A stretch of DNA of 64,000 nt from an uncultured Pseudomonadales bacterium (GTDB lineage Bacteria > Pseudomonadota > Gammaproteobacteria > Pseudomonadales > Azotimanducaceae), in the NCBI GenBank assembly GCA_958296195.1, contig OY282455.1:2046001-2110000 (forward strand). Reading direction: 5' to 3'. A program made the translations under genes and the position numbers. Positions 1 through 64,000 of the stretch are shown here, piece after piece (position 1 is the stretch's first letter; each line of letters begins with the position of its first letter). Under the pieces are notes generated by a model, which did not search any database, was not told the DNA's origin, and saw nothing but the letters and a program-made list of their open reading frames with translations.

Positions 1-883
1 CGATGATGCCATCGTTCATCTCAAAGCCGTCCATTTCCACCAGCAGTTGATTCAAGGTCTGCTCCCGCTCATCGTGGCCGCCGCCGAGCCCGGCGCCTCG
101 ATGCCGGCCCACGGCGTCAATTTCGTCAATGAAGATGATGCAGGGCGATTGCTTCTTCGCCTGCTGAAACATGTCGCGCACTCTAGAGGCGCCGACGCCG
201 ACGAACATCTCCACGAAGTCCGAGCCGGAAATGGAGAAGAAGGGCGCCTTGGCTTCGCCGGCGATGGCCTTGGCCAGCAGGGTTTTGCCCGTGCCCGGCT
301 GCCCGACCATCAATATGCCGCGGGGAATTCGGCCGCCCAAGCGCTGGAACTTGCCCGGATCCCGCAGGAACTCGACAAGCTCCTGCACGTCCTCCTTCGC
401 CTCATCGACGCCGGCCACGTCAGCGAAGGTGGTCTTGATCTGATCTTCGGACAGCAGCCGGGCCTTGCTCTTGCCGAACGCCAAGGGCCCGCCCCGCCCA
501 CCGGCGCCACCCTGCATCTGCCGCATGAACAGCAGGAACACGCCGATGATGATGAGGATTGGAAAGCTCGCGATCAAAAGCTGAGCCCAAAAGCTCTGCT
601 TTTCCGGCTCCTTGCCGACGATTTCCACTCGATGGTTGTAGAGGTCGTCCAGCAGCTTCTGATCGTACAGATCCGGCCGGATGACGCGAAAGCTCTCCCC
701 CGACTTGCGGGTGCCGACAATCACCAAGCCGTCAATGGTGACTTGTTGGACCTCATCCATGCGCACCAATTCGATGAACTTGGAGTAGCTGACCTGCTCC
801 GGCCCCGGCTTGACGCTGAAGTTGTTGAACACCGTCAGCAGCACGGCGGCGATGACCAGCCACAGCAGCAGATTTTTTCCCAT
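1..883 (-). CDS. ftsH: ATP-dependent zinc metalloprotease FtsH (N-terminal part, cut by window edge)
   Basis: Membrane-anchored AAA+ protease that degrades misfolded membrane proteins and short-lived regulators. The first 294 residues are present; the rest, including the HExxH protease domain, lies left of base 1. Visible: TM1 at about residues 4-21, a short periplasmic domain, TM2 at about 102-120, then the AAA+ module with Walker A GQPGTGKT (194-201) and Walker B IIFIDEID (249-256). The usual Walker A of this family is GPPGTGKT, so Pro-to-Gln at the second position is a small oddity. The ATG at 883 gives the normal MGKNL-type start. It follows rlmE by 67 bases on the same strand, the usual gammaproteobacterial order. 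Identity is secure; completeness cannot be judged. Confidence 0.95.
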
Positions 884-950
884 GTCAGACAAGTGGTCGC
901 CTCCCATGAATCCAACGGCGGATTCGTTTGTGGGGATGGGCAAGCCTACA

Positions 951-1613
951 CTACCTATCCGCCTCTGGCCAAGAGTTGGAGCGTCGATAGCCGAGGGCCA
1001 CGGCGTAGGCTTCGCGTGACCCGGCGCGGGAAGCAGCCGGCTTAACCAAGGTGAATTGGTCGAAATCAGGCCTTGCCGATTGCACCCAAGCATCGCAGCC
1101 GTCGCCCTGCATCAGCTTGACCACCAGGCCGCCGCCAGCCGCCAACCATTTGGCTGCGGCTGCGGCGGCCAAGTCCGCCAAGGCGAGGGCGGCCGCCTGG
1201 TCCGTCGCTCTTACGCCGGAGATGTTGGGGGCCATGTCCGACAAAACAAGGTCCACGGCCGATGCACGGGACGACTCCGCCAAAACAGCCTCAATGCGGC
1301 GGTTGGCTGTGGCCTCGCCAAAACGGGCGGTTATCGGCGCCACTCGGCTGCCGCTGACGGAAAGCGGCGAGGGGTCCACCGCGATGATGCGCCCCTGCGT
1401 GACCCGCTCCGTCAAATAGAGGGTCCAACCGCCGGGGGCGGCGCCGAGTTCAAGCACCCAGTGATGAGCTTGAACCAAACTGAAGCGCTCGTCCATCTGC
1501 GCCAGCTTGAAGTAGGCGCGGGAGACGCGGCCTTCGCGCCTAGCGGCCTTGGTGAAGCCGTCCCGTTTCTGTCGGGCCAGCCAGCGCTGGCTTGATTGGC
1601 TGCGCTTGGGCAT
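951..1613 (-). CDS. rlmE: 23S rRNA 2'-O-methyltransferase RlmE (FtsJ/RrmJ)
   Basis: Methylates the 2'-O of a uridine in the A-loop of 23S rRNA using S-adenosylmethionine, during late 50S assembly. The 220-residue protein has the family's expected length. It shows the SAM-binding motif [10 protein letters not shown] near residue 55 (DLGAAPGGW is more common), the SDMAPN motif with the catalytic Asp near 125, VVKLMQG with the catalytic Lys, and the SREAY motif with the catalytic Glu near 200, plus the early YFKL lysine. The K-D-K-E set is therefore complete. It lies between greA (23 bases upstream) and ftsH in one leftward transcription unit. Confidence 0.95.
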
Positions 1614-1636
1614 CCCCGCCCTAAAGTTCGCTCGAC

Positions 1637-2110
1637 CTAAAGATGCTCCACGGCGTCGATTGAGTAGGTGGTTTCCCCGTTGGGGGTTTGCACCCTCACC
1701 TCGTCGCCGACCGACTTGCCGATTAGGGCCCTGGCGATGGGCGTCTTGATGGAGAGCCTGCCGGCCTTGGGGTCGGCTTCGTCCTCGCCCACGATCCTGT
1801 AGCGGATGGAATCCCCGGAATCACCGCCAGTCAGGGCGACGGTCACGCCGAAAATCACCTTGCCGCTGGGGGGAATCTTGGTGACGTCGATGACTTGGGC
1901 GTCCGCAAGGCGGCCTTCGATTTCGCGTATGCGGCCTTCGTTGAAGCTTTGCTCCTCCCGGGCGGCATGGTATTCGGCGTTCTCCCGCAAATCGCCATGC
2001 TCACGGGCCGCGGCGATGGCCCGGCTGATCTCATGGCGCTTTTCCGCTTTCCGCTGCTGCAGCTCCCGCCGCAGCAACTCGGCGCCTTCAACGGTCATGG
2101 GAGTAGGCAT
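1637..2110 (-). CDS. greA: Transcription elongation factor GreA
   Basis: Binds in the RNA polymerase secondary channel and stimulates cleavage of backtracked transcripts. The 157 residues match the usual 158. The N-terminal coiled coil (about 1-75) carries the tip acidic residues in [15 protein letters not shown], the GreA signature. The C-terminal FKBP-like domain (about 80-157) includes the [11 protein letters not shown] and [18 protein letters not shown] stretches seen across GreA proteins. It follows carB by 19 bases and precedes rlmE, the arrangement known from pseudomonads, so it is probably cotranscribed with carAB. Confidence 0.96.
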
Positions 2111-2129
2111 GGCGCTTCAACCTCGCGCG

Positions 2130-5400
<3,271 letters not shown>

Positions 5401-5408
<8 letters not shown>

Positions 5409-6525
5409 CGGCCGCCGCCATCAGATCGATGAAGTGATCGAATAGGTAGCCGCAATCCTTGGGGCCGGGGCTGGCTTCGGGATGGCCTTGGAAGCCAAAG
5501 GCCGGGCGGTCTGTGCGGGCAATGCCCTGCAAGGTTCCGTCGAACAAGGATCTATGGGTTGCCCGCAGGCAACTCGGCAGCGAGTCTTCATCGACTGCAA
5601 AACCGTGGTTCTGGCTGGTGATCACGACTTGGCCGGTGTCCAAATCCTGCACCGGATGGTTGGCACCGTGATGGCCGTGGGGCATTTTCACCGTCTCGGC
5701 GCCGCTGGCCAAGGCCAATAGCTGGTGTCCAAGGCAAATGCCGAAAATCGGCACGCCGGTGGCAAGAAGCTGGGCAATGGCGCTGATGGCGTAGGCGCAC
5801 GGCTCTGGGTCGCCGGGGCCGTTGGACAGGAAAACGCCATCCGGCTGCAATGACGCAACCTCATGCGCTGGGGTGGCGGCCGGCACCACGGTGACCCGGC
5901 AGCCTCTGGCGGCGAGCAAGCGCAGAATGTTGCGCTTGACGCCGAAGTCGTAGGCGACCACATGGAATCCGTTCCCGTCGCCTGCTGCGTAGCCGCTGCC
6001 GTGTACCCAGGCCGACTCCGTCCAGGCGTAGGGTTGGGCGCAGGTCACGGCTTGGGCCAAGTCCATGCCTTTGAGCCCAGGGAAGGCGAGCGCCAACTTC
6101 AGCGCCTCCTGCTCATCGACGTCGCCGGCGGCGATGCAGCCGGACAGGGCGCCCTTCTCCCGCAGCAGGCGGGTTAGGCGCCGGGTATCGACTCCGGCGA
6201 TGGCGACGACCTTTTGCTCGGCTAGGAGTTCCGGCAGGGTCTGTCGTCGGCGCCAACTGCTGGCTAGCCGCGGCAACTGGCGAATCACCAATCCGGCGGC
6301 GCAAACGGAGGAGGACTCAAAATCCTCTGGATTGACGCCGGTGTTGCCGATCTGCGGATAGGTAAGAGTGATGATCTGCTTGGCGTAGGACGGGTCGGTG
6401 AGGATTTCCTGATAACCGGTCATGGCCGTGTTGAAGACCACTTCGCCGACAACAACGCCGGGCGCGCCGCAGGAGTGGCCGCGGAACGAACTACCGTCCT
6501 CCAACGCGAGCAACGCTGGCGTCAA
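5401..6525 (-). CDS. carA: Carbamoyl-phosphate synthase small (glutaminase) subunit
   Basis: Hydrolyses glutamine and passes ammonia to CarB. The 374-residue protein has the CarA N-terminal domain ([26 protein letters not shown]) and a class I glutamine amidotransferase domain with the nucleophile Cys in [12 protein letters not shown] and the His/Glu pair in GHPEASPGP. The start is a TTG at 6525, supported by AAGGAG 9-14 bases upstream; no ATG gives the conserved N terminus. It heads the leftward carA-carB-greA-rlmE-ftsH unit. A terminator-like hairpin sits in the leader about 60 bases ahead of the start. Confidence 0.97.
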
Positions 6526-6586
6526 ACTCTAGCGCTCCTTGTCGCAAGCCCCAACTTCCGCATACCGGCTAGGGTGAGCAGGCTGC

Positions 6587-6623
6587 AAAAAGGCGAGATC
6601 GATGCGTCGCTTCGACCTCGCCT
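6587..6623 (-). terminator. Candidate leader terminator/attenuator of carA
   Basis: Read on the minus strand this is two 12-base arms (6612-6623 and 6591-6602) around a 9-base loop, followed directly by five T residues (6591-6587). The single mismatch on the plus strand becomes a G-U pair in the minus-strand RNA, so the hairpin is fully paired only in the carA direction. There is no T run on the plus side. It sits 61 bases upstream of the carA TTG and downstream of any carA promoter, as expected of an attenuator. Function is inferred. Confidence 0.55.
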
Positions 6624-6639
6624 AGTACAACAACCAAGT

Positions 6640-6705
6640 TTAGCCGACTGAACGGATTAACTCACCTACTTTTTTTGCGGTTGGCGCGGAGCTGGTTTTA
6701 GCCAT
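6640..6705 (-). CDS. Possible 21-codon leader ORF upstream of carA
   Basis: An ATG at 6705 opens a 21-codon frame (MAKTSSAPTAKKVGELIRSV...) that stops 17 bases before the carA leader hairpin. The position is what a leader peptide of an attenuator would have. Against it: the Shine-Dalgarno is weak and there is no run of a regulatory codon such as Arg or Tyr. It may be chance. Confidence 0.2.
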   Translation of the reverse strand: MAKTSSAPTAKKVGELIRSVG

Positions 6706-6733
6706 TGTCCGCGCCGCGCCAAACCGCTACCAT
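6705..6733 (+). promoter_or_regulatory. Candidate sigma70 promoter for tpiA
   Basis: TTGTCC (6705-6710) and TACCAT (6728-6733) are 17 bases apart and would start transcription near 6740, giving a leader of about 20 bases before the tpiA ATG. The boxes are only moderate matches. The carA-tpiA gap is the only one on the left side where two divergent units need promoters. Confidence 0.35.
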
Positions 6734-6761
6734 GCGCAGCCAATTTTGATGAGGGTCGCCC

Positions 6762-7514
6762 ATGCGTCGCTCAATCGTCGCCGGCAATTGGAAGATGCAC
6801 GGGTCCCAGGAGCAAGCGTTGCGCTTTTGCGAAGCGCTCAGCGCAGCACCCTTGGCGGCGGAGGTTGAACTGGTCGTCTTTCCGCCGGTGGCTTATTTGG
6901 GCTTGTTTGCCGCCAACGTCAGCCAAGAGGGGGTGCAGTTCGGCGCTCAGGACCTGCACCCTTCACCCGAGGGGGCGCATACCGGTGACATCTCCGGCGA
7001 GATGATTGCGGATTTGGGCGGTCGCTGGGTTTTGGTTGGGCATTCCGAGCGTCGTCGCGAGCACCGGGAGGACGACGCCTTGGTGGCGGCCAAAGTTCGT
7101 GCGGCCTTGGCGGTGGGCTTGAAGCCGATTGTTTGCGTAGGCGAGACCTTGGCGCAAAGGCGGGCCGACGCCGCCAATGCGGTGGTGGCGGACCAACTGC
7201 GGACGGTGCTCGACGCGGTGGGGCCAGAGGGCTTGGTGCGGGGAGCGGTCGCCTATGAGCCTGTTTGGGCGATCGGCACTGGCGCGTCCGCAGCACCGGA
7301 GCAGGCTGAGGCGATGCATGGCGTGATACGACAAACGCTGGCGGTGCGCGATGCGGCGTTGGCGGAGGAGCAGCTTCGGGTGCTTTACGGCGGCAGCGTT
7401 ACCGCGGACAACGCCGCGGATTTGTTTCACCAACCGAACGTGGATGGCGGGCTGGTCGGCGGCGCCTCGCTCGAAGCCGAGAGTTTTCTGGCCATTGCCG
7501 CCGCCGCTGGTTGA
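6762..7514 (+). CDS. tpiA: Triose-phosphate isomerase
   Basis: Interconverts dihydroxyacetone phosphate and glyceraldehyde 3-phosphate in glycolysis and gluconeogenesis; cytoplasmic TIM barrel, 250 residues as usual. The catalytic residues are visible: Lys in AGNWKMHGS, His in LVGHSERR, and Glu in AYEPVWAIGTG, with the phosphate-binding loop YGGSVTADN. GAGGG lies 8-12 bases ahead of the ATG. It precedes secG, the usual gammaproteobacterial pair, and is divergent from carA. Confidence 0.98.
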   Translation: MRRSIVAGNWKMHGSQEQALRFCEALSAAPLAAEVELVVFPPVAYLGLFAANVSQEGVQFGAQDLHPSPEGAHTGDISGEMIADLGGRWVLVGHSERRREHREDDALVAAKVRAALAVGLKPIVCVGETLAQRRADAANAVVADQLRTVLDAVGPEGLVRGAVAYEPVWAIGTGASAAPEQAEAMHGVIRQTLAVRDAALAEEQLRVLYGGSVTADNAADLFHQPNVDGGLVGGASLEAESFLAIAAAAG

Positions 7515-7540
7515 CAGTTGTAAGGTGTGCGCAAGTGGAC

Positions 7541-7888
7541 ATGACGACCTTTGAAACCGTGCTGCTGCTGTTGCTGGTGCTGGATGCCTTGGCGCTCGGC
7601 GGGCTGGTGCTGCTGCAGCAGGGCCGGGGGGCGGACGCCGGCGCCGCCTTCGGCTCAGGCGCATCGAACACGATGTTCGGCAGCAGCGGCTCCTCGTCTT
7701 TTCTGGTCAAGGCTACGGTGTGGCTGGCCATCGGCTTTTTCGTGATCTCGTTCGGCTTGGCGTGGTTCGCCAAGGAGCGGGCTACGGGCTTGCAGGACGA
7801 AGGTGTGCCCAGCCCCGTGGAGATACTGGATGCGCCCGAATCGCCGGCCAAGGATGAGGGTGCGGACTCGGACATCCCGGACGTTTAG
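7541..7888 (+). CDS. secG: Protein translocase subunit SecG
   Basis: Small accessory subunit of the SecYEG channel in the inner membrane. From the ATG at 7541 the product has 115 residues: TM1 (about 2-21), the conserved loop LLQQGRGADAGAAFGSGASNT and GSSGSSSFL, TM2 (about 51-70), and an acidic C-terminal tail. A TTG at 7511 would add ten residues before the first helix and overlap tpiA, but family proteins begin just before TM1, so I prefer 7541. Its 3' end is 58 bases from tRNA-Leu. Confidence 0.95.
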   Translation: MTTFETVLLLLLVLDALALGGLVLLQQGRGADAGAAFGSGASNTMFGSSGSSSFLVKATVWLAIGFFVISFGLAWFAKERATGLQDEGVPSPVEILDAPESPAKDEGADSDIPDV

Positions 7889-7946
7889 CGGCCATGCAGT
7901 CCTTGGCCATGCGGAACTCGCCCGGTGTTGGAGGCTTCATGGCTGT

Positions 7947-8033
7947 GCCGAAGTGGTGGAATTGGTAGACACGCTATCTTGAGGGGGTAGTGGGCGTTCG
8001 CCCGTGCGAGTTCGAGTCTCGCCTTCGGCACCA
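7947..8033 (+). tRNA. tRNA-Leu (anticodon GAG)
   Basis: 87 bases with encoded CCA. The 7-bp acceptor pairs GCCGAAG with CTTCGGC; the anticodon loop TTGAGGG gives GAG; there is a long variable arm (GGGCGTTCGCCC) as in class II tRNAs, and a T loop TTCGAGT. It stands in the conserved secG-tRNA-Leu-tRNA-Met slot. Confidence 0.97.
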
Positions 8034-8117
8034 TAACTCTTTGGCCCAAAATACAAAAAAGTGCGATTGGAGGTTGCAGGCGGCATCTCGCGGCCCTATA
8101 ATCCGCTGTCGCGTTGA

Positions 8118-8194
<77 letters not shown>

Positions 8195-8206
8195 TAACGG
8201 AGACCG

Positions 8207-8232
8207 AAAAGGCCCCTCATTAGGGGCCTTTT
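8207..8232 (+). terminator. Intrinsic terminator after tRNA-fMet
   Basis: A GC-rich stem (GGCCCCT/AGGGGCC, extended by A-T pairs) with a 4-base loop, ending in TTTT. It lies 13 bases after the tRNA 3' end. Confidence 0.8.
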
Positions 8233-8284
8233 CGTAGGCGGTCCGCCCCAAGAGCGGGGCGGTCTTGGGATGGCTGATTTTCGA

Positions 8285-8308
8285 AATGGGCGTAACGCCC
8301 ATTTTTTT
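8285..8308 (+). terminator. Second terminator/attenuator just upstream of rimP
   Basis: AAATGGGCG pairs with CGCCCATTT around a 3-base loop, and the T run extends to 8308, only 11 bases before the rimP start. Any transcript of rimP-nusA-infB from the tRNA side must read through it. Its closeness to the rimP ribosome-binding region also suggests an effect on translation. Confidence 0.75.
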
Positions 8309-8319
8309 GTTGGTGGACC

Positions 8320-8778
8320 GTGAATCAGACGGAACAAAGAATAGAGGGGGTTTTAGAGCCGGCGGTGGCGGCCTTTGGCTGCGCCATTTGGGGCGTGGAG
8401 TATCAGTCCGCCGGCAAGCGGGCGCGGCTGCGCGTCTATATCGACAAGCCTGGCGGCGTCTCGATAGGGGACTGCGAAAGGGTTAGCCGTGAAGTGGGCG
8501 ACGTTCTCGACCTTGAGGGCTTGATCGAGCAGAGCTATGACCTCGAGGTGTCCTCGCCGGGGTTCAATCGAATTCTCTTCAAAGCCGAGCAATGCGCCAG
8601 CAATGTCGGTGAGACCGTTGAAGTGCGTCTGAACTTCCCTTTTGAAGGCCGGCGGCGCTTCGTTGGGCTGCTCTCCGGCGTTGCGGATGCACAGATTCTG
8701 CTGCGCATTGAGGACGCGGAGTACCTGCTGCCCCTTGAAAATGTACAGCGAGCCCGGGTCATCCCGCGTTTTGGCTAG
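8320..8778 (+). CDS. rimP: Ribosome maturation factor RimP
   Basis: Needed for 30S maturation. The 152-residue length is normal; the N-terminal domain contains the family signature YDLEVSSPGFNRILFKAEQC (about 68-87) and the C-terminal SH3-like domain ends with NVQRARVIPRF. The start is a GTG at 8320 with GGTGGA just upstream. nusA follows after 16 bases, the conserved rimP-nusA-infB order. Confidence 0.95.
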   Translation: MNQTEQRIEGVLEPAVAAFGCAIWGVEYQSAGKRARLRVYIDKPGGVSIGDCERVSREVGDVLDLEGLIEQSYDLEVSSPGFNRILFKAEQCASNVGETVEVRLNFPFEGRRRFVGLLSGVADAQILLRIEDAEYLLPLENVQRARVIPRFG

Positions 8779-8794
8779 AGGTGTGGCGGCAGGC

Positions 8795-10318
8795 ATGACA
8801 AAAGACATATTTCTGGTGGTGGACGCGGTCTCCCACGAAAAGGGCGTTTCCAAAGAGGTGATTTTTTGCGCCATTGAAAGCGCTTTGGCGTCAGCAACCA
8901 AGAAGCTCTACGACGATCAAGCGGAGTTTCGGGTCGCCATAGATCGGGAGACGGGGGACTACGAAACCTTCCGCGTCTGGACGGTGACGGACATGGACCA
9001 GGAGGAGGAGCCGAATCCGGCCGCGCAAATCCCTGCGGATGACCCACGCGCCACCGGTCTCGAAATTGGGGACACCGTAGAGGAGCGGGTGGATTCGGTG
9101 GAGTTCGGTCGCATCGCCGCGCAAACCGCGAAGCAGGTCATCGTGCAGAAGGTCCGCGAAGCAGAGCGGGCACGGGTGGAGCTGGAATACTCGCCAAGGG
9201 TCGGGCAACTCCTCGGCGGCGTCATCAAGCGAGTGGGTCGAGACAGCGTCGTCGTTGATTTCGGCGACACCGCTGAGGGCGTCATCACCCGAGAGCACCT
9301 CATTCCTCGGGAAACCTTCCGAGTGGGCGAACGAGTGCGCACCCTGCTGCAGGAGCTGCGCACGGACAACCGCGGCCCGCAACTTATGTTGACCCGCACG
9401 TCGCCGGACATGTTGGTGGAGCTGTTCAAAATTGAAGTGCCGGAAATATCCGAAGATGTCATACAGATCCGCGGCGCCGCCCGAGATCCGGGGTCCCGGG
9501 CGAAGATCGCGGTAAGCACCAACGACGGCCGCATCGACCCGGTGGGCGCCTGCGTCGGCATGAGGGGCTCCAGGGTGCAGGCGGTGTCTGGGGAACTCGC
9601 CGGCGAGCGCATCGACATCGTGCCTTGGAACGACAATCCGGCCCAACTCACCATTAACGCCATGGCTCCGGCTGAGGTGAAGTCCATCCAAATCGACGAA
9701 GAAAAGCACAGCATGAACATCGTCGTCGCCGAAGACAAGTTGGCCCAAGCCATCGGCAAAGGCGGCCAAAACGTGCGCTTGGCCAGCGACCTCACAGGCT
9801 GGGCGTTGAACATCATGACCGAGCAGGAAGCCGCCGAACTGCAGGAGGCCGAGGCCACTCGCCTGATGGATGAGTTCATGGAGTCCCTGTCCGTCGATGA
9901 GGACGTTGCGGCGGCGCTGGTGGAGGAGGGCTTCATCACCCTGGAGGAGGTCGCCTACGTCCCGCTTGAGGAAATGACGGCGATTGAGGGGTTTGACGAT
10001 GAAATCGTCGAAGAGTTGAGAAGCCGCGCCAAAGATGCGCTGCTCACCAAGGCGATCGCTGGGGAGGTGCAGCTTGAACCGGCTGACGACCTGCTGAACA
10101 TGGATGGCATGGAGCGCGGTCTCGCCTATCGTCTGGCCGAGCGGCAGGTCACCACCATGGAGGATCTGGCTGAACTCGATGTGGCCGAACTCATGGACAT
10201 TCTGGACGACATTGACGAAGAGCGGGCGGCGCAGCTCATCATGACCGCTAGGGCGCCGTGGTTTGAAGCGTCCAATGAGGGTTCGGACACCGTCAATGAC
10301 GCGGACGGCGCGTCTTGA
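8795..10318 (+). CDS. nusA: Transcription termination/antitermination factor NusA
   Basis: RNA polymerase-binding factor that promotes pausing, termination and rRNA antitermination. From the ATG at 8795 there are 507 residues: N-terminal polymerase-binding domain (1 to about 130), S1 domain ([17 protein letters not shown] to about 200), two KH domains including [17 protein letters not shown] and [13 protein letters not shown], and two acidic helix-hairpin-helix repeats at the C terminus, as in Escherichia coli. A start inside rimP in this frame is possible but would lack family support. The rrn leader boxA in this window would be one of its targets. Confidence 0.97.
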
Positions 10319-10355
10319 TCAGGCCGAGGTTGAGAAGCTATCAAGGCTAGTTGAA

Positions 10356-12905
10356 ATGACTGACCTCACCGTAAGACAGTTTGCGGAGTCCGTTAGCACC
10401 CCGGTCGAACGCCTGCTGAAGCAGATGGCGGAGGCTGGGCTGCCGCACACCGACAGCTCCGAGGCCGTCTCTGACGAGCATAAAAACACGTTGCTAGCGC
10501 ATTTTCGGCGCAGCCGCGGGTCGGCTGAGGGGGCGCCCAACAGAATCAGCATGAAGCGGAAATCGGTTAGTGCCGTGAAAGCCCCTGGCCAAGGGCGGAT
10601 GGGCCAGGAAGTCAAGGTTGAGGTCATTGGTCGCCGCATTTACGTGCGGCCGGAACCCGGCGACGCAACCCCGGCAAAGCCGCCGGCCGCGGTCCCCAAG
10701 GGGACGACCGCTGCGGAGCTGGAAGCGCAGCGCATACGTGAACAAGAGCAGCGGCGCCAAGCGGCGGATGAGGAGGCTCGGCGAGCCGACGCCCAACGCC
10801 AGGAGGAAGCGCAGCGTCGTGAGCGGGAGAAGACGGCGCGGCGCAAGGCCGAAGAGTCCGCCAAGGCGGGGCCGCCGCCGGGTCGGCCGGAGCCGGCCGA
10901 GCGGCCGCGCAGCGCCGCGGCTGAGGCCATTAGCGCCGAAGCCGCCGCCGAGGCGCAAGCCAAGGCTCAGGCCACGGAAAAGGCCGGCAAGCGGGTCAAG
11001 GGCAAGGATCGGGACCGCAGCGGGCATGACGGGCGACGGATGCGCCAGGAACTGTCCCTTAAGTCCGAACGACGCAGCCACCGCAAGGTTCGCCGAGCGC
11101 AGCCCATCAAGGTGGAGCAGCAGGGCGGCGAATTCAAGCCCACGGAGTTCATTGCCCGCGAGGTTGAAGTGCCGGACATGATCGCTGTGGGAGACTTGGC
11201 GCAGCGCATGACGGTCAAGGCCGGAGAAGTCATCAAGACCTTAATGGAGCTTGGTTTGATGGCCACGATTAATCAGGCCATCGATCAGGACACGGCCGTC
11301 GCGGTGGTGGAGGTGATGGGTCACAAGGTTAAGCTGATCCATGAGGACGCCATCGAACAGGCCTTGGAGAAATCCCTGCGGATTGAGGGCGAGGGCGAGC
11401 CTCGACCGCCGGTGGTGACCGTGATGGGTCATGTGGACCACGGCAAGACCTCCCTGCTGGACAAGATTCGCCACACTCGGGTGGTCAGTGGCGAAGCCGG
11501 TGGCATCACTCAGCACATAGGCGCCTATTCGGTGGAAACGGAGTACGGCCGCATCTGCTTCATCGACACGCCCGGCCACGCCGCCTTTACGGCCATGCGG
11601 GCCCGCGGCGCCCGGGTGACGGATATCGTGATTCTGGTGGTGGCCGCCGATGATGGGGTCAAGCCGCAAACCGTGGAGGCCATCCAGCACGCCCAGGCCG
11701 CCGATGTGCCCATCGTGGTCGCCATCAACAAGATGGACCTTGAAGGCGCAGATGTGGAGCAGGTGACCAAGGAATTGGCCGCCAACCAGGTGATGTCGGA
11801 GGACTGGGGCGGAGACGCCCTGTTCGCGCAGGTCTCCGCAGTCACCGGGGAGGGCATCTCCGCCCTGCTCGAGGCGGTGCTGCTGCAGGCGGAAATTCTG
11901 GAGCTCAAAGCGATGCCGGACGCACCGGCTCGCGGCGTGGTCGTCGAATCCCGCTTGGACCGGGGGCGTGGCCCCGTTTCCACCGTGCTGGTGCAGAACG
12001 GCACCCTCCGCCGGGGCGATGTCGTTATCGCCGGAGAGCACCACGGCCGCGTTCGGACCATGCTTAGCGATCAAGGCCGGCAGACCGAATGCGCCGGCCC
12101 GTCGGAGCCCGTGGAAGTGCTTGGCTTGAGCGGAACGCCGGGGGCGGGTGATGACTTCTCGGTGGTCACCGACGAGCGCTCCGCAAGGGAGCTGGCGGAG
12201 TTCCGTCGCGACAAGACTCTGGAGCAGCGCCAAACCACCCAGCAGGCGGCGAAGTTGGACAACATGTTCGCCGGCTTGGGCGAAGGCGAGAAGCGGGTGC
12301 TCAAACTGGTGGTCAAGACGGACGTCCGCGGCAGCTTGGAGGCCATCCTGCAGGCCCTGGCGGAGCTCGGCAAGGATGAGGTGGTCGTCAGCGTGCTCGG
12401 TTCGGGAGTGGGCGGCGTCACCGAAAGCGACGTCAATTTGGCGCTTACCTATGGCGCCGGCATTCTTGGCTTCAATGTCCGCGCCGACCGCGCCGCCAAA
12501 GCCATAGTCGAACGCGAAGGATTGGACCTGCGCTACTACAGCGTCATTTACGAATTGATTGACGACGTGAAGCAGGCGCTGAGCGGAATGCTGACGCCGG
12601 AGGTGCGCGAAGAGATCATCGGCGTCGCCGAAGTGCGGGACGTGTTCCAGTCGCCGCGCCTCGGCCTCATAGCCGGCTGCATGGTCATTGAAGGCGCCGT
12701 GCATCGCAACAAGCCAATCCGTGTGCTGCGCGACAATGTGGTCATCTACGAGGGTGAGCTCGAATCCCTGCGGCGCTTCAAGGAGAATGTCGGCGAAGTT
12801 CGCAACGGCACCGAGTGCGGCATTGGCGTGCGCAACTACAATGACGTGCGTTTGGGCGACCTCATTGAGGTCTTTGAATCCCACGAGGTGGAGAGGACTC
12901 TGTGA
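10356..12905 (+). CDS. infB: Translation initiation factor IF-2
   Basis: GTPase that brings initiator tRNA to the 30S subunit. The 849-residue reading starts at ATG 10356 with [13 protein letters not shown], the conserved IF-2 N-terminal subdomain; the upstream in-frame codons overlap nusA and look non-native. An Arg/Glu/Ala-rich helical linker (about 120-270) follows, then the G domain: GHVDHGKT at 358-365, DTPGHAAF and NKMD. Domains II to IV, including the fMet-tRNA-binding C2 domain, run to the end. It follows nusA by 37 bases and overlaps the rbfA ATG by one base. Confidence 0.97.
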
Positions 12906-13360
12906 TGCGGGAGCAGGGGCGTGAATTGCGCTTGGCGGAGCTCCTGCACGAAGAGTTGGCCGGCATCATTCAGTTCGAAATGCGGGATCCGCGCATCGGC
13001 TTGGTCAACGTCAATGACGTCCGCATCACCAGGGATTTGGCCTTTGCGGACGTTTACGTTTCCACCCTTGGAGGGGATGCGGCGGAGGAGCCCTCGGCCG
13101 AGCAAAAGGACGCCTTGGTCGCTGTCTTGAACGGGGCCTCTGGGTTCTTCCGGTCTGAATTGGCCAGGCGTCACCGGATGCGCGGCACCCCCAAGCCCCG
13201 CTTTCACTACGATGAATCCGTGGCGCGGGGTCGCCGCATGGAGAAGCTCATCGACCGGGCCAGGGCAGCCGACCAGCGCAACCAGATTGGTCCGCTCAGT
13301 GACGGCGCGGCCGAACTAAGTTTGCCGGCTAACGGGTCGATGGTGCAGCATGGGCGGTAG
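12905..13360 (+). CDS. rbfA: 30S ribosome-binding factor RbfA
   Basis: Assists 16S rRNA 5' end maturation. It is 151 residues from ATG 12905 (a GTG at 12902 is possible). The KH-like core carries ELLHEELAGIIQFEMRDPRIG, VNDVRITRDLAFADVYVS and the C-terminal RHRMRGTPKPRFHYDES block. About 15-20 residues at the C terminus (after IDRARAADQ) are longer than most family members and low in complexity. It overlaps infB (TGATG) and truB (11 bases). Confidence 0.94.
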   Translation: MREQGRELRLAELLHEELAGIIQFEMRDPRIGLVNVNDVRITRDLAFADVYVSTLGGDAAEEPSAEQKDALVAVLNGASGFFRSELARRHRMRGTPKPRFHYDESVARGRRMEKLIDRARAADQRNQIGPLSDGAAELSLPANGSMVQHGR

Positions 13361-14291
13361 GCGGGCCAAAAGGGGGCGCCCGGTGGATGGCTTCATCGTC
13401 ATCGACAAGCCTCAGGGCATGACCTCCAACGAAGCGGTGCAGAAAGCCAAACGCTTGTTTGGCGCTCAAAAGGTGGGCCATACGGGCAACCTGGATCCCT
13501 TGGCCACCGGCGTGCTGCCGTTGTGCTTCGGCGAGGCCACCAAGTTCTCGCGCTATCTGCTCGCCTCCAACAAGCGCTATTGGTCGCGCATTAAGCTCGG
13601 CGTGGCCACGGACAGTGGCGATGCCGATGGCAAGGTGATTCGCGAGCGGTCCGCATCCGCCGTAGGCCGCGCCGATGTGGAGGCCGTTCTCGAGCACTTT
13701 CGCGGCTGCATCAAGCAGATTCCCTCCATGTTTTCCGCCATCAAGCATCAAGGGCAGCCGCTCTACAAGCTGGCGCGCCAAGGCGTGGAGGTCGAACGCG
13801 AGGCCCGCGACGCCGTCATTTACTCCAACGAACTAACCGCCTTTGACGGAGACGAGTTTGAACTGGAGATTCATTGCAGCAAGGGCACCTACGTGCGCAC
13901 CATTGCCGAGGATCTGGGCGAACGCCTCGGCTGCGGCGCCCATGTGAAGGCCTTGCGGCGGCGCCAAGCCGGGCCTTACGATGAGCGGGATTTGGTGACC
14001 TTTGCCGAGCTGGAGCGGCTGCGCATTCAGGAGGGCCGCTCCTTGGATCCGCTGTTGTTGCCGTTGTCGAGCGCCGTGCGTGAATGGCCGCAGGTTCAAT
14101 TGTCGCCGGACACCGCTTATCATGTGCGCCAAGGCCAGCCGGTCTTGGTGCCGCATGCGCCCACTTGCGGTTGGGTGCGCTTGGCGGAGGCCGGCGGCGG
14201 AGACTGCAAATTCCTTGGCGTTGGCGAAGTGTTGGATGACGGGCGCATCGCGCCTCGGCGGCTGGTTGGGAACCATAGCGATGGAGTTTGA
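13350..14291 (+). CDS. truB: tRNA pseudouridine(55) synthase TruB
   Basis: Converts U55 in the T loop of tRNAs to pseudouridine. 313 residues; the catalytic Asp lies in GHTGNLDPLATGVLP (most relatives read GHTGSLDP). GFIVIDKPQGMTSN at the start, the KRYWSRIKLG strand and CSKGTYVRTIAEDLGERLGC are typical. The C-terminal PUA-like part is present. Its start overlaps rbfA by 11 bases, implying coupled translation. Confidence 0.95.
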   Translation: MGGRRAKRGRPVDGFIVIDKPQGMTSNEAVQKAKRLFGAQKVGHTGNLDPLATGVLPLCFGEATKFSRYLLASNKRYWSRIKLGVATDSGDADGKVIRERSASAVGRADVEAVLEHFRGCIKQIPSMFSAIKHQGQPLYKLARQGVEVEREARDAVIYSNELTAFDGDEFELEIHCSKGTYVRTIAEDLGERLGCGAHVKALRRRQAGPYDERDLVTFAELERLRIQEGRSLDPLLLPLSSAVREWPQVQLSPDTAYHVRQGQPVLVPHAPTCGWVRLAEAGGGDCKFLGVGEVLDDGRIAPRRLVGNHSDGV

Positions 14292-14350
14292 CTGCAAATA
14301 TGCGCGGTTGGCTTCAGTGACTTTAGGATTGAGCATATTGGGAGAAGAAA

Positions 14351-14620
14351 ATGGCTTTATCGGCCGAAGCAAAAGCGGAAATCATCAAAGCGCATCAAAC
14401 CCAACAGGGCGACACCGGCTCGCCTGAGGTTCAGGTGGCGCTCCTGACAACCAACATCAATGCCTTGCAGGAGCACTTCAGCACCCACAAGAAGGACCAC
14501 CACTCCCGGCGGGGGTTGATCCGCATGGTGAACCAGCGGCGCAAGCTGCTCGATTACTTGAAGACTAAGGATAGATCGCGCTACCAAGCGTTGATTAAGC
14601 GCCTCAACCTCAGAAGGTAG
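14351..14620 (+). CDS. rpsO: 30S ribosomal protein S15
   Basis: Primary 16S rRNA-binding protein of the central domain, 89 residues as expected. Sequence features such as [39 protein letters not shown] and the basic C terminus are characteristic. GGGAGAAG precedes the ATG. It is followed 113 bases later by pnp, as in most gammaproteobacteria. Confidence 0.98.
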
Positions 14621-14673
14621 GGCGGCAATGGCTGAATTCCCGACGGGAGTTTGGCGACGTTTGTCCTGCAGGC

Positions 14674-14711
14674 TCCAGCCGGCGCAGCCGGGTCGGAGTC
14701 GCAGGGCTGGA
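14674..14711 (+). promoter_or_regulatory. Possible stem-loop in the pnp leader
   Basis: TCCAGCC (14674-14680) and GGCTGGA (14705-14711) can pair across a GC-rich 24-base interval, between rpsO and pnp. In Escherichia coli a leader stem-loop cut by RNase III mediates PNPase autoregulation. Only the position matches; the structure here is short. Confidence 0.3.
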
Positions 14712-14733
14712 AGTTTGGAGAAAGGAGAAAATT

Positions 14734-16833
14734 TTGAATCCAACAACGAAAGAGTTCTTATTTGGCGGCCAAACCGTGCGCATCGAAACGGGCCGCGTCG
14801 CCCGGCAGGCGACCGGGTCGGCCTTGGTGACCATTGGCGGTACGGTGGTTTTGACCACCGCGGTCGGCGTGAAGACCGAACGCCCCGGTCAATCCTTCTT
14901 CCCGCTCACGGTGAACTATCAGGAGAAGACCTATGCCGCCGGCAAAATCCCCGGCGGCTTTTTTCGACGGGAAGGGCGCCCGACCGAAAAGGAGATCCTG
15001 ACCTCCAGGCTCATTGACCGCCCCATTCGCCCTCTGTTTCCCAAGGGGTTCATGAATGAGGTGCAGGTGGTGGCCACGGTCATGTCCGCGGAGAAGAGCC
15101 AAGACCCGGACATCGCGGCGATGATCGGAACCTCCGCGGCGCTGGCGCTTTCCGGCATCCCCTTCAGGGGTCCGATTGGAGCGGCTCGCGTAGGCTATGC
15201 GGACAATCGCTACATGCTCAATCCGAGTTATGCGGATATTGAAGCCTCTCAGTTGAACATGGTGGTTGCGGGCACCCGCAACGCCGTTCTGATGGTGGAG
15301 TCCGAAGCTCAGGAGCTTTCCGAGGATGAAATGCTCGGCGCGGTGCTGTTCGCCCATCAGGAAATGCAGGTGGTGATCGATGCGGTTGCCGAGCTGGCCG
15401 AGGAAGCCGGCAAGCCGGCCTGGGACTGGGCGCTGCAACCGACGGATGAGGCGCTGGCGGCAAAGATATCCGAAACGGTGGGAGACCAGCTTGGGGACGC
15501 CTACCTCATCACCGACAAGGTGGAGCGGCTGGCGGCGGTTGGCGAGCTGCGGCAACGGGTGGTCGAAGCGCTTGCCGGTGAAGATGAGCCGGCTGCCGAC
15601 CCGGAGACGGTAACCAAGGCTTTCGCCAAACTGGAGAAGGAGCTGGTTCGCAGCCGGGTGCTGAACGGCGAGGCGCGCATAGACGGCCGCGACCGGCGCA
15701 CTGTCAGGCCCCTTTCGATTGACGTGGGCTTACTGCCCCGGGCGCATGGCTCCGCCCTGTTCACCCGCGGCGAAACTCAGGCCATCGTCACCACCACGCT
15801 CGGCACCCTGCGGGATTCCGCCTTGGTCGAGAGTCTGCCGGGAACCTTCAAGGACTACTTTTTGCTGCACTACAACTTCCCGCCTTATTCGGTGGGCGAG
15901 GCCAGCATGATGACCGGGCCGAAACGCCGCGAGATCGGCCATGGTCGGCTGGCGCGGCGGAGCCTCGCGGCGGTGCTGCCCAGCGAGGTGGATTTTCCCT
16001 ACACCCTGCGGGTGGTGTCCGAGATCACCGAATCCAACGGCTCCAGTTCCATGGCCAGCGTCTGCGGTTCCTCCTTGGCGTTGATGGACGCTGGCGTCCC
16101 CATCAAGCGCCCCGTTGCTGGGGTGGCCATGGGCTTGGTCAAGGAGGACGACAGCTATGCGGTGCTGACTGACATTCTCGGCGACGAAGACCATCTTGGC
16201 GACATGGACTTCAAGGTGGCGGGAACAGACCAAGGCGTCACCGCCTTGCAGATGGACATCAAGATCGATGGCATCACCGAGGACATCATGGAGGAGGCGC
16301 TGCTGCAGGCGCTGGAAGCGCGCTTGCACATCCTGAACGAAATGAACAAGGTGCTGTCGGCGTCCCGCGATGAAATCTCGGAATATGCGCCGTCGATGAC
16401 GGTTCTCAAGGTGTCCAGGGAGAAGATCCGCGACATCATCGGCAAGGGTGGCGCCACCATCCGCTCCATCGTCGATGAAACCGGCGCCGATGTGGACATT
16501 GACGATGACGGGGCCGTGCGCATCTATGCGGAGGACGCCGCCGGCATGAACGCGGCGGTGGCGCGCATTGAGGAAATCACCGCGGAGGCCGAGGTCGGCA
16601 AGATCTACAACGGCCGAGTGGAGCGCATCGTCGAGTTCGGCGCCTTCATCAACATCCTGCCGGGCAAGGACGGCCTGCTGCACATCTCGCAGATTGCCCA
16701 AGAGCGGGTGGAGCAAGTCTCCGATTATCTGCAGGAGGGGCAGAATGTGGATGTTGTGGTGCTGGACGTGGACCAACGCGGCCGCATCAAGCTCAGCATG
16801 AAGGAGGTGCAAAACTACGCAGAGTCGGCATGA
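14734..16833 (+). CDS. pnp: Polyribonucleotide nucleotidyltransferase (PNPase)
   Basis: 3'-5' phosphorolytic exoribonuclease of the degradosome. It is 699 residues (family about 700-711): two RNase PH domains separated by an all-helical linker, a KH domain with [20 protein letters not shown] (about 565-585) and a C-terminal S1 domain ([17 protein letters not shown]). The start is a TTG at 14734, chosen because AGGAG lies 7-11 bases upstream and the conserved N terminus begins there. Confidence 0.97.
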
Positions 16834-16884
16834 TTGGCTAGGCGGGGTGTAGCTTGCCGCTCGGGCCGAAGCTGGAGCTGTTGC

Positions 16885-16907
16885 AACGCCGGTATTTGGC
16901 CGGCGTT
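16885..16907. terminator. Candidate bidirectional terminator between pnp and acs
   Basis: AACGCCGG and CCGGCGTT form a perfect 8-bp stem with a 7-base loop, between two convergent genes. There is no long T run on either side, so termination efficiency is uncertain. Confidence 0.45.
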
Positions 16908-16941
16908 TGGCGTTGGTTGTTTCTCCGAGGCCGACGCCGCG

Positions 16942-18864
16942 CTATCTTCGTTTGATCAGGTCTTCAACCACCGCCGGCTCCGCCAAGGTGGTCAGGTCGC
17001 CGAGGTCGTTGAAGTCCTTGGCGGCGATCTTGCGCAGGATGCGGCGCATGATCTTGCCGGACCGGGTCTTGGGCAGGCCGGGCGCCCACTGAATGGCGTC
17101 CGGCTTGGCGAAGGGGCCGATCTCGCGGCGCACTAGGTCGATGAGTGACTCTTTAATGGCGGCATGGTCTTCGTCCGCCCCCTGCATCAGGGTGACGAAG
17201 GCGTAGATGCCCTCGCCCTTGATGGCGTGGGGGAAGCCCACCACCGCGGCCTCGGCCACCTGCTCGTGCAGAACCAAGGCGCTCTCGACTTCCGCAGTGC
17301 CGATGCGGTGGCCGGAGACGTTCATCAGGTCGTCCACCCGTCCGGTGATCCAATAGTAGCCGTCGGCGTCCCGGCGGGCGCCGTCGCCGGTGAAGTACAG
17401 CCCTGGGTAAGTGGAGTAGTAGGTGTCGATCAGGCGCTGATGGTCGCCGCGCACGGTGCGGATCTGGCCGGGCCAAGGCTCGGTGATGACCAGATTGCCG
17501 GACGCTTCCACCTCTTCAATGATTTTGCCGGCGCCGTCCACCAAGGCCGGCTGCACACCGAAGAACGGCCTTGTGGCGCTGCCCGGCTTCAGCGGCGTGG
17601 CGCCCGGCAGCGGCGCGATCATGATGCCGCCGGTCTCCGTTTGCCACCAAGTATCGACGATGGGGCAGCGGCCGTCGCCGACCACTTGGTAATACCAATC
17701 CCAAGCCTCTGGATTGATCGGCTCCCCCACCGTGCCGAGCAGGTGCAGGGACGCTCTGGAAGTGGATTTCACGAAGTCGTCGCCCTGCGCCATGAGCTGG
17801 CGGATGGCCGTGGGCGCGGTGTAGAAGATGTTGACTCGGTGCTTATCGACCACCTGCCAGCAGCGGGAGGCGTCCGGGTAGGTGGGCACGCCTTCGAACA
17901 TCAGCGTGGTGGCGCCGTTGGCTAGGGGGCCATAGACGATGTAGGAGTGGCCGGTGATCCAGCCGACATCCGCGGTACACCAATGGAGGTCGCCATCCTG
18001 ATGGTCGAAGACGTACTTGAAGCTCATGGCGGCGTGCAGCAGGTAGCCGGCGGTGCTGTGCTGCACCCCCTTGGGCCGGCCGGTGGAGCCGGAGGTGTAG
18101 AGCACGAACAACGGGTCTTCGCTGCTCATGGCTTCCGGCTCACACTGCTCCGGCTGCGCCGCCACTAGGTCCTGATACCAGATGTCCCGCCCTTTCCGCC
18201 ACGGGATGTCCGCACCAGTGCGCTTGACGGTAATGACCGTATGCACGTTGGGGCAGGAAGCCAGCGCGGCCTCCGTGTTTTGCTTCAACGGCACCCGCCG
18301 TCCGCCGCGCAGGCCCTCGTCGGCGGTGATGACCGTTTGGCAGTCCGCATCAAGAATGCGGTCCGCCAGCGAATTGGGCGAAAAGCCGCCGAAAACCACC
18401 GAATGCAGGGCGCCGATGCGGGCGCAGGCCAGCATGGCGTAGGCGGCTTCGGGAATCATCGGCATGTAGATGCACACCCGGTCCCCCTTCCTGACCCCTC
18501 GGGACCTAAGGCCGTTGGCTAGGCGGCAGACGGCTTTGTGGAGGTCTTGATAGGTGATGACGGCGTCTTCGCCCGGGGAGTCCCCTTCCCAGATGATCGC
18601 GGGTTGCTGCGCCCGTTTGGGCAGGTGTCGGTCTATGCAGTTGCGGCAGGCGTTCAACTCACCGCCGTCGAACCACTTGACGCGGCCGGTGGCGAAGTCC
18701 GCCTCGCACACCTGCTCCCAAGGCCGGTCCCAGTTCAGGAACCGCTCAGCCTGCTCCACCCAGAAGCCGTTTGGATCCGCGATGGAGCGGCGGTACATGG
18801 CTGCATAGGTCGCTTCGTCAATCAGCGCCCGTCGCGCCATGAATTCATTGACCGGATGGATCAT
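16942..18864 (-). CDS. acs: Acetyl-CoA synthetase (AMP-forming)
   Basis: Activates acetate to acetyl-CoA through acetyl-AMP. From ATG 18864 it has 640 residues (family about 650). Visible: the P-loop-like [15 protein letters not shown], the acyl pocket and A5 motif [33 protein letters not shown], and the C-terminal SGKIMRR lysine that is acetylated in homologues. Longer starts up to 19008 would read into the pgi frame and lack family support. The chosen start overlaps the end of pgi by 20 bases. pgi-acs adjacency is common in this class. Confidence 0.96.
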
Positions 18865-20470
18865 GGTTTTCCGCTTTCCCATTGAGCGCTTTGAGATGCG
18901 CCACCAGAGCTCGGGTGGCGTCGTCTTGCGGCAACGCCGCTCCGTCGCCGAGTTGATGGTATATGCGCTTGGCCAGCCTCTTGCCGAACTCGACGCCCCA
19001 TTGGTCAAAGGAGTTTATGTCCCAAATTATGCCCTGGCAAAAGACTCGATGCTCAAAAAACGCCAGCAGGGCGCCCAGATTGTGGGGATTCAGTTGGTCG
19101 AGCACCAAGGTGTTGGTGCCGTGGTTGCCCGGCGCGGCCTGGTGGGGGTTGTCCGAGCGCCAGCCAAGCGCCATGGCTTCGCCTTGCCCTATCCCGTTGG
19201 CGAGCAGCCAGCGGTGCTGTTCGTTGCAGCCGTGCTGGGGCCGGGCGGTGAGTATGAAATCGGCGGTGAAGGGCCTCGTGCCTTGGTGCAGCATTTGATG
19301 GAAGGCGTGTTGGCCGTTGGTGCCTTCCCCTCCCCAGACGGCCGGGGCGGTGTGGGTACCCACCTCGGCCCCGTCGCGGCGGGTGCGTTTGCCGTTGCTT
19401 TCGGTGATGAGCTGCTGCAGATAGGCCGGCAGCCGCCGCAAACGGTGGTCGTAGGGCAAAATGAGGTGCTGGTCGATGCCCAGAAAGTTGTAGTTCCAAA
19501 TGTCGATCAACGCCGCCAGCAGGGGCGCGTTGTCGTGCGCCGGCGCTTCTTGAAAATGCCGGTCCATGGCGTGGGCGCCAGCCAGAAGCGCCTTGAAGGC
19601 AGTTTCGCCAAGGCATAGAGCGATGGGCAAGCCGATACTGGTCCAGAGCGAAAACCGCCCGCCCGCCCAGTCCCATAGTGGGAAGATGCTGTCTGGCGGA
19701 AGCCCAAATTCGGCGGCGGCTTCAGCCTTTGCGGTTGCCGCGAAGAAATGCCGGGGCAAGGCGTCTTGGCAGTTGGTCCGTTCGAGGAACCAGCTACGCG
19801 CCGCCGCGGCGTTGGCTAGGGTCTCCAAAGTCGAGAAGGTCTTGGAGGCGATGATGAACATCGTGGTTTCGGGGTTGACCGCCGCTAGAGCGGCGCCGAT
19901 GGCTTGGCCGTCGATGTTGGCGACATACAAGGGCTTTAGCGGCTGACCGGTGCCGCCGAGTGCTTCGGTTACTAGCTGAGGCCCTAGCTGCGAGCCGCCG
20001 ATGCCGATGTGAACCACATGCGTGAGCGCGTTGCCCCAATGCCCTGTTCGGTCGCCGCGCCTGATGGATTCAGCGAAGTCCAGCAGCCGCTGGCGGCTGC
20101 GCACCACGACCTCTCCGGCGGCCGGAGGTTGCCGGCTTGCCGGCGCCCGCAGTGCCGTGTGCAGGGCGGCGCGGCCTTCTGTGGCGTTAACGGGCGCTCC
20201 GGTGAAGAGCGCCTCCCGCCTAGCGACCCAGTGCCGTTCCTTGGCGAGATCCAGCAAAGCCCCTAAGACTTCGGGCGTGATCTTCTGCCTTGAGAAGTCA
20301 AATAGAACGCCGCCCACAGGCAAGCGCAGAGCGCGTCCGCGCTCGGCGTCCTCGAGTAGATTGGCCAGGAAGCCTTGGCGTTGCGCTTTGGCGGCCAGCC
20401 GGGTCAAGCGCTTCCAAGCCGACCAATCGCTCGCCGCCGGCGGAGCTGGTTCTGCTGGGTCTTCAGGCAT
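18845..20470 (-). CDS. pgi: Glucose-6-phosphate isomerase
   Basis: Interconverts glucose 6-phosphate and fructose 6-phosphate. 541 residues, near the usual 549. The phosphate-binding [12 protein letters not shown], the signature [13 protein letters not shown], the catalytic region [31 protein letters not shown] with the active His, and [17 protein letters not shown] near the C terminus are all present. It lies between a deoxynucleoside kinase gene and acs. Confidence 0.96.
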
Positions 20471-20495
20471 CGGCGTTTGGCGTCGGTTGCTGAGT

Positions 20496-21233
20496 CTACA
20501 GCAGCGTTGGATTGGGATTGAAGTAGGAGCGGCTGCCCTCCATGGTCGCTATTTGGTCGAGGAGCGCCTGCAGGTGGGAGTGATTGTTGGCGAAATCAAT
20601 CTCCGCCGCATTGACGACCAGCAGCGGCGCTTGATCGTATGAGTGGAAAAAACGGGTGTAGGCGTTGACTACAGCGTTCAGGTAGCGCTCTTCGATTCTC
20701 TGTTCAAAGACGATGCCGCGGCGGCGAATGCGGCGGCGCAGAACCTCCGCGGGCGCCTGCAGATAGATCACCAAATCCGGGCGAGGCGGATCGGGGGCCA
20801 CCGCGTCGTGAAGCTGCTCATAGAGTTCGAATTCATGCTTGTTCAAGTTCAGGCGGGCAAACAAGCGGTCCTTTTCCAGTAAAAAGTCGGCTACCAGTTG
20901 CGGCCCCACCAAGTCATCGTGGGGAACATCGGAGATGATTCGGGCGCGGTTCAATAGGAAAAAAAGCTGGGTTTGCAGGGCGTTGGCGCGGCGGCTCTGG
21001 TAAAACTGCCTGAGAAATGGATTGGTCTGCACCGGCTCCAGCAGCAAGGGACGGCGCAACGCCTCGGCCAGCTGCTGCGCCAGTGTTGTCTTGCCTACGC
21101 CTATGGGCCCTTCCACCACTAGGTAGCGAGGTTGTTCAGGCGTTTGCGGCACTGCTTTGCTCAAGACTATTGGGGATGCGCCGCGGCTGGGCTGGATTGG
21201 CCCATCGAACATGAAATTTGGCTTTTTTGCCAA
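20496..21233 (-). CDS. Deoxynucleoside kinase family protein
   Basis: Phosphorylates deoxynucleosides, or a related nucleoside, for salvage; the exact substrate cannot be read from sequence. 245 residues: Walker A GPIGVGKTT near 42-50, the substrate-pocket segment LEPVQTNPFLRQFYQ, the LFFLLNR stretch, the lid RRRIRRRGI and the C-terminal EERYLNAVVNAYTRFF. All are typical of the bacterial dAK/dGK group. The first about 35 residues are not conserved, so a later start is possible. In pseudomonads this position holds folK and panB-panC; none of these is present here. Confidence 0.85.
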   Translation of the reverse strand: MAKKPNFMFDGPIQPSRGASPIVLSKAVPQTPEQPRYLVVEGPIGVGKTTLAQQLAEALRRPLLLEPVQTNPFLRQFYQSRRANALQTQLFFLLNRARIISDVPHDDLVGPQLVADFLLEKDRLFARLNLNKHEFELYEQLHDAVAPDPPRPDLVIYLQAPAEVLRRRIRRRGIVFEQRIEERYLNAVVNAYTRFFHSYDQAPLLVVNAAEIDFANNHSHLQALLDQIATMEGSRSYFNPNPTLL

Positions 21234-21254
21234 GCCGGCACCGCGGTAAAAAAA

Positions 21255-22544
21255 CTAGAGATTCTCTGCGGCAGCGCGGGCTTCGCGATCGGGCCGCTGT
21301 TGCTTGCGGACCTTGCGCTGGCGCGGCGCATTCAAGGCGGCGATCATGGCGTCTTGTTGATGCGGCGGTGCTTGCTGCGCTTCCGTCCACCAAGCCGCCA
21401 AGTGTTGATCGACTAGGCCGGCCTCGCTGCGCAGCAGCAGAAAATCATAGGCGGCGCGGAACTTCGGGTGACAGAGGGCTTTGCGGACATGCTTTGAGCG
21501 ACGCTCTTCAAGATGCCGTTGCAGGCGCCAGACGTCCGTCACAAAGTAGGCGTGGCGACGGGGCAAGGCGATGATGCGCCGTTGGGCGGCTAGGGAGTCA
21601 TGGGCGGCGATGGCATGAGCCTCGCTCGTGCCTTTGCCTCTCAAGTGTGCGGCCGACGCCTTGAACTTGGCGCAGTAGTCGTCCCAAAGTAGGACCGCCA
21701 GCAGGAAACCAGGGGTTGCCGGGCGCCCTTGGGCGATTCGGCGATCAGTGTTTTCCATGGCTAGCCGGACCAGCAGGCTGTCGGGCGGCGTGGCCGGAAA
21801 CAGGGTTCGGCAGATGGGCATCCGCTGCAGCAGACGCCAAGCGTTGGCGGCGTAACCGCCGAGAAGCATCTTGCTGAACTCATCGAAAAGGCGAGCGGCC
21901 GGAATGTCCTGCAGATGCATGGAGGCGGCCGCCGCATGTTCGGTGATGGTTTTGTCTAAGTTAAAGCCCAGTTTGGCCTGAAAGCGCAGGGCGCGAAGCA
22001 GCCGAACCGGATCCTCCGCCAAGCGCTGCCGGGCTTCTCCGATGAGCCGCAAGCGCCGCTTTTTGATGTCCTGAATGCCGCCCACATAGTCCAGGATCGC
22101 CTCTTCGTGCGGGTCGTAGTACAGGGCGTTTACGGTGAAGTCCCGACGGAAGGCGTCCTCATCCAGGGTGCCATAGACGTTGTCGCGCAGGATGACGCCG
22201 TTGCCGTTGACCTTCTCGTTGCCGCTCGGCGCTTTGCGGAAGGTGGAGACCTCAATAATGTTGCGGCCGTAGCGCACATGGGCGATCTTGAAGCGACGCC
22301 CCACCATGCGCGAGCGTTGGAATAGTCTCCGCACCTGTTCCGGCGTGGCGTTGGTGGCTACGTCAAAGTCCTTGGGAGCGGCGTCAAGCAGCAAGTCACG
22401 GACGCAGCCGCCGACCAGAAACGCCTGAAAACCGGCGTGCTTCAGTTTGGTGAGGACATCAAAGGCGTTTGGATCAACCCGTTCTCGCGAGACCTTGAGT
22501 GACTTTGAGGACAGCTTGGTGGCGACCGCCGTTTCGGTTTTCAA
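21255..22544 (-). CDS. pcnB: Poly(A) polymerase I
   Basis: Adds 3' poly(A) tails to RNA, promoting decay. 429 residues. The class II nucleotidyltransferase head shows LVGGCVRDLLL and the metal-binding DFDVATNATPEQV. The signature RDNVYGTLDEDAFRRDFTVN separates bacterial PAP from CCA-adding enzymes. The neck VRLLRALRFQAKLGF follows. The basic C-terminal tail (RQRKVRKQQRPDRE) is also typical of PAP I. It stands 66 bases after the regulator upstream, in the dksA-gluQ-regulator-pcnB order. Confidence 0.94.
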   Translation of the reverse strand: MKTETAVATKLSSKSLKVSRERVDPNAFDVLTKLKHAGFQAFLVGGCVRDLLLDAAPKDFDVATNATPEQVRRLFQRSRMVGRRFKIAHVRYGRNIIEVSTFRKAPSGNEKVNGNGVILRDNVYGTLDEDAFRRDFTVNALYYDPHEEAILDYVGGIQDIKKRRLRLIGEARQRLAEDPVRLLRALRFQAKLGFNLDKTITEHAAAASMHLQDIPAARLFDEFSKMLLGGYAANAWRLLQRMPICRTLFPATPPDSLLVRLAMENTDRRIAQGRPATPGFLLAVLLWDDYCAKFKASAAHLRGKGTSEAHAIAAHDSLAAQRRIIALPRRHAYFVTDVWRLQRHLEERRSKHVRKALCHPKFRAAYDFLLLRSEAGLVDQHLAAWWTEAQQAPPHQQDAMIAALNAPRQRKVRKQQRPDREARAAAENL

Positions 22545-22610
22545 GATTCGTTCAAACTGTAGGTTGGGGAAGTGTGAAAAGCCAATGGTAGCACGGTTGC
22601 AAAAGAGGCG

Positions 22611-23933
22611 TCAGGGTCGTCGCGGGCCGCGCTTCCTGGTCTTGGTGCGGGGGATGTTGAGCCGCTGGCGCCGCTCCCACAGACTCTTGCGACTGATGCC
22701 AAGTTTTTCGGCCAGCTCGGTCTCGGTCAAGTGGTCCTGATGTTGCAGAACGAAGGAGACGAAATACGCCTCGAGGGATGGCTGGTCTCCTTCTTCGCTG
22801 GCGGTGGGGCTCGCTGGCCGCTGTTTTGAGTGGATGGCCAGTAGGTTTGTCCCAACCGACTCGCTGTTGCAAAGAATGGCGGCCCGTTCCATGACGTTGG
22901 TCAGTTCCCGGACGTTGCTTGGCCAGTGGTAGGTGAATAGGACGGCGCGGGCCTCGCTGGAAATCTTCAGCGGCCTCTTGCCCAGTTTCCGGCCGGCGTG
23001 GTTGAGCAGGTCTTGGGCCAATTCGATAATGTCCTCCTTGCGTTCCCGCAGCGGCGGCAGGAGGAAGATTGCATCATGCAAGCTGTGCAGGAGGTCCCCG
23101 TTGAATCGCCCGTCTTCGACCAATTGCGACAGGTTGCGGTGTGAGGTGGCGAGCACCCGCAGGTTGGGCGGCTTGGCGGCGGCGCCATCGCCGCTTTGGC
23201 TGTCCTTCCCGCGCAGCAGAAGCGCCAGCCGGCGTTGCACCAACGGTGGCAGGTCGTCAACGTCCTCTAGAAATAGGGTGCCCCCGTTGGCCGTCTCCAC
23301 CAAGCCGCTGCCGGGGCCGGCGGCGGTGCCAAAAAGCTCCGCTTCGATCAGGGACTTGGGGATGGCGGCGCAGTTCGCCGTGATCAGGGGGGCGTGGTTG
23401 CGCCTGCTGGCGGCGTGGATGGCATGGGCTAGGAAAACCTTGCCGGTGCCGGACTCTCCTTCGATTAGGATGGAGGCGTCGGTTGGGCCAACCTTGGCGA
23501 TGCGCTGCCGCAATTCGACCATGACCCTGCTTGTGCCGGCCACTGCGAACAGCGCTTGGCTCCGATCCGCCATCCACTCCGGTTTTGCCGCCAACGCCTT
23601 TCTCACCGCGGTGAGCAGTTCGTCCGCCGAGGCAGCGAGGGGCAGGTAGTCCGCGGCGCCCTGCTGCATGGCGTGAACGGCTTGGCGAACATCGTTGCCG
23701 CCGCCGACTACGATGACCGGAGGCAGGTTGGAGCGGTCAATCACCCGATCTAGAAGCTGCTCCCGGCTCACAACTTGGGCGTCCACCAAGATGCAGTCGA
23801 ACCGCTTGTAGTCCGCTCGACTTGCGGAACTTGAAGAGTCGGCGCTGGCGACCTCGTAGCCGTTGTCCTCAAGAATTTGGGGCAGCCCGGGGCCGGGTCC
23901 GGAGGGACTCCTGACATATAGCAGGCTGCGCAT
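22611..23933 (-). CDS. Degenerate NtrC/CbrB-like regulator (receiver + AAA+ + Fis HTH)
   Basis: 440 residues from ATG 23933 (a TTG at 23978 is possible). Domain order is that of a sigma54 activator: receiver (1-115), AAA+ (125-350), Fis-type HTH (about 400-435). Key parts are altered. The receiver lacks the acidic pair after strand 1 (LLYVRSPSG), and the Thr and Lys positions read Gly and Leu, though Asp51 remains. The AAA+ keeps Walker A GESGTGK (159-165), but the GAFTGA loop is missing (ELFGTAAGPGSGLVETANGG). Walker B reads LFLEDVDD instead of LFLDE, and the arginine-finger segment reads FNGDLLHSL instead of FRxDLYYRL. The HTH is intact. The slot is that of cbrB, but no cbrA is present. It probably binds DNA without activating sigma54. 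Confidence 0.85.
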   Translation of the reverse strand: MRSLLYVRSPSGPGPGLPQILEDNGYEVASADSSSSASRADYKRFDCILVDAQVVSREQLLDRVIDRSNLPPVIVVGGGNDVRQAVHAMQQGAADYLPLAASADELLTAVRKALAAKPEWMADRSQALFAVAGTSRVMVELRQRIAKVGPTDASILIEGESGTGKVFLAHAIHAASRRNHAPLITANCAAIPKSLIEAELFGTAAGPGSGLVETANGGTLFLEDVDDLPPLVQRRLALLLRGKDSQSGDGAAAKPPNLRVLATSHRNLSQLVEDGRFNGDLLHSLHDAIFLLPPLRERKEDIIELAQDLLNHAGRKLGKRPLKISSEARAVLFTYHWPSNVRELTNVMERAAILCNSESVGTNLLAIHSKQRPASPTASEEGDQPSLEAYFVSFVLQHQDHLTETELAEKLGISRKSLWERRQRLNIPRTKTRKRGPRRP

Positions 23934-24005
23934 GGCGCTATAGTAGCAAAGGCCACAAGGTGCGCACTCCGCCGGCAACCACAGTGGCGGGGTTGGGCTA
24001 TCGGA

Positions 24006-24875
24006 TCAGAACCCGCTGAAAACGCGATCCTTGGGGCCTAGGCGGCGGAGGTCCCAGTGTGCCACCGCCCATTCGAGCAGGGCTTGCAACTCCAGCTCCG
24101 GCGGCTTCAAGCCCAGCAAGGCCAAGCAGGTGCGCAGGTTGGCGTCCGGCTTTCGATCATCGACGCTCGGCGCAAGGGTCTGTTTGGACCACTTCTCCAA
24201 GACCGGACTCAACAGCACCGGAATGTGGGCGTAGGCAGGCGCCTCCAAGTTCAACAACGCCATCAAATAGAGCTGACGGGGGGTGTTGTCGAGCAGGTCC
24301 CGCCCGCGCAAGACCCGCACTATCCCCGGGTCCCCATCATCCACCGCGGTGGCTAGCTGGTAGGCGAAGGGACCGTCTCGCCGTTTGATCACGAAGTCCC
24401 CGGCGCTGTCGGTCAGCCGCGTCTGCTGGCGGCCTTGAACCGAGTCGGCGAACTCGCAGACCGCCGCATCCACGCGGACGCGGACAGCGGCGTCGCTGCG
24501 AGGCGAACGACGGCTGCGGCAGGTTCCCGGGTACGTCGAATGGCCCTGCAACTGCTGGCGCGAGCAGGTGCAGAAAAAAACCATGCCCATTTGCTGCAGC
24601 TCGGTGAGAGCGGCCTCATAGAGCTCCAAGTGATCGCTTTGCCGCTGCACCGCTCCGTCCCAGTGCAGGCCGTGCGCGTCAAGCGTGCGCAGAATCCTCT
24701 CAGGAGCGGCCGGGTCGTTGCGTGGCTGGTCCAGGTCGTCGAAGCGCAGCCGCCAAGCCAGCCCTTGGGCGCGCGCATCCAGGAAACTGGCCAGCGCCGT
24801 ATAGAGGGAGCCAATATGCAGCGGCCCGGTCGGCGACGGGGCGAAGCGCCCCGCTCCGGCGACGGCGTCAGCCAT
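24006..24875 (-). CDS. gluQ: Glutamyl-Q tRNA(Asp) synthetase
   Basis: Glutamylates queuosine in the tRNA(Asp) anticodon; a truncated relative of glutamyl-tRNA synthetase lacking the anticodon-binding domain. 289 residues, the family length. HIGH-like motif PLHIGS (about 18-23), zinc site CTC...YPGTC, and a KMSKS-like KWSKQT near 230. It sits 23 bases after dksA on the same strand, the classical pair. Confidence 0.95.
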   Translation of the reverse strand: MADAVAGAGRFAPSPTGPLHIGSLYTALASFLDARAQGLAWRLRFDDLDQPRNDPAAPERILRTLDAHGLHWDGAVQRQSDHLELYEAALTELQQMGMVFFCTCSRQQLQGHSTYPGTCRSRRSPRSDAAVRVRVDAAVCEFADSVQGRQQTRLTDSAGDFVIKRRDGPFAYQLATAVDDGDPGIVRVLRGRDLLDNTPRQLYLMALLNLEAPAYAHIPVLLSPVLEKWSKQTLAPSVDDRKPDANLRTCLALLGLKPPELELQALLEWAVAHWDLRRLGPKDRVFSGF

Positions 24876-24898
24876 GTGGAGGAGCGACGGGGGTCTCG

Positions 24899-25372
24899 CT
24901 AGCCGTGCAGTTGTCGTTCCTTGATTTCGGCCAAGGACTTGCAGTCAACGCACTGATCGGCAGTGGGCCGCGCTTCAAGGCGCCGCAAGCCGATCTCCAA
25001 GCCGCAGGTTTCGCAGTAGCCGTAGTCCTGCTGATCGACCCGCTCGATGGTCTGCTCAATCTTTCTGATGAGGCGGCGCTCCCGGTCCCGGGTGCGCAGC
25101 TCAATGGTGAACTCCTCCTCTTGGGTGGCCCGGTCAATTTGATCGGGGAAACTGGTTGCCTCACTCTGCATGTGATGCACGGTGCGGTCCACCTCCTCCA
25201 TGAGGTCCGTGCGCCATCGCGTTAGGATGGCCCGGAAGTGCTGCAGTTGCTCCTTGCTCATGTAGGGTTCGCCATCCGCCGGCTGGTACGGCGTGAAGCT
25301 GGTGAAGGGGGACTCCACCGCAGTCCTATTGGGGCGATCTCGCGTTGTCGATGCGGTATGCTCTAGTTCCAT
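24899..25372 (-). CDS. dksA: RNA polymerase-binding transcription factor DksA
   Basis: Binds the RNA polymerase secondary channel and works with ppGpp to adjust rRNA and amino-acid promoters. From ATG 25372 (AAGGG upstream) it has 157 residues. The coiled coil carries the two essential tip aspartates in PDQIDRATQEEE, and the four-Cys zinc finger is CETC...CVDC. A TTG at 25390 would add six residues. It is divergent from sfsA, as in many relatives. Confidence 0.96.
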   Translation of the reverse strand: MELEHTASTTRDRPNRTAVESPFTSFTPYQPADGEPYMSKEQLQHFRAILTRWRTDLMEEVDRTVHHMQSEATSFPDQIDRATQEEEFTIELRTRDRERRLIRKIEQTIERVDQQDYGYCETCGLEIGLRRLEARPTADQCVDCKSLAEIKERQLHG

Positions 25373-25624
25373 GTCTTTGCCCTTGCGCAATGCCGAGATT
25401 CGTCATTTCCGCCGCCGTTCGGAGCGGTGGCGACCAATCGAAGGGCGCGTAAACTACCAAAATCCCGATGGCTTGACCATACAGCCGCGAACATCGTCAA
25501 GGCTAATCGCAACGGTCTCTGCTAAGTCTTCCGCGGCGACGGCGCACCGTCCCGAGCCGCCAAGGATCGCGGCGGTTGCCGTTGCGCCGCTGCGGCGGCC
25601 GTTTCCCAAGCCCCTCCGGCCCTG
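25373..25624. other. Intergenic region between dksA and sfsA
   Basis: 252 bases separating two divergent genes. It must hold both promoters, but I could not pick out convincing boxes. No RNA gene or repeat is evident. Confidence 0.4.
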
Positions 25625-26380
25625 ATGATCTACCGTCCGCCGCTTGTCGAGTGCCGCTTGCTGCGACGCCACAAACGCTTTTTGGCCGATGTGGAGCTGG
25701 CCGGCGGAGTACCGCTTAGGGTTCATTGCGCCAACACCGGCGCGATGACCGGTTGCTCCAGCCCCGGCAGCCAGGCATGGCTGTGGGACTCCGGCAACGC
25801 CAAGCGCAAGTACCGGCATACGCTGGAGCTGGTGGCCTCCGGGAGGCACTTGGTCTGCGTGAACACCGCCCGGGCGAATCAAGTCTTTGAGGCGGCGCTG
25901 CGGAGTTCCCTGTTGCCGCCGCTGGCCGGCTACGCCGAGCTGCGGCGCGAGCCGAGCATTCCCGGCGGCAAGGGGCGCTTCGACTTTTTGTTGTCTGACC
26001 CAGTGCGCGGCGCTTGCTTCATCGAATTGAAGAGCCTCACCCTGAGTCTGGAAGCCGGCTACGGCGCCTTCCCGGACGCCGTAAGCGAACGCGCCCTCAC
26101 CCATGTGGCGGAGCTGCAGAGAATGCTCTGGCCCAACAGTCGTCTGGAATCCCCCACCCAAGCGGTTCGACGACGGGCGGTGTTGGTCTTCTGCGTCCTG
26201 CACAACGGCGTCGAGACCGCCACCACGGCGGACGACATCCAGCCGGCCTACGGGGAACGCTTGCGCACCGCAATGGCCGAGGGCGTCGAGATTTACGCTT
26301 GGCGATGGCGGGTAAGCCCCCGCGCCCTGAGGCTGGACCGGCGCATCCCTTTCGTCAGCCCGCGCAGCCCAGCTCCTTGA
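25625..26380 (+). CDS. sfsA: Sugar fermentation stimulation protein SfsA family
   Basis: DNA-binding/nuclease-like family of unclear role, named from a maltose-regulation phenotype in Escherichia coli. 251 residues against a usual 230-240. VECRLLRRHKRFLADVEL, HCANTGAMTGC and the PD-(D/E)xK-like core RFDFLLSD...CFIELKSLTL are characteristic, followed by AFPDAVSERALTH. It is divergent from dksA and convergent with the PfkB kinase gene. There is no clear Shine-Dalgarno ahead of the ATG. Confidence 0.93.
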   Translation: MIYRPPLVECRLLRRHKRFLADVELAGGVPLRVHCANTGAMTGCSSPGSQAWLWDSGNAKRKYRHTLELVASGRHLVCVNTARANQVFEAALRSSLLPPLAGYAELRREPSIPGGKGRFDFLLSDPVRGACFIELKSLTLSLEAGYGAFPDAVSERALTHVAELQRMLWPNSRLESPTQAVRRRAVLVFCVLHNGVETATTADDIQPAYGERLRTAMAEGVEIYAWRWRVSPRALRLDRRIPFVSPRSPAP

Positions 26381-26455
26381 CGCCGTGCTCTAGCCCGCAT
26401 ATTGCCCCAAGCCGCTTGCCCGAAGCCGCAAGGTTCCGTTCTTTTAACCGGTTGC

Positions 26456-27490
26456 CTAGCCATTTTTGGGGAACGCCTCCAGCAAGCGGTGGTATTCGTT
26501 GGCGTCCCGCAGCCGCGCACCGTAGCGCTGCACCAAGGCGGCGGCGGCGAAATTGCCGAAGCGGGCGGCGGCGGCCTCCGCCATGCCGATGGTCAAGCCG
26601 TAAAGACAGGCGCCGGCGTAGATGTCCCCGGCGCCGGTGGTGTCCACCGCAGCCGCCGGAAAGCCGGGCGCTTCGGTGGGCCGGCCCTTGACCACGCAGA
26701 GGCTGCCGCGCTGTCCTAAGGTGAGGAAGCAAACTCGGCCGATGTCCTTCAATTCGGCAATGGCCACGTCCAGCCGGTCCGTCTTTGCCCAGGTGAGGGC
26801 CTCCTCCTCGTTGCAGAACAGCCAATCGACGCCGTTGCCCAGCAAGCGCTCTAGTTCACTGCGGAACGACTGCACCATGCTGGGATCCGAAAGGCTGATG
26901 GCGGTGGCCACGCCCTGTTCGTCCGCCAAGCGGCGAGCGGTCATGGCGGCAAGCAGGCTTGGCGGCGAGGAGGTCAGGTAGCCTTCGACGTAGAGAGTGC
27001 CGGCGGCGGCCAAGGCGCTCTCGTCGATTGTGGCGGCGTCCAATTGACCGGAAACGCCGAGAAAGGTGTTCATGGAGCGCTCGGCGTCCTCGGTGATCAG
27101 GATGAGGCTTAGGCCTGAACGCCCCGTGGAAATGGCGGCGTTGCGGCTGACGCCGATGCCGGCGCCGGTCAACTCCTCCAGAAAATGACGCCCCACATCG
27201 TCGTCGGCCACTCTGCAGGAGTAGAAGGCGCTGCCGCCGAAACCCTGAACGGCCATCAGGGTGTTCGCTGCGGAACCGCCGCTGAAGCGCTCCGGGTCAA
27301 GCGCCTGAAGATCCGCCATCAGAAGGTCTAGGCGCTCCTCATCCACCAAGGTCATGTGACCCTTGGGGATGCCACTCCGCTGCAGGAAACCCTCATCGAC
27401 CCGATACTCCATATCGACTAGGGCGTTGCCCAGTCCATAGACGTCGTAACGCGAAGGGCCAGAGCTTCCGCAAGATGAAGAGCCGGCCAA
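26456..27490 (-). CDS. PfkB-family carbohydrate/nucleoside kinase (adenosine-kinase-like)
   Basis: 344 residues of ribokinase fold. The N-terminal GNALVDMEY and GGSAANTLMAVQGFGG motifs and the C-terminal anion hole with catalytic Asp in DTTGAGDIYAGACLYG are clear. The pattern resembles proteobacterial proteins annotated as adenosine kinase, but the substrate cannot be assigned from sequence. The TTG start at 27490 is preceded by AAGG. It is 11 bases downstream of hemL on the same strand, with no obvious link to haem synthesis. Confidence 0.85.
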   Translation of the reverse strand: MAGSSSCGSSGPSRYDVYGLGNALVDMEYRVDEGFLQRSGIPKGHMTLVDEERLDLLMADLQALDPERFSGGSAANTLMAVQGFGGSAFYSCRVADDDVGRHFLEELTGAGIGVSRNAAISTGRSGLSLILITEDAERSMNTFLGVSGQLDAATIDESALAAAGTLYVEGYLTSSPPSLLAAMTARRLADEQGVATAISLSDPSMVQSFRSELERLLGNGVDWLFCNEEEALTWAKTDRLDVAIAELKDIGRVCFLTLGQRGSLCVVKGRPTEAPGFPAAAVDTTGAGDIYAGACLYGLTIGMAEAAAARFGNFAAAALVQRYGARLRDANEYHRLLEAFPKNG

Positions 27491-27501
27491 GTCGTTGGCC
27501 T

Positions 27502-28785
27502 TCAGATGGCGGCCAAGGCGCCGTCAGCGGCCGCTAGGGTGGCGTCAATAATGTCCTGGGTGTGCTGGACGCCGATGAATCCCACTTCAAAAGCACTGGG
27601 GGCCAAGTAAACGCCGCGCTGCAGCATGGCGTGGAAGAACCGGGCGTAGGCGTCGCTGTTGGCGTTGGCGACCTGCTCGAAGGCGGTGATCGGTGCCGCG
27701 GCATCGAAAAACAGGCTGAACATGCCGCAAACCTGATTGATGGCGATTCGCCGCCCATGCTTGCGGCCCAGCGCCTGGAGCTCCCGTGTGATGAGATCGG
27801 TGTTCACCGCCAGCGAGGCATAGACTTCTTCGTCCAAGGCGTCCAGCGTGGCGATGCCGGCGGCAACGGCCAAGGGATTGCCGGAAAGCGTGCCGGCTTG
27901 GTAAACGTCTCCCTCCGGCGCTAGACGGTCCATGACTTCCCGGCGGCCGCCCAAGGCGCCCACCGGCAGCCCGCCGCCGATGATCTTGCCCAAGGTGGTC
28001 AGATCCGGCATGACGCCGTAGCGGGCTTGGGCGCCGCCTCGGGCCACCCGGAAGCCCGTCATCACCTCGTCAAAGATCAGCAGGCTGCCGTCGGCTTGGG
28101 TGATTTGGCGAACGGTTTCCAAAAAGCCTGGTTGCGGCGGTATGCAGCCCATGTTGCCGGCGACCGGCTCCAGGATCAGGCCGGCGATCCGCTGTGGATA
28201 GGCTGCGTATGCCTTGCGCACCGCCTCGGCGTCGTTGAACGGCAGTGTGAGGGTCTGGGCGGCGACCGCTTGCGGTACGCCGGGAGAATTGGGAATGCCC
28301 AGCGTCAGCAGTCCGGACCCCGCCTTGGTCAGCAGGGCGTCCGAGTGCCCGTGGTAGCAGCCTTCGAACTTGACGATCAGATCCCGACCCGTGAACCCCC
28401 GAGCTAAGCGGACCGCGGTCATGGTCGCCTCCGTGCCGGAGTTCATCAGCCGCACCTTCTCCACGCTGGGCACCATGCTGACGATGCGTTCGGCGAGGTC
28501 GATCTCAAGCTCCGTCGGAGCGCCGAAGCCCAGGGCCAAATCCGCCTGCGCCTTGATCGCCGCCACCACTTTGGCGTTGCGGTGGCCGAGCATCACCGGC
28601 CCCCAGGAGCAGACATAGTCGATGCAACGGTTGCCGTCCGCGTCCTCAAGCCAGGCGCCGTCGCCGGATTTGAAGAATACGGGGTCGCCGCCGACACCCT
28701 TGAACGCCCGCACCGGCGAGTTCACGCCGCCGGGAATGGTGCGCCGCGCCCTGTCGATCAACATGCGGGATTTGGGTCTCGACAT
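27502..28785 (-). CDS. hemL: Glutamate-1-semialdehyde 2,1-aminomutase
   Basis: PLP enzyme making 5-aminolevulinate in the C5 haem pathway. 427 residues from ATG 28785 (Escherichia coli 426); a TTG at 28797 is possible. IPGGVNSPVRAFKGVGG, MNSGTEATMTAVRLARG, the PLP aspartate in LLIFDEVMTGFR and the PLP lysine in TTLGKIIGGGLPVGA are all present. It follows hemJ directly, so two haem-pathway genes form a unit. Confidence 0.96.
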   Translation of the reverse strand: MSRPKSRMLIDRARRTIPGGVNSPVRAFKGVGGDPVFFKSGDGAWLEDADGNRCIDYVCSWGPVMLGHRNAKVVAAIKAQADLALGFGAPTELEIDLAERIVSMVPSVEKVRLMNSGTEATMTAVRLARGFTGRDLIVKFEGCYHGHSDALLTKAGSGLLTLGIPNSPGVPQAVAAQTLTLPFNDAEAVRKAYAAYPQRIAGLILEPVAGNMGCIPPQPGFLETVRQITQADGSLLIFDEVMTGFRVARGGAQARYGVMPDLTTLGKIIGGGLPVGALGGRREVMDRLAPEGDVYQAGTLSGNPLAVAAGIATLDALDEEVYASLAVNTDLITRELQALGRKHGRRIAINQVCGMFSLFFDAAAPITAFEQVANANSDAYARFFHAMLQRGVYLAPSAFEVGFIGVQHTQDIIDATLAAADGALAAI

Positions 28786-28799
28786 CGGCTTTAGCAATT

Positions 28800-29231
28800 T
28801 CAGAAAGGTCTGACGACCGCGAGAACGACGATGAGCACCAAGGCGAGAGTGGGCGCTTCGTTGAATAGGCGCAGGAATCGCTCGCTATGGGGACTGCCCC
28901 CGCTCGCCAGTTGGCGCATGATCCTGAGGCAATAGTGATGATAGCCGACCAATCCGAGCACCAGAGCCACCTTGAGCCAAAGCCACAGGCTTGCGCCATG
29001 AGCGCTCCAAGTCAACAGCAACGCCCAGAAGCCGAACACCAGCGTGGCCACCATGGCGGGATTCATGATGATTCGGTGGAGCTTGGACTCCATGATGACG
29101 AATCTATCCCGACCGATCGGGTCGTCGGCGCTGATGTGATAGACGAACAGTCTGGGCAGATAGAAAAGGCCGGCGAACCAGCACACCGCAGCGATGATGT
29201 GGGCGGCCTTGATCCACGGATATGCGTTCAC
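28800..29231 (-). CDS. hemJ: Protoporphyrinogen IX oxidase HemJ
   Basis: Four-helix membrane protein that oxidises protoporphyrinogen IX in bacteria lacking HemG/HemY. 143 residues with the signature WIKAAHIIAAVCWFAGLFYL (conserved His) and PRLFVYH at the N terminus, then ESKLHRIIMNPAM and a KVALVLGLVGYHH segment. GTG start at 29231. Only 14 bases separate it from the hemL start, supporting a haem role. Confidence 0.92.
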   Translation of the reverse strand: MNAYPWIKAAHIIAAVCWFAGLFYLPRLFVYHISADDPIGRDRFVIMESKLHRIIMNPAMVATLVFGFWALLLTWSAHGASLWLWLKVALVLGLVGYHHYCLRIMRQLASGGSPHSERFLRLFNEAPTLALVLIVVLAVVRPF

Positions 29232-29261
29232 CGGCGTCGCTCTTTGTTCTTTTCCAAGGGG

Positions 29262-29295
29262 TTGGGTGTGTGCGAAGGCTCACCGGCATTATAAT
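29262..29295 (+). promoter_or_regulatory. Candidate promoter of erpA
   Basis: A perfect TATAAT at 29290-29295. The best -35-like hexamer, TTGGGT at 29262-29267, is 22 bases upstream, which is too far for a standard promoter; nothing good lies at 17. The start of transcription would be near 29302. Confidence 0.4.
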
Positions 29296-29324
29296 TCCCA
29301 TTCCTGTGGATGCATTGCAAGCCC

Positions 29325-29660
29325 ATGCCCGATCAAGCCGACATCGCTTTTTCCGAGCGCGCCGCCGCCAAAGTCAAGCGGCTCATTGACCACGAAGGCG
29401 TGGATTTGAACCTCCGGGTGTTCATCACCGGCGGCGGCTGCAGCGGGTTTGCCTACGGCTTCACCTTTGATGAAGCCATAGCCGACGACGATGCCGTGGT
29501 GCGGCGGGGCGAAGTCACCATGGTGGTGGACAGCCTAAGCTACCAGTACCTGCTCGGCGCGGAAATAGACTACACGGAAGACCTTCAGGGCGCCCAATTC
29601 GTGGTCAACAACCCCAACGCCGCCGCCACTTGCGGCTGCGGCAACTCCTTCGCCATCTGA
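29325..29660 (+). CDS. erpA: Iron-sulfur cluster insertion protein ErpA
   Basis: A-type carrier that delivers Fe-S clusters to target enzymes. 111 residues from ATG 29325 (116 from 29310). The three ligand cysteines are visible in [15 protein letters not shown] and TCGCGNSF, with [17 protein letters not shown] between them. Divergent from hemJ and convergent with anmK, as in pseudomonads. Confidence 0.95.
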
Positions 29661-29736
29661 GGGTTTCTCCTGCTGCTGCATGGCCCCAGTGTATATATAA
29701 GGGGGGGCTGCCTTGGTCCTCCTTGCCTGAGCGCCC

Positions 29737-30837
29737 TTAGGGCACATAGACGGCGCCAAGCACCCTAGGCCCTTGGGCGCCTGTGACTTCTGGCGCGTTG
29801 GCCGGCGTTCCGGTTAGCCGTTGGTGCGCTAGCCAAGCAAAGGCCGCAGCCTCGATGGCGTCCCCGTCCCAGCCCTGCCGGTCGATGGCCTCCACCGGCG
29901 CATCGGCGAGTTCCGCCAAGCGTCGCATCAGAAAGGCGTTCAGGCGCCCGCCGCCGCAGACGATGATTCGCCCCGTGCCGGGCGCCCAGTGTTGAATGGC
30001 CTGCACCGCTGAGACCGCTGTGAACTCCAGCAGGGTGCGCTGCACATCTTCGGGTTTCAGGTTCGGGCGCAGACGCTTGGCCAGCCACTTCAGGTTGTAG
30101 TGCTCCTTGCCAGTGCTCTTTGGCGGCGGTCTTGCAAGGTAAGGGTCCTCGGAGAGGGCTTGCAGCAGTTGCTCGTCCAGCGAGCCCGTGGCCGCCCAGG
30201 CGCCGTTCTCGTCATAGCCTTGGCCTCTGTGTCGGCGGCACCAATCGTCCAGCAGCGCATTACCCGGGCCTGTGTCGAAGCCTGTCAACGGTTGGCGCAA
30301 CACGCTGATGTTGCTGATGCCGCCGATGTTCAGCACCGTCCGCAGCTCGTCGGCGTCGCTCAGAATGGCGGCGTGAAAGCCCGGCGCCAAGGGGGCGCCC
30401 TCGCCCCCAGCGGCGAGGTCCCGGCGGCGAAAGTCCGCCACCGTGGTCACTCCCGTGACTTCGGCGATGATGTTTGGATCGCCGATCTGCATGGAGAACC
30501 GGTGTTTGCCCGTTGGGCGATGGCGGACCGTCTGGCCGTGGCTGCCGATGGCGCGAACCTGGGCGGCCGTCAACCCGTGCTGTTGCATGAAGCCCTTGAC
30601 GGCTTCGCCGATGAAGCGCCCCAAGGCGGTGTCCGCCGCGCCGAGTGCGTCGAGACGGTCGCCTTCGGCTTGGCCGAGGTCGATGAGCGTTCCGCGCAAC
30701 GTTGCAGGCAGCGCCACGGTGTCTTGCGCCAGCAAACTAAGTTTGCCGCAGCCGACCCGCAGGAGGGCGATGTCCAGCCCATCAACGCTGGTGCCGGTGA
30801 TGGCGCCAAGGTACAGCGGGCCATCCCCCGGCGGCAT
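29737..30837 (-). CDS. anmK: Anhydro-N-acetylmuramic acid kinase
   Basis: Phosphorylates and opens 1,6-anhydroMurNAc in murein recycling. 366 residues: GAITGTSVDGLDIALLRV at the N terminus, AIGSHGQTVRHRP, TVADFRRRDLAAGGEGAPLAPGFH, LNIGGISN, FDTGPGNALLDDW and the C-terminal VCGGGRLNAFLMRRL are all family signatures. It starts 9 bases after the M23 peptidase gene; the two form a cell-wall unit. Confidence 0.96.
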   Translation of the reverse strand: MPPGDGPLYLGAITGTSVDGLDIALLRVGCGKLSLLAQDTVALPATLRGTLIDLGQAEGDRLDALGAADTALGRFIGEAVKGFMQQHGLTAAQVRAIGSHGQTVRHRPTGKHRFSMQIGDPNIIAEVTGVTTVADFRRRDLAAGGEGAPLAPGFHAAILSDADELRTVLNIGGISNISVLRQPLTGFDTGPGNALLDDWCRRHRGQGYDENGAWAATGSLDEQLLQALSEDPYLARPPPKSTGKEHYNLKWLAKRLRPNLKPEDVQRTLLEFTAVSAVQAIQHWAPGTGRIIVCGGGRLNAFLMRRLAELADAPVEAIDRQGWDGDAIEAAAFAWLAHQRLTGTPANAPEVTGAQGPRVLGAVYVP

Positions 30838-30846
30838 GTGCTCCGC

Positions 30847-32214
30847 CTAGCGCCCGACTGCGAGATTGGGTTGTTTGTGGTGCATCAGGGAGGCCAGCAA
30901 GGGCACCGCAGTGGCGTCGAAGCGCTGCCGCTCGGCCTCCGCTATGGGCTGGGCGTCCGGCAAAGCCACGGTGCGCGGATTCTGGTGGACGCCGTTGACT
31001 AGGAATTCGTAGTGCAGGTGCGGGCCGGTGGCGTAGCCGGTGGCGCCCACTTTGCCGATGACCTGACCTTGCTCCACCTTGGCGCCGGGCCGGATGCCGC
31101 GGCCGAATTTGGACAGGTGCAGATACTTGGTGGTGATGTTGCTGCCGTGGCGCAGAACGACGAAGTTGCCGTTGGGGGTGGTTCTGGCGGCCTCCGTCAC
31201 CACGCCGTCGCCGGAGGCAAGCACTTCCGTTCCGGTGGGCGCGGCATAGTCGATGCCTCGGTGCGGCATGTTGCGCTTCCAGAGTGGATGCTTGCGGCGC
31301 AGATTGAAATTGGAGCTGATGCGGGTGAACTTCAGCGGGGCGCGCAGGAACTGCTTGTGCATGCTGTTGCCTTGCGGATCGAAGTAGCTTTCGCCTCCCT
31401 CGGGGTTGGCGTAGAGCACGGCTTGGTGGCTGCGGCCTTGGTTGATGAATTCGGCGGCCAGGATTTTGCCGAAGTCGATGAACTTGTCATCCAGATAGTG
31501 CTCCTCAAAGAGCACATGGAAGGAGTCCCCCGAGCGAATGTCGAGCACAAAGTCCACATCCCACTGGAAGATTTCGGCCATTTTCATGGTCATTCGGTCG
31601 GTGAAGCCAGCGCGTTGGCCCGCCACGAACAGGCTATGGTCGATCACCATGTGCTTGTAGGCGTGAACGCTTTCCGGCTCGGCCACTATCTCCGTTCCCT
31701 CGAACCCGCTGCCGGAGCGGGTGAATTCGAGCTTTTCGAGGGGACCGGATGAGTAGGTTAGGTTGAGCAAGTCGTTGCCTTCGCCGATCAGGAAGCTGAA
31801 TTCATGGCCGGGTAGAATGTTGGCCAACCGCGGGCCCAAGGGTTGCGTTTTGACGATCTGGTGCAAATCTTGCTGCGACAGCCCTTGGCGGCGGAAGACT
31901 AGGGAGAGATTGTCCCCAGGCTGCACCTGCACGATCCGGGTCGCCGTTTTTGGCGCATCGTCAACCGGCCTTGGCACCGCCGCGGGGGCTTTGTGCGCCT
32001 CGACTGGCGCCTCCACCTCCAATTGCGGCGCAAACTCAACGTCGCCGTCGCCGCTGGTGAATTTGGCGACGACGATGCCGCATAGACACAGTCCGCCAAT
32101 GGCGGGGGAAAGCAGCACCATCGGGCGGAATTTGCCGCTGCTCAAGGTTTCTTCCGCCTTGCTGCTTGCACAGTCGATCTCAATTGCTGCCCCATGCCCC
32201 CTTCCAAACAACAC
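30847..32214 (-). CDS. Murein DD-endopeptidase, M23 family (MepM-like)
   Basis: Zinc endopeptidase cutting peptidoglycan cross-links during growth. 455 residues: one N-terminal membrane anchor (about 32-50), a LysM/OapA-like region (VQPGDNLSLVFRRQGLS), a Csd3-like middle domain and a C-terminal M23 domain with zinc ligands in HRGIDYAAPTGTEV and GPHLHYEFLVNG. The middle domain FQWDVDFVLDIRSGDSF is typical of MepM. Divergent from tyrS and followed by anmK, an arrangement conserved in pseudomonads. Confidence 0.93.
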   Translation of the reverse strand: MLFGRGHGAAIEIDCASSKAEETLSSGKFRPMVLLSPAIGGLCLCGIVVAKFTSGDGDVEFAPQLEVEAPVEAHKAPAAVPRPVDDAPKTATRIVQVQPGDNLSLVFRRQGLSQQDLHQIVKTQPLGPRLANILPGHEFSFLIGEGNDLLNLTYSSGPLEKLEFTRSGSGFEGTEIVAEPESVHAYKHMVIDHSLFVAGQRAGFTDRMTMKMAEIFQWDVDFVLDIRSGDSFHVLFEEHYLDDKFIDFGKILAAEFINQGRSHQAVLYANPEGGESYFDPQGNSMHKQFLRAPLKFTRISSNFNLRRKHPLWKRNMPHRGIDYAAPTGTEVLASGDGVVTEAARTTPNGNFVVLRHGSNITTKYLHLSKFGRGIRPGAKVEQGQVIGKVGATGYATGPHLHYEFLVNGVHQNPRTVALPDAQPIAEAERQRFDATAVPLLASLMHHKQPNLAVGR

Positions 32215-32380
32215 AGGATTTCGCGGAGCGAAGCCGCGTTTCTACAGAAAATCCCTGGAACTGTCTAGGAGAAATTGCCAACATGTTGAAAATTCAATGA
32301 AAAATTCATTTTTTGGCCGAATTCGGCCAAATTTCTGCTAAGTTTCCGATCATTGCTCCAAGTTTGTTGGCTTGCGCCTC

Positions 32381-33655
32381 ATGCTTCTCGACGAACTCGA
32401 AGCCCGTGGGCTAGTGGCCCAGACGTCGGACAGGAATTCCCTGCGGAACCATCTAGCCGGCGGGTCGCGCACCCTCTACTGTGGCTTTGACCCCACCGCG
32501 GACAGCCTGCACATCGGCAATTTGGTGCCGCTGATGGCCTTGCAGCGCTTTCAGCGGGCGGGCCATCGACCCATCCTGCTTCTCGGCGGTGCCACGGGCC
32601 TCATTGGCGACCCTTCCGGGCGCGACAGCGAACGCAGCCTAAACGCAGCCTCGGCAGTGGCCGCATGGGTGGAGCGCATTCGTGGGCAAGCGGCGTCCTT
32701 TCTGGATTTCGAGGGAAGCGCCGCCGCCAGGATCGTCAACAATCTGGACTGGACCAGGGGTTTGGACGTGGTCTCCTTTTTGCGGGATGTGGGCAAGTTT
32801 TTTTCCGTAAACGCCATGATCAACCGGGAATCCGTCCGCCGTCGCCTGCAGAACCAGGAACAGGGCATTTCCTTCACCGAGTTCAGCTACATGCTGCTGC
32901 AGGCCAATGACTATGTGGAGTTGGCTCGGCGCTACGGCTGCTCCCTGCAAATCGGCGGCAGCGACCAATGGGGGAACATTGTCGCCGGCATGGATTTGGT
33001 GCGCCGCCGCTTGGAGCGGGAGGCCCACGCCCTGACCCTACCCCTAATTACTCGGTCGGACGGCGCGAAGTTCGGCAAAACCGCCGCCGGCGCCGTTTGG
33101 TTGGATCCGGCGAAGACCTCGCCCTACGCTTTCTATCAGTTTTGGCTGAACACGGCTGATGCAGACGCGGTTGCTCATTTGCGCCGGTTTTCGACGCTCG
33201 ACCTTGCCGAGATCGACGGCTTGGCGGCGTCCTTGGCGGCAGCGCCGCAGCGGCGCGAAGCCCAAATCCGGCTGGCCGAACATCTAACCCGCCTAGTGCA
33301 TGGGGCCGACGCCTTGCCGCCTGTGCAGCGCATCACCGGGTGCCTGTTTGGCGGGGATCCCAGGGCGCTGCGGGAGGGGGATCTGCAGCAGCTTGAGCTT
33401 GACGGCATGGAGAGCGTCAGGGTTGCTGAGGACAGCCTGGGTCTGCTGTCGGTGGCGGTGGCCGCCGGTTTGGCCGAATCCAGGGGGGCCGCCCGAAAGC
33501 TGGTGCAGGCCAAGGGCTTGTCCGTCAACGGTGAGGTGCAGCATGACCCAAGCCGTCAACTCGACTTTGCCGAGGCCCTCTACGGCCGCTATTACCTGCT
33601 GCGGCGCGGGAAAAAGCACTGGTGTCTGCTGGTGCGGCGGTCCAGCGAGGGTTGA
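32381..33655 (+). CDS. tyrS: Tyrosyl-tRNA synthetase
   Basis: Class I synthetase charging tRNA-Tyr. 424 residues from ATG 32381; a TTG at 32372 adds three and aligns about as well. Signatures: YCGFDPTADSLHIGNLVPL (HIGH), GGATGLIGDPSG, QIGGSDQWGNIVAG, the KMSKS equivalent KFGKT and a C-terminal S4 domain (GAARKLVQAKGLSVNG). The Shine-Dalgarno is poor for both starts. It lies directly upstream of the rRNA operon. Confidence 0.96.
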   Translation: MLLDELEARGLVAQTSDRNSLRNHLAGGSRTLYCGFDPTADSLHIGNLVPLMALQRFQRAGHRPILLLGGATGLIGDPSGRDSERSLNAASAVAAWVERIRGQAASFLDFEGSAAARIVNNLDWTRGLDVVSFLRDVGKFFSVNAMINRESVRRRLQNQEQGISFTEFSYMLLQANDYVELARRYGCSLQIGGSDQWGNIVAGMDLVRRRLEREAHALTLPLITRSDGAKFGKTAAGAVWLDPAKTSPYAFYQFWLNTADADAVAHLRRFSTLDLAEIDGLAASLAAAPQRREAQIRLAEHLTRLVHGADALPPVQRITGCLFGGDPRALREGDLQQLELDGMESVRVAEDSLGLLSVAVAAGLAESRGAARKLVQAKGLSVNGEVQHDPSRQLDFAEALYGRYYLLRRGKKHWCLLVRRSSEG

Positions 33656-33706
33656 GGGGTCTTGCCGCGCCTCTTTGTCGTCGCCCCAAAAAAGTGAAAT
33701 TTTGTC

Positions 33707-33734
33707 TTGCCAAGGCTAGGCGCAGGCGTATAAT
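33707..33734 (+). promoter_or_regulatory. rRNA operon promoter (P1-like)
   Basis: TTGCCA (33707-33712), a 16-base spacer and a perfect TATAAT (33729-33734), followed by a GC-rich discriminator GCGCAGCCC. This is the layout of stringently controlled rrn P1 promoters, which DksA and ppGpp repress. A-T-rich bases just upstream (AAAAAAGTGAAATTTT) could serve as an UP element. Confidence 0.8.
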
Positions 33735-33767
33735 GCGCAGCCCACACCGGGGGACAGGCCCCGGTCT

Positions 33768-33777
33768 TGCTCTTTAA
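33768..33777 (+). promoter_or_regulatory. boxA antitermination element in the rrn leader
   Basis: TGCTCTTTAA matches the core of the Nus-factor boxA consensus and lies about 30 bases after the expected transcription start. Confidence 0.75.
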
Positions 33778-33910
33778 GTCTGAAAAAGTTGACCATGTAC
33801 GCGGCAGTCGGAATCGCGGGGCCAGCCCTTGGGTGCGCTCGGCTATCCGGCTGCAAATCAAGCCATTCGTGTGGGTAACACGAAGATTCATTGAGGAGCC
33901 GAAACCCTTT

Positions 33911-33928
33911 TGTGCAACTCGTTGCACA
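33911..33928 (+). other. Hairpin at the 5' border of 16S rRNA
   Basis: TGTGCAA/TTGCACA with loop CTCG, a perfect 7-bp stem ending 8 bases before the mature 16S start. It may take part in leader folding or processing. Confidence 0.5.
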
Positions 33929-33936
33929 GCGAAGTT

Positions 33937-35489
<1,553 letters not shown>

Positions 35490-35664
35490 AACCTTAATCC
35501 TGAGCGTCATCCGAGCGGTGCAAGCGGCTTGGGAATGGGCTTTTGCGAGCCCTGCCTCGAGCAGCGACGAACCGCTTCTTGGCGCAAGATCGGATCATTG
35601 GCTTTTCTCGAATCTTTGTGGGTGGCGCAGATGCGGCCAGTAGTTTTGGCCTCGGCGCCGCCGC

Positions 35665-35688
35665 GCCGTTCCGCTGTAGCGGAACGGC
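35665..35688. repeat. Perfect inverted repeat in the 16S-tRNA-Ile spacer
   Basis: Eleven-base arms GCCGTTCCGCT/AGCGGAACGGC around a 2-base loop, in the 286-base spacer 35490-35775. Nothing else in that spacer is recognisable. Confidence 0.6.
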
Positions 35689-35775
35689 ACCCACACGAAT
35701 GGCTTGATGTCCGCTTTTTCCAATTTCTCAGCAGGCGATGTGAGCAAGTCCGCTTGGGCTGCTTAGAGGCTCAAT

Positions 35776-35852
35776 GGGTCTGTAGCTCAGTTGGTTAGAG
35801 CACACCCCTGATAAGGGTGAGGTCGGTGGTTCAAGTCCACCCAGACCCACCA
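35776..35852 (+). tRNA. tRNA-Ile (anticodon GAT)
   Basis: 77 bases with CCA. Acceptor GGGTCTG/CAGACCC, anticodon loop CTGATAA, T loop TTCAAGT. Standard position in the rrn spacer. Confidence 0.98.
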
Positions 35853-35897
35853 CCTGCGAAGGGCCGTCCAGACTGCGACGACAAGCTCTAAGCGACC

Positions 35898-35973
35898 GGG
35901 GCCGTAGCTCAGCTGGGAGAGCGCCTGCCTTGCACGCAGGAGGTCAGGAGTTCGATCCTCCTCGGCTCCACCA
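35898..35973 (+). tRNA. tRNA-Ala (anticodon TGC)
   Basis: 76 bases with CCA. The acceptor GGGGCCG/CGGCTCC contains the G3-U70 wobble that defines alanine identity; the anticodon loop CTTGCAC gives TGC. Confidence 0.98.
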
Positions 35974-36297
35974 ATTCAGAAGATTTTCACCGTGCTGCCT
36001 TGCGGCAGCCTCGTTTGGCCGGTGGCGGCTTGTGGTCGCTGCCCGCAGCACAGTCCGATCCTTAACAATTCAAAGACATGTAGCCGCATTGTTATTCAAT
36101 GCAATAACAACGCGGGAAGCCGTTCGCCTTTGCCGGCGGACGGCATGTATGCGTCTTGGTGCGACGTGCGAATTTCCGTTTTTTGACTAAGAACGGGCAG
36201 TGCGTTGCGCCGGCAAAATGCGTTACCAAAGTCCGGCGTGGCCAGCCCTTGAGCGAGTGGTTGGTCGAGAAATGCGTTGGATTATATGGTCAAGCAT
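35974..36297 (+). other. Spacer between tRNA-Ala and 23S
   Basis: 324 bases without a gene. The stretch GATCCTTAACAA at 36057-36068 resembles a boxA, as is usual ahead of 23S. The rest should form the 23S processing stem but shows no other named element. Confidence 0.5.
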
Positions 36298-39237
<2,940 letters not shown>

Positions 39238-39352
39238 ATAATCGAACGCATTCAGGTTCGGGCAAGGTCACGCAACTTGCAAAGACGCATCGATCCCGCG
39301 TTGTTGGCTGCATGTCTTCTGAATTTCGCTCGCCCTTGGCGAGCGCCAAGTC

Positions 39353-39471
39353 TTCCTGACGATACTAGCGCGTTGGAACCACCTGATCCCATCCCGAACT
39401 CAGCAGTGAAACGGCGCAGCGCCGATGGTAGTGTGGGGTCTCCCCATGTGAGAGTAGGTCGTCGTCAGGAT
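39353..39471 (+). rRNA. 5S ribosomal RNA
   Basis: About 119 bases. The terminal stem TCCTGACGA/TCGTCAGGA closes the molecule, and the internal CCGAACTCAG.AGTGAAAC and GCCGATGGTAGTGTGGGGTC stretches are diagnostic. Confidence 0.97.
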
Positions 39472-39480
39472 TTTTACCCG

Positions 39481-39507
39481 AAGCCCCGCCGCTGGCGGGG
39501 CTTTTTT
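39481..39507 (+). terminator. Intrinsic terminator of the rRNA operon
   Basis: AAGCCCCGCC/GGCGGGGCTT stem with a 3-base loop followed by a T run, 9 bases after 5S. Confidence 0.92.
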
Positions 39508-39690
39508 GTTTGTGGGTCGCGAGCCCCTTGTGGCGTGGCGTCGATCTTGGTTCCGCCCACTCACCGAAACTGCACACCTGCCCGTCAGCAATCGACTTCT
39601 GTGTCTTTGACCAAGCTCAGGCGAGGGGCTATGGTGCGCTAGTCTCTCAGGCCTGAACAACTGCACCGGCATCCCCTTGGAGGCAGCGCC

Positions 39691-40626
39691 TTGTCTGAAC
39701 AACTGTCCCGCTTGTTGCGCCGAATCGTCCGCGAAGGCGGCATCCCGAAGGACGAATTCGACTTCGGGCAGGCCGCCCCGGAAGAGCTTGGCTTGGCGGT
39801 TAAGGACGGCGCCGTGGGCGTGGCGGGGAATGTTGACCTGCTTGGCGAAAGCGCTATCCGCAACTCCCTGTCTCCCCCCGCGGCCGCTTGGCTGCGGGAT
39901 CTCAAAGTCTTTCTGGCGGTGGACTCCACCAACTCCCGCATGGCGGCGACAGCCCAATCCGCCTCGGTGGATGGCTGCGCCTGGTTGGCGGAACTGCAAA
40001 CCGCCGGCCGCGGCCGGCGCGGTCGCCGCTGGCTAACGCCGTTCGCCCGGAACATTGCGCTCACTCTGGGCTTCTCAGTCAACCAGCCGCCCTCCCAACT
40101 CGGCGGCCTAAGCCTAGCTGTCGGCCTAGCCGTCGCCGGGTTGCTGCAGCGTGAAGGCGTAGGCAACGCTGCAGTCAAGTGGCCGAACGACGTTTACATC
40201 GGCGACGCCAAGGTCTGTGGCGTCCTCATCGAGGTGGTCACCCGCGCCAACGCCTGCGACTGCATCATCGGCATCGGCCTAAACTTGGACTTGCCGGAGA
40301 GCGCCCGCACCGGCATCGACCAAAAAGTCACGGACCTAAAGTCCCAAGGCGTAACCCCCAACCGCAACTTGTTCGCCGCCGCCTTGGTCTCCGCAGTGGT
40401 GGATGCCGCAAACCGCTTCAAGCAAGAAGGCTTCGCCCCAATGCGCCCCGCCTACGACGCCCTGCACCTATGCCACGGCAAGCAGGTGCGCATCATCCAA
40501 GGCAACCAGACCCACACCGGCCAAGTACAGGGCGTCACCGCCACAGGCGCCCTGCGCGTCCGCGGCGACGGCAAAGTCACCGAATTCACCGGCGGCGAAG
40601 TCAGCCTCCGCCCCTGCAACCCATAA
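39691..40626 (+). CDS. birA: Biotin-protein ligase BirA
   Basis: Activates biotin and attaches it to the carboxyl carrier protein of acetyl-CoA carboxylase. 311 residues. The catalytic domain is complete: VDSTNSRM, the biotinyl-AMP loop GRGRRGRRW, KWPNDVYIGDAKVCGVLIE and a C-terminal SH3-like domain. TTG start at 39691, with GGAGG 8-12 bases upstream. The first about 60 residues do not show the winged-helix sequence of Escherichia coli BirA (no SRAAINKHI-like helix), so repression of biotin genes is doubtful. coaX, often next to birA, is not found. Confidence 0.93.
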   Translation: MSEQLSRLLRRIVREGGIPKDEFDFGQAAPEELGLAVKDGAVGVAGNVDLLGESAIRNSLSPPAAAWLRDLKVFLAVDSTNSRMAATAQSASVDGCAWLAELQTAGRGRRGRRWLTPFARNIALTLGFSVNQPPSQLGGLSLAVGLAVAGLLQREGVGNAAVKWPNDVYIGDAKVCGVLIEVVTRANACDCIIGIGLNLDLPESARTGIDQKVTDLKSQGVTPNRNLFAAALVSAVVDAANRFKQEGFAPMRPAYDALHLCHGKQVRIIQGNQTHTGQVQGVTATGALRVRGDGKVTEFTGGEVSLRPCNP

Positions 40627-40763
40627 CTTCCGGAGGCGAATGCCGTGCCAGAGCAAAAAGACTATCCGCACACTTGCCTTGGTCTGCATTCCGATCCCAA
40701 TCGTGTAGCAGCCGACGCGCTTGCTCCGCGTACAACTGCTGACGGTCGCAAGTGCGGAGCAGG
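40627..40763. other. Intergenic stretch after birA
   Basis: No supported gene. The minus strand here has short open frames continuing from the broken PIN gene, but none gives a recognisable motif. It may be decayed sequence at the left border of the accessory island. Confidence 0.3.
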
Positions 40764-40889
40764 CTAGGTGTGCGAGGGGGCGTTGTCGGGGACGGTTCGC
40801 ATACGTCTCCGCGACGATTCGCGCCCATGCGCCATCATCGCGTTCGTGTCCACGAGCACTGGTGACCCGCGGTCGTGCGCATTGCTCAT
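40764..40889 (-). pseudogene. Truncated PIN-domain (VapC-like) toxin gene
   Basis: The ATG at 40889 overlaps the stop of the XRE-ImmA gene (ATGA), the normal coupling of such pairs. The frame begins MSNAHDRGSPVLVDTNAMM, with the strand-1 motif and first catalytic Asp of PIN ribonucleases (LVDTN). After about 22 residues similarity ends, and a stop comes at codon 42, where a PIN protein needs about 130-180 residues. Other frames downstream do not restore it. The toxin is therefore probably inactive. The call rests on one motif plus context. Confidence 0.5.
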
Positions 40890-41989
40890 AGCTCGACCGG
40901 GCACACGACGCCGTGGGCTGTGAACAGTTCCTCCAAATCCTCGATCAAGAGCCCGCACAGCGACGCGGCACGTCGAATCGAGATGTGTCCGCGTTCCAAG
41001 GCGGCGGCCAGCAACTCTGCGAACGGCCTCGAGAACAGCGTAGGCGACTCACGAGGCGGCGCTTCCCGACCGTTATTGTGCAGGGCGCCCTCTGGAATCG
41101 CTCGCGCTCTTGCCTTGGTCAATCGCCGCAGGGCCACCAAGCGCCACCTCAGCGCCGAGGACGTCACCCTCAATTCGTCCGCGACCGCGTTCAGTCGCAT
41201 TGTCAGTTCGTCCATGTCCAGTCGTGCGCAGTCATCGAACTCCCGCAACGCCGACGAGGGCATCAGCATGGCCGCCGCGAAGTTGTTCGCAAGCTGCTCG
41301 ACGCGGTTGCCGCCGAAATCGCTGGCGTCCTCCATGTGCTTGGGGGGCATCGCCTCCCACGTCAGGATGTGGAACAACTCGTGGGCGAGGTCGAAGTGCC
41401 GGCGCCCGGCCACCTCGCCTCGTGCGATTAGAACGGCATCGAGCTCGGGCAGGCGACAGGCAGCCCCCGATATGCCCTCCTGCGCATCGACCATCAGCAC
41501 CAGGATGCCGAGTTCCGCTTCCATTGCGGATGCGAGCCCCAGCGCCGGCACCGGTCCCAGATCCAGCTCCCCCGCGAACCTCTCGCCGGCATCCATCGCG
41601 TCCTCGAACCTCGACGCTTTGGTCAAACCCAGCGCCCTTCGCATCAGCGGTGCTTGCCGCCCGGTCTCGGCCGCCAACGCCCGGTACGCGCCGATCCATC
41701 GTCCTGCAATTTGCTCGTATGCCTGAAGCCGCTCCGGCGTCACGCCACTCTGCCGCCACGAGAACCGGCCCTCGCCATCGAGACGAAACGGGTCGGTGAA
41801 GTAGTCCAGATCGACGTCCAGCTTCTCCACGGCAACGACAAGCTCCGCAGCTGCCAAGCCCCGCACTCCGGTCTCTATCGCGGAGACGGTTTGCCGATCT
41901 TTGAACCCGAAAATGCGTGCAAGCCCGTCCTGCGAGAGGCCCCGCTGCTGCCTCAATGCCTTGATCCGCGCCCCGATCACGTTCGCCAT
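40886..41989 (-). CDS. XRE-family regulator with ImmA/IrrE metallopeptidase domain
   Basis: 367 residues from ATG 41989, which has AGGTGGGG upstream; an ORF start at 42061 adds 24 unlikely residues. The N-terminal XRE helix-turn-helix (RIKALRQQRGLSQDGLARIFG, about 7-27) is followed by a linker and a peptidase M78 (ImmA/IrrE) domain with the zinc motif HELFH. A helical C-terminal region ends at 40886. Proteins of this design act as antitoxins or as regulators of mobile elements, with a toxin gene downstream; here that gene is broken. The molecular target is unknown. Confidence 0.85.
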   Translation of the reverse strand: MANVIGARIKALRQQRGLSQDGLARIFGFKDRQTVSAIETGVRGLAAAELVVAVEKLDVDLDYFTDPFRLDGEGRFSWRQSGVTPERLQAYEQIAGRWIGAYRALAAETGRQAPLMRRALGLTKASRFEDAMDAGERFAGELDLGPVPALGLASAMEAELGILVLMVDAQEGISGAACRLPELDAVLIARGEVAGRRHFDLAHELFHILTWEAMPPKHMEDASDFGGNRVEQLANNFAAAMLMPSSALREFDDCARLDMDELTMRLNAVADELRVTSSALRWRLVALRRLTKARARAIPEGALHNNGREAPPRESPTLFSRPFAELLAAALERGHISIRRAASLCGLLIEDLEELFTAHGVVCPVEL

Positions 41990-42094
41990 TGCCCCACCTG
42001 CCCGACTCTCAATTTGTTTTTCTCCATCTGCAAGAAAATCATGCGATTTGCATTCTGCCATCGGACCGGCGTTGATTCAATAGCAATCCGTTCA

Positions 42095-42303
42095 ACCCCA
42101 CCAAAGGATCGCTTCATGGCTGGAGCCGATGCGCACAAACGCGCCAAGCCCGGCAGGTGGAGAGCGCTGAACCCGGCTCCCGCGCCGTCTGCGTGAACTT
42201 CGCGCTGAAGGTCGGCATGCACACCTCCGCCAAATGGCGGTTGGCCGACTCCAGGTCCGTCGTCCCGGCCAGCGCCAACTCCTTCGGCAGGCGCCGCCTT
42301 GTC
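42095..42303 (-). pseudogene. Transposase relic (C-terminal part, ISNCY/IS1202-like)
   Basis: One minus-strand frame reads PKELALAGTTDLESAN, followed by HLAEVCMPTFSAKFTQ and REPGSAL. This is the pattern of the C-terminal region of IS1202-type transposases (KELRLAGI..AN.FL....YN.RF). A second frame just beyond reads AFVRIGSSHEAIL, as if a frameshift or insertion split the gene. There is no start, no catalytic core and no complete ORF. Family assignment is from memory. Confidence 0.55.
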
Positions 42304-42401
42304 CAACCCGCAACCCCTCTAGAACAGCATGATCCGCTTCCCCTGCGCCGACCTCGCCCTGTCCATCAGCTCCGCTCCGGCAACAAAGACCGGCAAAGGT
42401 A

Positions 42402-42420
42402 AAACCGGGCACTCTATTTG
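42402..42420 (+). repeat. Probable IS end repeat beside the transposase relic
   Basis: A 19-base motif AAACCGGGCACTCTATTTG, identical at 15 of 19 positions to the one at 53220-53238, which also lies beside a relic of the same transposase family. Orientation relative to each relic fits terminal inverted repeats. Confidence 0.5.
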
Positions 42421-42484
42421 TTCTCTACAGTCCGCCGGGGAAAGAGTTGACGCCCGGCGTCTTTTGGGTGATCTTAGCTGGCAA

Positions 42485-42934
42485 ATGTCAATTCCCGAAT
42501 TTGACCAGCGGGGGATGCTGCCTGTTGGAGTACATGAGTGTTCTCCTGCTGAAATGACGGCGCGGTTTGGTTGGAACCCTCGTCGGCAGCGGTTGGCGCA
42601 CTCCTTTGGGGATTTTCTTGACCACGAGATTCGTAAGGCGGAATTCCTGGAGCCGGTATATGTCAACGGCAGCTTTGTCACGGACAAGGACGCACCCGAG
42701 GATGTGGACGTAGTGCTTGACTTGCGGTTGGCGAGCGATGGCAGGAAATGGCGCGGTCTGACCCTGATGCAGAAGGAAAGAGACCGATTCCGGGAGCAAT
42801 ACTACGTTGACTTTTGGGTTAATCTTCCGGGCCGGAACAATTTTGCGGATTTCTTCCAGTATGTGGGAATTAAGTCGGCCAAGTTCAAGGGGTTGGCGCA
42901 TACTGACCGCAAGGGAATACTGAGGGTGACTTGA
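42485..42934 (+). CDS. DUF6932-like nucleotidyltransferase-fold protein
   Basis: 149 residues from ATG 42485. The N-terminal part, MLPVGVHECSPAEMTARFGW, and the core YVNGSFVTDKDAPEDVDVVLDL (about residues 57-78) match what I recall of DUF6932. The GSF...D-x-D pattern is that of the nucleotidyltransferase fold, with two candidate metal-binding aspartates. Function is unknown; related folds occur in MNT antitoxins and in defence systems. The ORF could open at 42329, but upstream codons look random and include the IS end. Its stop overlaps the start of the next gene (TGATG), so the two are translated together. Confidence 0.65.
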   Translation: MSIPEFDQRGMLPVGVHECSPAEMTARFGWNPRRQRLAHSFGDFLDHEIRKAEFLEPVYVNGSFVTDKDAPEDVDVVLDLRLASDGRKWRGLTLMQKERDRFREQYYVDFWVNLPGRNNFADFFQYVGIKSAKFKGLAHTDRKGILRVT

Positions 42935-43902
42935 TGGGCGCTTGGACGGAAACGGTGGAGGCGAAGGCCCGGATCATCCACGGGCAGATCGCGGCAGCTC
43001 GGGTTCTGGCGTTGAAAAACAGTGCTGACCCTGCTGCTGTGGAACGCCCCTATCTAGATTTGCTTAATCAGCTGTATCGCGATGAGTTTCACTTCGCCCA
43101 GCTCGTGGATGACTCTGACTTAGTTGCCCGTTTTGAAGGCCCGGCGTTATCGGAAGGAAGCCCCACTGTGTCGGTCGTCACCACCTTGTGTTCCCAGCTG
43201 CGCAAGCAAATTCAAGGCATCACCAAATCCATTATCGGGCTTGCAACCGACAAGCGCATTAGTTGGCCAAGCAACTTGGTTCCTCAGTTATCCGGTATTA
43301 CTACCGGCAGCTTTGTTGTCGGCATCCGCGTTCCAAGCGCGGACAGTAACTCTAATTCAGGCCAAGTGTCTTTTCCGGACATGTCCGCCCCTGTCGTAGA
43401 TGCGGTTAGGCAGGCAACCAAGAGCATTGCTTCCATAGCACGTTACATAGGCGAAGATGGTGTGGATGACGCCATTGAAAAGAGTTTTCCAGACCCGGCG
43501 ATTCGGGACACAGTGTTGGTTGCAGCCTGCAAGCTGGCCCCTTCGGGACGCGAGGGCATCCACCGCCTGTCCTTCTATGAGCCCGATAGTGTTGGCATGG
43601 AGGCCACACCACTAACGCCACAATCTCTTAGGGTTCTGCGTCAGGTGGTTGAGCACCCCATTAGAGTCAACCGAAGCGGCTCGTTTGAAGGCGTGGTGCG
43701 GGAAATTGATCTTGATGCTCGCCGATTCGAGATTCGTCATGTGGAGGAGTTTGGTGCTATTAGATGTGTTTACGCACCGGAGCTTGACGTCTTAGCTCAT
43801 AAAATGCTGGACGCAAAAGTTTGGGTTGAGGGGCAATACGAAACTAGGGCCGACCAAAAACCTCGGTTAATGCAGGTTACGACCATGAAAGATGCTGGCT
43901 AA
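42934..43902 (+). CDS. Unrecognised protein coupled to the DUF6932-like gene
   Basis: 322 residues; I do not recognise the family. The N-terminal about 110 residues are helical in composition (VEAKARIIHGQIAAARVLAL, LCSQLRKQIQGITKSIIGLA). A central segment has the strand-like ITTGSFVVGIRVPS. The last about 70 residues look like a small beta-barrel (GSFEGVVREIDLDARRFEIRH, then VWVEGQYETRA). There are no transmembrane helices or signal peptide. It starts one base into the stop of the nucleotidyltransferase-like gene, so they probably act together. Base composition is visibly more A-T-rich than the surrounding core genes, suggesting transfer. Confidence 0.6.
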   Translation: MGAWTETVEAKARIIHGQIAAARVLALKNSADPAAVERPYLDLLNQLYRDEFHFAQLVDDSDLVARFEGPALSEGSPTVSVVTTLCSQLRKQIQGITKSIIGLATDKRISWPSNLVPQLSGITTGSFVVGIRVPSADSNSNSGQVSFPDMSAPVVDAVRQATKSIASIARYIGEDGVDDAIEKSFPDPAIRDTVLVAACKLAPSGREGIHRLSFYEPDSVGMEATPLTPQSLRVLRQVVEHPIRVNRSGSFEGVVREIDLDARRFEIRHVEEFGAIRCVYAPELDVLAHKMLDAKVWVEGQYETRADQKPRLMQVTTMKDAG

Positions 43903-43990
43903 GCCCGTGCAGCAAGGAGCCCTGCCGGATTCAACGGCTTGGTAGTCGGCTAGCTGTACTGAGGTTCCCAGCCAATAGGGAGATATTGCC

Positions 43991-44239
43991 ATGAGATATT
44001 ACGCATATGAGAATTGGCGCGCCAATGGACACCGTGTTACGATTCATGTGTCGGAGTGCAGCTTCTGCAATGCCGGTCGGGGAATAGCTGGAGGTACACG
44101 TCCTGACAATGGGCAGTGGCTTGATCTTGGGGAATGCCAAGGAAAAGAAGCAGCGCAAGCGAAAGTGCGTGTTTTGGTCAAACCGGGTGCTTTGAACCAA
44201 AGAGACCCCTTTCGCTCTTGCCAGCATTGTTGTCAATAA
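43991..44239 (+). CDS. Small Cys-rich protein (possible zinc ribbon)
   Basis: 82 residues from ATG 43991, with GGGAG 8-12 bases upstream. Contains YYAYENWRANGHRVTIHVSE, then CSFCNAGRG, and near the end CQHC: two C-x2-C pairs that could bind zinc. The opening resembles small uncharacterised proteins found in accessory regions. The middle (WLDLGECQGKEAAQAKV) looks less conserved. Convergent with the Nmad-like gene, 19 bases away. Confidence 0.5.
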   Translation: MRYYAYENWRANGHRVTIHVSECSFCNAGRGIAGGTRPDNGQWLDLGECQGKEAAQAKVRVLVKPGALNQRDPFRSCQHCCQ

Positions 44240-44258
44240 AGACGTTTTTCGGCTCTCT

Positions 44259-44960
44259 TTAATCGCCATCTCGAGGTTCTCCATGAACACCGGGCAGATG
44301 ACCTGACCTAAGCCACTTCTCCAAATAGTTCACATCGCCCTCTGTTGCGTCTTTCACCCGATAGTCACGCACTGATGCGGCGAGATGCAGCAAGCGGTGC
44401 GGCAGTCTTTCAGGTTTGTCGCCGAAGTACCAAAAAGCATTCTCGTCAAACACAACTACTGGCGCGAATAAATCCTTGTTCGTCCGCTTTTCGTCTGCGT
44501 GGTAGTCATCTAGAAGGCGTTTGACCTGACCATTTGGGTGAACCCTATAGACGGCATCCTTCCTGCCCCGGAATTCTTCTTCGTATGGTCCCCAATCCAA
44601 AACACGCGCAACCCGCCCCGCGTACACAAGCAAGCCCCGGTCATACGGCCGCGGCATGAAGCCGGCAATCCAATCGCCCACTTCGGCTGACCTGCGGATC
44701 CGTGGCTTGCAAGTCGCCAAGGTCATGACGCCGCCCTCCACGCAGGGTGCCATGCCGTTGTCGTCCTTCAGGATGTAGCGGAACAGCCGCATCATGTCCG
44801 CCTCATTTTGTTGATGATCCCCTAAACCCAGACTTGCGTAGGTGTCCGTGGAGCGGTTGTTGGCCGGTATGGGCAGGGAAATCAATCGACCGCCCACGAT
44901 GGGTGACGGTGCGCCCCCCGCTGCGCTGTCGAATCCCTTGCGGCTGACTACGAGTTTCAT
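44259..44960 (-). CDS. Nmad3-start/Nmad2 chimera, nucleotide-modification-associated protein
   Basis: 233 residues from ATG 44960. Residues 1 to about 48 (VVSRKGFDSAAGG, PSPIV, LISLPIP, TYASLGLGD) read like the beginning of an Nmad3 protein, which normally runs on for some 200 residues more. From about residue 56 the sequence changes to an Nmad2-type domain: MMRLFRYILKDDNGMAP, TLATCKPRIRRSAEVGDW, LVYAGRVARVLDW and FWYFGD. An internal ATG pair (44795/44792) with GAGG just upstream could start the Nmad2 part on its own. Nmad domains were predicted by others to act with modified DNA bases. No partner modification enzyme is visible. Family calls are from memory. Confidence 0.6.
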   Translation of the reverse strand: MKLVVSRKGFDSAAGGAPSPIVGGRLISLPIPANNRSTDTYASLGLGDHQQNEADMMRLFRYILKDDNGMAPCVEGGVMTLATCKPRIRRSAEVGDWIAGFMPRPYDRGLLVYAGRVARVLDWGPYEEEFRGRKDAVYRVHPNGQVKRLLDDYHADEKRTNKDLFAPVVVFDENAFWYFGDKPERLPHRLLHLAASVRDYRVKDATEGDVNYLEKWLRSGHLPGVHGEPRDGD

Positions 44961-45003
44961 GCCCCCCACACCGGCCTAGGAAACCCCTTACCCAACCCAA
45001 TAG

Positions 45004-45390
45004 CTAAACCAGCATAAAGGTGAATGTCCCCTTGGCGACGCGATCTTCGCCACAGCGCACGTCCGCTTCCAGATGGGCCACCCGGCCGCCGAGCTTGATG
45101 ATTTGGGCGCTCGCCTCCAGCGTCATGCCGGCCTTGGCCGCCTTGAGGTAGCTGATGTTGGCGTTCAGCGTCACGCCCCGCGCCCCGGCCGAATTCAGGG
45201 CGTAGGCGCAGGCGGTGTCGGCCAAGGCGAACGTCAAGGCGCCGTTTGCGTAGCCCGCCGCGTTCATCATCTTGCCGGCCACCACCGCCCGCAGCAGGGC
45301 GCGGCCTTCCGCCGCCGACACGAACTCCATGCCGTAGTGGTCCAGCATCGCCCGGTCAACCGCCACGGTTTGCAGCACATCCACGCTCAT
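45004..45390 (-). CDS. Hotdog-fold acyl-CoA thioesterase (PaaI-like)
   Basis: 128 residues from ATG 45390, with GGGAG upstream. The hotdog core shows MEFVSAAEGRALLR, the helix NGALTFALADTACAYALNS with the catalytic Asp position, and NISYLKAAKAGMTLEASAQI. This is the PaaI/4-hydroxybenzoyl-CoA type; the substrate is not readable. It starts the core-like sequence after the island. Confidence 0.8.
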   Translation of the reverse strand: MSVDVLQTVAVDRAMLDHYGMEFVSAAEGRALLRAVVAGKMMNAAGYANGALTFALADTACAYALNSAGARGVTLNANISYLKAAKAGMTLEASAQIIKLGGRVAHLEADVRCGEDRVAKGTFTFMLV

Positions 45391-45510
45391 AGGCAACTCC
45401 CTTTCGTTCAGGTGCCCCCATTTTGCCGCCTCATCCCAACCTTGGTCCTTGTTTAAGGGTTTCGCCGGCGCATTGCGGAGCGGTTGTTGATGGTGTTTGG
45501 GCCGGCCAGG

Positions 45511-46329
45511 CTAAGGCGCACCTGTCGTGTGTCGGCGGGCGGTGCGCAGCATCAGCCACCCCGCCGCCAACACCCCCAGCCCAACGATGCTGACAATGAC
45601 CGCCGCCAAGGCGTTCACGTCTGGCGCGATGCCCAGTTTGACCTTGGAGTAGATCACCATCGGCAAGGTGCTCGACTCCGGCCCGGAAACGAAGCTGGCG
45701 ATGACCAGATCGTCCAGGGAGAGGGTGAATGCCAGCAGCCAGCCGGAGAGCATGGCCGGGGCGATGAGCGGCAGGGTGATGTCCAGAGTCACACCCATAG
45801 GCCGGCCGCCCAAGTCCATGGCGGCTTCCTCCAGGGAGCGGTCCATGGCCGTCAGCCGCGCCTGCACCACCACCGCGACGTAGGCCATGGCGAAGGTGAT
45901 GTGGGCGATGGCGATGGTGTCGGCGCCGCGCTTGGCTGGCCAGCCGAGCAGCCCCTGCAGGCTGACGAACAGCATCAGCAGGGAAAGCCCGGTGATGACT
46001 TCCGGCATCACCAAGGGCGCCGCCAGCATCCCGGAGAAGGCGGTTCGGCCGCGGAAGCGGCCCAGACGGGACATCGCCAAAGCGGCCAGGGTGCCCAACA
46101 GCGTGGCGAAGGTGGCGCTGACGAAGGCGATGCGCAGGCTCAGCAGGGCGGCGTCGATGATCTGCTCGTTCTGCCAAAGCGCTTGATACCAGCGCAGGGA
46201 AAAGCCCGTCCAGACGGACATCAGGCGTGAGTCGTTGAACGACCAGGCGATCATGGTGAGGATGGGGATGTACAGAAAGGCGTAGCCGAAGCACAGGCAA
46301 CTGAAGATGAAGGTGCGGCGCTGTCTCAT
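45511..46329 (-). CDS. potI: Polyamine ABC transporter permease (PotI/PotC-like)
   Basis: Inner-membrane permease of a putrescine/spermidine-type importer. 272 residues from ATG 46329, with about six membrane segments. The ABC coupling loop is EEAAMDLGGRPMGVTLDITLP (EAA motif), and FSLRWYQALWQN near the N terminus is typical. A start at 46443 would overlap potH and add 38 unlikely residues. Last gene of potF-potG-potH-potI. Confidence 0.88.
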   Translation of the reverse strand: MRQRRTFIFSCLCFGYAFLYIPILTMIAWSFNDSRLMSVWTGFSLRWYQALWQNEQIIDAALLSLRIAFVSATFATLLGTLAALAMSRLGRFRGRTAFSGMLAAPLVMPEVITGLSLLMLFVSLQGLLGWPAKRGADTIAIAHITFAMAYVAVVVQARLTAMDRSLEEAAMDLGGRPMGVTLDITLPLIAPAMLSGWLLAFTLSLDDLVIASFVSGPESSTLPMVIYSKVKLGIAPDVNALAAVIVSIVGLGVLAAGWLMLRTARRHTTGAP

Positions 46330-46423
46330 CGCCAAGTGCCTGCATTTGCTTGCGAAGTGCGTTGCGGCAAAGGGGCGGGCGCCATTTGCACCAGCGGAAA
46401 CACCGCGAAGACAAAGCGCCGCC

Positions 46424-47314
46424 TCATCGCCGCGCCCCGGCATCGGCCTGCGAAATGCGCTGAAACAGCATGATGGGCACCAGCAGAATCAGCACCAGCA
46501 CCGTGGCTACCGCGCTAGCCAAGGGCCAATCCCGGTTGATGAAGAACTCATCGTAAAGGGTCTTGCCGATCATCATGGTGTCCAAGCCGCCCAGCAGGGC
46601 CGGGATCACGAACTCCCCCAAGGCGGGGATGAACACCAGCAGGCCGCCGGCCACCACGCCGGGCAGGGACACCGGCAAGGTGACGTCGAAGAACACCTGC
46701 CGGGGCCGCCCGCCCAGGTCCGCCGCCGCGTCCAGCAGGTCGCCGTCCAAGCGTTCGAGGGTGGCGTACAGCGGCAGGATCATGAAGGGCAGGTAGCTGT
46801 AAACGATGCCGAGATACACGGCGAAGTCTGTATAGAGGATTTTCAAGGGCTGCTCGATCAGTCCCATCCCCAGCAAGGCTTGGTTGAGGACGCCGTGGCC
46901 GGAGAGCATCCCCATCCAGGCGTACACCCGCAGCAGGAAGGACGTCCAAAAAGGCAGAATCACCAGCAGCAGCAGGATGTTGCGCCAGGCGCCCCGCGCC
47001 CGGGCAATGCCGTAGGCCATGGGATAGCCGATCAACAGGCACAGCAGGGTGGAGACCGCGGCGATGCGGATGGACTTGAGGTAGCTCACCCAATACAGAT
47101 CGTCTTCGGTGAGGAAGCGGTAGTTGTCCGCCGTCAGGTAAAGGCCCTGGGCAGGGTCGCAAAACGGCGTGAAGGGCGGCTGCGCAATGATCGGGTCCGA
47201 GAAGCTGATGCGCAGCACGATGGCGAAGGGCGCCAGAAAGAACGCCAGCAGCCAGAAGTAGGGAATGCCGATCACCGTGCGCCGCCACAGGCGCTCCGGC
47301 CGGGCGGCGTTCAT
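46424..47314 (-). CDS. potH: Polyamine ABC transporter permease (PotH/PotB-like)
   Basis: 296 residues from ATG 47314, with six predicted membrane helices. IPYFWLLAFFLAPFAIVLRISF at the start, FWTSFLLRVYAWMGML and the EAA-type loop LLDAAADLGGRPRQVFFDVTLP mark the PotB/PotH group. The ATG overlaps the stop of the 42-codon potG-tail ORF (ATGA), the coupling expected with a normal potG. An upstream in-frame start at 47362 lies inside that duplicate. Confidence 0.9.
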   Translation of the reverse strand: MNAARPERLWRRTVIGIPYFWLLAFFLAPFAIVLRISFSDPIIAQPPFTPFCDPAQGLYLTADNYRFLTEDDLYWVSYLKSIRIAAVSTLLCLLIGYPMAYGIARARGAWRNILLLLVILPFWTSFLLRVYAWMGMLSGHGVLNQALLGMGLIEQPLKILYTDFAVYLGIVYSYLPFMILPLYATLERLDGDLLDAAADLGGRPRQVFFDVTLPVSLPGVVAGGLLVFIPALGEFVIPALLGGLDTMMIGKTLYDEFFINRDWPLASAVATVLVLILLVPIMLFQRISQADAGARR

Positions 47315-47439
47315 GGGGTCAACACCAAGCTGCAGTCCCCAGGCTGGAGGAAATCGGCCCACTCATTTGATTGCAAGGCCAGATCCAGGCAGCGGCGGGC
47401 GTTTTGGCTGGACGCCGGCATCGACCGGGCGGTGCTCAT
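47311..47439 (-). pseudogene. Duplicated 3' end of potG between potG and potH
   Basis: A 42-codon frame. From its tenth codon it reads SSQNARRCLDLALQSNEW and then GDCSLVLTP, which lines up with the end of PotG itself (SSQNAHRSAELALEWDEQ ... KDCSVVLTQ). The surrounding DNA also aligns as an imperfect tandem copy of about 100 bases. Its ATG overlaps the potG stop and its stop overlaps the potH ATG, each by four bases. It looks like the tail of a second, diverged potG left by recombination. It may still be translated as a bridge between potG and potH. Confidence 0.7.
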
Positions 47440-48572
47440 TGGGTCAGCACCACGCTGCAATCCTTGGGCCATGAGAGATAGACCTGCTCATCCCACTCCA
47501 AGGCCAGCTCCGCCGAACGGTGGGCGTTCTGGCTGGACACCTGCACCAGCTTGCCTTGGTCGGTTCGCACCCGATACAGGGAGTGGTTGCCGTAGTAGGC
47601 CAAGTCCTCCACCATGCCGTGCAGGATCGTTAGGCCCTCCCCCTCCGGCGTTTGGCGGCTCAGGCGGATTTTCTCCGGGCGCACCGCCACGTCGAATGCA
47701 TCGGGCAGCTCCGCTTCGGGAAGGTCGGCTTGGATCGGCACTCCGGTTTCCTCGCAAGCGACAACGGCAGTGCCGTCGTTGCCCCGCTGGTGGCAGCGGA
47801 ATAGGTTGATGGTGCCGATGAAGTCCGCCACGAAGCGGCTGTTGGGATATTCGTAGATTTCCGTGGGTGTGCCGACCTGCACGAACCGCCCGGCGTCCAT
47901 CACGGCGATGCGGGTGGCCAGGGTCATGGCCTCCTCTTGGTCGTGGGTCACCAGAATGAAGGTGATGCCCAATTGGTCCTGAATGTTCATCAGCTCGAAT
48001 TGGGTGCGCTCGCGCAGGCTCTTGTCCAATGCCGCCAAGGGTTCGTCGAGCAGCAGCACCTTGGGCCGCTTGACCAGCGCCCGGGCCAAGGCCACGCGCT
48101 GCTGCTGGCCGCCGGAGAGTTGCCGGGGCTTGCGCTTGGCGAACTCCTGCAGTTGCACGAGCTCCAGCATCTCCTGCACCCGAGCCCTGACCTCGCCCTT
48201 GCCGACACCCTCCTTCTTCAGTCCGTAGGCCACGTTGTCCGCCACCGAGTAGTGGGGAAACACGGCGTAGGACTGAAACATCATGTTGGTGGGGCGCGCA
48301 AAGGGCGGCAGATGGGTCATTTCGACGCCGTCGATGAACACCTGGCCGGCGGTGGGTGCCTCAAAACCGGCCAACATCCGCAGCAAGGTGGACTTGCCGC
48401 AGCCGGAACCGCCCAGGATGGCGAACAATTCGCCCTTGTAGATGTTCAGACTGACCCCATCCACTGCGGGAAAGCCGTCGAACTCCTTGCGCAGCCCGTC
48501 GATGCGGATGAATGGCGCCGCCGCGGGGTCCTCCCACGGATTCCTAAACTGGTTGTTGTCGCTTTCCTGCAC
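47436..48572 (-). CDS. potG: Polyamine ABC transporter ATP-binding protein (PotG/PotA-like)
   Basis: 378 residues from GTG 48572 (a TTG at 48620 is possible). ABC domain: Walker A LGGSGCGKST, Q-loop MMFQSYAVFPH, signature LSGGQQQRVALARAL, Walker B LLLDEPLAALD, switch VTHDQEEAM. The C-terminal TOBE domain (FDVAVRPEKIRLS onward) regulates polyamine transporters. It follows potF by about 20 bases. Confidence 0.93.
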   Translation of the reverse strand: MQESDNNQFRNPWEDPAAAPFIRIDGLRKEFDGFPAVDGVSLNIYKGELFAILGGSGCGKSTLLRMLAGFEAPTAGQVFIDGVEMTHLPPFARPTNMMFQSYAVFPHYSVADNVAYGLKKEGVGKGEVRARVQEMLELVQLQEFAKRKPRQLSGGQQQRVALARALVKRPKVLLLDEPLAALDKSLRERTQFELMNIQDQLGITFILVTHDQEEAMTLATRIAVMDAGRFVQVGTPTEIYEYPNSRFVADFIGTINLFRCHQRGNDGTAVVACEETGVPIQADLPEAELPDAFDVAVRPEKIRLSRQTPEGEGLTILHGMVEDLAYYGNHSLYRVRTDQGKLVQVSSQNAHRSAELALEWDEQVYLSWPKDCSVVLTQ

Positions 48573-48592
48573 CAGTCCGCAACGTCGATTCG

Positions 48593-49756
48593 TCAGAAGC
48601 CGGACTTGGCCCGCGTCCAAGCCCGGGTGCGGCGCCGCTCAACCTTTGGCCCGGCGATGTAGGCAACGTGCAGGCGCTTGCGGGTTTCGGCGTCTGGATA
48701 GATGGCCGGGTCGTTGGCGTACTCCGGCAGCACCAGCGGCGTGGCGCTGGCGTTGGCGTTGGCGTAGCCGGTGAAATTGGTGAAGGCGGCGATCACCTCC
48801 GGTCGTAGCAGATAGTTGAGGAACAGATGGGCGTTGTCGGGATGGGGCGCGTCGGCGGGAATGTAGGCGGCGTCAAACCAAATGGTGGAGCCTTCTTGAG
48901 GCACCGTGTACTTCAAGGGTAGGTCCAATCCAGCCTCCCGGGCGCGGATGGTGGCCACCGCGTAGTCTCCGGACCAGCTACCGGCTAGGCAAAGATCGCC
49001 GGCCGGCATGTCCAGTTGGAATTTGGTGGAACTGTAGTAGGAGATGTATGGGCGGACGGATTTCAGGGCCTCTTCAGCGGCCTTCAGGTCCTCGTCCGCC
49101 ATGGAGTTGGGGTCCCTGTCCAAATAGACCAACACCACGGGCATGACGTCCGTGGGCGCCTCCAGCATGGAGATGCCGCAGTCCGCGAAGTGGCTGGCCA
49201 CCTCGGGGTCGAACAGCATGGCGGCGCTATGCACCGGGGCGTCCGGCATTCGCTCCAGAATCATCCGCTCGTTGTAGGTGAACCCGGTGGTTCCCCAAGC
49301 GTAGGGTACCCCGTAGCGGTTGTCGGGGTCGAACAGGGCGAACTGGCTTAGCAGTTCCGGATCCAGATGGTGCCAGTTGTCCAGCTTGGAGCGGTCCAGT
49401 TCCAGATAGATGCCGGCCTCCTGCAGCCGGCTGGAGTAGCCGGCGGAATGCACCACCACGTCATAGCCGGAACGCCCCGCCATGAGCTTCGCATCCACCG
49501 TGGGCGCGGCGTCATAGACGTCGTAGTTGACCTTGATGCCGAATTCCCGCTCGAAATCGTCAAGGGTGCTGGCGCCGATGTAGTCCGCCCAGTTATAAAC
49601 GTTGAGCACCGGCTCCTCTTCGGCCCCGCCCACCGGCGCCACGCCGATGGCGGCGACGAGCAGCAAACACCGCATACGGGCTGGCAGTCTCCGAATTATT
49701 CTAGGGTCGGCATTGGTGTTTTGGGATTTTAAGCGCCCGATAGGCGAATTATTCAT
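48593..49756 (-). CDS. potF: Polyamine-binding periplasmic protein (PotF/PotD-like)
   Basis: 387 residues from ATG 49756, which overlaps the stop of the upstream gene (ATGA). After a long n-region comes an export signal (MRCLLLVAAIGVAPVGGA, about 28-45). The mature protein begins with LNVYNWADYIGASTLDDFE, the standard PotF/PotD opening; YDVVVHSAGY, YGVPYAWGTTGFTYNE and YTVPQEGSTIWFD follow. A start at 49675, directly at the signal peptide, is the alternative. First gene of the transporter operon. Confidence 0.9.
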   Translation of the reverse strand: MNNSPIGRLKSQNTNADPRIIRRLPARMRCLLLVAAIGVAPVGGAEEEPVLNVYNWADYIGASTLDDFEREFGIKVNYDVYDAAPTVDAKLMAGRSGYDVVVHSAGYSSRLQEAGIYLELDRSKLDNWHHLDPELLSQFALFDPDNRYGVPYAWGTTGFTYNERMILERMPDAPVHSAAMLFDPEVASHFADCGISMLEAPTDVMPVVLVYLDRDPNSMADEDLKAAEEALKSVRPYISYYSSTKFQLDMPAGDLCLAGSWSGDYAVATIRAREAGLDLPLKYTVPQEGSTIWFDAAYIPADAPHPDNAHLFLNYLLRPEVIAAFTNFTGYANANASATPLVLPEYANDPAIYPDAETRKRLHVAYIAGPKVERRRTRAWTRAKSGF

Positions 49757-50238
49757 GCGCCTGGCGGTCCCACTCGGAAAAACCAAACGTCTTCCGGGGG
49801 CTCTTCACCGACGCGTTCGCCGAACTCCGGCCGTGCGGCCAGCAACGCCGAGATGAAGTCCTCCGGCGTCAGGTCCAGGGTGCGTTCGGCCCGTGCCCGA
49901 TACACCGCTTCGCCGATCTTGATGCGTACCCGTGGGTCGCGCACGACGTTGGCGGTCCACTGCTTGGTGCTGCCCTGCCTGGCTGGAATGATGAGGCTGC
50001 CTTCATGCACTACGCATATGGTGGTGACGGAGTGCGGGTCCTCCGGCCGGGTCTCCACCGCGATGGTGAAGTGGTCGTTGCAGATCGACCAATCCGGTGG
50101 GTAAGGGCGTTCCGTGCCGCTTAGGCGTTTGCCGGAAATCATGTACACCGGGTCGGTGCGCAACAGGTAGAGCACACCGAGCACGATGATCGCCGCGCCC
50201 AGCCCAGCCCCTATCCACTTCAGAATTTTCATGATCAT
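49753..50238 (-). CDS. Membrane-anchored protein, possible flavin/split-barrel type
   Basis: 161 residues from ATG 50238. One N-terminal helix (ILKWIGAGLGAAIIVLGVLYLL) anchors a soluble domain with HEGSLIIPARQGSTKQWTANV and DPRVRIKIGEAVYRARAER. That run resembles the split-barrel nitroreductase/PNPOx-like fold (ARQG.TK.W..NV..DPRV..RI). The catalytic role is unknown. It is coupled to potF by a 4-base overlap. Family placement is tentative. Confidence 0.5.
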   Translation of the reverse strand: MIMKILKWIGAGLGAAIIVLGVLYLLRTDPVYMISGKRLSGTERPYPPDWSICNDHFTIAVETRPEDPHSVTTICVVHEGSLIIPARQGSTKQWTANVVRDPRVRIKIGEAVYRARAERTLDLTPEDFISALLAARPEFGERVGEEPPEDVWFFRVGPPGA

Positions 50239-50426
50239 CTGTTTGCGCCCGGTTATCCGATAAGCCGAACTGTACTGGAACGGGGCGGCCCTTCGCAATT
50301 CAGCCGAATTGCGATTCCGAACGGCGATTCCTAGCTACAGCCCAACGGACCAGAAGGTTTTGTTGACGGACAAATGCGTTGCCCGCACCATGGTTGCATC
50401 GCAGCCCGCCATTGTGGGGAAGTCCT

Positions 50427-51728
50427 TTGAACCGAGATCCGCGGCAGATCCTTGCCGACGAGCCCATGGGCCGCTTCCAAATCAGCGCCGTCGCCATCTG
50501 CGTGCTGCTGAACGCCTTGGATGGGTTCGACGTGCTGGCCATCAGCTTCGCCTCCCCCGGCATCGCCGATGAGTGGGGGGTGGAACGGGGCGTCTTGGGC
50601 GTGGTGCTGTCCATGGAGCTCATCGGCATGGGGGTGGGCTCCCTGACCATCGGCGCCTTGGCGGACTGGGTTGGCCGGCGCCCGATCATCCTGGTGTGCT
50701 TGGTGATGATGGCCGGCGGCATGTGGCTGGCCGCCAGCGCCGGAGACGTGGTGACGCTTTCGGCCTACCGCCTGCTTACCGGCCTCGGCATTGGCGGCAT
50801 GTTGGCGGCCATCAACGCGATGGCGGCGGAGTACGCCAACCTCAAATACCGCAACCTGTGCGTCATCGTCATGGCCTCCGGCTATCCAGTGGGGGTGATC
50901 TTGGGCGGCGCCGTCGCCGCCTCGCTGCTGGCCAGCTTCGACTGGCGGTCCGTGTTCCTCTTCGGCGGCGCGGTGACCACGGCCTTCATTCCGGTGGTTT
51001 GGCTGTTGCTGCCGGAGTCCATCGAATACCTGAGCGAAAAGCGCCCCAAGGACGCCTTGGCCCGCATCAACGCCACCCTGCGGCGCATGGGGCACGGCGC
51101 GGTGGAGGCGCTGCCGGCCCTGGCTGCGCCGGCCAAGGCCGGCATGGGCAAGCTCTTCTCCAAGAGCCTGCTGCGCATCACCCTGCTGCTGACCGCGGCC
51201 TACTTCTGCCACATCATGACCTTCTACTTCATCATGAAGTGGATCCCGAAGATCGTCGCGGACCTGGGATTCAGCCACTCCGCGGCAAGCGGCGTGCTGG
51301 TCTGGGCCAACATTGGCGGGACTCTTGGCGCCTTGCTGTTGGGTCTGTGTACCCAGCTATTCACCACTCGGCGCCTGGTCATCGCCGCCTTCGTCGGCTC
51401 CGCGGCGATGGTCACCGTCTTTGGCCAAGGCCAAGCGGACCTCCTTCAACTATCCCTGATCGCCGGCCTCGCCCTGTTCTTCGCCAACTCCGCCATCGTG
51501 GGCCTCTACGCCTTGTTTGCGGAATCCTTCCCCACCGAGGTGCGGGCCGGCGGCACCGGCTTGGTCATCGGCGTGGGCCGGGCGGGGGCGGCGCTGGGCC
51601 CCATTGTGGCCGGCTTCATGTTCCAGGCGAACCTGGGGCTTGACGCCGTGGCCGTGGTAATGGCCTTGGGCTCGCTGCTGGCCGCCTTGGCGCTGTTCGC
51701 CTTGCGGCGCCCGCAGGAAGCGGGATGA
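50427..51728 (+). CDS. MFS transporter (AAHS-like aromatic acid/H+ symporter group)
   Basis: 433 residues from TTG 50427, with GGGGA upstream; a longer TTG start at 50379 lacks one. Twelve membrane helices. Motif A GALADWVGRRPI sits between TM2 and TM3, and RLLTGLGIGGMLAAINAM and YRNLCVIVMASGYPVG are typical of the aromatic acid family (VDGFD-like LDGFDVLAISFASP in TM1). The substrate cannot be named. Convergent with the lactate dehydrogenase gene. Confidence 0.82.
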   Translation: MNRDPRQILADEPMGRFQISAVAICVLLNALDGFDVLAISFASPGIADEWGVERGVLGVVLSMELIGMGVGSLTIGALADWVGRRPIILVCLVMMAGGMWLAASAGDVVTLSAYRLLTGLGIGGMLAAINAMAAEYANLKYRNLCVIVMASGYPVGVILGGAVAASLLASFDWRSVFLFGGAVTTAFIPVVWLLLPESIEYLSEKRPKDALARINATLRRMGHGAVEALPALAAPAKAGMGKLFSKSLLRITLLLTAAYFCHIMTFYFIMKWIPKIVADLGFSHSAASGVLVWANIGGTLGALLLGLCTQLFTTRRLVIAAFVGSAAMVTVFGQGQADLLQLSLIAGLALFFANSAIVGLYALFAESFPTEVRAGGTGLVIGVGRAGAALGPIVAGFMFQANLGLDAVAVVMALGSLLAALALFALRRPQEAG

Positions 51729-51767
51729 TCCCATCGGGCCTTGGTCACTATTGATTTGCCCTCAACA

Positions 51768-52910
51768 CTAGACCCTAGCCAGCCAACCGCCATCCAACGC
51801 CGCAAACGAGGAGCAGCCGAGTTGCTTGAGCGACCGGATGATTTCGTCCCGGTAGATGCCCGTCACTTGGCCGCCCCCCTTGGCTCCCAGCGCCGCCACG
51901 CCGTAGAAGAAGGACCGCCCCGAAAAGGCCATCTGGGCGCCGAGCGCCTTGGCGCGGATGACGTCCAAGCCGGTGCGGACGCCGCTGTCCAGCATCACGG
52001 TCATCTTGCTGCGGACTGCGTCCGGCAACTGCCGCAGGCTTTCCAGGGAGGACGGCGCCGCATCCAGTTGCCGCCCACCGTGGTTCGACACGATCAAGCC
52101 GTCCGCACCCAAATTCAGGGCGGCGAGGGCGTCCTGCGGGTGCTGAACGCCCTTGACCACCAACGGCCCCCTCCAGATGTTTCGGATCGTGCGCAAGTGT
52201 TCCTGGCTGACGCCATGCGCACTGAAGTTGGTGATGAACTCCGCCAGCCCGGTGGTCGGGCCGCTGCGGTAGCGCTGCACGTTGACGAAGTCAGGCCGCC
52301 CGTGGCGCAAGGTGGTGAGCGCCCAGCGCGGATGAGTCATGGACTGCCAGAGGATGTTCCAAGTGAGGCTGAAGGGCAGCTTCAGGCCGTTCCTCAGTTC
52401 CCGGTTGCGTTTCGCGCCGACCGGGATGTCAACGGTCACCACCAGCACATGGAAACCGGCCTCCTTAACCCGCGCCAGCAGGTCCTTCAGCGCTGCCCCC
52501 TCCCGCGGGACGTACAGCTGAAACCAGCAGACGTCCGGTGCGGTCTGGGCTATCTCCGCCAAGTCGGTGGTGCTGAAGGTGCTCAGCACATAGGGGATGC
52601 CGGCCTGCTGCGCCGCCGCCGCCAAGGACCGCTCCGCCTGCGGCCACATCATGTTTCCCAAGCCAACCGGCGCCACCCCGAACGGCATGGCGTAGCGCCG
52701 GTCGAAGATGGCCGTTTCAATATCCGCGGCGGAGGTGTCACGCAGGTAGCGCGGCGTTAGCCGCACCCCGTCAAAGGCGTCGCGGTTGCGGCGCTTGCCC
52801 GTCTCCCGGTCGATGCCCGCCTCCATGTAGTCGAAGGCGAAGTTGGGGATGCGCCGCCTCGCCAAGCGCTTCAGATCGTCAATTCCGGGATAGCGGGTGT
52901 CGTAGTCCAT
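51768..52910 (-). CDS. lldD: FMN-dependent alpha-hydroxy acid dehydrogenase (L-lactate dehydrogenase type)
   Basis: Oxidises L-lactate or a related 2-hydroxy acid, passing electrons to the respiratory chain. 380 residues from ATG 52910 (AGGA upstream). FMN site MPFGVAPVGLGNMMWP, catalytic region YVLSTFSTTDLAEIA, and SNHGGRQLDAAPSSLESL with the active-site His and Arg. The ORF can extend to 53048, but that part lies in decayed IS sequence. Substrate specificity is not certain, so the symbol is provisional. Confidence 0.85.
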   Translation of the reverse strand: MDYDTRYPGIDDLKRLARRRIPNFAFDYMEAGIDRETGKRRNRDAFDGVRLTPRYLRDTSAADIETAIFDRRYAMPFGVAPVGLGNMMWPQAERSLAAAAQQAGIPYVLSTFSTTDLAEIAQTAPDVCWFQLYVPREGAALKDLLARVKEAGFHVLVVTVDIPVGAKRNRELRNGLKLPFSLTWNILWQSMTHPRWALTTLRHGRPDFVNVQRYRSGPTTGLAEFITNFSAHGVSQEHLRTIRNIWRGPLVVKGVQHPQDALAALNLGADGLIVSNHGGRQLDAAPSSLESLRQLPDAVRSKMTVMLDSGVRTGLDVIRAKALGAQMAFSGRSFFYGVAALGAKGGGQVTGIYRDEIIRSLKQLGCSSFAALDGGWLARV

Positions 52911-53001
52911 GTCCAGTCCTAGGAAAACAGCGTCGCAGCTACTCAAGCCGATTCTGCCATGAGTGCCGCAGCCCACGATACACCTGTCAAGAGGAGATAC
53001 T

Positions 53002-53150
53002 GTGGACCGCTGCCGGACGCGGCACGAGGGCTGGAGTGCGAGGCACATTCACTTCCGGCGTCGCCACGACGGGGGGAGGCGCCGCAAGCGTTGGGACATG
53101 ATCGTGACGATGGACGACGCGGCGGGCGAGCACTGTTCAATGCTCCTCAA
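53002..53150 (+). pseudogene. Transposase relic (N-terminal/core part, ISNCY/IS1202-like)
   Basis: The frame reads HEGWSARHIHF, then a short basic run, then WDMIVTMDDAAGEHCSM. In intact IS1202-type transposases these two blocks (GW.VRHFH and WDLIVTMDDAT.EHYSM) are separated by roughly 60 residues, so an internal deletion has joined them. It lies in the 442-base gap between lldD and the STAS gene. No complete ORF remains. Confidence 0.55.
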
Positions 53151-53219
53151 GCGCCGGCCGTCAGGGTGCAAACTTGCGCAGCGGAAAGCGCCAATACCTT
53201 GCCCGCACCCACCGCAGCC

Positions 53220-53263
53220 AAACCGGACAGTTCATTTGCCCTAAAACTGGACACTTCCATTTG
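53220..53263 (+). repeat. Paired IS end repeats next to the transposase relic
   Basis: Two imperfect direct copies: AAACCGGACAGTTCATTTG (53220-53238) and AAACTGGACACTTCCATTTG (53244-53263). The first resembles the motif at 42402-42420. They probably mark the right end of the decayed element. Confidence 0.5.
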
Positions 53264-53352
53264 TTGCTAACAATGCCAAACAGCCACTTGCCGCAACGGA
53301 AGGCTGGCGGATACAATTCTTAACGCCCTGATCAATGCTTGAGAGGAAGTAG

Positions 53353-53706
53353 ATGGAGGTAACAACAAGCCACCGGGAGAACTCGACTGTGGCCGTCGTC
53401 AGCGGGCGGGTTGACTCCATGTCCGCGCCGGATTTTCAGGACGCGTTGGGTGCCGCCGTTGATGCGGGCGGCAGCCGCCTAATTTTGGATTGCACCGAAC
53501 TCTCGTACATCAGCAGCGCCGGTCTGCGCGCCTTGCTCATCACCGTCAAGAAGGTGGATGCCTTGGGCGGTGGGGTCTGCATGTGTACGCTGTCCGGGCC
53601 GATTCGGGAGGTGTTGGAGGTCAGCGGCTTTGTGCGCTTCCTGAAGATATGCGACAGCGTTGCCGATGCGGAGGCGAGCTTTGCCAACTCGTCGCCAGCC
53701 GAATGA
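53353..53706 (+). CDS. STAS-domain anti-sigma factor antagonist-like protein
   Basis: 117 residues. The SpoIIAA-type core runs RVDSMSAPDFQDALGAAV and LILDCTELSYISSAGLRALL, with the Ser that is phosphorylated in homologues (in ISSAGLR). GAGAGGAAG precedes the ATG. Such proteins bind HPK-type kinases or anti-sigma factors; no partner kinase or phosphatase gene is in the window. Its stop overlaps the ATG of the MOSC-like gene (ATGA). Confidence 0.85.
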   Translation: MEVTTSHRENSTVAVVSGRVDSMSAPDFQDALGAAVDAGGSRLILDCTELSYISSAGLRALLITVKKVDALGGGVCMCTLSGPIREVLEVSGFVRFLKICDSVADAEASFANSSPAE

Positions 53707-54257
53707 AGCACCTGACGGCAACGGAGCTCGAAGCCGGGCTGGCGCATGTCCAAGCGTCGCCGGAGGACGGCGGCGCCTTGGAGATGATCGTCCGCCGTCC
53801 GCAAACCAACGCGCGGGAGGCGCTTGACGAGGGGATGCTGGACTTGGCCGAGGGCCTAGTGGGCGACAATTGGCGTACCAAGGGCAGCCCAACGACAGCG
53901 GATGGCTCTTCGGACCCGGAAATGCAGCTCAACATCATGAACGCTAGGGTGGCGGCGCTGGTGGCCGGCAGCCGTGACCGCTGGCCGCTGGCGGGGGACC
54001 AGCTCTATTTGGACTTGGACTTGAGCGGCGCCAACCTGCCGCCGGGCACCCGGCTGCGGCTTGGCGAGGCGCTGCTCGAGGTGACTCCGCCGCCCCACAC
54101 CGGCTGCCGCAAGTTCGTGTCCAGATTCGGCATGGAAGCCATGAAGTTCGTCAACTCCCGCATTGGCCGCCAACTGAATCTGCGCGGCATCAACGCCAAG
54201 GTCGTCGAACCGGGCGTCGTGCGGGTGGGGGACGTCGCTAGAAAAGCGCCCCATTAG
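53703..54257 (+). CDS. MOSC-domain protein
   Basis: 184 residues from ATG 53703, coupled to the STAS gene. Near the middle: LAGDQLYLDLDLSGANLPPG. Then TPPPHTGCRKFVSRFGMEAM, the MOSC signature with the conserved Cys that binds molybdenum cofactor sulfur in relatives, and INAKVVEPGVVRVGD. Function is not known; MOSC proteins transfer sulfur or bind molybdopterin. Confidence 0.85.
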   Translation: MKHLTATELEAGLAHVQASPEDGGALEMIVRRPQTNAREALDEGMLDLAEGLVGDNWRTKGSPTTADGSSDPEMQLNIMNARVAALVAGSRDRWPLAGDQLYLDLDLSGANLPPGTRLRLGEALLEVTPPPHTGCRKFVSRFGMEAMKFVNSRIGRQLNLRGINAKVVEPGVVRVGDVARKAPH

Positions 54258-54382
54258 GCGACGGCTGCACCGCAGCGACTTCGCAATTCCGCAGGGCTGC
54301 GCCAATTTGCGGTTTAACCGGTCGCCGCCGCTTGGAGAAATTTGGGCGGGGCTGCTGTGGCTGGCGGCAGCGGGCCAAGCCT

Positions 54383-55381
54383 TCATTCGTCCTTGTTCAA
54401 GATTTCGTATTTCTTCAGGTAGCCGCGCAACTGGTGGTAGGTCAGGGACAGCAGGTCGGCGGCCTTGCCTTGGTTGTGCTTGGCCGTCTCCAAGGCGCGG
54501 TGAATGGCGGCGGTCTCGAAATCCCGCACCACCTCCTTTAGATTGAACGGCAAGTCCGGCGTTCGCTCGGCTGGCGGCGGTTTGGGGGCGGCCGTCGTGG
54601 CCGGCCGGTAGGGTGAGTCGAACGGATCCAAGGTGATTTCGTGTACGACGCTGTCCGCATCGGCTCGGTAAACGCAGCGCTCCACCACGTTCTTCAGTTC
54701 CCGGACGTTGCCGGGCCAGCCATGCGCGAGCAGGCGTTCCTGGGCGGCGCGGGAGAATCCCGGAAACATCGCCCGCCCAAGGTCCCGGGCCATGTTGATG
54801 GCGAAGCGCTCCGCCAGCAGCAGGATGTCCGTCCGCCGTTCACGCAGCGGCGGCAGGGTGATGACATCGAAGGCCAGCCGGTCCAGCAGGTCGGCGCGGA
54901 ACTTCCCCGCCTCGGCTAGACGCGGCAGGTCTTCGTTGGTGGCGGCGACCAAGCGCACATCGGTGCGCTGGGTTCTGTTGCCGCCCACTCGTTCGTATTC
55001 GCCGTATTCGATCACCCGCAGCAGCTTTTCCTGCACTAGAGGCGAGGTGTTGGCCAGTTCGTCCAGAAACAAGGTGCCGCCGTCGGCCCGCTCGAAGCGG
55101 CCGCGGTGGGTTTTGGTTGCGCCGGTGAAGGCGCCCGCCTCATGGCCAAAGAGTTCGCTTTCCAGCAGGGCCTCGGAGATGGCGGCGCAGTTCATCTTCA
55201 AAAAGGCGTCCTCCGAGCGGTTGGACAGGAAATGCAGCCGCTCGGCGATCAACTCCTTGCCGGTGCCGCGCTCGCCGACGATGAGCACGGGCTTGTCAAG
55301 AGGCGCGACCTGGGAGGTCTCCTCCAGCACTTTGAGGAAGGCGGGGGACTCCCCCAGCGGCGTTTCCGGCTCGGCAGGCAT
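54383..55381 (-). CDS. pspF: Phage-shock operon transcriptional activator PspF
   Basis: Sigma54 activator without a receiver domain. 332 residues: AAA+ domain with Walker A GERGTGKE, intact GAFTGA in FGHEAGAFTGATKTHRG, Walker B LFLDELAN, R-finger segment FRADLLDRLAFD, and a C-terminal Fis-type HTH (GKAADLLSLTYHQLRGYLKK). Held inactive by PspA in characterised systems. Divergent from pspA, with the sigma54 promoter between. This intact protein is a useful contrast to the degenerate regulator at 22.6-23.9 kb. Confidence 0.95.
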   Translation of the reverse strand: MPAEPETPLGESPAFLKVLEETSQVAPLDKPVLIVGERGTGKELIAERLHFLSNRSEDAFLKMNCAAISEALLESELFGHEAGAFTGATKTHRGRFERADGGTLFLDELANTSPLVQEKLLRVIEYGEYERVGGNRTQRTDVRLVAATNEDLPRLAEAGKFRADLLDRLAFDVITLPPLRERRTDILLLAERFAINMARDLGRAMFPGFSRAAQERLLAHGWPGNVRELKNVVERCVYRADADSVVHEITLDPFDSPYRPATTAAPKPPPAERTPDLPFNLKEVVRDFETAAIHRALETAKHNQGKAADLLSLTYHQLRGYLKKYEILNKDE

Positions 55382-55493
55382 GATGCGGATTCTCCCAAAT
55401 ATTGGTCATGTTAGCCAATCAGATTTTGTTGACGATCCTTCAACTCGATTTAATCCATTGAAATATAAAGAAAAAATCAAGAATACCGCAAAC

Positions 55494-55509
55494 TGGCACG
55501 ATATTTGAA
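55494..55509 (+). promoter_or_regulatory. Sigma54 promoter of pspA
   Basis: TGGCACG, four bases, then TTGAA: the -24 element is perfect and the -12 element differs from TTGC by one base. It lies about 52 bases before the pspA ATG, and the upstream 55430-55490 stretch is A-T-rich, suitable for IHF and PspF binding. Confidence 0.8.
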
Positions 55510-55561
55510 TCTCATGCAACAAAGGCTCGCGCCTAGCCATCTTCAAGGAGGTAGATCGCAA

Positions 55562-56275
55562 ATGAGCATCTTTTCGCGCATGACCGACATCATCAACTCG
55601 AACTTGAACGCCTTGCTCGACAAGGCCGAAGACCCGGAGAAGATGGTGCGCCTGATCATCAAGGAAATGGAGGACGCCCTAGTGGAGGTGCGCTCCACCT
55701 CGGCGCGCGCCATCGCGGACCGCAAGGAATTGCTGCGCCGCAGGGAATGGCTCAACGCCGAAGCCGACGAGTGGCAGCGCAAGGCGGAGGTTGCCGTCAG
55801 CAAAGACCGCGACGACTTAGCCAAGCGCGCCTTGGTCGAGCGCAACAAGGCCCGAGAAGGAGCGGAGTCCCTGGGCCGCGAGTTGGATCTGATTGGCGAA
55901 ACCCTTGACAAGCTGAACAGCGACATCGGCGCCTTGCAAGCCAAGATCAAGGACGCCAAGGCCCGTCAGCACGCCATAGTCGTGCGCGGCAAGGCGGCGC
56001 AGACGCGGCTCGGCGTGCGGCGTCAGCTCAACGACCACAATGTCGATGACGCCATGCGGCGCTTCGACCTCTACGAGCGTAAGATGGACGATCTTGAAGG
56101 TCAGGTCGAATCCTACGACTTGGGCCAGAGGACCCTGGCCGACGAGATCGAAGATCTTGAAAAGGACGAGCAGGTCGAAGAGCAGCTCGCGGAGCTGAAG
56201 TCCGGCATTTCCGCTGGTCGGGCCGACCCTGCGGAAACGGGCGATCAGCAAGGTGCGGGGGCCGCAGGTCGATGA
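55562..56275 (+). CDS. pspA: Phage shock protein A
   Basis: Peripheral membrane ESCRT-III-like protein that maintains membrane integrity and inhibits PspF. 237 residues from ATG 55562, with AAGGAGG upstream: MSIFSRMTDIINSNLNALLD amphipathic helix, followed by long coiled coils (ELLRRREWLNAEADEWQRKA). The length is typical (Escherichia coli 222), with a slightly longer tail. First gene of pspA-pspB-pspC. Confidence 0.95.
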   Translation: MSIFSRMTDIINSNLNALLDKAEDPEKMVRLIIKEMEDALVEVRSTSARAIADRKELLRRREWLNAEADEWQRKAEVAVSKDRDDLAKRALVERNKAREGAESLGRELDLIGETLDKLNSDIGALQAKIKDAKARQHAIVVRGKAAQTRLGVRRQLNDHNVDDAMRRFDLYERKMDDLEGQVESYDLGQRTLADEIEDLEKDEQVEEQLAELKSGISAGRADPAETGDQQGAGAAGR

Positions 56276-56355
56276 AACCAACCAGTCAAGCGGGTGCGCC
56301 GCCGCTCCGGCGGCCTCCAGCCGCGCCCGGCTTTAGAGAGAACTAGGGAGCAGCT

Positions 56356-56607
56356 ATGGACGGCTTGGCCATTGCCTTCTTCGTGCCGACGGTTCTGTTT
56401 CTGTGCATCGTCGCGCCCATCTGGATAGTCATGCACTATCGCAGCAAGCAGCGGGCTCAGGGAGCGCTGTCCGAGGAGGAGCGCGAGGAGCTTGCGGCGC
56501 TCAGCATCAGGGCGGAGCAGATGACCGACCGCATTGACACTTTGGAGGCCATTCTGGACGCGCAGACGCCGGGCTGGCGCAAACGGGCGGGCGAGGAGCA
56601 CCGATGA
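56356..56607 (+). CDS. pspB: Phage shock protein B
   Basis: 83 residues: one N-terminal membrane helix (IAFFVPTVLFLCIVAPIWIVMHY) and a cytoplasmic coiled coil (LSEEEREELAALSIRAEQM). Length and topology match PspB, which with PspC senses stress and releases PspF from PspA. Stop overlaps the pspC start (ATGA). Confidence 0.92.
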   Translation: MDGLAIAFFVPTVLFLCIVAPIWIVMHYRSKQRAQGALSEEEREELAALSIRAEQMTDRIDTLEAILDAQTPGWRKRAGEEHR

Positions 56608-57317
56608 GCGAGAACCGCGCCGGCCAAGGGAGCGAAGGGCGCCGTCGCGAGCACCGGCGGGAGCGCCCCAACGGGGGCGAAGGCGGCGTCGCCGAAGAGG
56701 TGCGACGCGCCCTCGACCGTTTGGAGAAGGCCGTTGAAGGCTTGGCTGCGACCGCCGGAGACGCCATCGCCGGCCGGGCCGCGTCCTTCATTGACGAAGT
56801 GGCGGACCGGCTGGAGCGGGATCTGGGCCGCAACGCCTCCAGGAGGAGGCGCCGTCGCCGTCGGGCTGAACGCCATTGGACCTTCGACCGGCCGTCGGCG
56901 AAACGGCTAAGCCGGGACCGCCAGCGGGCCAAGCTCGCCGGCGTCTGCGCCGGCATCGCCCACTACTACGGCATGGAGCCTTGGGTGGTGCGCTGCATGG
57001 CCGTGACCGGCTTGATATTCCTGCCGAGCATTGTCTTCCCGGCCTACTGGATTTTGTTTTTCGTGATGAACCACTCCGGCGGGGGCGAGCGCCGCAATCG
57101 GCATCGGACGCGGCCAACCAACGGCGGCGCCGACCGGGCCTCGGAGGCGCCGGAGCTGGGCGCAAGATTCTCCCCGCGGCGCAGCCTGCGCAATGTGCAG
57201 GCGGACCTCATGCAGGCTGAACTGCGGTTGCGTCGCATGGAGTTCCTCGTCACCTCGGGCCAATACGATCTGCACAAGGAGTTCAACGAGCTTGACGGTC
57301 GCCGCGCTGGGAGCTGA
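56604..57317 (+). CDS. pspC: PspC-domain protein with extended N and C termini
   Basis: 237 residues, about twice Escherichia coli PspC (119). The PspC domain (about 103-152: RAKLAGVCAGIAHYYGMEPW, then one or two membrane helices) is preceded by about 100 residues rich in Arg, Gly and Glu with a helical segment (EEVRRALDRLEKAVEGL). After it comes a basic tail ending in a coiled coil (ADLMQAELRLRRMEFLV). Confidence 0.88.
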   Translation: MSENRAGQGSEGRRREHRRERPNGGEGGVAEEVRRALDRLEKAVEGLAATAGDAIAGRAASFIDEVADRLERDLGRNASRRRRRRRRAERHWTFDRPSAKRLSRDRQRAKLAGVCAGIAHYYGMEPWVVRCMAVTGLIFLPSIVFPAYWILFFVMNHSGGGERRNRHRTRPTNGGADRASEAPELGARFSPRRSLRNVQADLMQAELRLRRMEFLVTSGQYDLHKEFNELDGRRAGS

Positions 57318-57378
57318 ATCTCCCGCCGGCGCAGGACAGCCAACGAATCAATCGACAAGGGTGACGCAAGGAGGAAGC

Positions 57379-57612
57379 ATGGATGTGTTCACCATGGTGG
57401 CGATCATCGTGGTCGCGGCCAGCGCCGGCAGCGTGGCGCGAAGCTACTTAAAAAACCGGGCTGAGCACCGCCCCGACGCGGACGAAGGTGTGCAGCAAGC
57501 GGTTGAGGACTTGCGGCGCCGGGTGGAGGTGCTCGAGCGGATCGTCACCGACGACAAGCGTCGGCTGGCCGCGGAAATCAACGATCTGGATGCCGGCGAG
57601 CGCCCCATCTGA
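57379..57612 (+). CDS. Small membrane coiled-coil protein, fourth gene of the psp operon
   Basis: 77 residues from ATG 57379, with AAGGAGGA upstream. An N-terminal membrane helix (VFTMVAIIVVAASAGSVA) is followed by a basic stretch and a coiled coil (VEDLRRRVEVLERIVTDDKR). The layout copies PspB, but the sequence differs. 61 bases after pspC; probably a psp accessory factor. Confidence 0.65.
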   Translation: MDVFTMVAIIVVAASAGSVARSYLKNRAEHRPDADEGVQQAVEDLRRRVEVLERIVTDDKRRLAAEINDLDAGERPI

Positions 57613-57673
57613 TCCTTTGGCCCTAGCCGCGTCCGTTGTGCTTGCGGGGAGGGATTAGCGGTAGAATGGGGCA

Positions 57674-59287
57674 ATGAGCTACCAGGTACTGGCCCGGAAG
57701 CTGCGGCCGGCGGACTTCGACAGCCTCGTCGGCCAAGACCACATCGTGCGGGCATTGCGTCACGGCCTTGATGCTGGTCGATTGCATCACGCCTATCTGT
57801 TCACCGGCACCCGGGGCGTCGGCAAGACCACGGTGGCCCGCATTCTGGCCAAGTGCCTGAATTGCGAGGCCGGCGTCAGTTCGACGCCTTGCGGTCAGTG
57901 CTCGGTCTGCGCGGAGGTGCAGGAAAACCGCTTCGTCGATCTGATCGAAGTCGATGCCGCCTCGCGCACTCGCGTTGACGACACCCGTGAACTGCTCGAA
58001 AACGCCCAATACCTGCCGGCCCGGGGGCGCTACAAGATCTACCTCATCGACGAAGTCCACATGCTCTCCACGTCCAGCTTCAACGCCCTGCTGAAGACGT
58101 TGGAGGAGCCTCCTGACCACGTTAAGTTCCTGTTGGCCACCACGGACCCCAAGAAGGTTCCGATCACGGTGCTGTCCCGCTGCCTGCAGTTTCAGCTCAA
58201 GAACATCTCCAAGCAGAGGATTGCGGCTTACTTGGCCGAGGCGATGGCGGCGGAAGGCGTTGAGTTTGAGCAGGAGGCTCTCGACCTCATCGCCAAGTCC
58301 GCCCAAGGCAGCATGCGCGACGCCCTTTCCGTCACCGACCAGGCCATCGCGTTCGGGCAGGGCAAGCTGACCGGACGGGATGTGGCCGACTTGCTTGGCG
58401 CCGTGGGGCGCAATGAAATAGCCGCCGTGCTGGAGGCCTTGGGGAGCGGCGGCGCCCAGGCGGTGGTCGATGTCAGCACGGAATTGGCTGAGCGCGGCGC
58501 GGACTTCGAGGCCACGCTGGCCGACCTGCTGCAGGCGCTCCATGACATCGCCGTTGCCAAGGCCTTGGGAGAGGTCGGGGACTCCGCCTTGCATGACCTG
58601 GGCGCTCGAATGACGGCCGAGGCGGTGCAGCTTTATTATCAGATTGGGCTCATGGGCTATCGGGACCTGCGGGTGGGTCCGGATCCCAAGACCGTCTTTG
58701 AGATGACCTTGCTGCGCATGCTCGCCTTCGCGCCGGATGCGGCGGGCGCCGCCGTGCCGCCGTCGGCAGGCGCCAACGCTCCCGCTTCCGCGCCGGCCGC
58801 AACTGAGTCGCCCCGGCCGGCCGCCGCGTCCGCTGGGGCAGGCCGGCAACGCTCCGCTGGGGTGCCGCCGCCGTCAGCGGCCCCGGCCAAGCGCAATGCG
58901 CAGTCGGAGACCCTCGCCGCGGAGTGGCGCGGCTTGGTCAGCCGCATGGACTTGAGCGGCCCCGCCAAGGCGGTGGCCGAGCGATGCATTCTGGTCGAGG
59001 AAAAACGGGACATGCTGCGTCTGCGCCTGGATCAAACTCATGCGGCGCTGCTCACGGACGAGCAGGGCCCCGCCATTGAGCAAGCCCTTGCACCCTTGCG
59101 CGGTCCGCTCAAGGTTGTCATCGAGACCGGGCAGCTAAACGCCGAATCCGCCGCTGAGCTTCGGGAAAGGACCCAAGCGGAGCGGCAAACGGCGGCGCGG
59201 CGGCGGTTCGAGCAGAATGAGGTGGTGCGTTCGCTTGTGGAAGGCTTTGACGGCCACATCATCGATGCGCAGTATCGGGGAACCTGA
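57674..59287 (+). CDS. dnaX: DNA polymerase III subunit gamma/tau
   Basis: Clamp-loader ATPase of the replisome. 537 residues: Walker A TGTRGVGKTTVARILAK (about 44-60), zinc site CLNCEAG...CGQCSVC, Walker B LIDEVHMLS, sensor motif. A Pro/Ala-rich linker from about 350 precedes a tau-specific domain to the end. I saw no A-AAA-AAG slippery sequence, so a gamma product by frameshift is not indicated. Upstream of ybaB-recR, the standard order. Confidence 0.96.
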   Translation: MSYQVLARKLRPADFDSLVGQDHIVRALRHGLDAGRLHHAYLFTGTRGVGKTTVARILAKCLNCEAGVSSTPCGQCSVCAEVQENRFVDLIEVDAASRTRVDDTRELLENAQYLPARGRYKIYLIDEVHMLSTSSFNALLKTLEEPPDHVKFLLATTDPKKVPITVLSRCLQFQLKNISKQRIAAYLAEAMAAEGVEFEQEALDLIAKSAQGSMRDALSVTDQAIAFGQGKLTGRDVADLLGAVGRNEIAAVLEALGSGGAQAVVDVSTELAERGADFEATLADLLQALHDIAVAKALGEVGDSALHDLGARMTAEAVQLYYQIGLMGYRDLRVGPDPKTVFEMTLLRMLAFAPDAAGAAVPPSAGANAPASAPAATESPRPAAASAGAGRQRSAGVPPPSAAPAKRNAQSETLAAEWRGLVSRMDLSGPAKAVAERCILVEEKRDMLRLRLDQTHAALLTDEQGPAIEQALAPLRGPLKVVIETGQLNAESAAELRERTQAERQTAARRRFEQNEVVRSLVEGFDGHIIDAQYRGT

Positions 59288-59310
59288 GGAATCGGTTTGG
59301 GAGAGTTGGC

Positions 59311-59628
59311 ATGAAGGGCCTTGGCGACCTGATGCAGCAAGCGCAGCAGATGCAGGAAAAAATGGGCGCCCTGCAGGCGGAGATGACCGCCTTGGAGGTG
59401 ACGGGCGAAAGCGGTGCCGGGCTGGTGAGCGTGGTGATGAACGGCGCCCACGAGGTGGCGAAGGTGCGTTTGGATCCAAGCCTGATGGCCGAGACGACGG
59501 AGGTTCTTGAAGAGCTGGTCGCCGCTGCCTGCAACGACGCCGTGCGCAAGCTGGAGGCGGCGCAGCGTGACAAGATGTCGCAATTGGCCGGCGGTCTGAG
59601 TGCGCCCCTCGGCAAACTCTTCGCCTAG
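59311..59628 (+). CDS. ybaB: Nucleoid-associated protein YbaB/EbfC
   Basis: 105 residues, family length. DLMQQAQQMQEKMGALQAEM (coiled arm), VTGESGAGLVSVVMNGAHEV and the C-terminal Ala/Asp-rich helix are characteristic. DNA-binding dimer lying between dnaX and recR, as usual. Confidence 0.96.
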   Translation: MKGLGDLMQQAQQMQEKMGALQAEMTALEVTGESGAGLVSVVMNGAHEVAKVRLDPSLMAETTEVLEELVAAACNDAVRKLEAAQRDKMSQLAGGLSAPLGKLFA

Positions 59629-59720
59629 TTTTTTTACCGCACGGAAGCTCGCAACAGATGAGCCAGGTTTGCAGCCGTACGCCGACCCCGCACCGCGGTG
59701 CGGCGACGCCTCGCTAGGAC

Positions 59721-60317
59721 GTGTTCAGCCCCCTGCTTGAACGGCTGGTTCGGTCGCTCCAGGTTTTGCCGGGAGTGGGGCCGAAAAGCGCTCAGCGCAT
59801 GGCCTTCCATGTTCTCCAAAAGAACCGGGAGGGTGGGCAGCAGTTGGCCGAAACCCTGGCCTCGGCGGTGGCGGAGGTGGGGCTGTGCCAGGACTGTCGC
59901 ACTCTGACGGAGACGGCGCGTTGCCGTTTGTGCGCCAACGGCAAAAGGGATGACGGGCTGCTGTGCGTGGTGGAGTCGCCGGCCGACATCGTCGCCATAG
60001 AGCAGGCCGGCGGCTACAGCGGGCGCTACTTCGTCCTGCATGGGCGGCTTTCGCCCATTGACGGCGTGGGTCCCGAGGAGCTTGGGCTGGCGCAACTGCT
60101 GGCCAAGGTGCGGGAAAGGAAGCCGGAGGAAGTGATTTTGGCGACCAATCCCACCGTGGAGGGGGAGGCCACCGCCTTCTACGTCTCCGACCTCATCAAG
60201 GATGAAGTGGGCAGCATTTCGCGCATCGCCCACGGGGTGCCCATCGGCGGCGAGCTCGAATACGTCGATGGCGGCACCATCGTTCACGCACTGCAGGGGC
60301 GCCGCCGTCTTAGCTGA
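59721..60317 (+). CDS. recR: Recombination protein RecR
   Basis: RecFOR-pathway mediator that loads RecA on gapped DNA. 198 residues from GTG 59721: N-terminal HhH ([15 protein letters not shown]), zinc finger [16 protein letters not shown], Toprim domain ([20 protein letters not shown]) and C-terminal Walker-B-like segment. The family length is about 200. Confidence 0.96.
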
Positions 60318-60405
60318 AGCCTTCAACCCTCCCGCTCCGGTGAAAAACGCGCCGCCGGCGCCTGGTCCGCCTCGGCTGATTGGGTTTCAACCGTTGTGAG
60401 GCGCC

Positions 60406-61512
60406 ATGCGGACGGATTTTGACGGCGGTTGCTGGGTGGCCTGCAACGACGCCTTGGCGGAAGCCGCCGAGCAATGGGGCGGGGCGGTGGGCTTGGATAC
60501 GGAGTTTCAGCGCACCGACACCTATTTCCCAATTCCCGGCCTCTATCAGTTATCGACGGCATCCGGCGTCTGGCTGATCGATCCCTTGGCCATCGATGAC
60601 TGGACGCCGCTCACACGGCTGCTTGAGGATGCCGGCTGCATCAAGGTCATGCACTCCTGCTCCGAGGACTTGGAGCTGCTGGGCCATCACCTGGGCGTCC
60701 GCCCAACCAACCTTTTCGATACGCAGTTGGCCTACGCCTTTCTTTCGGAGCACTACAGCTTGAGCTACGCCAACTTGGTCAAGGCGCTGCTGGGCTTGGA
60801 TTTGCCCAAGCAGCAAACCCGTTCCAACTGGCTGCTGCGGCCCCTGTCCGTTGCGCAACTCGGCTACGCCTGCGGGGATGTGGCGTCGCTTCTTGATTTG
60901 CATGGGCGGTTGCTGGATGGCTTGGAGGCGCTTGGTCGGCGGGGCTGGTTTGCGGAGGAGATGGCTCGACGCGAACGGCCAGTGCAGCATGCGCCGGAGG
61001 CATACTTCGCCGGCGTCAAGGGTGCTTGGCGGCTGCGTCCCGAAGAGCTCGGCGCCTTGCGGGCGCTCTGCGCTTGGCGGGAGCGCAAGGCGGCGGCCGA
61101 GGATGTGCCCCGCAATCGGGTGGTCTGGGATGAGCACCTGCTTGAATTCGCTCGGCAGCGCCGGCTCACCCAGTCCATAATTGAATCCAGAGTGCCGCGC
61201 CGCCTCGCTAGGCGCTACGCCGAAGAACTGCTGTGCGCCCATGAACTTGGCCGGGAGCAGCCCGAGACTCAAGCGTTGCCCCGGCCGCTCAGCCCCAGCC
61301 AAGCCGCGGCCTTCAAGCAACTGCGGGATCTGGGCCGCAGTCGAGCGGCGGCGCTGGGCATGGCCCCGGAACTCCTGTCGAGAAGGCGTGACCTGGTCGC
61401 CTGCCTGCACCATCATGCCGCCAAGGGCGAATTGCCGGAATCCCATCGAGGTTGGAGGTGGCCCGTCGTCGGCGCCGACTTCACCGCAGTCCTTGCTGCG
61501 GCCAACGCCTAG
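60406..61512 (+). CDS. rnd: Ribonuclease D
   Basis: 3'-5' exonuclease in tRNA 3' end processing. 368 residues. DEDDy catalytic set: Asp and Glu in GLDTEFQRTDTYFP, Asp in HSCSEDLELL and FDTQLAYAFL, and Tyr/Asp in YACGDVASLLDL. An HRDC domain follows (LRPEELGALRALCAWRERKA) with a second HRDC-like part near the C terminus. Follows recR by 88 bases. Confidence 0.94.
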   Translation: MRTDFDGGCWVACNDALAEAAEQWGGAVGLDTEFQRTDTYFPIPGLYQLSTASGVWLIDPLAIDDWTPLTRLLEDAGCIKVMHSCSEDLELLGHHLGVRPTNLFDTQLAYAFLSEHYSLSYANLVKALLGLDLPKQQTRSNWLLRPLSVAQLGYACGDVASLLDLHGRLLDGLEALGRRGWFAEEMARRERPVQHAPEAYFAGVKGAWRLRPEELGALRALCAWRERKAAAEDVPRNRVVWDEHLLEFARQRRLTQSIIESRVPRRLARRYAEELLCAHELGREQPETQALPRPLSPSQAAAFKQLRDLGRSRAAALGMAPELLSRRRDLVACLHHHAAKGELPESHRGWRWPVVGADFTAVLAAANA

Positions 61513-61609
61513 TGGAGCCTTGGCGGTGCGCTTTTGTTAACCTAGTCGGCGGCGGGAGGCCAGCAAGCCAGACCGGCGCGAAATCTTGGATGCACAATGA
61601 CAAGGCGCA

Positions 61610-62014
61610 GTGAAACGGCCCAGCGATGCGTACGGTGGCCATGCGGCTTGGGGGCCGGCATCCGTGGGTGAATTGCTTGCTTGGGCCTTGGCAGCGGCCG
61701 CGGCGCTTTTGGCCTTTGCCGGCGTTTGCGTCTTGACTCGACGGCTTCGCCCCGGCTTTTTGCGGTCTTGGCTGCGCGTCCTGAGCTTGGTGCTGATGGT
61801 GACGCCGGCGCCGGTGCCGGGTTTTCCCGGCAACTTCGCCCCAGCCTATGTGGTGGGGTTGTTTGAAGCCTTGTTCCAAATCGATGGAGCGCCCCAGCAA
61901 GCCCTGAAGTTGCTGGCGGCGGCGGTTCTGGCGGCGGCGGTTCTGGCGGCGCTTTGGTCTTGGCTGGGAGCGGGGCGCAGACGGCGCTTGATTGAAGGCG
62001 GGAAGCTCCATTAA
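61610..62014 (+). CDS. Small inner-membrane protein upstream of the MoxR gene
   Basis: 134 residues from GTG 61610, with AAGG upstream. Three probable membrane helices (LLAWALAAAAALLAFAGVCV, a middle hydrophobic stretch with PAPVPGFPGNFAPAYVVGLF, and LKLLAAAVLAAAVLAAL). Family function is not known to me. It lies 83 bases before the MoxR ATPase gene, suggesting a shared unit. Confidence 0.65.
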   Translation: MKRPSDAYGGHAAWGPASVGELLAWALAAAAALLAFAGVCVLTRRLRPGFLRSWLRVLSLVLMVTPAPVPGFPGNFAPAYVVGLFEALFQIDGAPQQALKLLAAAVLAAAVLAALWSWLGAGRRRRLIEGGKLH

Positions 62015-62097
62015 AGTAGCGGGCCTGCACGGCTTAGCCTAGGCCTTGGGGCGTTGCCCCAGACTGAGGAACCCGCCTCCCCAGCAAGAGAGAACGC

Positions 62098-62946
62098 ATG
62101 ATTTTTGACAGCACCGACACCTACATATCCACCGACGAACTCAGCATGGCCGTCGATGCGGCGGTCAAGCTGCAGCGGCCGCTGCTCGTCAAGGGGGAGC
62201 CGGGCACGGGCAAGACCCTGTTGGCCGAGGAGATCGCCAAGACCCTAGGGCTTAGCCTGATTCAATGGCACATCAAATCCAGCACCAAGGCCATCAACGG
62301 CCTCTATGAATATGACGCCGTCTCCCGCCTGCGGGACTCGCAGCTAGGCGACGCCCGGGTGGGAGACATCCGCAACTACATCAAGAAGGGCAAGCTGTGG
62401 GAGGCGTTCGACGCCGATGAGCGGGTGGTGTTGCTGATCGACGAAATCGACAAGGCGGACATCGAGTTCCCCAACGATCTCCTGCAGGAGCTGGACCGCA
62501 TGGAGTTCTTCGTCTATGAGCTTTCGGAGACGGTCACCGCCAAGCAGCGCCCCATCGTGGTCATCACCTCCAACAACGAAAAGGAACTGCCGGACGCCTT
62601 TCTGCGGCGCTGCTTCTTCCACTACATCAATTTCCCGGACCGGGAGACCATGCAGGAAATCGTCGAGGTGCATTTCCCCTCCATCAAGAAGGACTTGGTC
62701 AAGGAGGCCATGGAGATATTCTTCGATGTGCGCAAGGTGCCGGGCCTAAAGAAGAAGCCCTCCACTTCGGAGTTGATCGACTGGCTGAAGCTGCTGATGG
62801 CGGACGACATTCCGGACGAAATCCTCACCAACCGGGACACCAGCAAGGCCATACCGCCGCTGTACGGCGCTTTGGTGAAGAACGAGCAGGACGTGCATTT
62901 GCTGGAGCGGCTGGCCTTCATGAACCGCCGGGACGCGCGCGGCTAG
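62098..62946 (+). CDS. MoxR-family AAA+ ATPase
   Basis: 282 residues. Walker [21 protein letters not shown] near 33-52, Walker B LLIDEIDKAD, sensor 1 VVITSNNEKELPDAFLRRC with the arginine finger. MoxR proteins act as chaperones that insert metals or activate partners, usually with a VWA protein encoded downstream, as here. Confidence 0.92.
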   Translation: MIFDSTDTYISTDELSMAVDAAVKLQRPLLVKGEPGTGKTLLAEEIAKTLGLSLIQWHIKSSTKAINGLYEYDAVSRLRDSQLGDARVGDIRNYIKKGKLWEAFDADERVVLLIDEIDKADIEFPNDLLQELDRMEFFVYELSETVTAKQRPIVVITSNNEKELPDAFLRRCFFHYINFPDRETMQEIVEVHFPSIKKDLVKEAMEIFFDVRKVPGLKKKPSTSELIDWLKLLMADDIPDEILTNRDTSKAIPPLYGALVKNEQDVHLLERLAFMNRRDARG

Positions 62947-63099
62947 TCCCGGCTTTTTGTTGAGGGCTGCGCCAGCGCAAAATGCATCTTGGGGACCTAC
63001 GGCGGGGGAGGCTGAGCTTGAAGGCGGGAAGCGCATTCTGTGGCGGCGGGCGGCTGGGTCGCTCGCCAGTGCGGCGCAGCCGAAGCGGAAGTTGGCGCC

Positions 63100-64000
63100 A
63101 TGCTGATTAACCTCTTTGTGACGCTGCGCAAATACAAGGTCCCCGTCACCATCCGGGAGCTGATGGACCTGCTGGCGGCCCTCCAGCAGCGCCTCGTTTA
63201 CGCCAATCTCGATGACTTCTACCTGATCGCCCGCACCTGCATGGTCAAGGACGAGAAGAACTACGACAAGTTTGACCGTGCCTTCAGCGCCTATTTTCGC
63301 GGGCTGGAGGACCTGCACGGTCTGTTGGAGTCCCTTATTCCTGACGAATGGCTGCGTCGGGAGTTCGAGCAGTCCCTAAGCCCGGAGGACCTGCGGAGAA
63401 TTCAATCCCTAGGCGGGCTGGAGAAGCTGATCGAGGCTTTTCGGGAGGCCAAGGAGCAAGCGGAGTCGGAGCAGGCCAAGCAGGCTGGGGAAGGCCGGGA
63501 GGGTGAAGGTCAGCAGCCCGGCGGGAAGGGGCCGGGCGGCCTCGGCAAGGGCAGGAAGAAAAAGGCCAAGAAGGTCTGGGATCAGCGTCAGTACAAGAAC
63601 CTGGACGACTCCGTGGAGCTGGGCACCCGCAACATCAAGATGGCGCTGCGCCGCCTGCGCAAGCTCGCCCGCACCGGCAAGGAGGAGGAGCTGGACATGG
63701 ACGGCACCGTCCGCCGCACCGCCCACAACGGCGGCCTGCTGGACATCAGGATGCAGCCGGAGCGCAAGAACACCGTGAAGGTGCTGCTGTTGCTGGACAT
63801 CGGCGGCTCCATGGACAGCCATGTGAAGATCTGCGAGGAGCTGTTCTCCGCCACGCGCACGGAGTTCAAGCACTTGGAGAGCTTCTACTTCCACAACTTC
63901 ATCTATGAGTCGGTGTGGAAGGACAACCGCCGCCGCATGATGGAGCGCATCCCCACCTGGCAGGTGCTGAACAAGTACGCCCAGGACTACAAGGTGGTGT
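63100..64000 (+). CDS. VWA-domain (CoxE-like) protein, cut by window edge
   Basis: 300 residues in the window, continuing past base 64000. N-terminal helical region (NLFVTLRKYKVPVTIRELM), a Gly/Lys/Glu-rich linker (about 110-165), then a VWA domain with the MIDAS motif DIGGSMDSH at about 228-236. It follows the MoxR gene by 153 bases; the pair is typical, and the protein likely binds its substrate through the VWA domain. The ATG at 63100 gives the longest well-conserved start. Confidence 0.88.
   Translation, partial: MLINLFVTLRKYKVPVTIRELMDLLAALQQRLVYANLDDFYLIARTCMVKDEKNYDKFDRAFSAYFRGLEDLHGLLESLIPDEWLRREFEQSLSPEDLRRIQSLGGLEKLIEAFREAKEQAESEQAKQAGEGREGEGQQPGGKGPGGLGKGRKKKAKKVWDQRQYKNLDDSVELGTRNIKMALRRLRKLARTGKEEELDMDGTVRRTAHNGGLLDIRMQPERKNTVKVLLLLDIGGSMDSHVKICEELFSATRTEFKHLESFYFHNFIYESVWKDNRRRMMERIPTWQVLNKYAQDYKVV

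What the first reader, a model, noticed from the sequence alone, without database searches (positions are those of the whole stretch)
44259..44960. ORF joining the start of an Nmad3-like gene to a whole Nmad2-like domain
The first about 48 residues look like the opening of one nucleotide-modification-associated family (VVSRKGFDSAAGG ... LISLPIP) and the rest like another (TLATCKPRIRRSAEVGDW ... LVYAGRVARVLDW). The join coincides with an internal ATG pair that has its own GAGG. This could be an in-frame deletion between two neighbouring genes or a functional fusion. Such domains were predicted to work on modified bases, yet no modification gene lies nearby.
Basis: partly seen in the sequence, partly recalled or inferred. 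Interest (0 to 1): 0.7.

Follow-up and report, generated by a model that had tools for sequence, protein, structure and literature searches.

The report
Deletion scar joining two neighbouring genes
A bacterium lost most of one gene of a two-gene pair by a deletion, and the leftover first fifth now reads straight into the intact second gene; the join itself is ordinary gene decay, although the gene pair looks like part of a poorly known family of defence-like modules.

Summary
On the minus strand (44960-44262), residues 2-51 match positions 1-51 of 247 of Pfam Nmad3 (E 1.5e-14) and residues 56-230 match nearly all of Nmad2 (E 4.5e-25). Elsewhere they are separate, adjacent, often overlapping genes: 9 of 80 fetched relatives showed both, none in one ORF. 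In Sphingosinicella (L002) a complete Nmad3 overlaps Nmad2 by ATGA. At the window's join another frame reads G-I-I-N-K-M-R-R-T-stop, resembling Nmad3 C-termini (rank 13 of 2222 window peptides), and its TGA overlaps the Nmad2 start as in L002. Best reading: about 560 nt inside Nmad3 were deleted, the remaining tail is out of frame, and the stub reads into an intact Nmad2. Nmad3 is dead: 19 of 35 invariant positions are missing. A functional fusion is unlikely. Similar damage recurs in the family. By-products: Nmad2 pairs either with Nmad3 or with a Thoeris-like TIR protein near base-modification genes, and a C-terminal cysteine tail sits on Nmad2 in most Nmad3 pairs but on the TIR in all 13 confirmed TIR pairs. 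No structure could be predicted.

The parts
44818..44960 (-). Nmad3 stub: start codon and first 47-48 codons of a normally about 240-300 aa Nmad3 protein
   Evidence: Pfam PF18754 positions 1-51 of 247, E 1.5e-14; 73% identical to the L002 Nmad3 N-terminus; 16 of 16 invariant residues of this stretch kept, partly circular because the relatives were fetched with peptides of this stretch
44792..44818 (-). Probable out-of-frame relic of the Nmad3 C-terminus (I-I-N-K-M-R-R-T-stop), TGA at 44794-44792 overlapping the Nmad2 ATG; the deletion junction lies at its upper edge (about 44817-44822)
   Evidence: alternate-frame translation; ranks 13th of 2222 stop-anchored nonamers of the window, itself included, against an Nmad3 C-terminal matrix; same overlap in L002
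44801..44804 (-). GAGG, likely ribosome-binding site of Nmad2
   Evidence: sequence; 5-nt spacer to the ATG at 44795; function inferred
44262..44795 (-). Nmad2 gene, near-complete domain (178 aa; stop 44261-44259), own start at 44795; lacks the C-terminal Cys tail of most Nmad3-paired Nmad2 proteins
   Evidence: Pfam PF18753 positions 1-194 of 200; own tail, comparison
40697..44989 (.). Accessory segment holding HTH-IrrE, DUF6932, two unknown ORFs and the fusion; in congener G001 one 337-aa gene occupies most of the same place between birA and a thioesterase
   Evidence: blastn and ORFs of window against L161; GC 0.51-0.57 for the four genes of 42329-44960 against 0.63-0.66 in flanking genes, HTH-IrrE 0.64

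Best explanation
The ORF is a deletion scar. The ancestor had an overlapping two-gene operon, a complete Nmad3 gene followed by Nmad2 (stop and start sharing ATGA). A deletion of about 560 nt removed Nmad3 codons from about 48 to its last 8. The leftover tail is read in another frame, which happens to be open and continues into Nmad2, so the Nmad3 stub and Nmad2 form one ORF. Nmad3 function is lost. Nmad2 keeps its own start and putative ribosome-binding site and is probably still made as an orphan, perhaps beside some fusion protein. Shown: both domain matches, intact operons elsewhere, absence of the Nmad3 body from the genome. Supported but not proven: the relic frame. Inferred: deletion length and mechanism (slippage or end-joining at a short repeat), expression. 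What the pair did is also inferred: from the company Nmad2 keeps in other genomes, Nmad2 most likely recognises modified bases or nucleotides of invaders, and Nmad3 or a TIR protein is its working partner.
For: Both domains above cut-off. Nine of 80 fetched relatives showed both genes by tblastn, in separate ORFs; L002 and L022 have Nmad3 then Nmad2 with ATGA overlap, and L031 has a complete Nmad3 followed by an overlapping truncated Nmad2. The alternate frame at the join opens within a few bases of the last Nmad3-like residues (a TAG closes it upstream), reads G-I-I-N-K-M-R-R-T-stop against L002 D-I-I-R-V-I-R-T-stop and endings of other relatives such as G-I-I-A-E-I-N-R-S-stop, and ends on the TGA overlapping the Nmad2 ATG. 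It ranks 13th of 2222 window peptides and outscores 10 of 69 true members. The only Nmad3 match in the genome is positions 1-51. 19 of 35 invariant Nmad3 residues are absent. Of 5 genomes in the family with Nmad2 beside Nmad3, 3 are damaged: the window, G571 (mirror-image deletion) and G573 (Nmad3 split over two frames).
Against: The relic match is short: 12 other peptides of the window score higher. No close relative with the intact operon was found: the nearest pair in this order, L002, is 73% (stub) and 48% (Nmad2) identical. The stub keeps the invariant residues of its stretch, as a stub under selection would (but see the circularity noted under parts). A mis-assembly cannot be excluded without reads.
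Confidence: 0.85

Rival explanations
1. Functional fusion: the Nmad3 N-terminal segment acts as a docking or substrate-positioning element for Nmad2 and the 233-aa protein is the selected product.
For: The ORF is open end to end, the stub keeps the 16 invariant residues of its stretch (partly circular), and stub divergence from L002 and L083 shows pN below pS, though that history may predate the join.
Against: 0 of 80 fetched relatives has this join in one ORF. In 206 family genomes a few matches run across residues 50-56; those I looked at are not this fusion: L130 is Nmad2 with unrelated upstream sequence and L121 is an Nmad3 gene, and in G571 and G573 the two domains lie in the opposite order. 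The stretch between the domains looks like out-of-frame Nmad3 tail; Nmad2 has its own start; 50 residues are one fifth of Nmad3.
Confidence: 0.07
2. Assembly or sequencing artefact: an intact Nmad3-Nmad2 operon exists and the deletion is an assembly error.
For: Only one genome of the species is at hand; no reads were available.
Against: Single 4.31-Mb contig; no other piece of Nmad3 found in it; comparable damage in other genomes.
Confidence: 0.05
3. Nmad3 and Nmad2 are distant homologues and the ORF is an internal duplication or recombination between them.
For: In one alignment MAFFT laid the Nmad2 N-terminus over the Nmad3 N-terminus (D..G..P.P....L...P); with another set of rows it did not.
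Against: Profile-profile comparison gives probability 1.7 and E 0.03 on 37 columns; each half hits only its own Pfam family above cut-off.
Confidence: 0.03

Closest known systems
Pfam PF18754 Nmad3 (nucleotide modification associated domain 3)
   Same: first 51 positions
   Different: remaining 196 positions absent
Pfam PF18753 Nmad2
   Same: positions 1-194 of 200 present with its own start
   Different: no C-terminal Cys tail; 55-residue N-terminal addition, mostly from Nmad3
Nmad3-Nmad2 overlapping gene pairs (e.g. L002 Sphingosinicella)
   Same: same order and same ATGA junction
   Different: there both genes are complete and separate
ThsB-like TIR + Nmad2 near MazG_C / uracil-DNA glycosylase / 5hmdU-kinase genes on plasmids (e.g. 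Beijerinckia pBIND01, L139)
   Same: Nmad2 as an adjoining or overlapping partner gene
   Different: partner is a TIR protein; nucleotide-modification genes adjoin, which were not found beside the window gene or the Nmad3 pairs

Membership tests
Nmad3 (PF18754) | match to the N-terminal part of the profile above cut-off | tested here: met
   54.7 bits against 27
Nmad3 (PF18754) | full-length domain with its conserved H-x-D-P, G-D-x-F-x-F-x-G, P-H and G-Q-E-F residues | tested here: not met
   19 of 35 invariant columns of 25 proteins lie in the missing part; profile coverage 51 of 247
Nmad2 (PF18753) | near full-length domain match | tested here: met
   positions 1-194 of 200, 88.8 bits
Nmad2 (PF18753) | action on modified bases or nucleotides | not testable with these tools
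   no assay or structure; the prediction is recalled from the family's name and origin
Nmad3-Nmad2 two-gene module | both genes intact and adjacent | tested here: not met
   Nmad3 truncated
Functional Nmad3-Nmad2 domain fusion | same architecture recurring in other genomes | tested here: not met
   0 of the 80 relatives kept of 103 found
TIR-Nmad2 modification-cluster systems | adjacent ThsB-like TIR and MazG_C/UDG/5hmdU-kinase genes | tested here: not met
   none among ten neighbours at 39.7-49.8 kb

The most novel reading that the evidence does not exclude
Nmad2 is the shared sensing subunit of a two-branch family of anti-invader modules, partnered either by Nmad3 or by a Thoeris-like TIR effector, and each module carries one exposed C-terminal cysteine tail, on the TIR in the TIR branch and on Nmad2 in most of the Nmad3 branch, that serves as a handle (for example a site of covalent attachment or processing). 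The window holds a dismantled Nmad3-branch module that has lost both the partner and the tail.
Probability: 0.25. Interest if true: 0.65.

Novelty: new member of a known kind. Interest (0 to 1): 0.3.

Why it matters
The join itself is ordinary decay and warns against reading it as a Rosetta-stone fusion. The comparison behind it is more useful: it shows Nmad3 and Nmad2 as a recurrent, often overlapping gene pair and Nmad2 as a component that changes partner between Nmad3 and a Thoeris-like TIR. That gives a concrete experimental handle on two families for which my searches of the held library (listings only) showed no functional study.

Tried and rejected
Functional fusion: looked for the same join in relatives; none of 80. 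In one search some matches cross residues 50-56 (L130, L121, L084, and unfetched places in G573, G571, G426). I looked at L130 and L121 and G571, and judged G573 from its profile matches; L084 and G426 were not looked at closely.

Toxin-antitoxin reading (Nmad3 toxic without Nmad2): not favoured, since 27 of the 34 Nmad3-bearing family genomes have no Nmad2 match (one of the 27, G424, has only a scrap), and L031 keeps Nmad3 with a truncated Nmad2.

Nmad2-Nmad3 homology: profile comparison not significant. PDB sequence searches gave nothing meaningful: P0001 alone, best E 0.7 (T4 endonuclease V); profile A3, best E 1.6; profile A2, best E 0.75. NCBIfam and PADLOC no match; PHROGs one weak match, E 0.033. 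Phage records: no match; viral contigs: no stretch matched a pattern.

Structure prediction was asked 22 times and never accepted, so no fold evidence enters this report.

Cys-tail count, limits: dropped before the count were second copies of the same place (L086, L113, L130, L131, L133), L149 (truncated), L150 (own), L151 (weak) and L031 (Nmad2 truncated). The sample is not random: most TIR loci came from a plasmid search with a TIR-type Nmad2 (14 of its 16 records fetched). TIR, MazG_C, UDG and kinase queries came from loci in the table, so L139, L140, L138, L094 and L142 match themselves. L094 was labelled TIR only by its own sequence; with L142, L171 and L172 it has no Pfam match, and L142, L171 and L172 resemble the TIR proteins only weakly. 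Fisher values took 17 TIR pairs, treated related sequences as independent, and used a background (3 of 33) counted by hand; I do not rest on them.

Full report
Observation. The ORF is on the minus strand, ATG 44960 to TAA 44259, 233 residues. Pfam assigns residues 2-51 to Nmad3, profile positions 1-51 of 247, E 1.5e-14, and residues 56-230 to Nmad2, positions 1-194 of 200, E 4.5e-25; each half alone hits only its own family above cut-off. NCBIfam and PADLOC give nothing and PHROGs only E 0.033. The internal ATGATG with GAGG upstream is there.

Separate genes elsewhere. A scan of 84,980 species genomes found 103 related stretches, of which the best 80 were kept. By tblastn at E 0.01 both parts occur in 9 of the 80 loci (L002, L022, L033, L061, L064, L065, L073, L075, L078), each time in different ORFs; none of the 80 has them in one ORF. 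In L002 and L022 Nmad3 precedes Nmad2 with an ATGA overlap; in L065 it precedes with a gap of about 450 nt; in the other six Nmad2 comes first. L031, missed by that tblastn, has a complete Nmad3 followed by an overlapping Nmad2 that stops resembling Nmad2 after about 18 residues.

The scar. At the join the window DNA, read one frame off, gives stop-G-I-I-N-K-M-R-R-T-stop, and this last stop is the TGA that overlaps the Nmad2 ATG. L002 Nmad3 ends D-I-I-R-V-I-R-T-stop at the same overlap, and other relatives have endings like G-I-I-A-E-I-N-R-S-stop (L003, L007). Against a matrix of the last nine residues of 69 Nmad3 proteins (two of them identical) the peptide scores 3.1 and ranks 13th of 2222 stop-anchored nonamers of the window, itself included; the family median is 11.2, and 10 of the 69 true members score lower than the peptide. 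This is supportive, not conclusive. The stop that closes the frame upstream lies within a few bases of the point where Nmad3 similarity in the main frame ends. Taken with the L002 gene length (729 nt with stop), the deletion is about 560 nt and not a multiple of three (my arithmetic). The Nmad3 sequence at the left end (G-L-G-D-H in several relatives) and at the right end (G-I-I) would share a short repeat in this DNA, which fits slippage or end-joining; the ancestral sequence is lost, so this is inference. In L002, L022 and L031 the Nmad2 frame is open for 7, 13 and 15 codons upstream of its ATG, so only deletions ending there in one of three frames would give such an ORF.

Consequence. 16 of the 35 residues invariant in 25 Nmad3 proteins lie in the stub and are kept; 19 lie in the lost part. 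The 25 proteins were fetched with peptides taken largely from the stub, so its 16 of 16 is partly circular. No other Nmad3 piece was found in the genome. Nmad2 keeps its start and domain. Stub against L002 has pN 0.195 and pS 0.675, Nmad2 against L002 pN 0.381 and pS 0.719, nearly saturated; this reflects long purifying history and says nothing about the time since the deletion.

Recurrence of damage. In the window's family, Nmad2 matches in 10 of 206 genomes (9 over cut-off) and Nmad3 in 34 of 206 (33 over cut-off); neither rings in 14 control genomes. In a sample of the class Nmad2 matches in 6 of 369 genomes. Five of the ten family genomes have Nmad2 beside Nmad3 (G000, G559, G563, G571, G573), and three of the five are damaged: the window, G573 (Nmad3 in two overlapping pieces) and G571, where Nmad2 positions 3-95 are followed in another frame by Nmad3 positions 87-247, a mirror-image deletion. 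Further Nmad3 scraps occur in G424 and G426. Of 8 other genomes of the genus only G005 has Nmad3, complete, and no Nmad2.

Setting. A congener, G001, is 92-94% identical over 36260-40696 (with one extra stretch of its own) and 88% over 44990-45409; between these the window has 4.3 kb (HTH-IrrE, DUF6932, two unknown ORFs, the fusion) where G001 has one 337-aa gene. The four genes of 42329-44960 have GC 0.51-0.57 against 0.625 for the window. So the pair probably came in an accessory segment.

What the pair may do. Ten selected neighbours in five of the nine Nmad3-Nmad2 loci were tested: a TOTE primase-helicase and a nucleoid-associated NA37 protein (L075), a NucS-like nuclease (L022), a GmrSD-type and a LOTUS-domain protein (L064), an AAA ATPase of the AAA_15/AAA_21 kind (L073), DUF4365 (L002), and three without a match. 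I read this as hinting at defence islands; other loci were not examined. Of 39 Nmad2 loci tabulated, 13 have Nmad3 nearby and 17 were labelled TIR: in 13 of the 17 the adjoining upstream protein matches ThsB_TIR (PF08937) above cut-off; in 4 (L094, L142, L171, L172) it has no Pfam match, and only the last three resemble the TIR proteins, weakly. Nine have neither. At least one of MazG_C, uracil-DNA glycosylase and 5hmdU kinase was found in 12 of the 13 confirmed TIR loci, 4 of the 4 doubtful ones and 0 of the 13 Nmad3 loci (one query per family, taken from L139 or L140; flanks of the Nmad3 loci from a few hundred bases to about 6 kb). DefensePredictor names an Nmad domain, number not given in what I saw, among predicted and unvalidated defence domains, and its abbreviation stands in the legend of a figure of validated systems (PMC13092281, passages seen). 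Brig1, whose best structural matches are uracil-DNA glycosylases, excises alpha-glucosyl-hmC (PMC11078745, passages seen). The most likely role, an inference, is recognition of modified bases or nucleotides of invaders by Nmad2 with Nmad3 or TIR as partner. The original description of the Nmad domains (Iyer and colleagues, 2013) is recalled, not read.

Cys tail. A cysteine in the last nine residues occurs in 13 of 13 confirmed partner TIR proteins and in 4 of 4 doubtful partners, and in 0 of 17 of their Nmad2 proteins; in Nmad3 pairs in 11 of 13 Nmad2 (10 if L033 is discounted) and 1 of 13 Nmad3; in 6 of 9 other Nmad2. For L169 one search reported the TIR of a second pair; the adjacent TIR also has the tail. 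The window's Nmad2 has none. The sample is biased and its members related, as told under Tried and rejected. I know of no explanation; one listing search with these terms showed no paper on it.

Limits. No structure was obtained. No reads, sister strains or expression data were available. Literature searches for Nmad2 and Nmad3 gave listings without a functional study of either; one search lists one paper that names Nmad5 often (PMC11846954), seen as listing only.

Noticed in passing
L092, L138-L140, L162, L167-L170, L173-L176: Nmad2 follows a ThsB-like TIR gene in 13 of 39 tabulated loci (4 more have a doubtful partner), 12 of the 13 near MazG_C, uracil-DNA glycosylase or 5hmdU-kinase genes; a partner swap with Nmad3.
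   Followed up: partly
C-termini of Nmad2 and partner TIR proteins: A C-terminal Cys tail (e.g. HPC, SKC, SRC, CGGR, CGARG) lies on the TIR in 13 of 13 confirmed TIR pairs and on Nmad2 in 10-11 of 13 Nmad3 pairs; meaning unknown.
   Followed up: partly
L149 1498-2306: Mirror-image deletion in G571: first half of Nmad2 followed out of frame by the last two thirds of Nmad3.
   Followed up: partly
L031 6001-6860: Novosphingobium endophyticum: complete Nmad3 with an overlapping Nmad2 that loses its similarity after about 18 residues.
   Followed up: partly
window 40697-44989; L161 9153-10166: Variable segment between birA and a thioesterase: 4.3 kb of accessory genes, mostly of low GC, in the window, one 337-aa gene in congener G001.
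   Followed up: partly
window 43991-44239 (+): 82-aa Cys-rich ORF ending in S-C-Q-H-C-C-Q, convergent with Nmad2, no Pfam match.
   Followed up: no
L121, L122, L123, L127 (genus g52): Nmad3 genes in frames open for 474-502 codons; the L121 frame continues roughly 200 codons past Nmad3.
   Followed up: no
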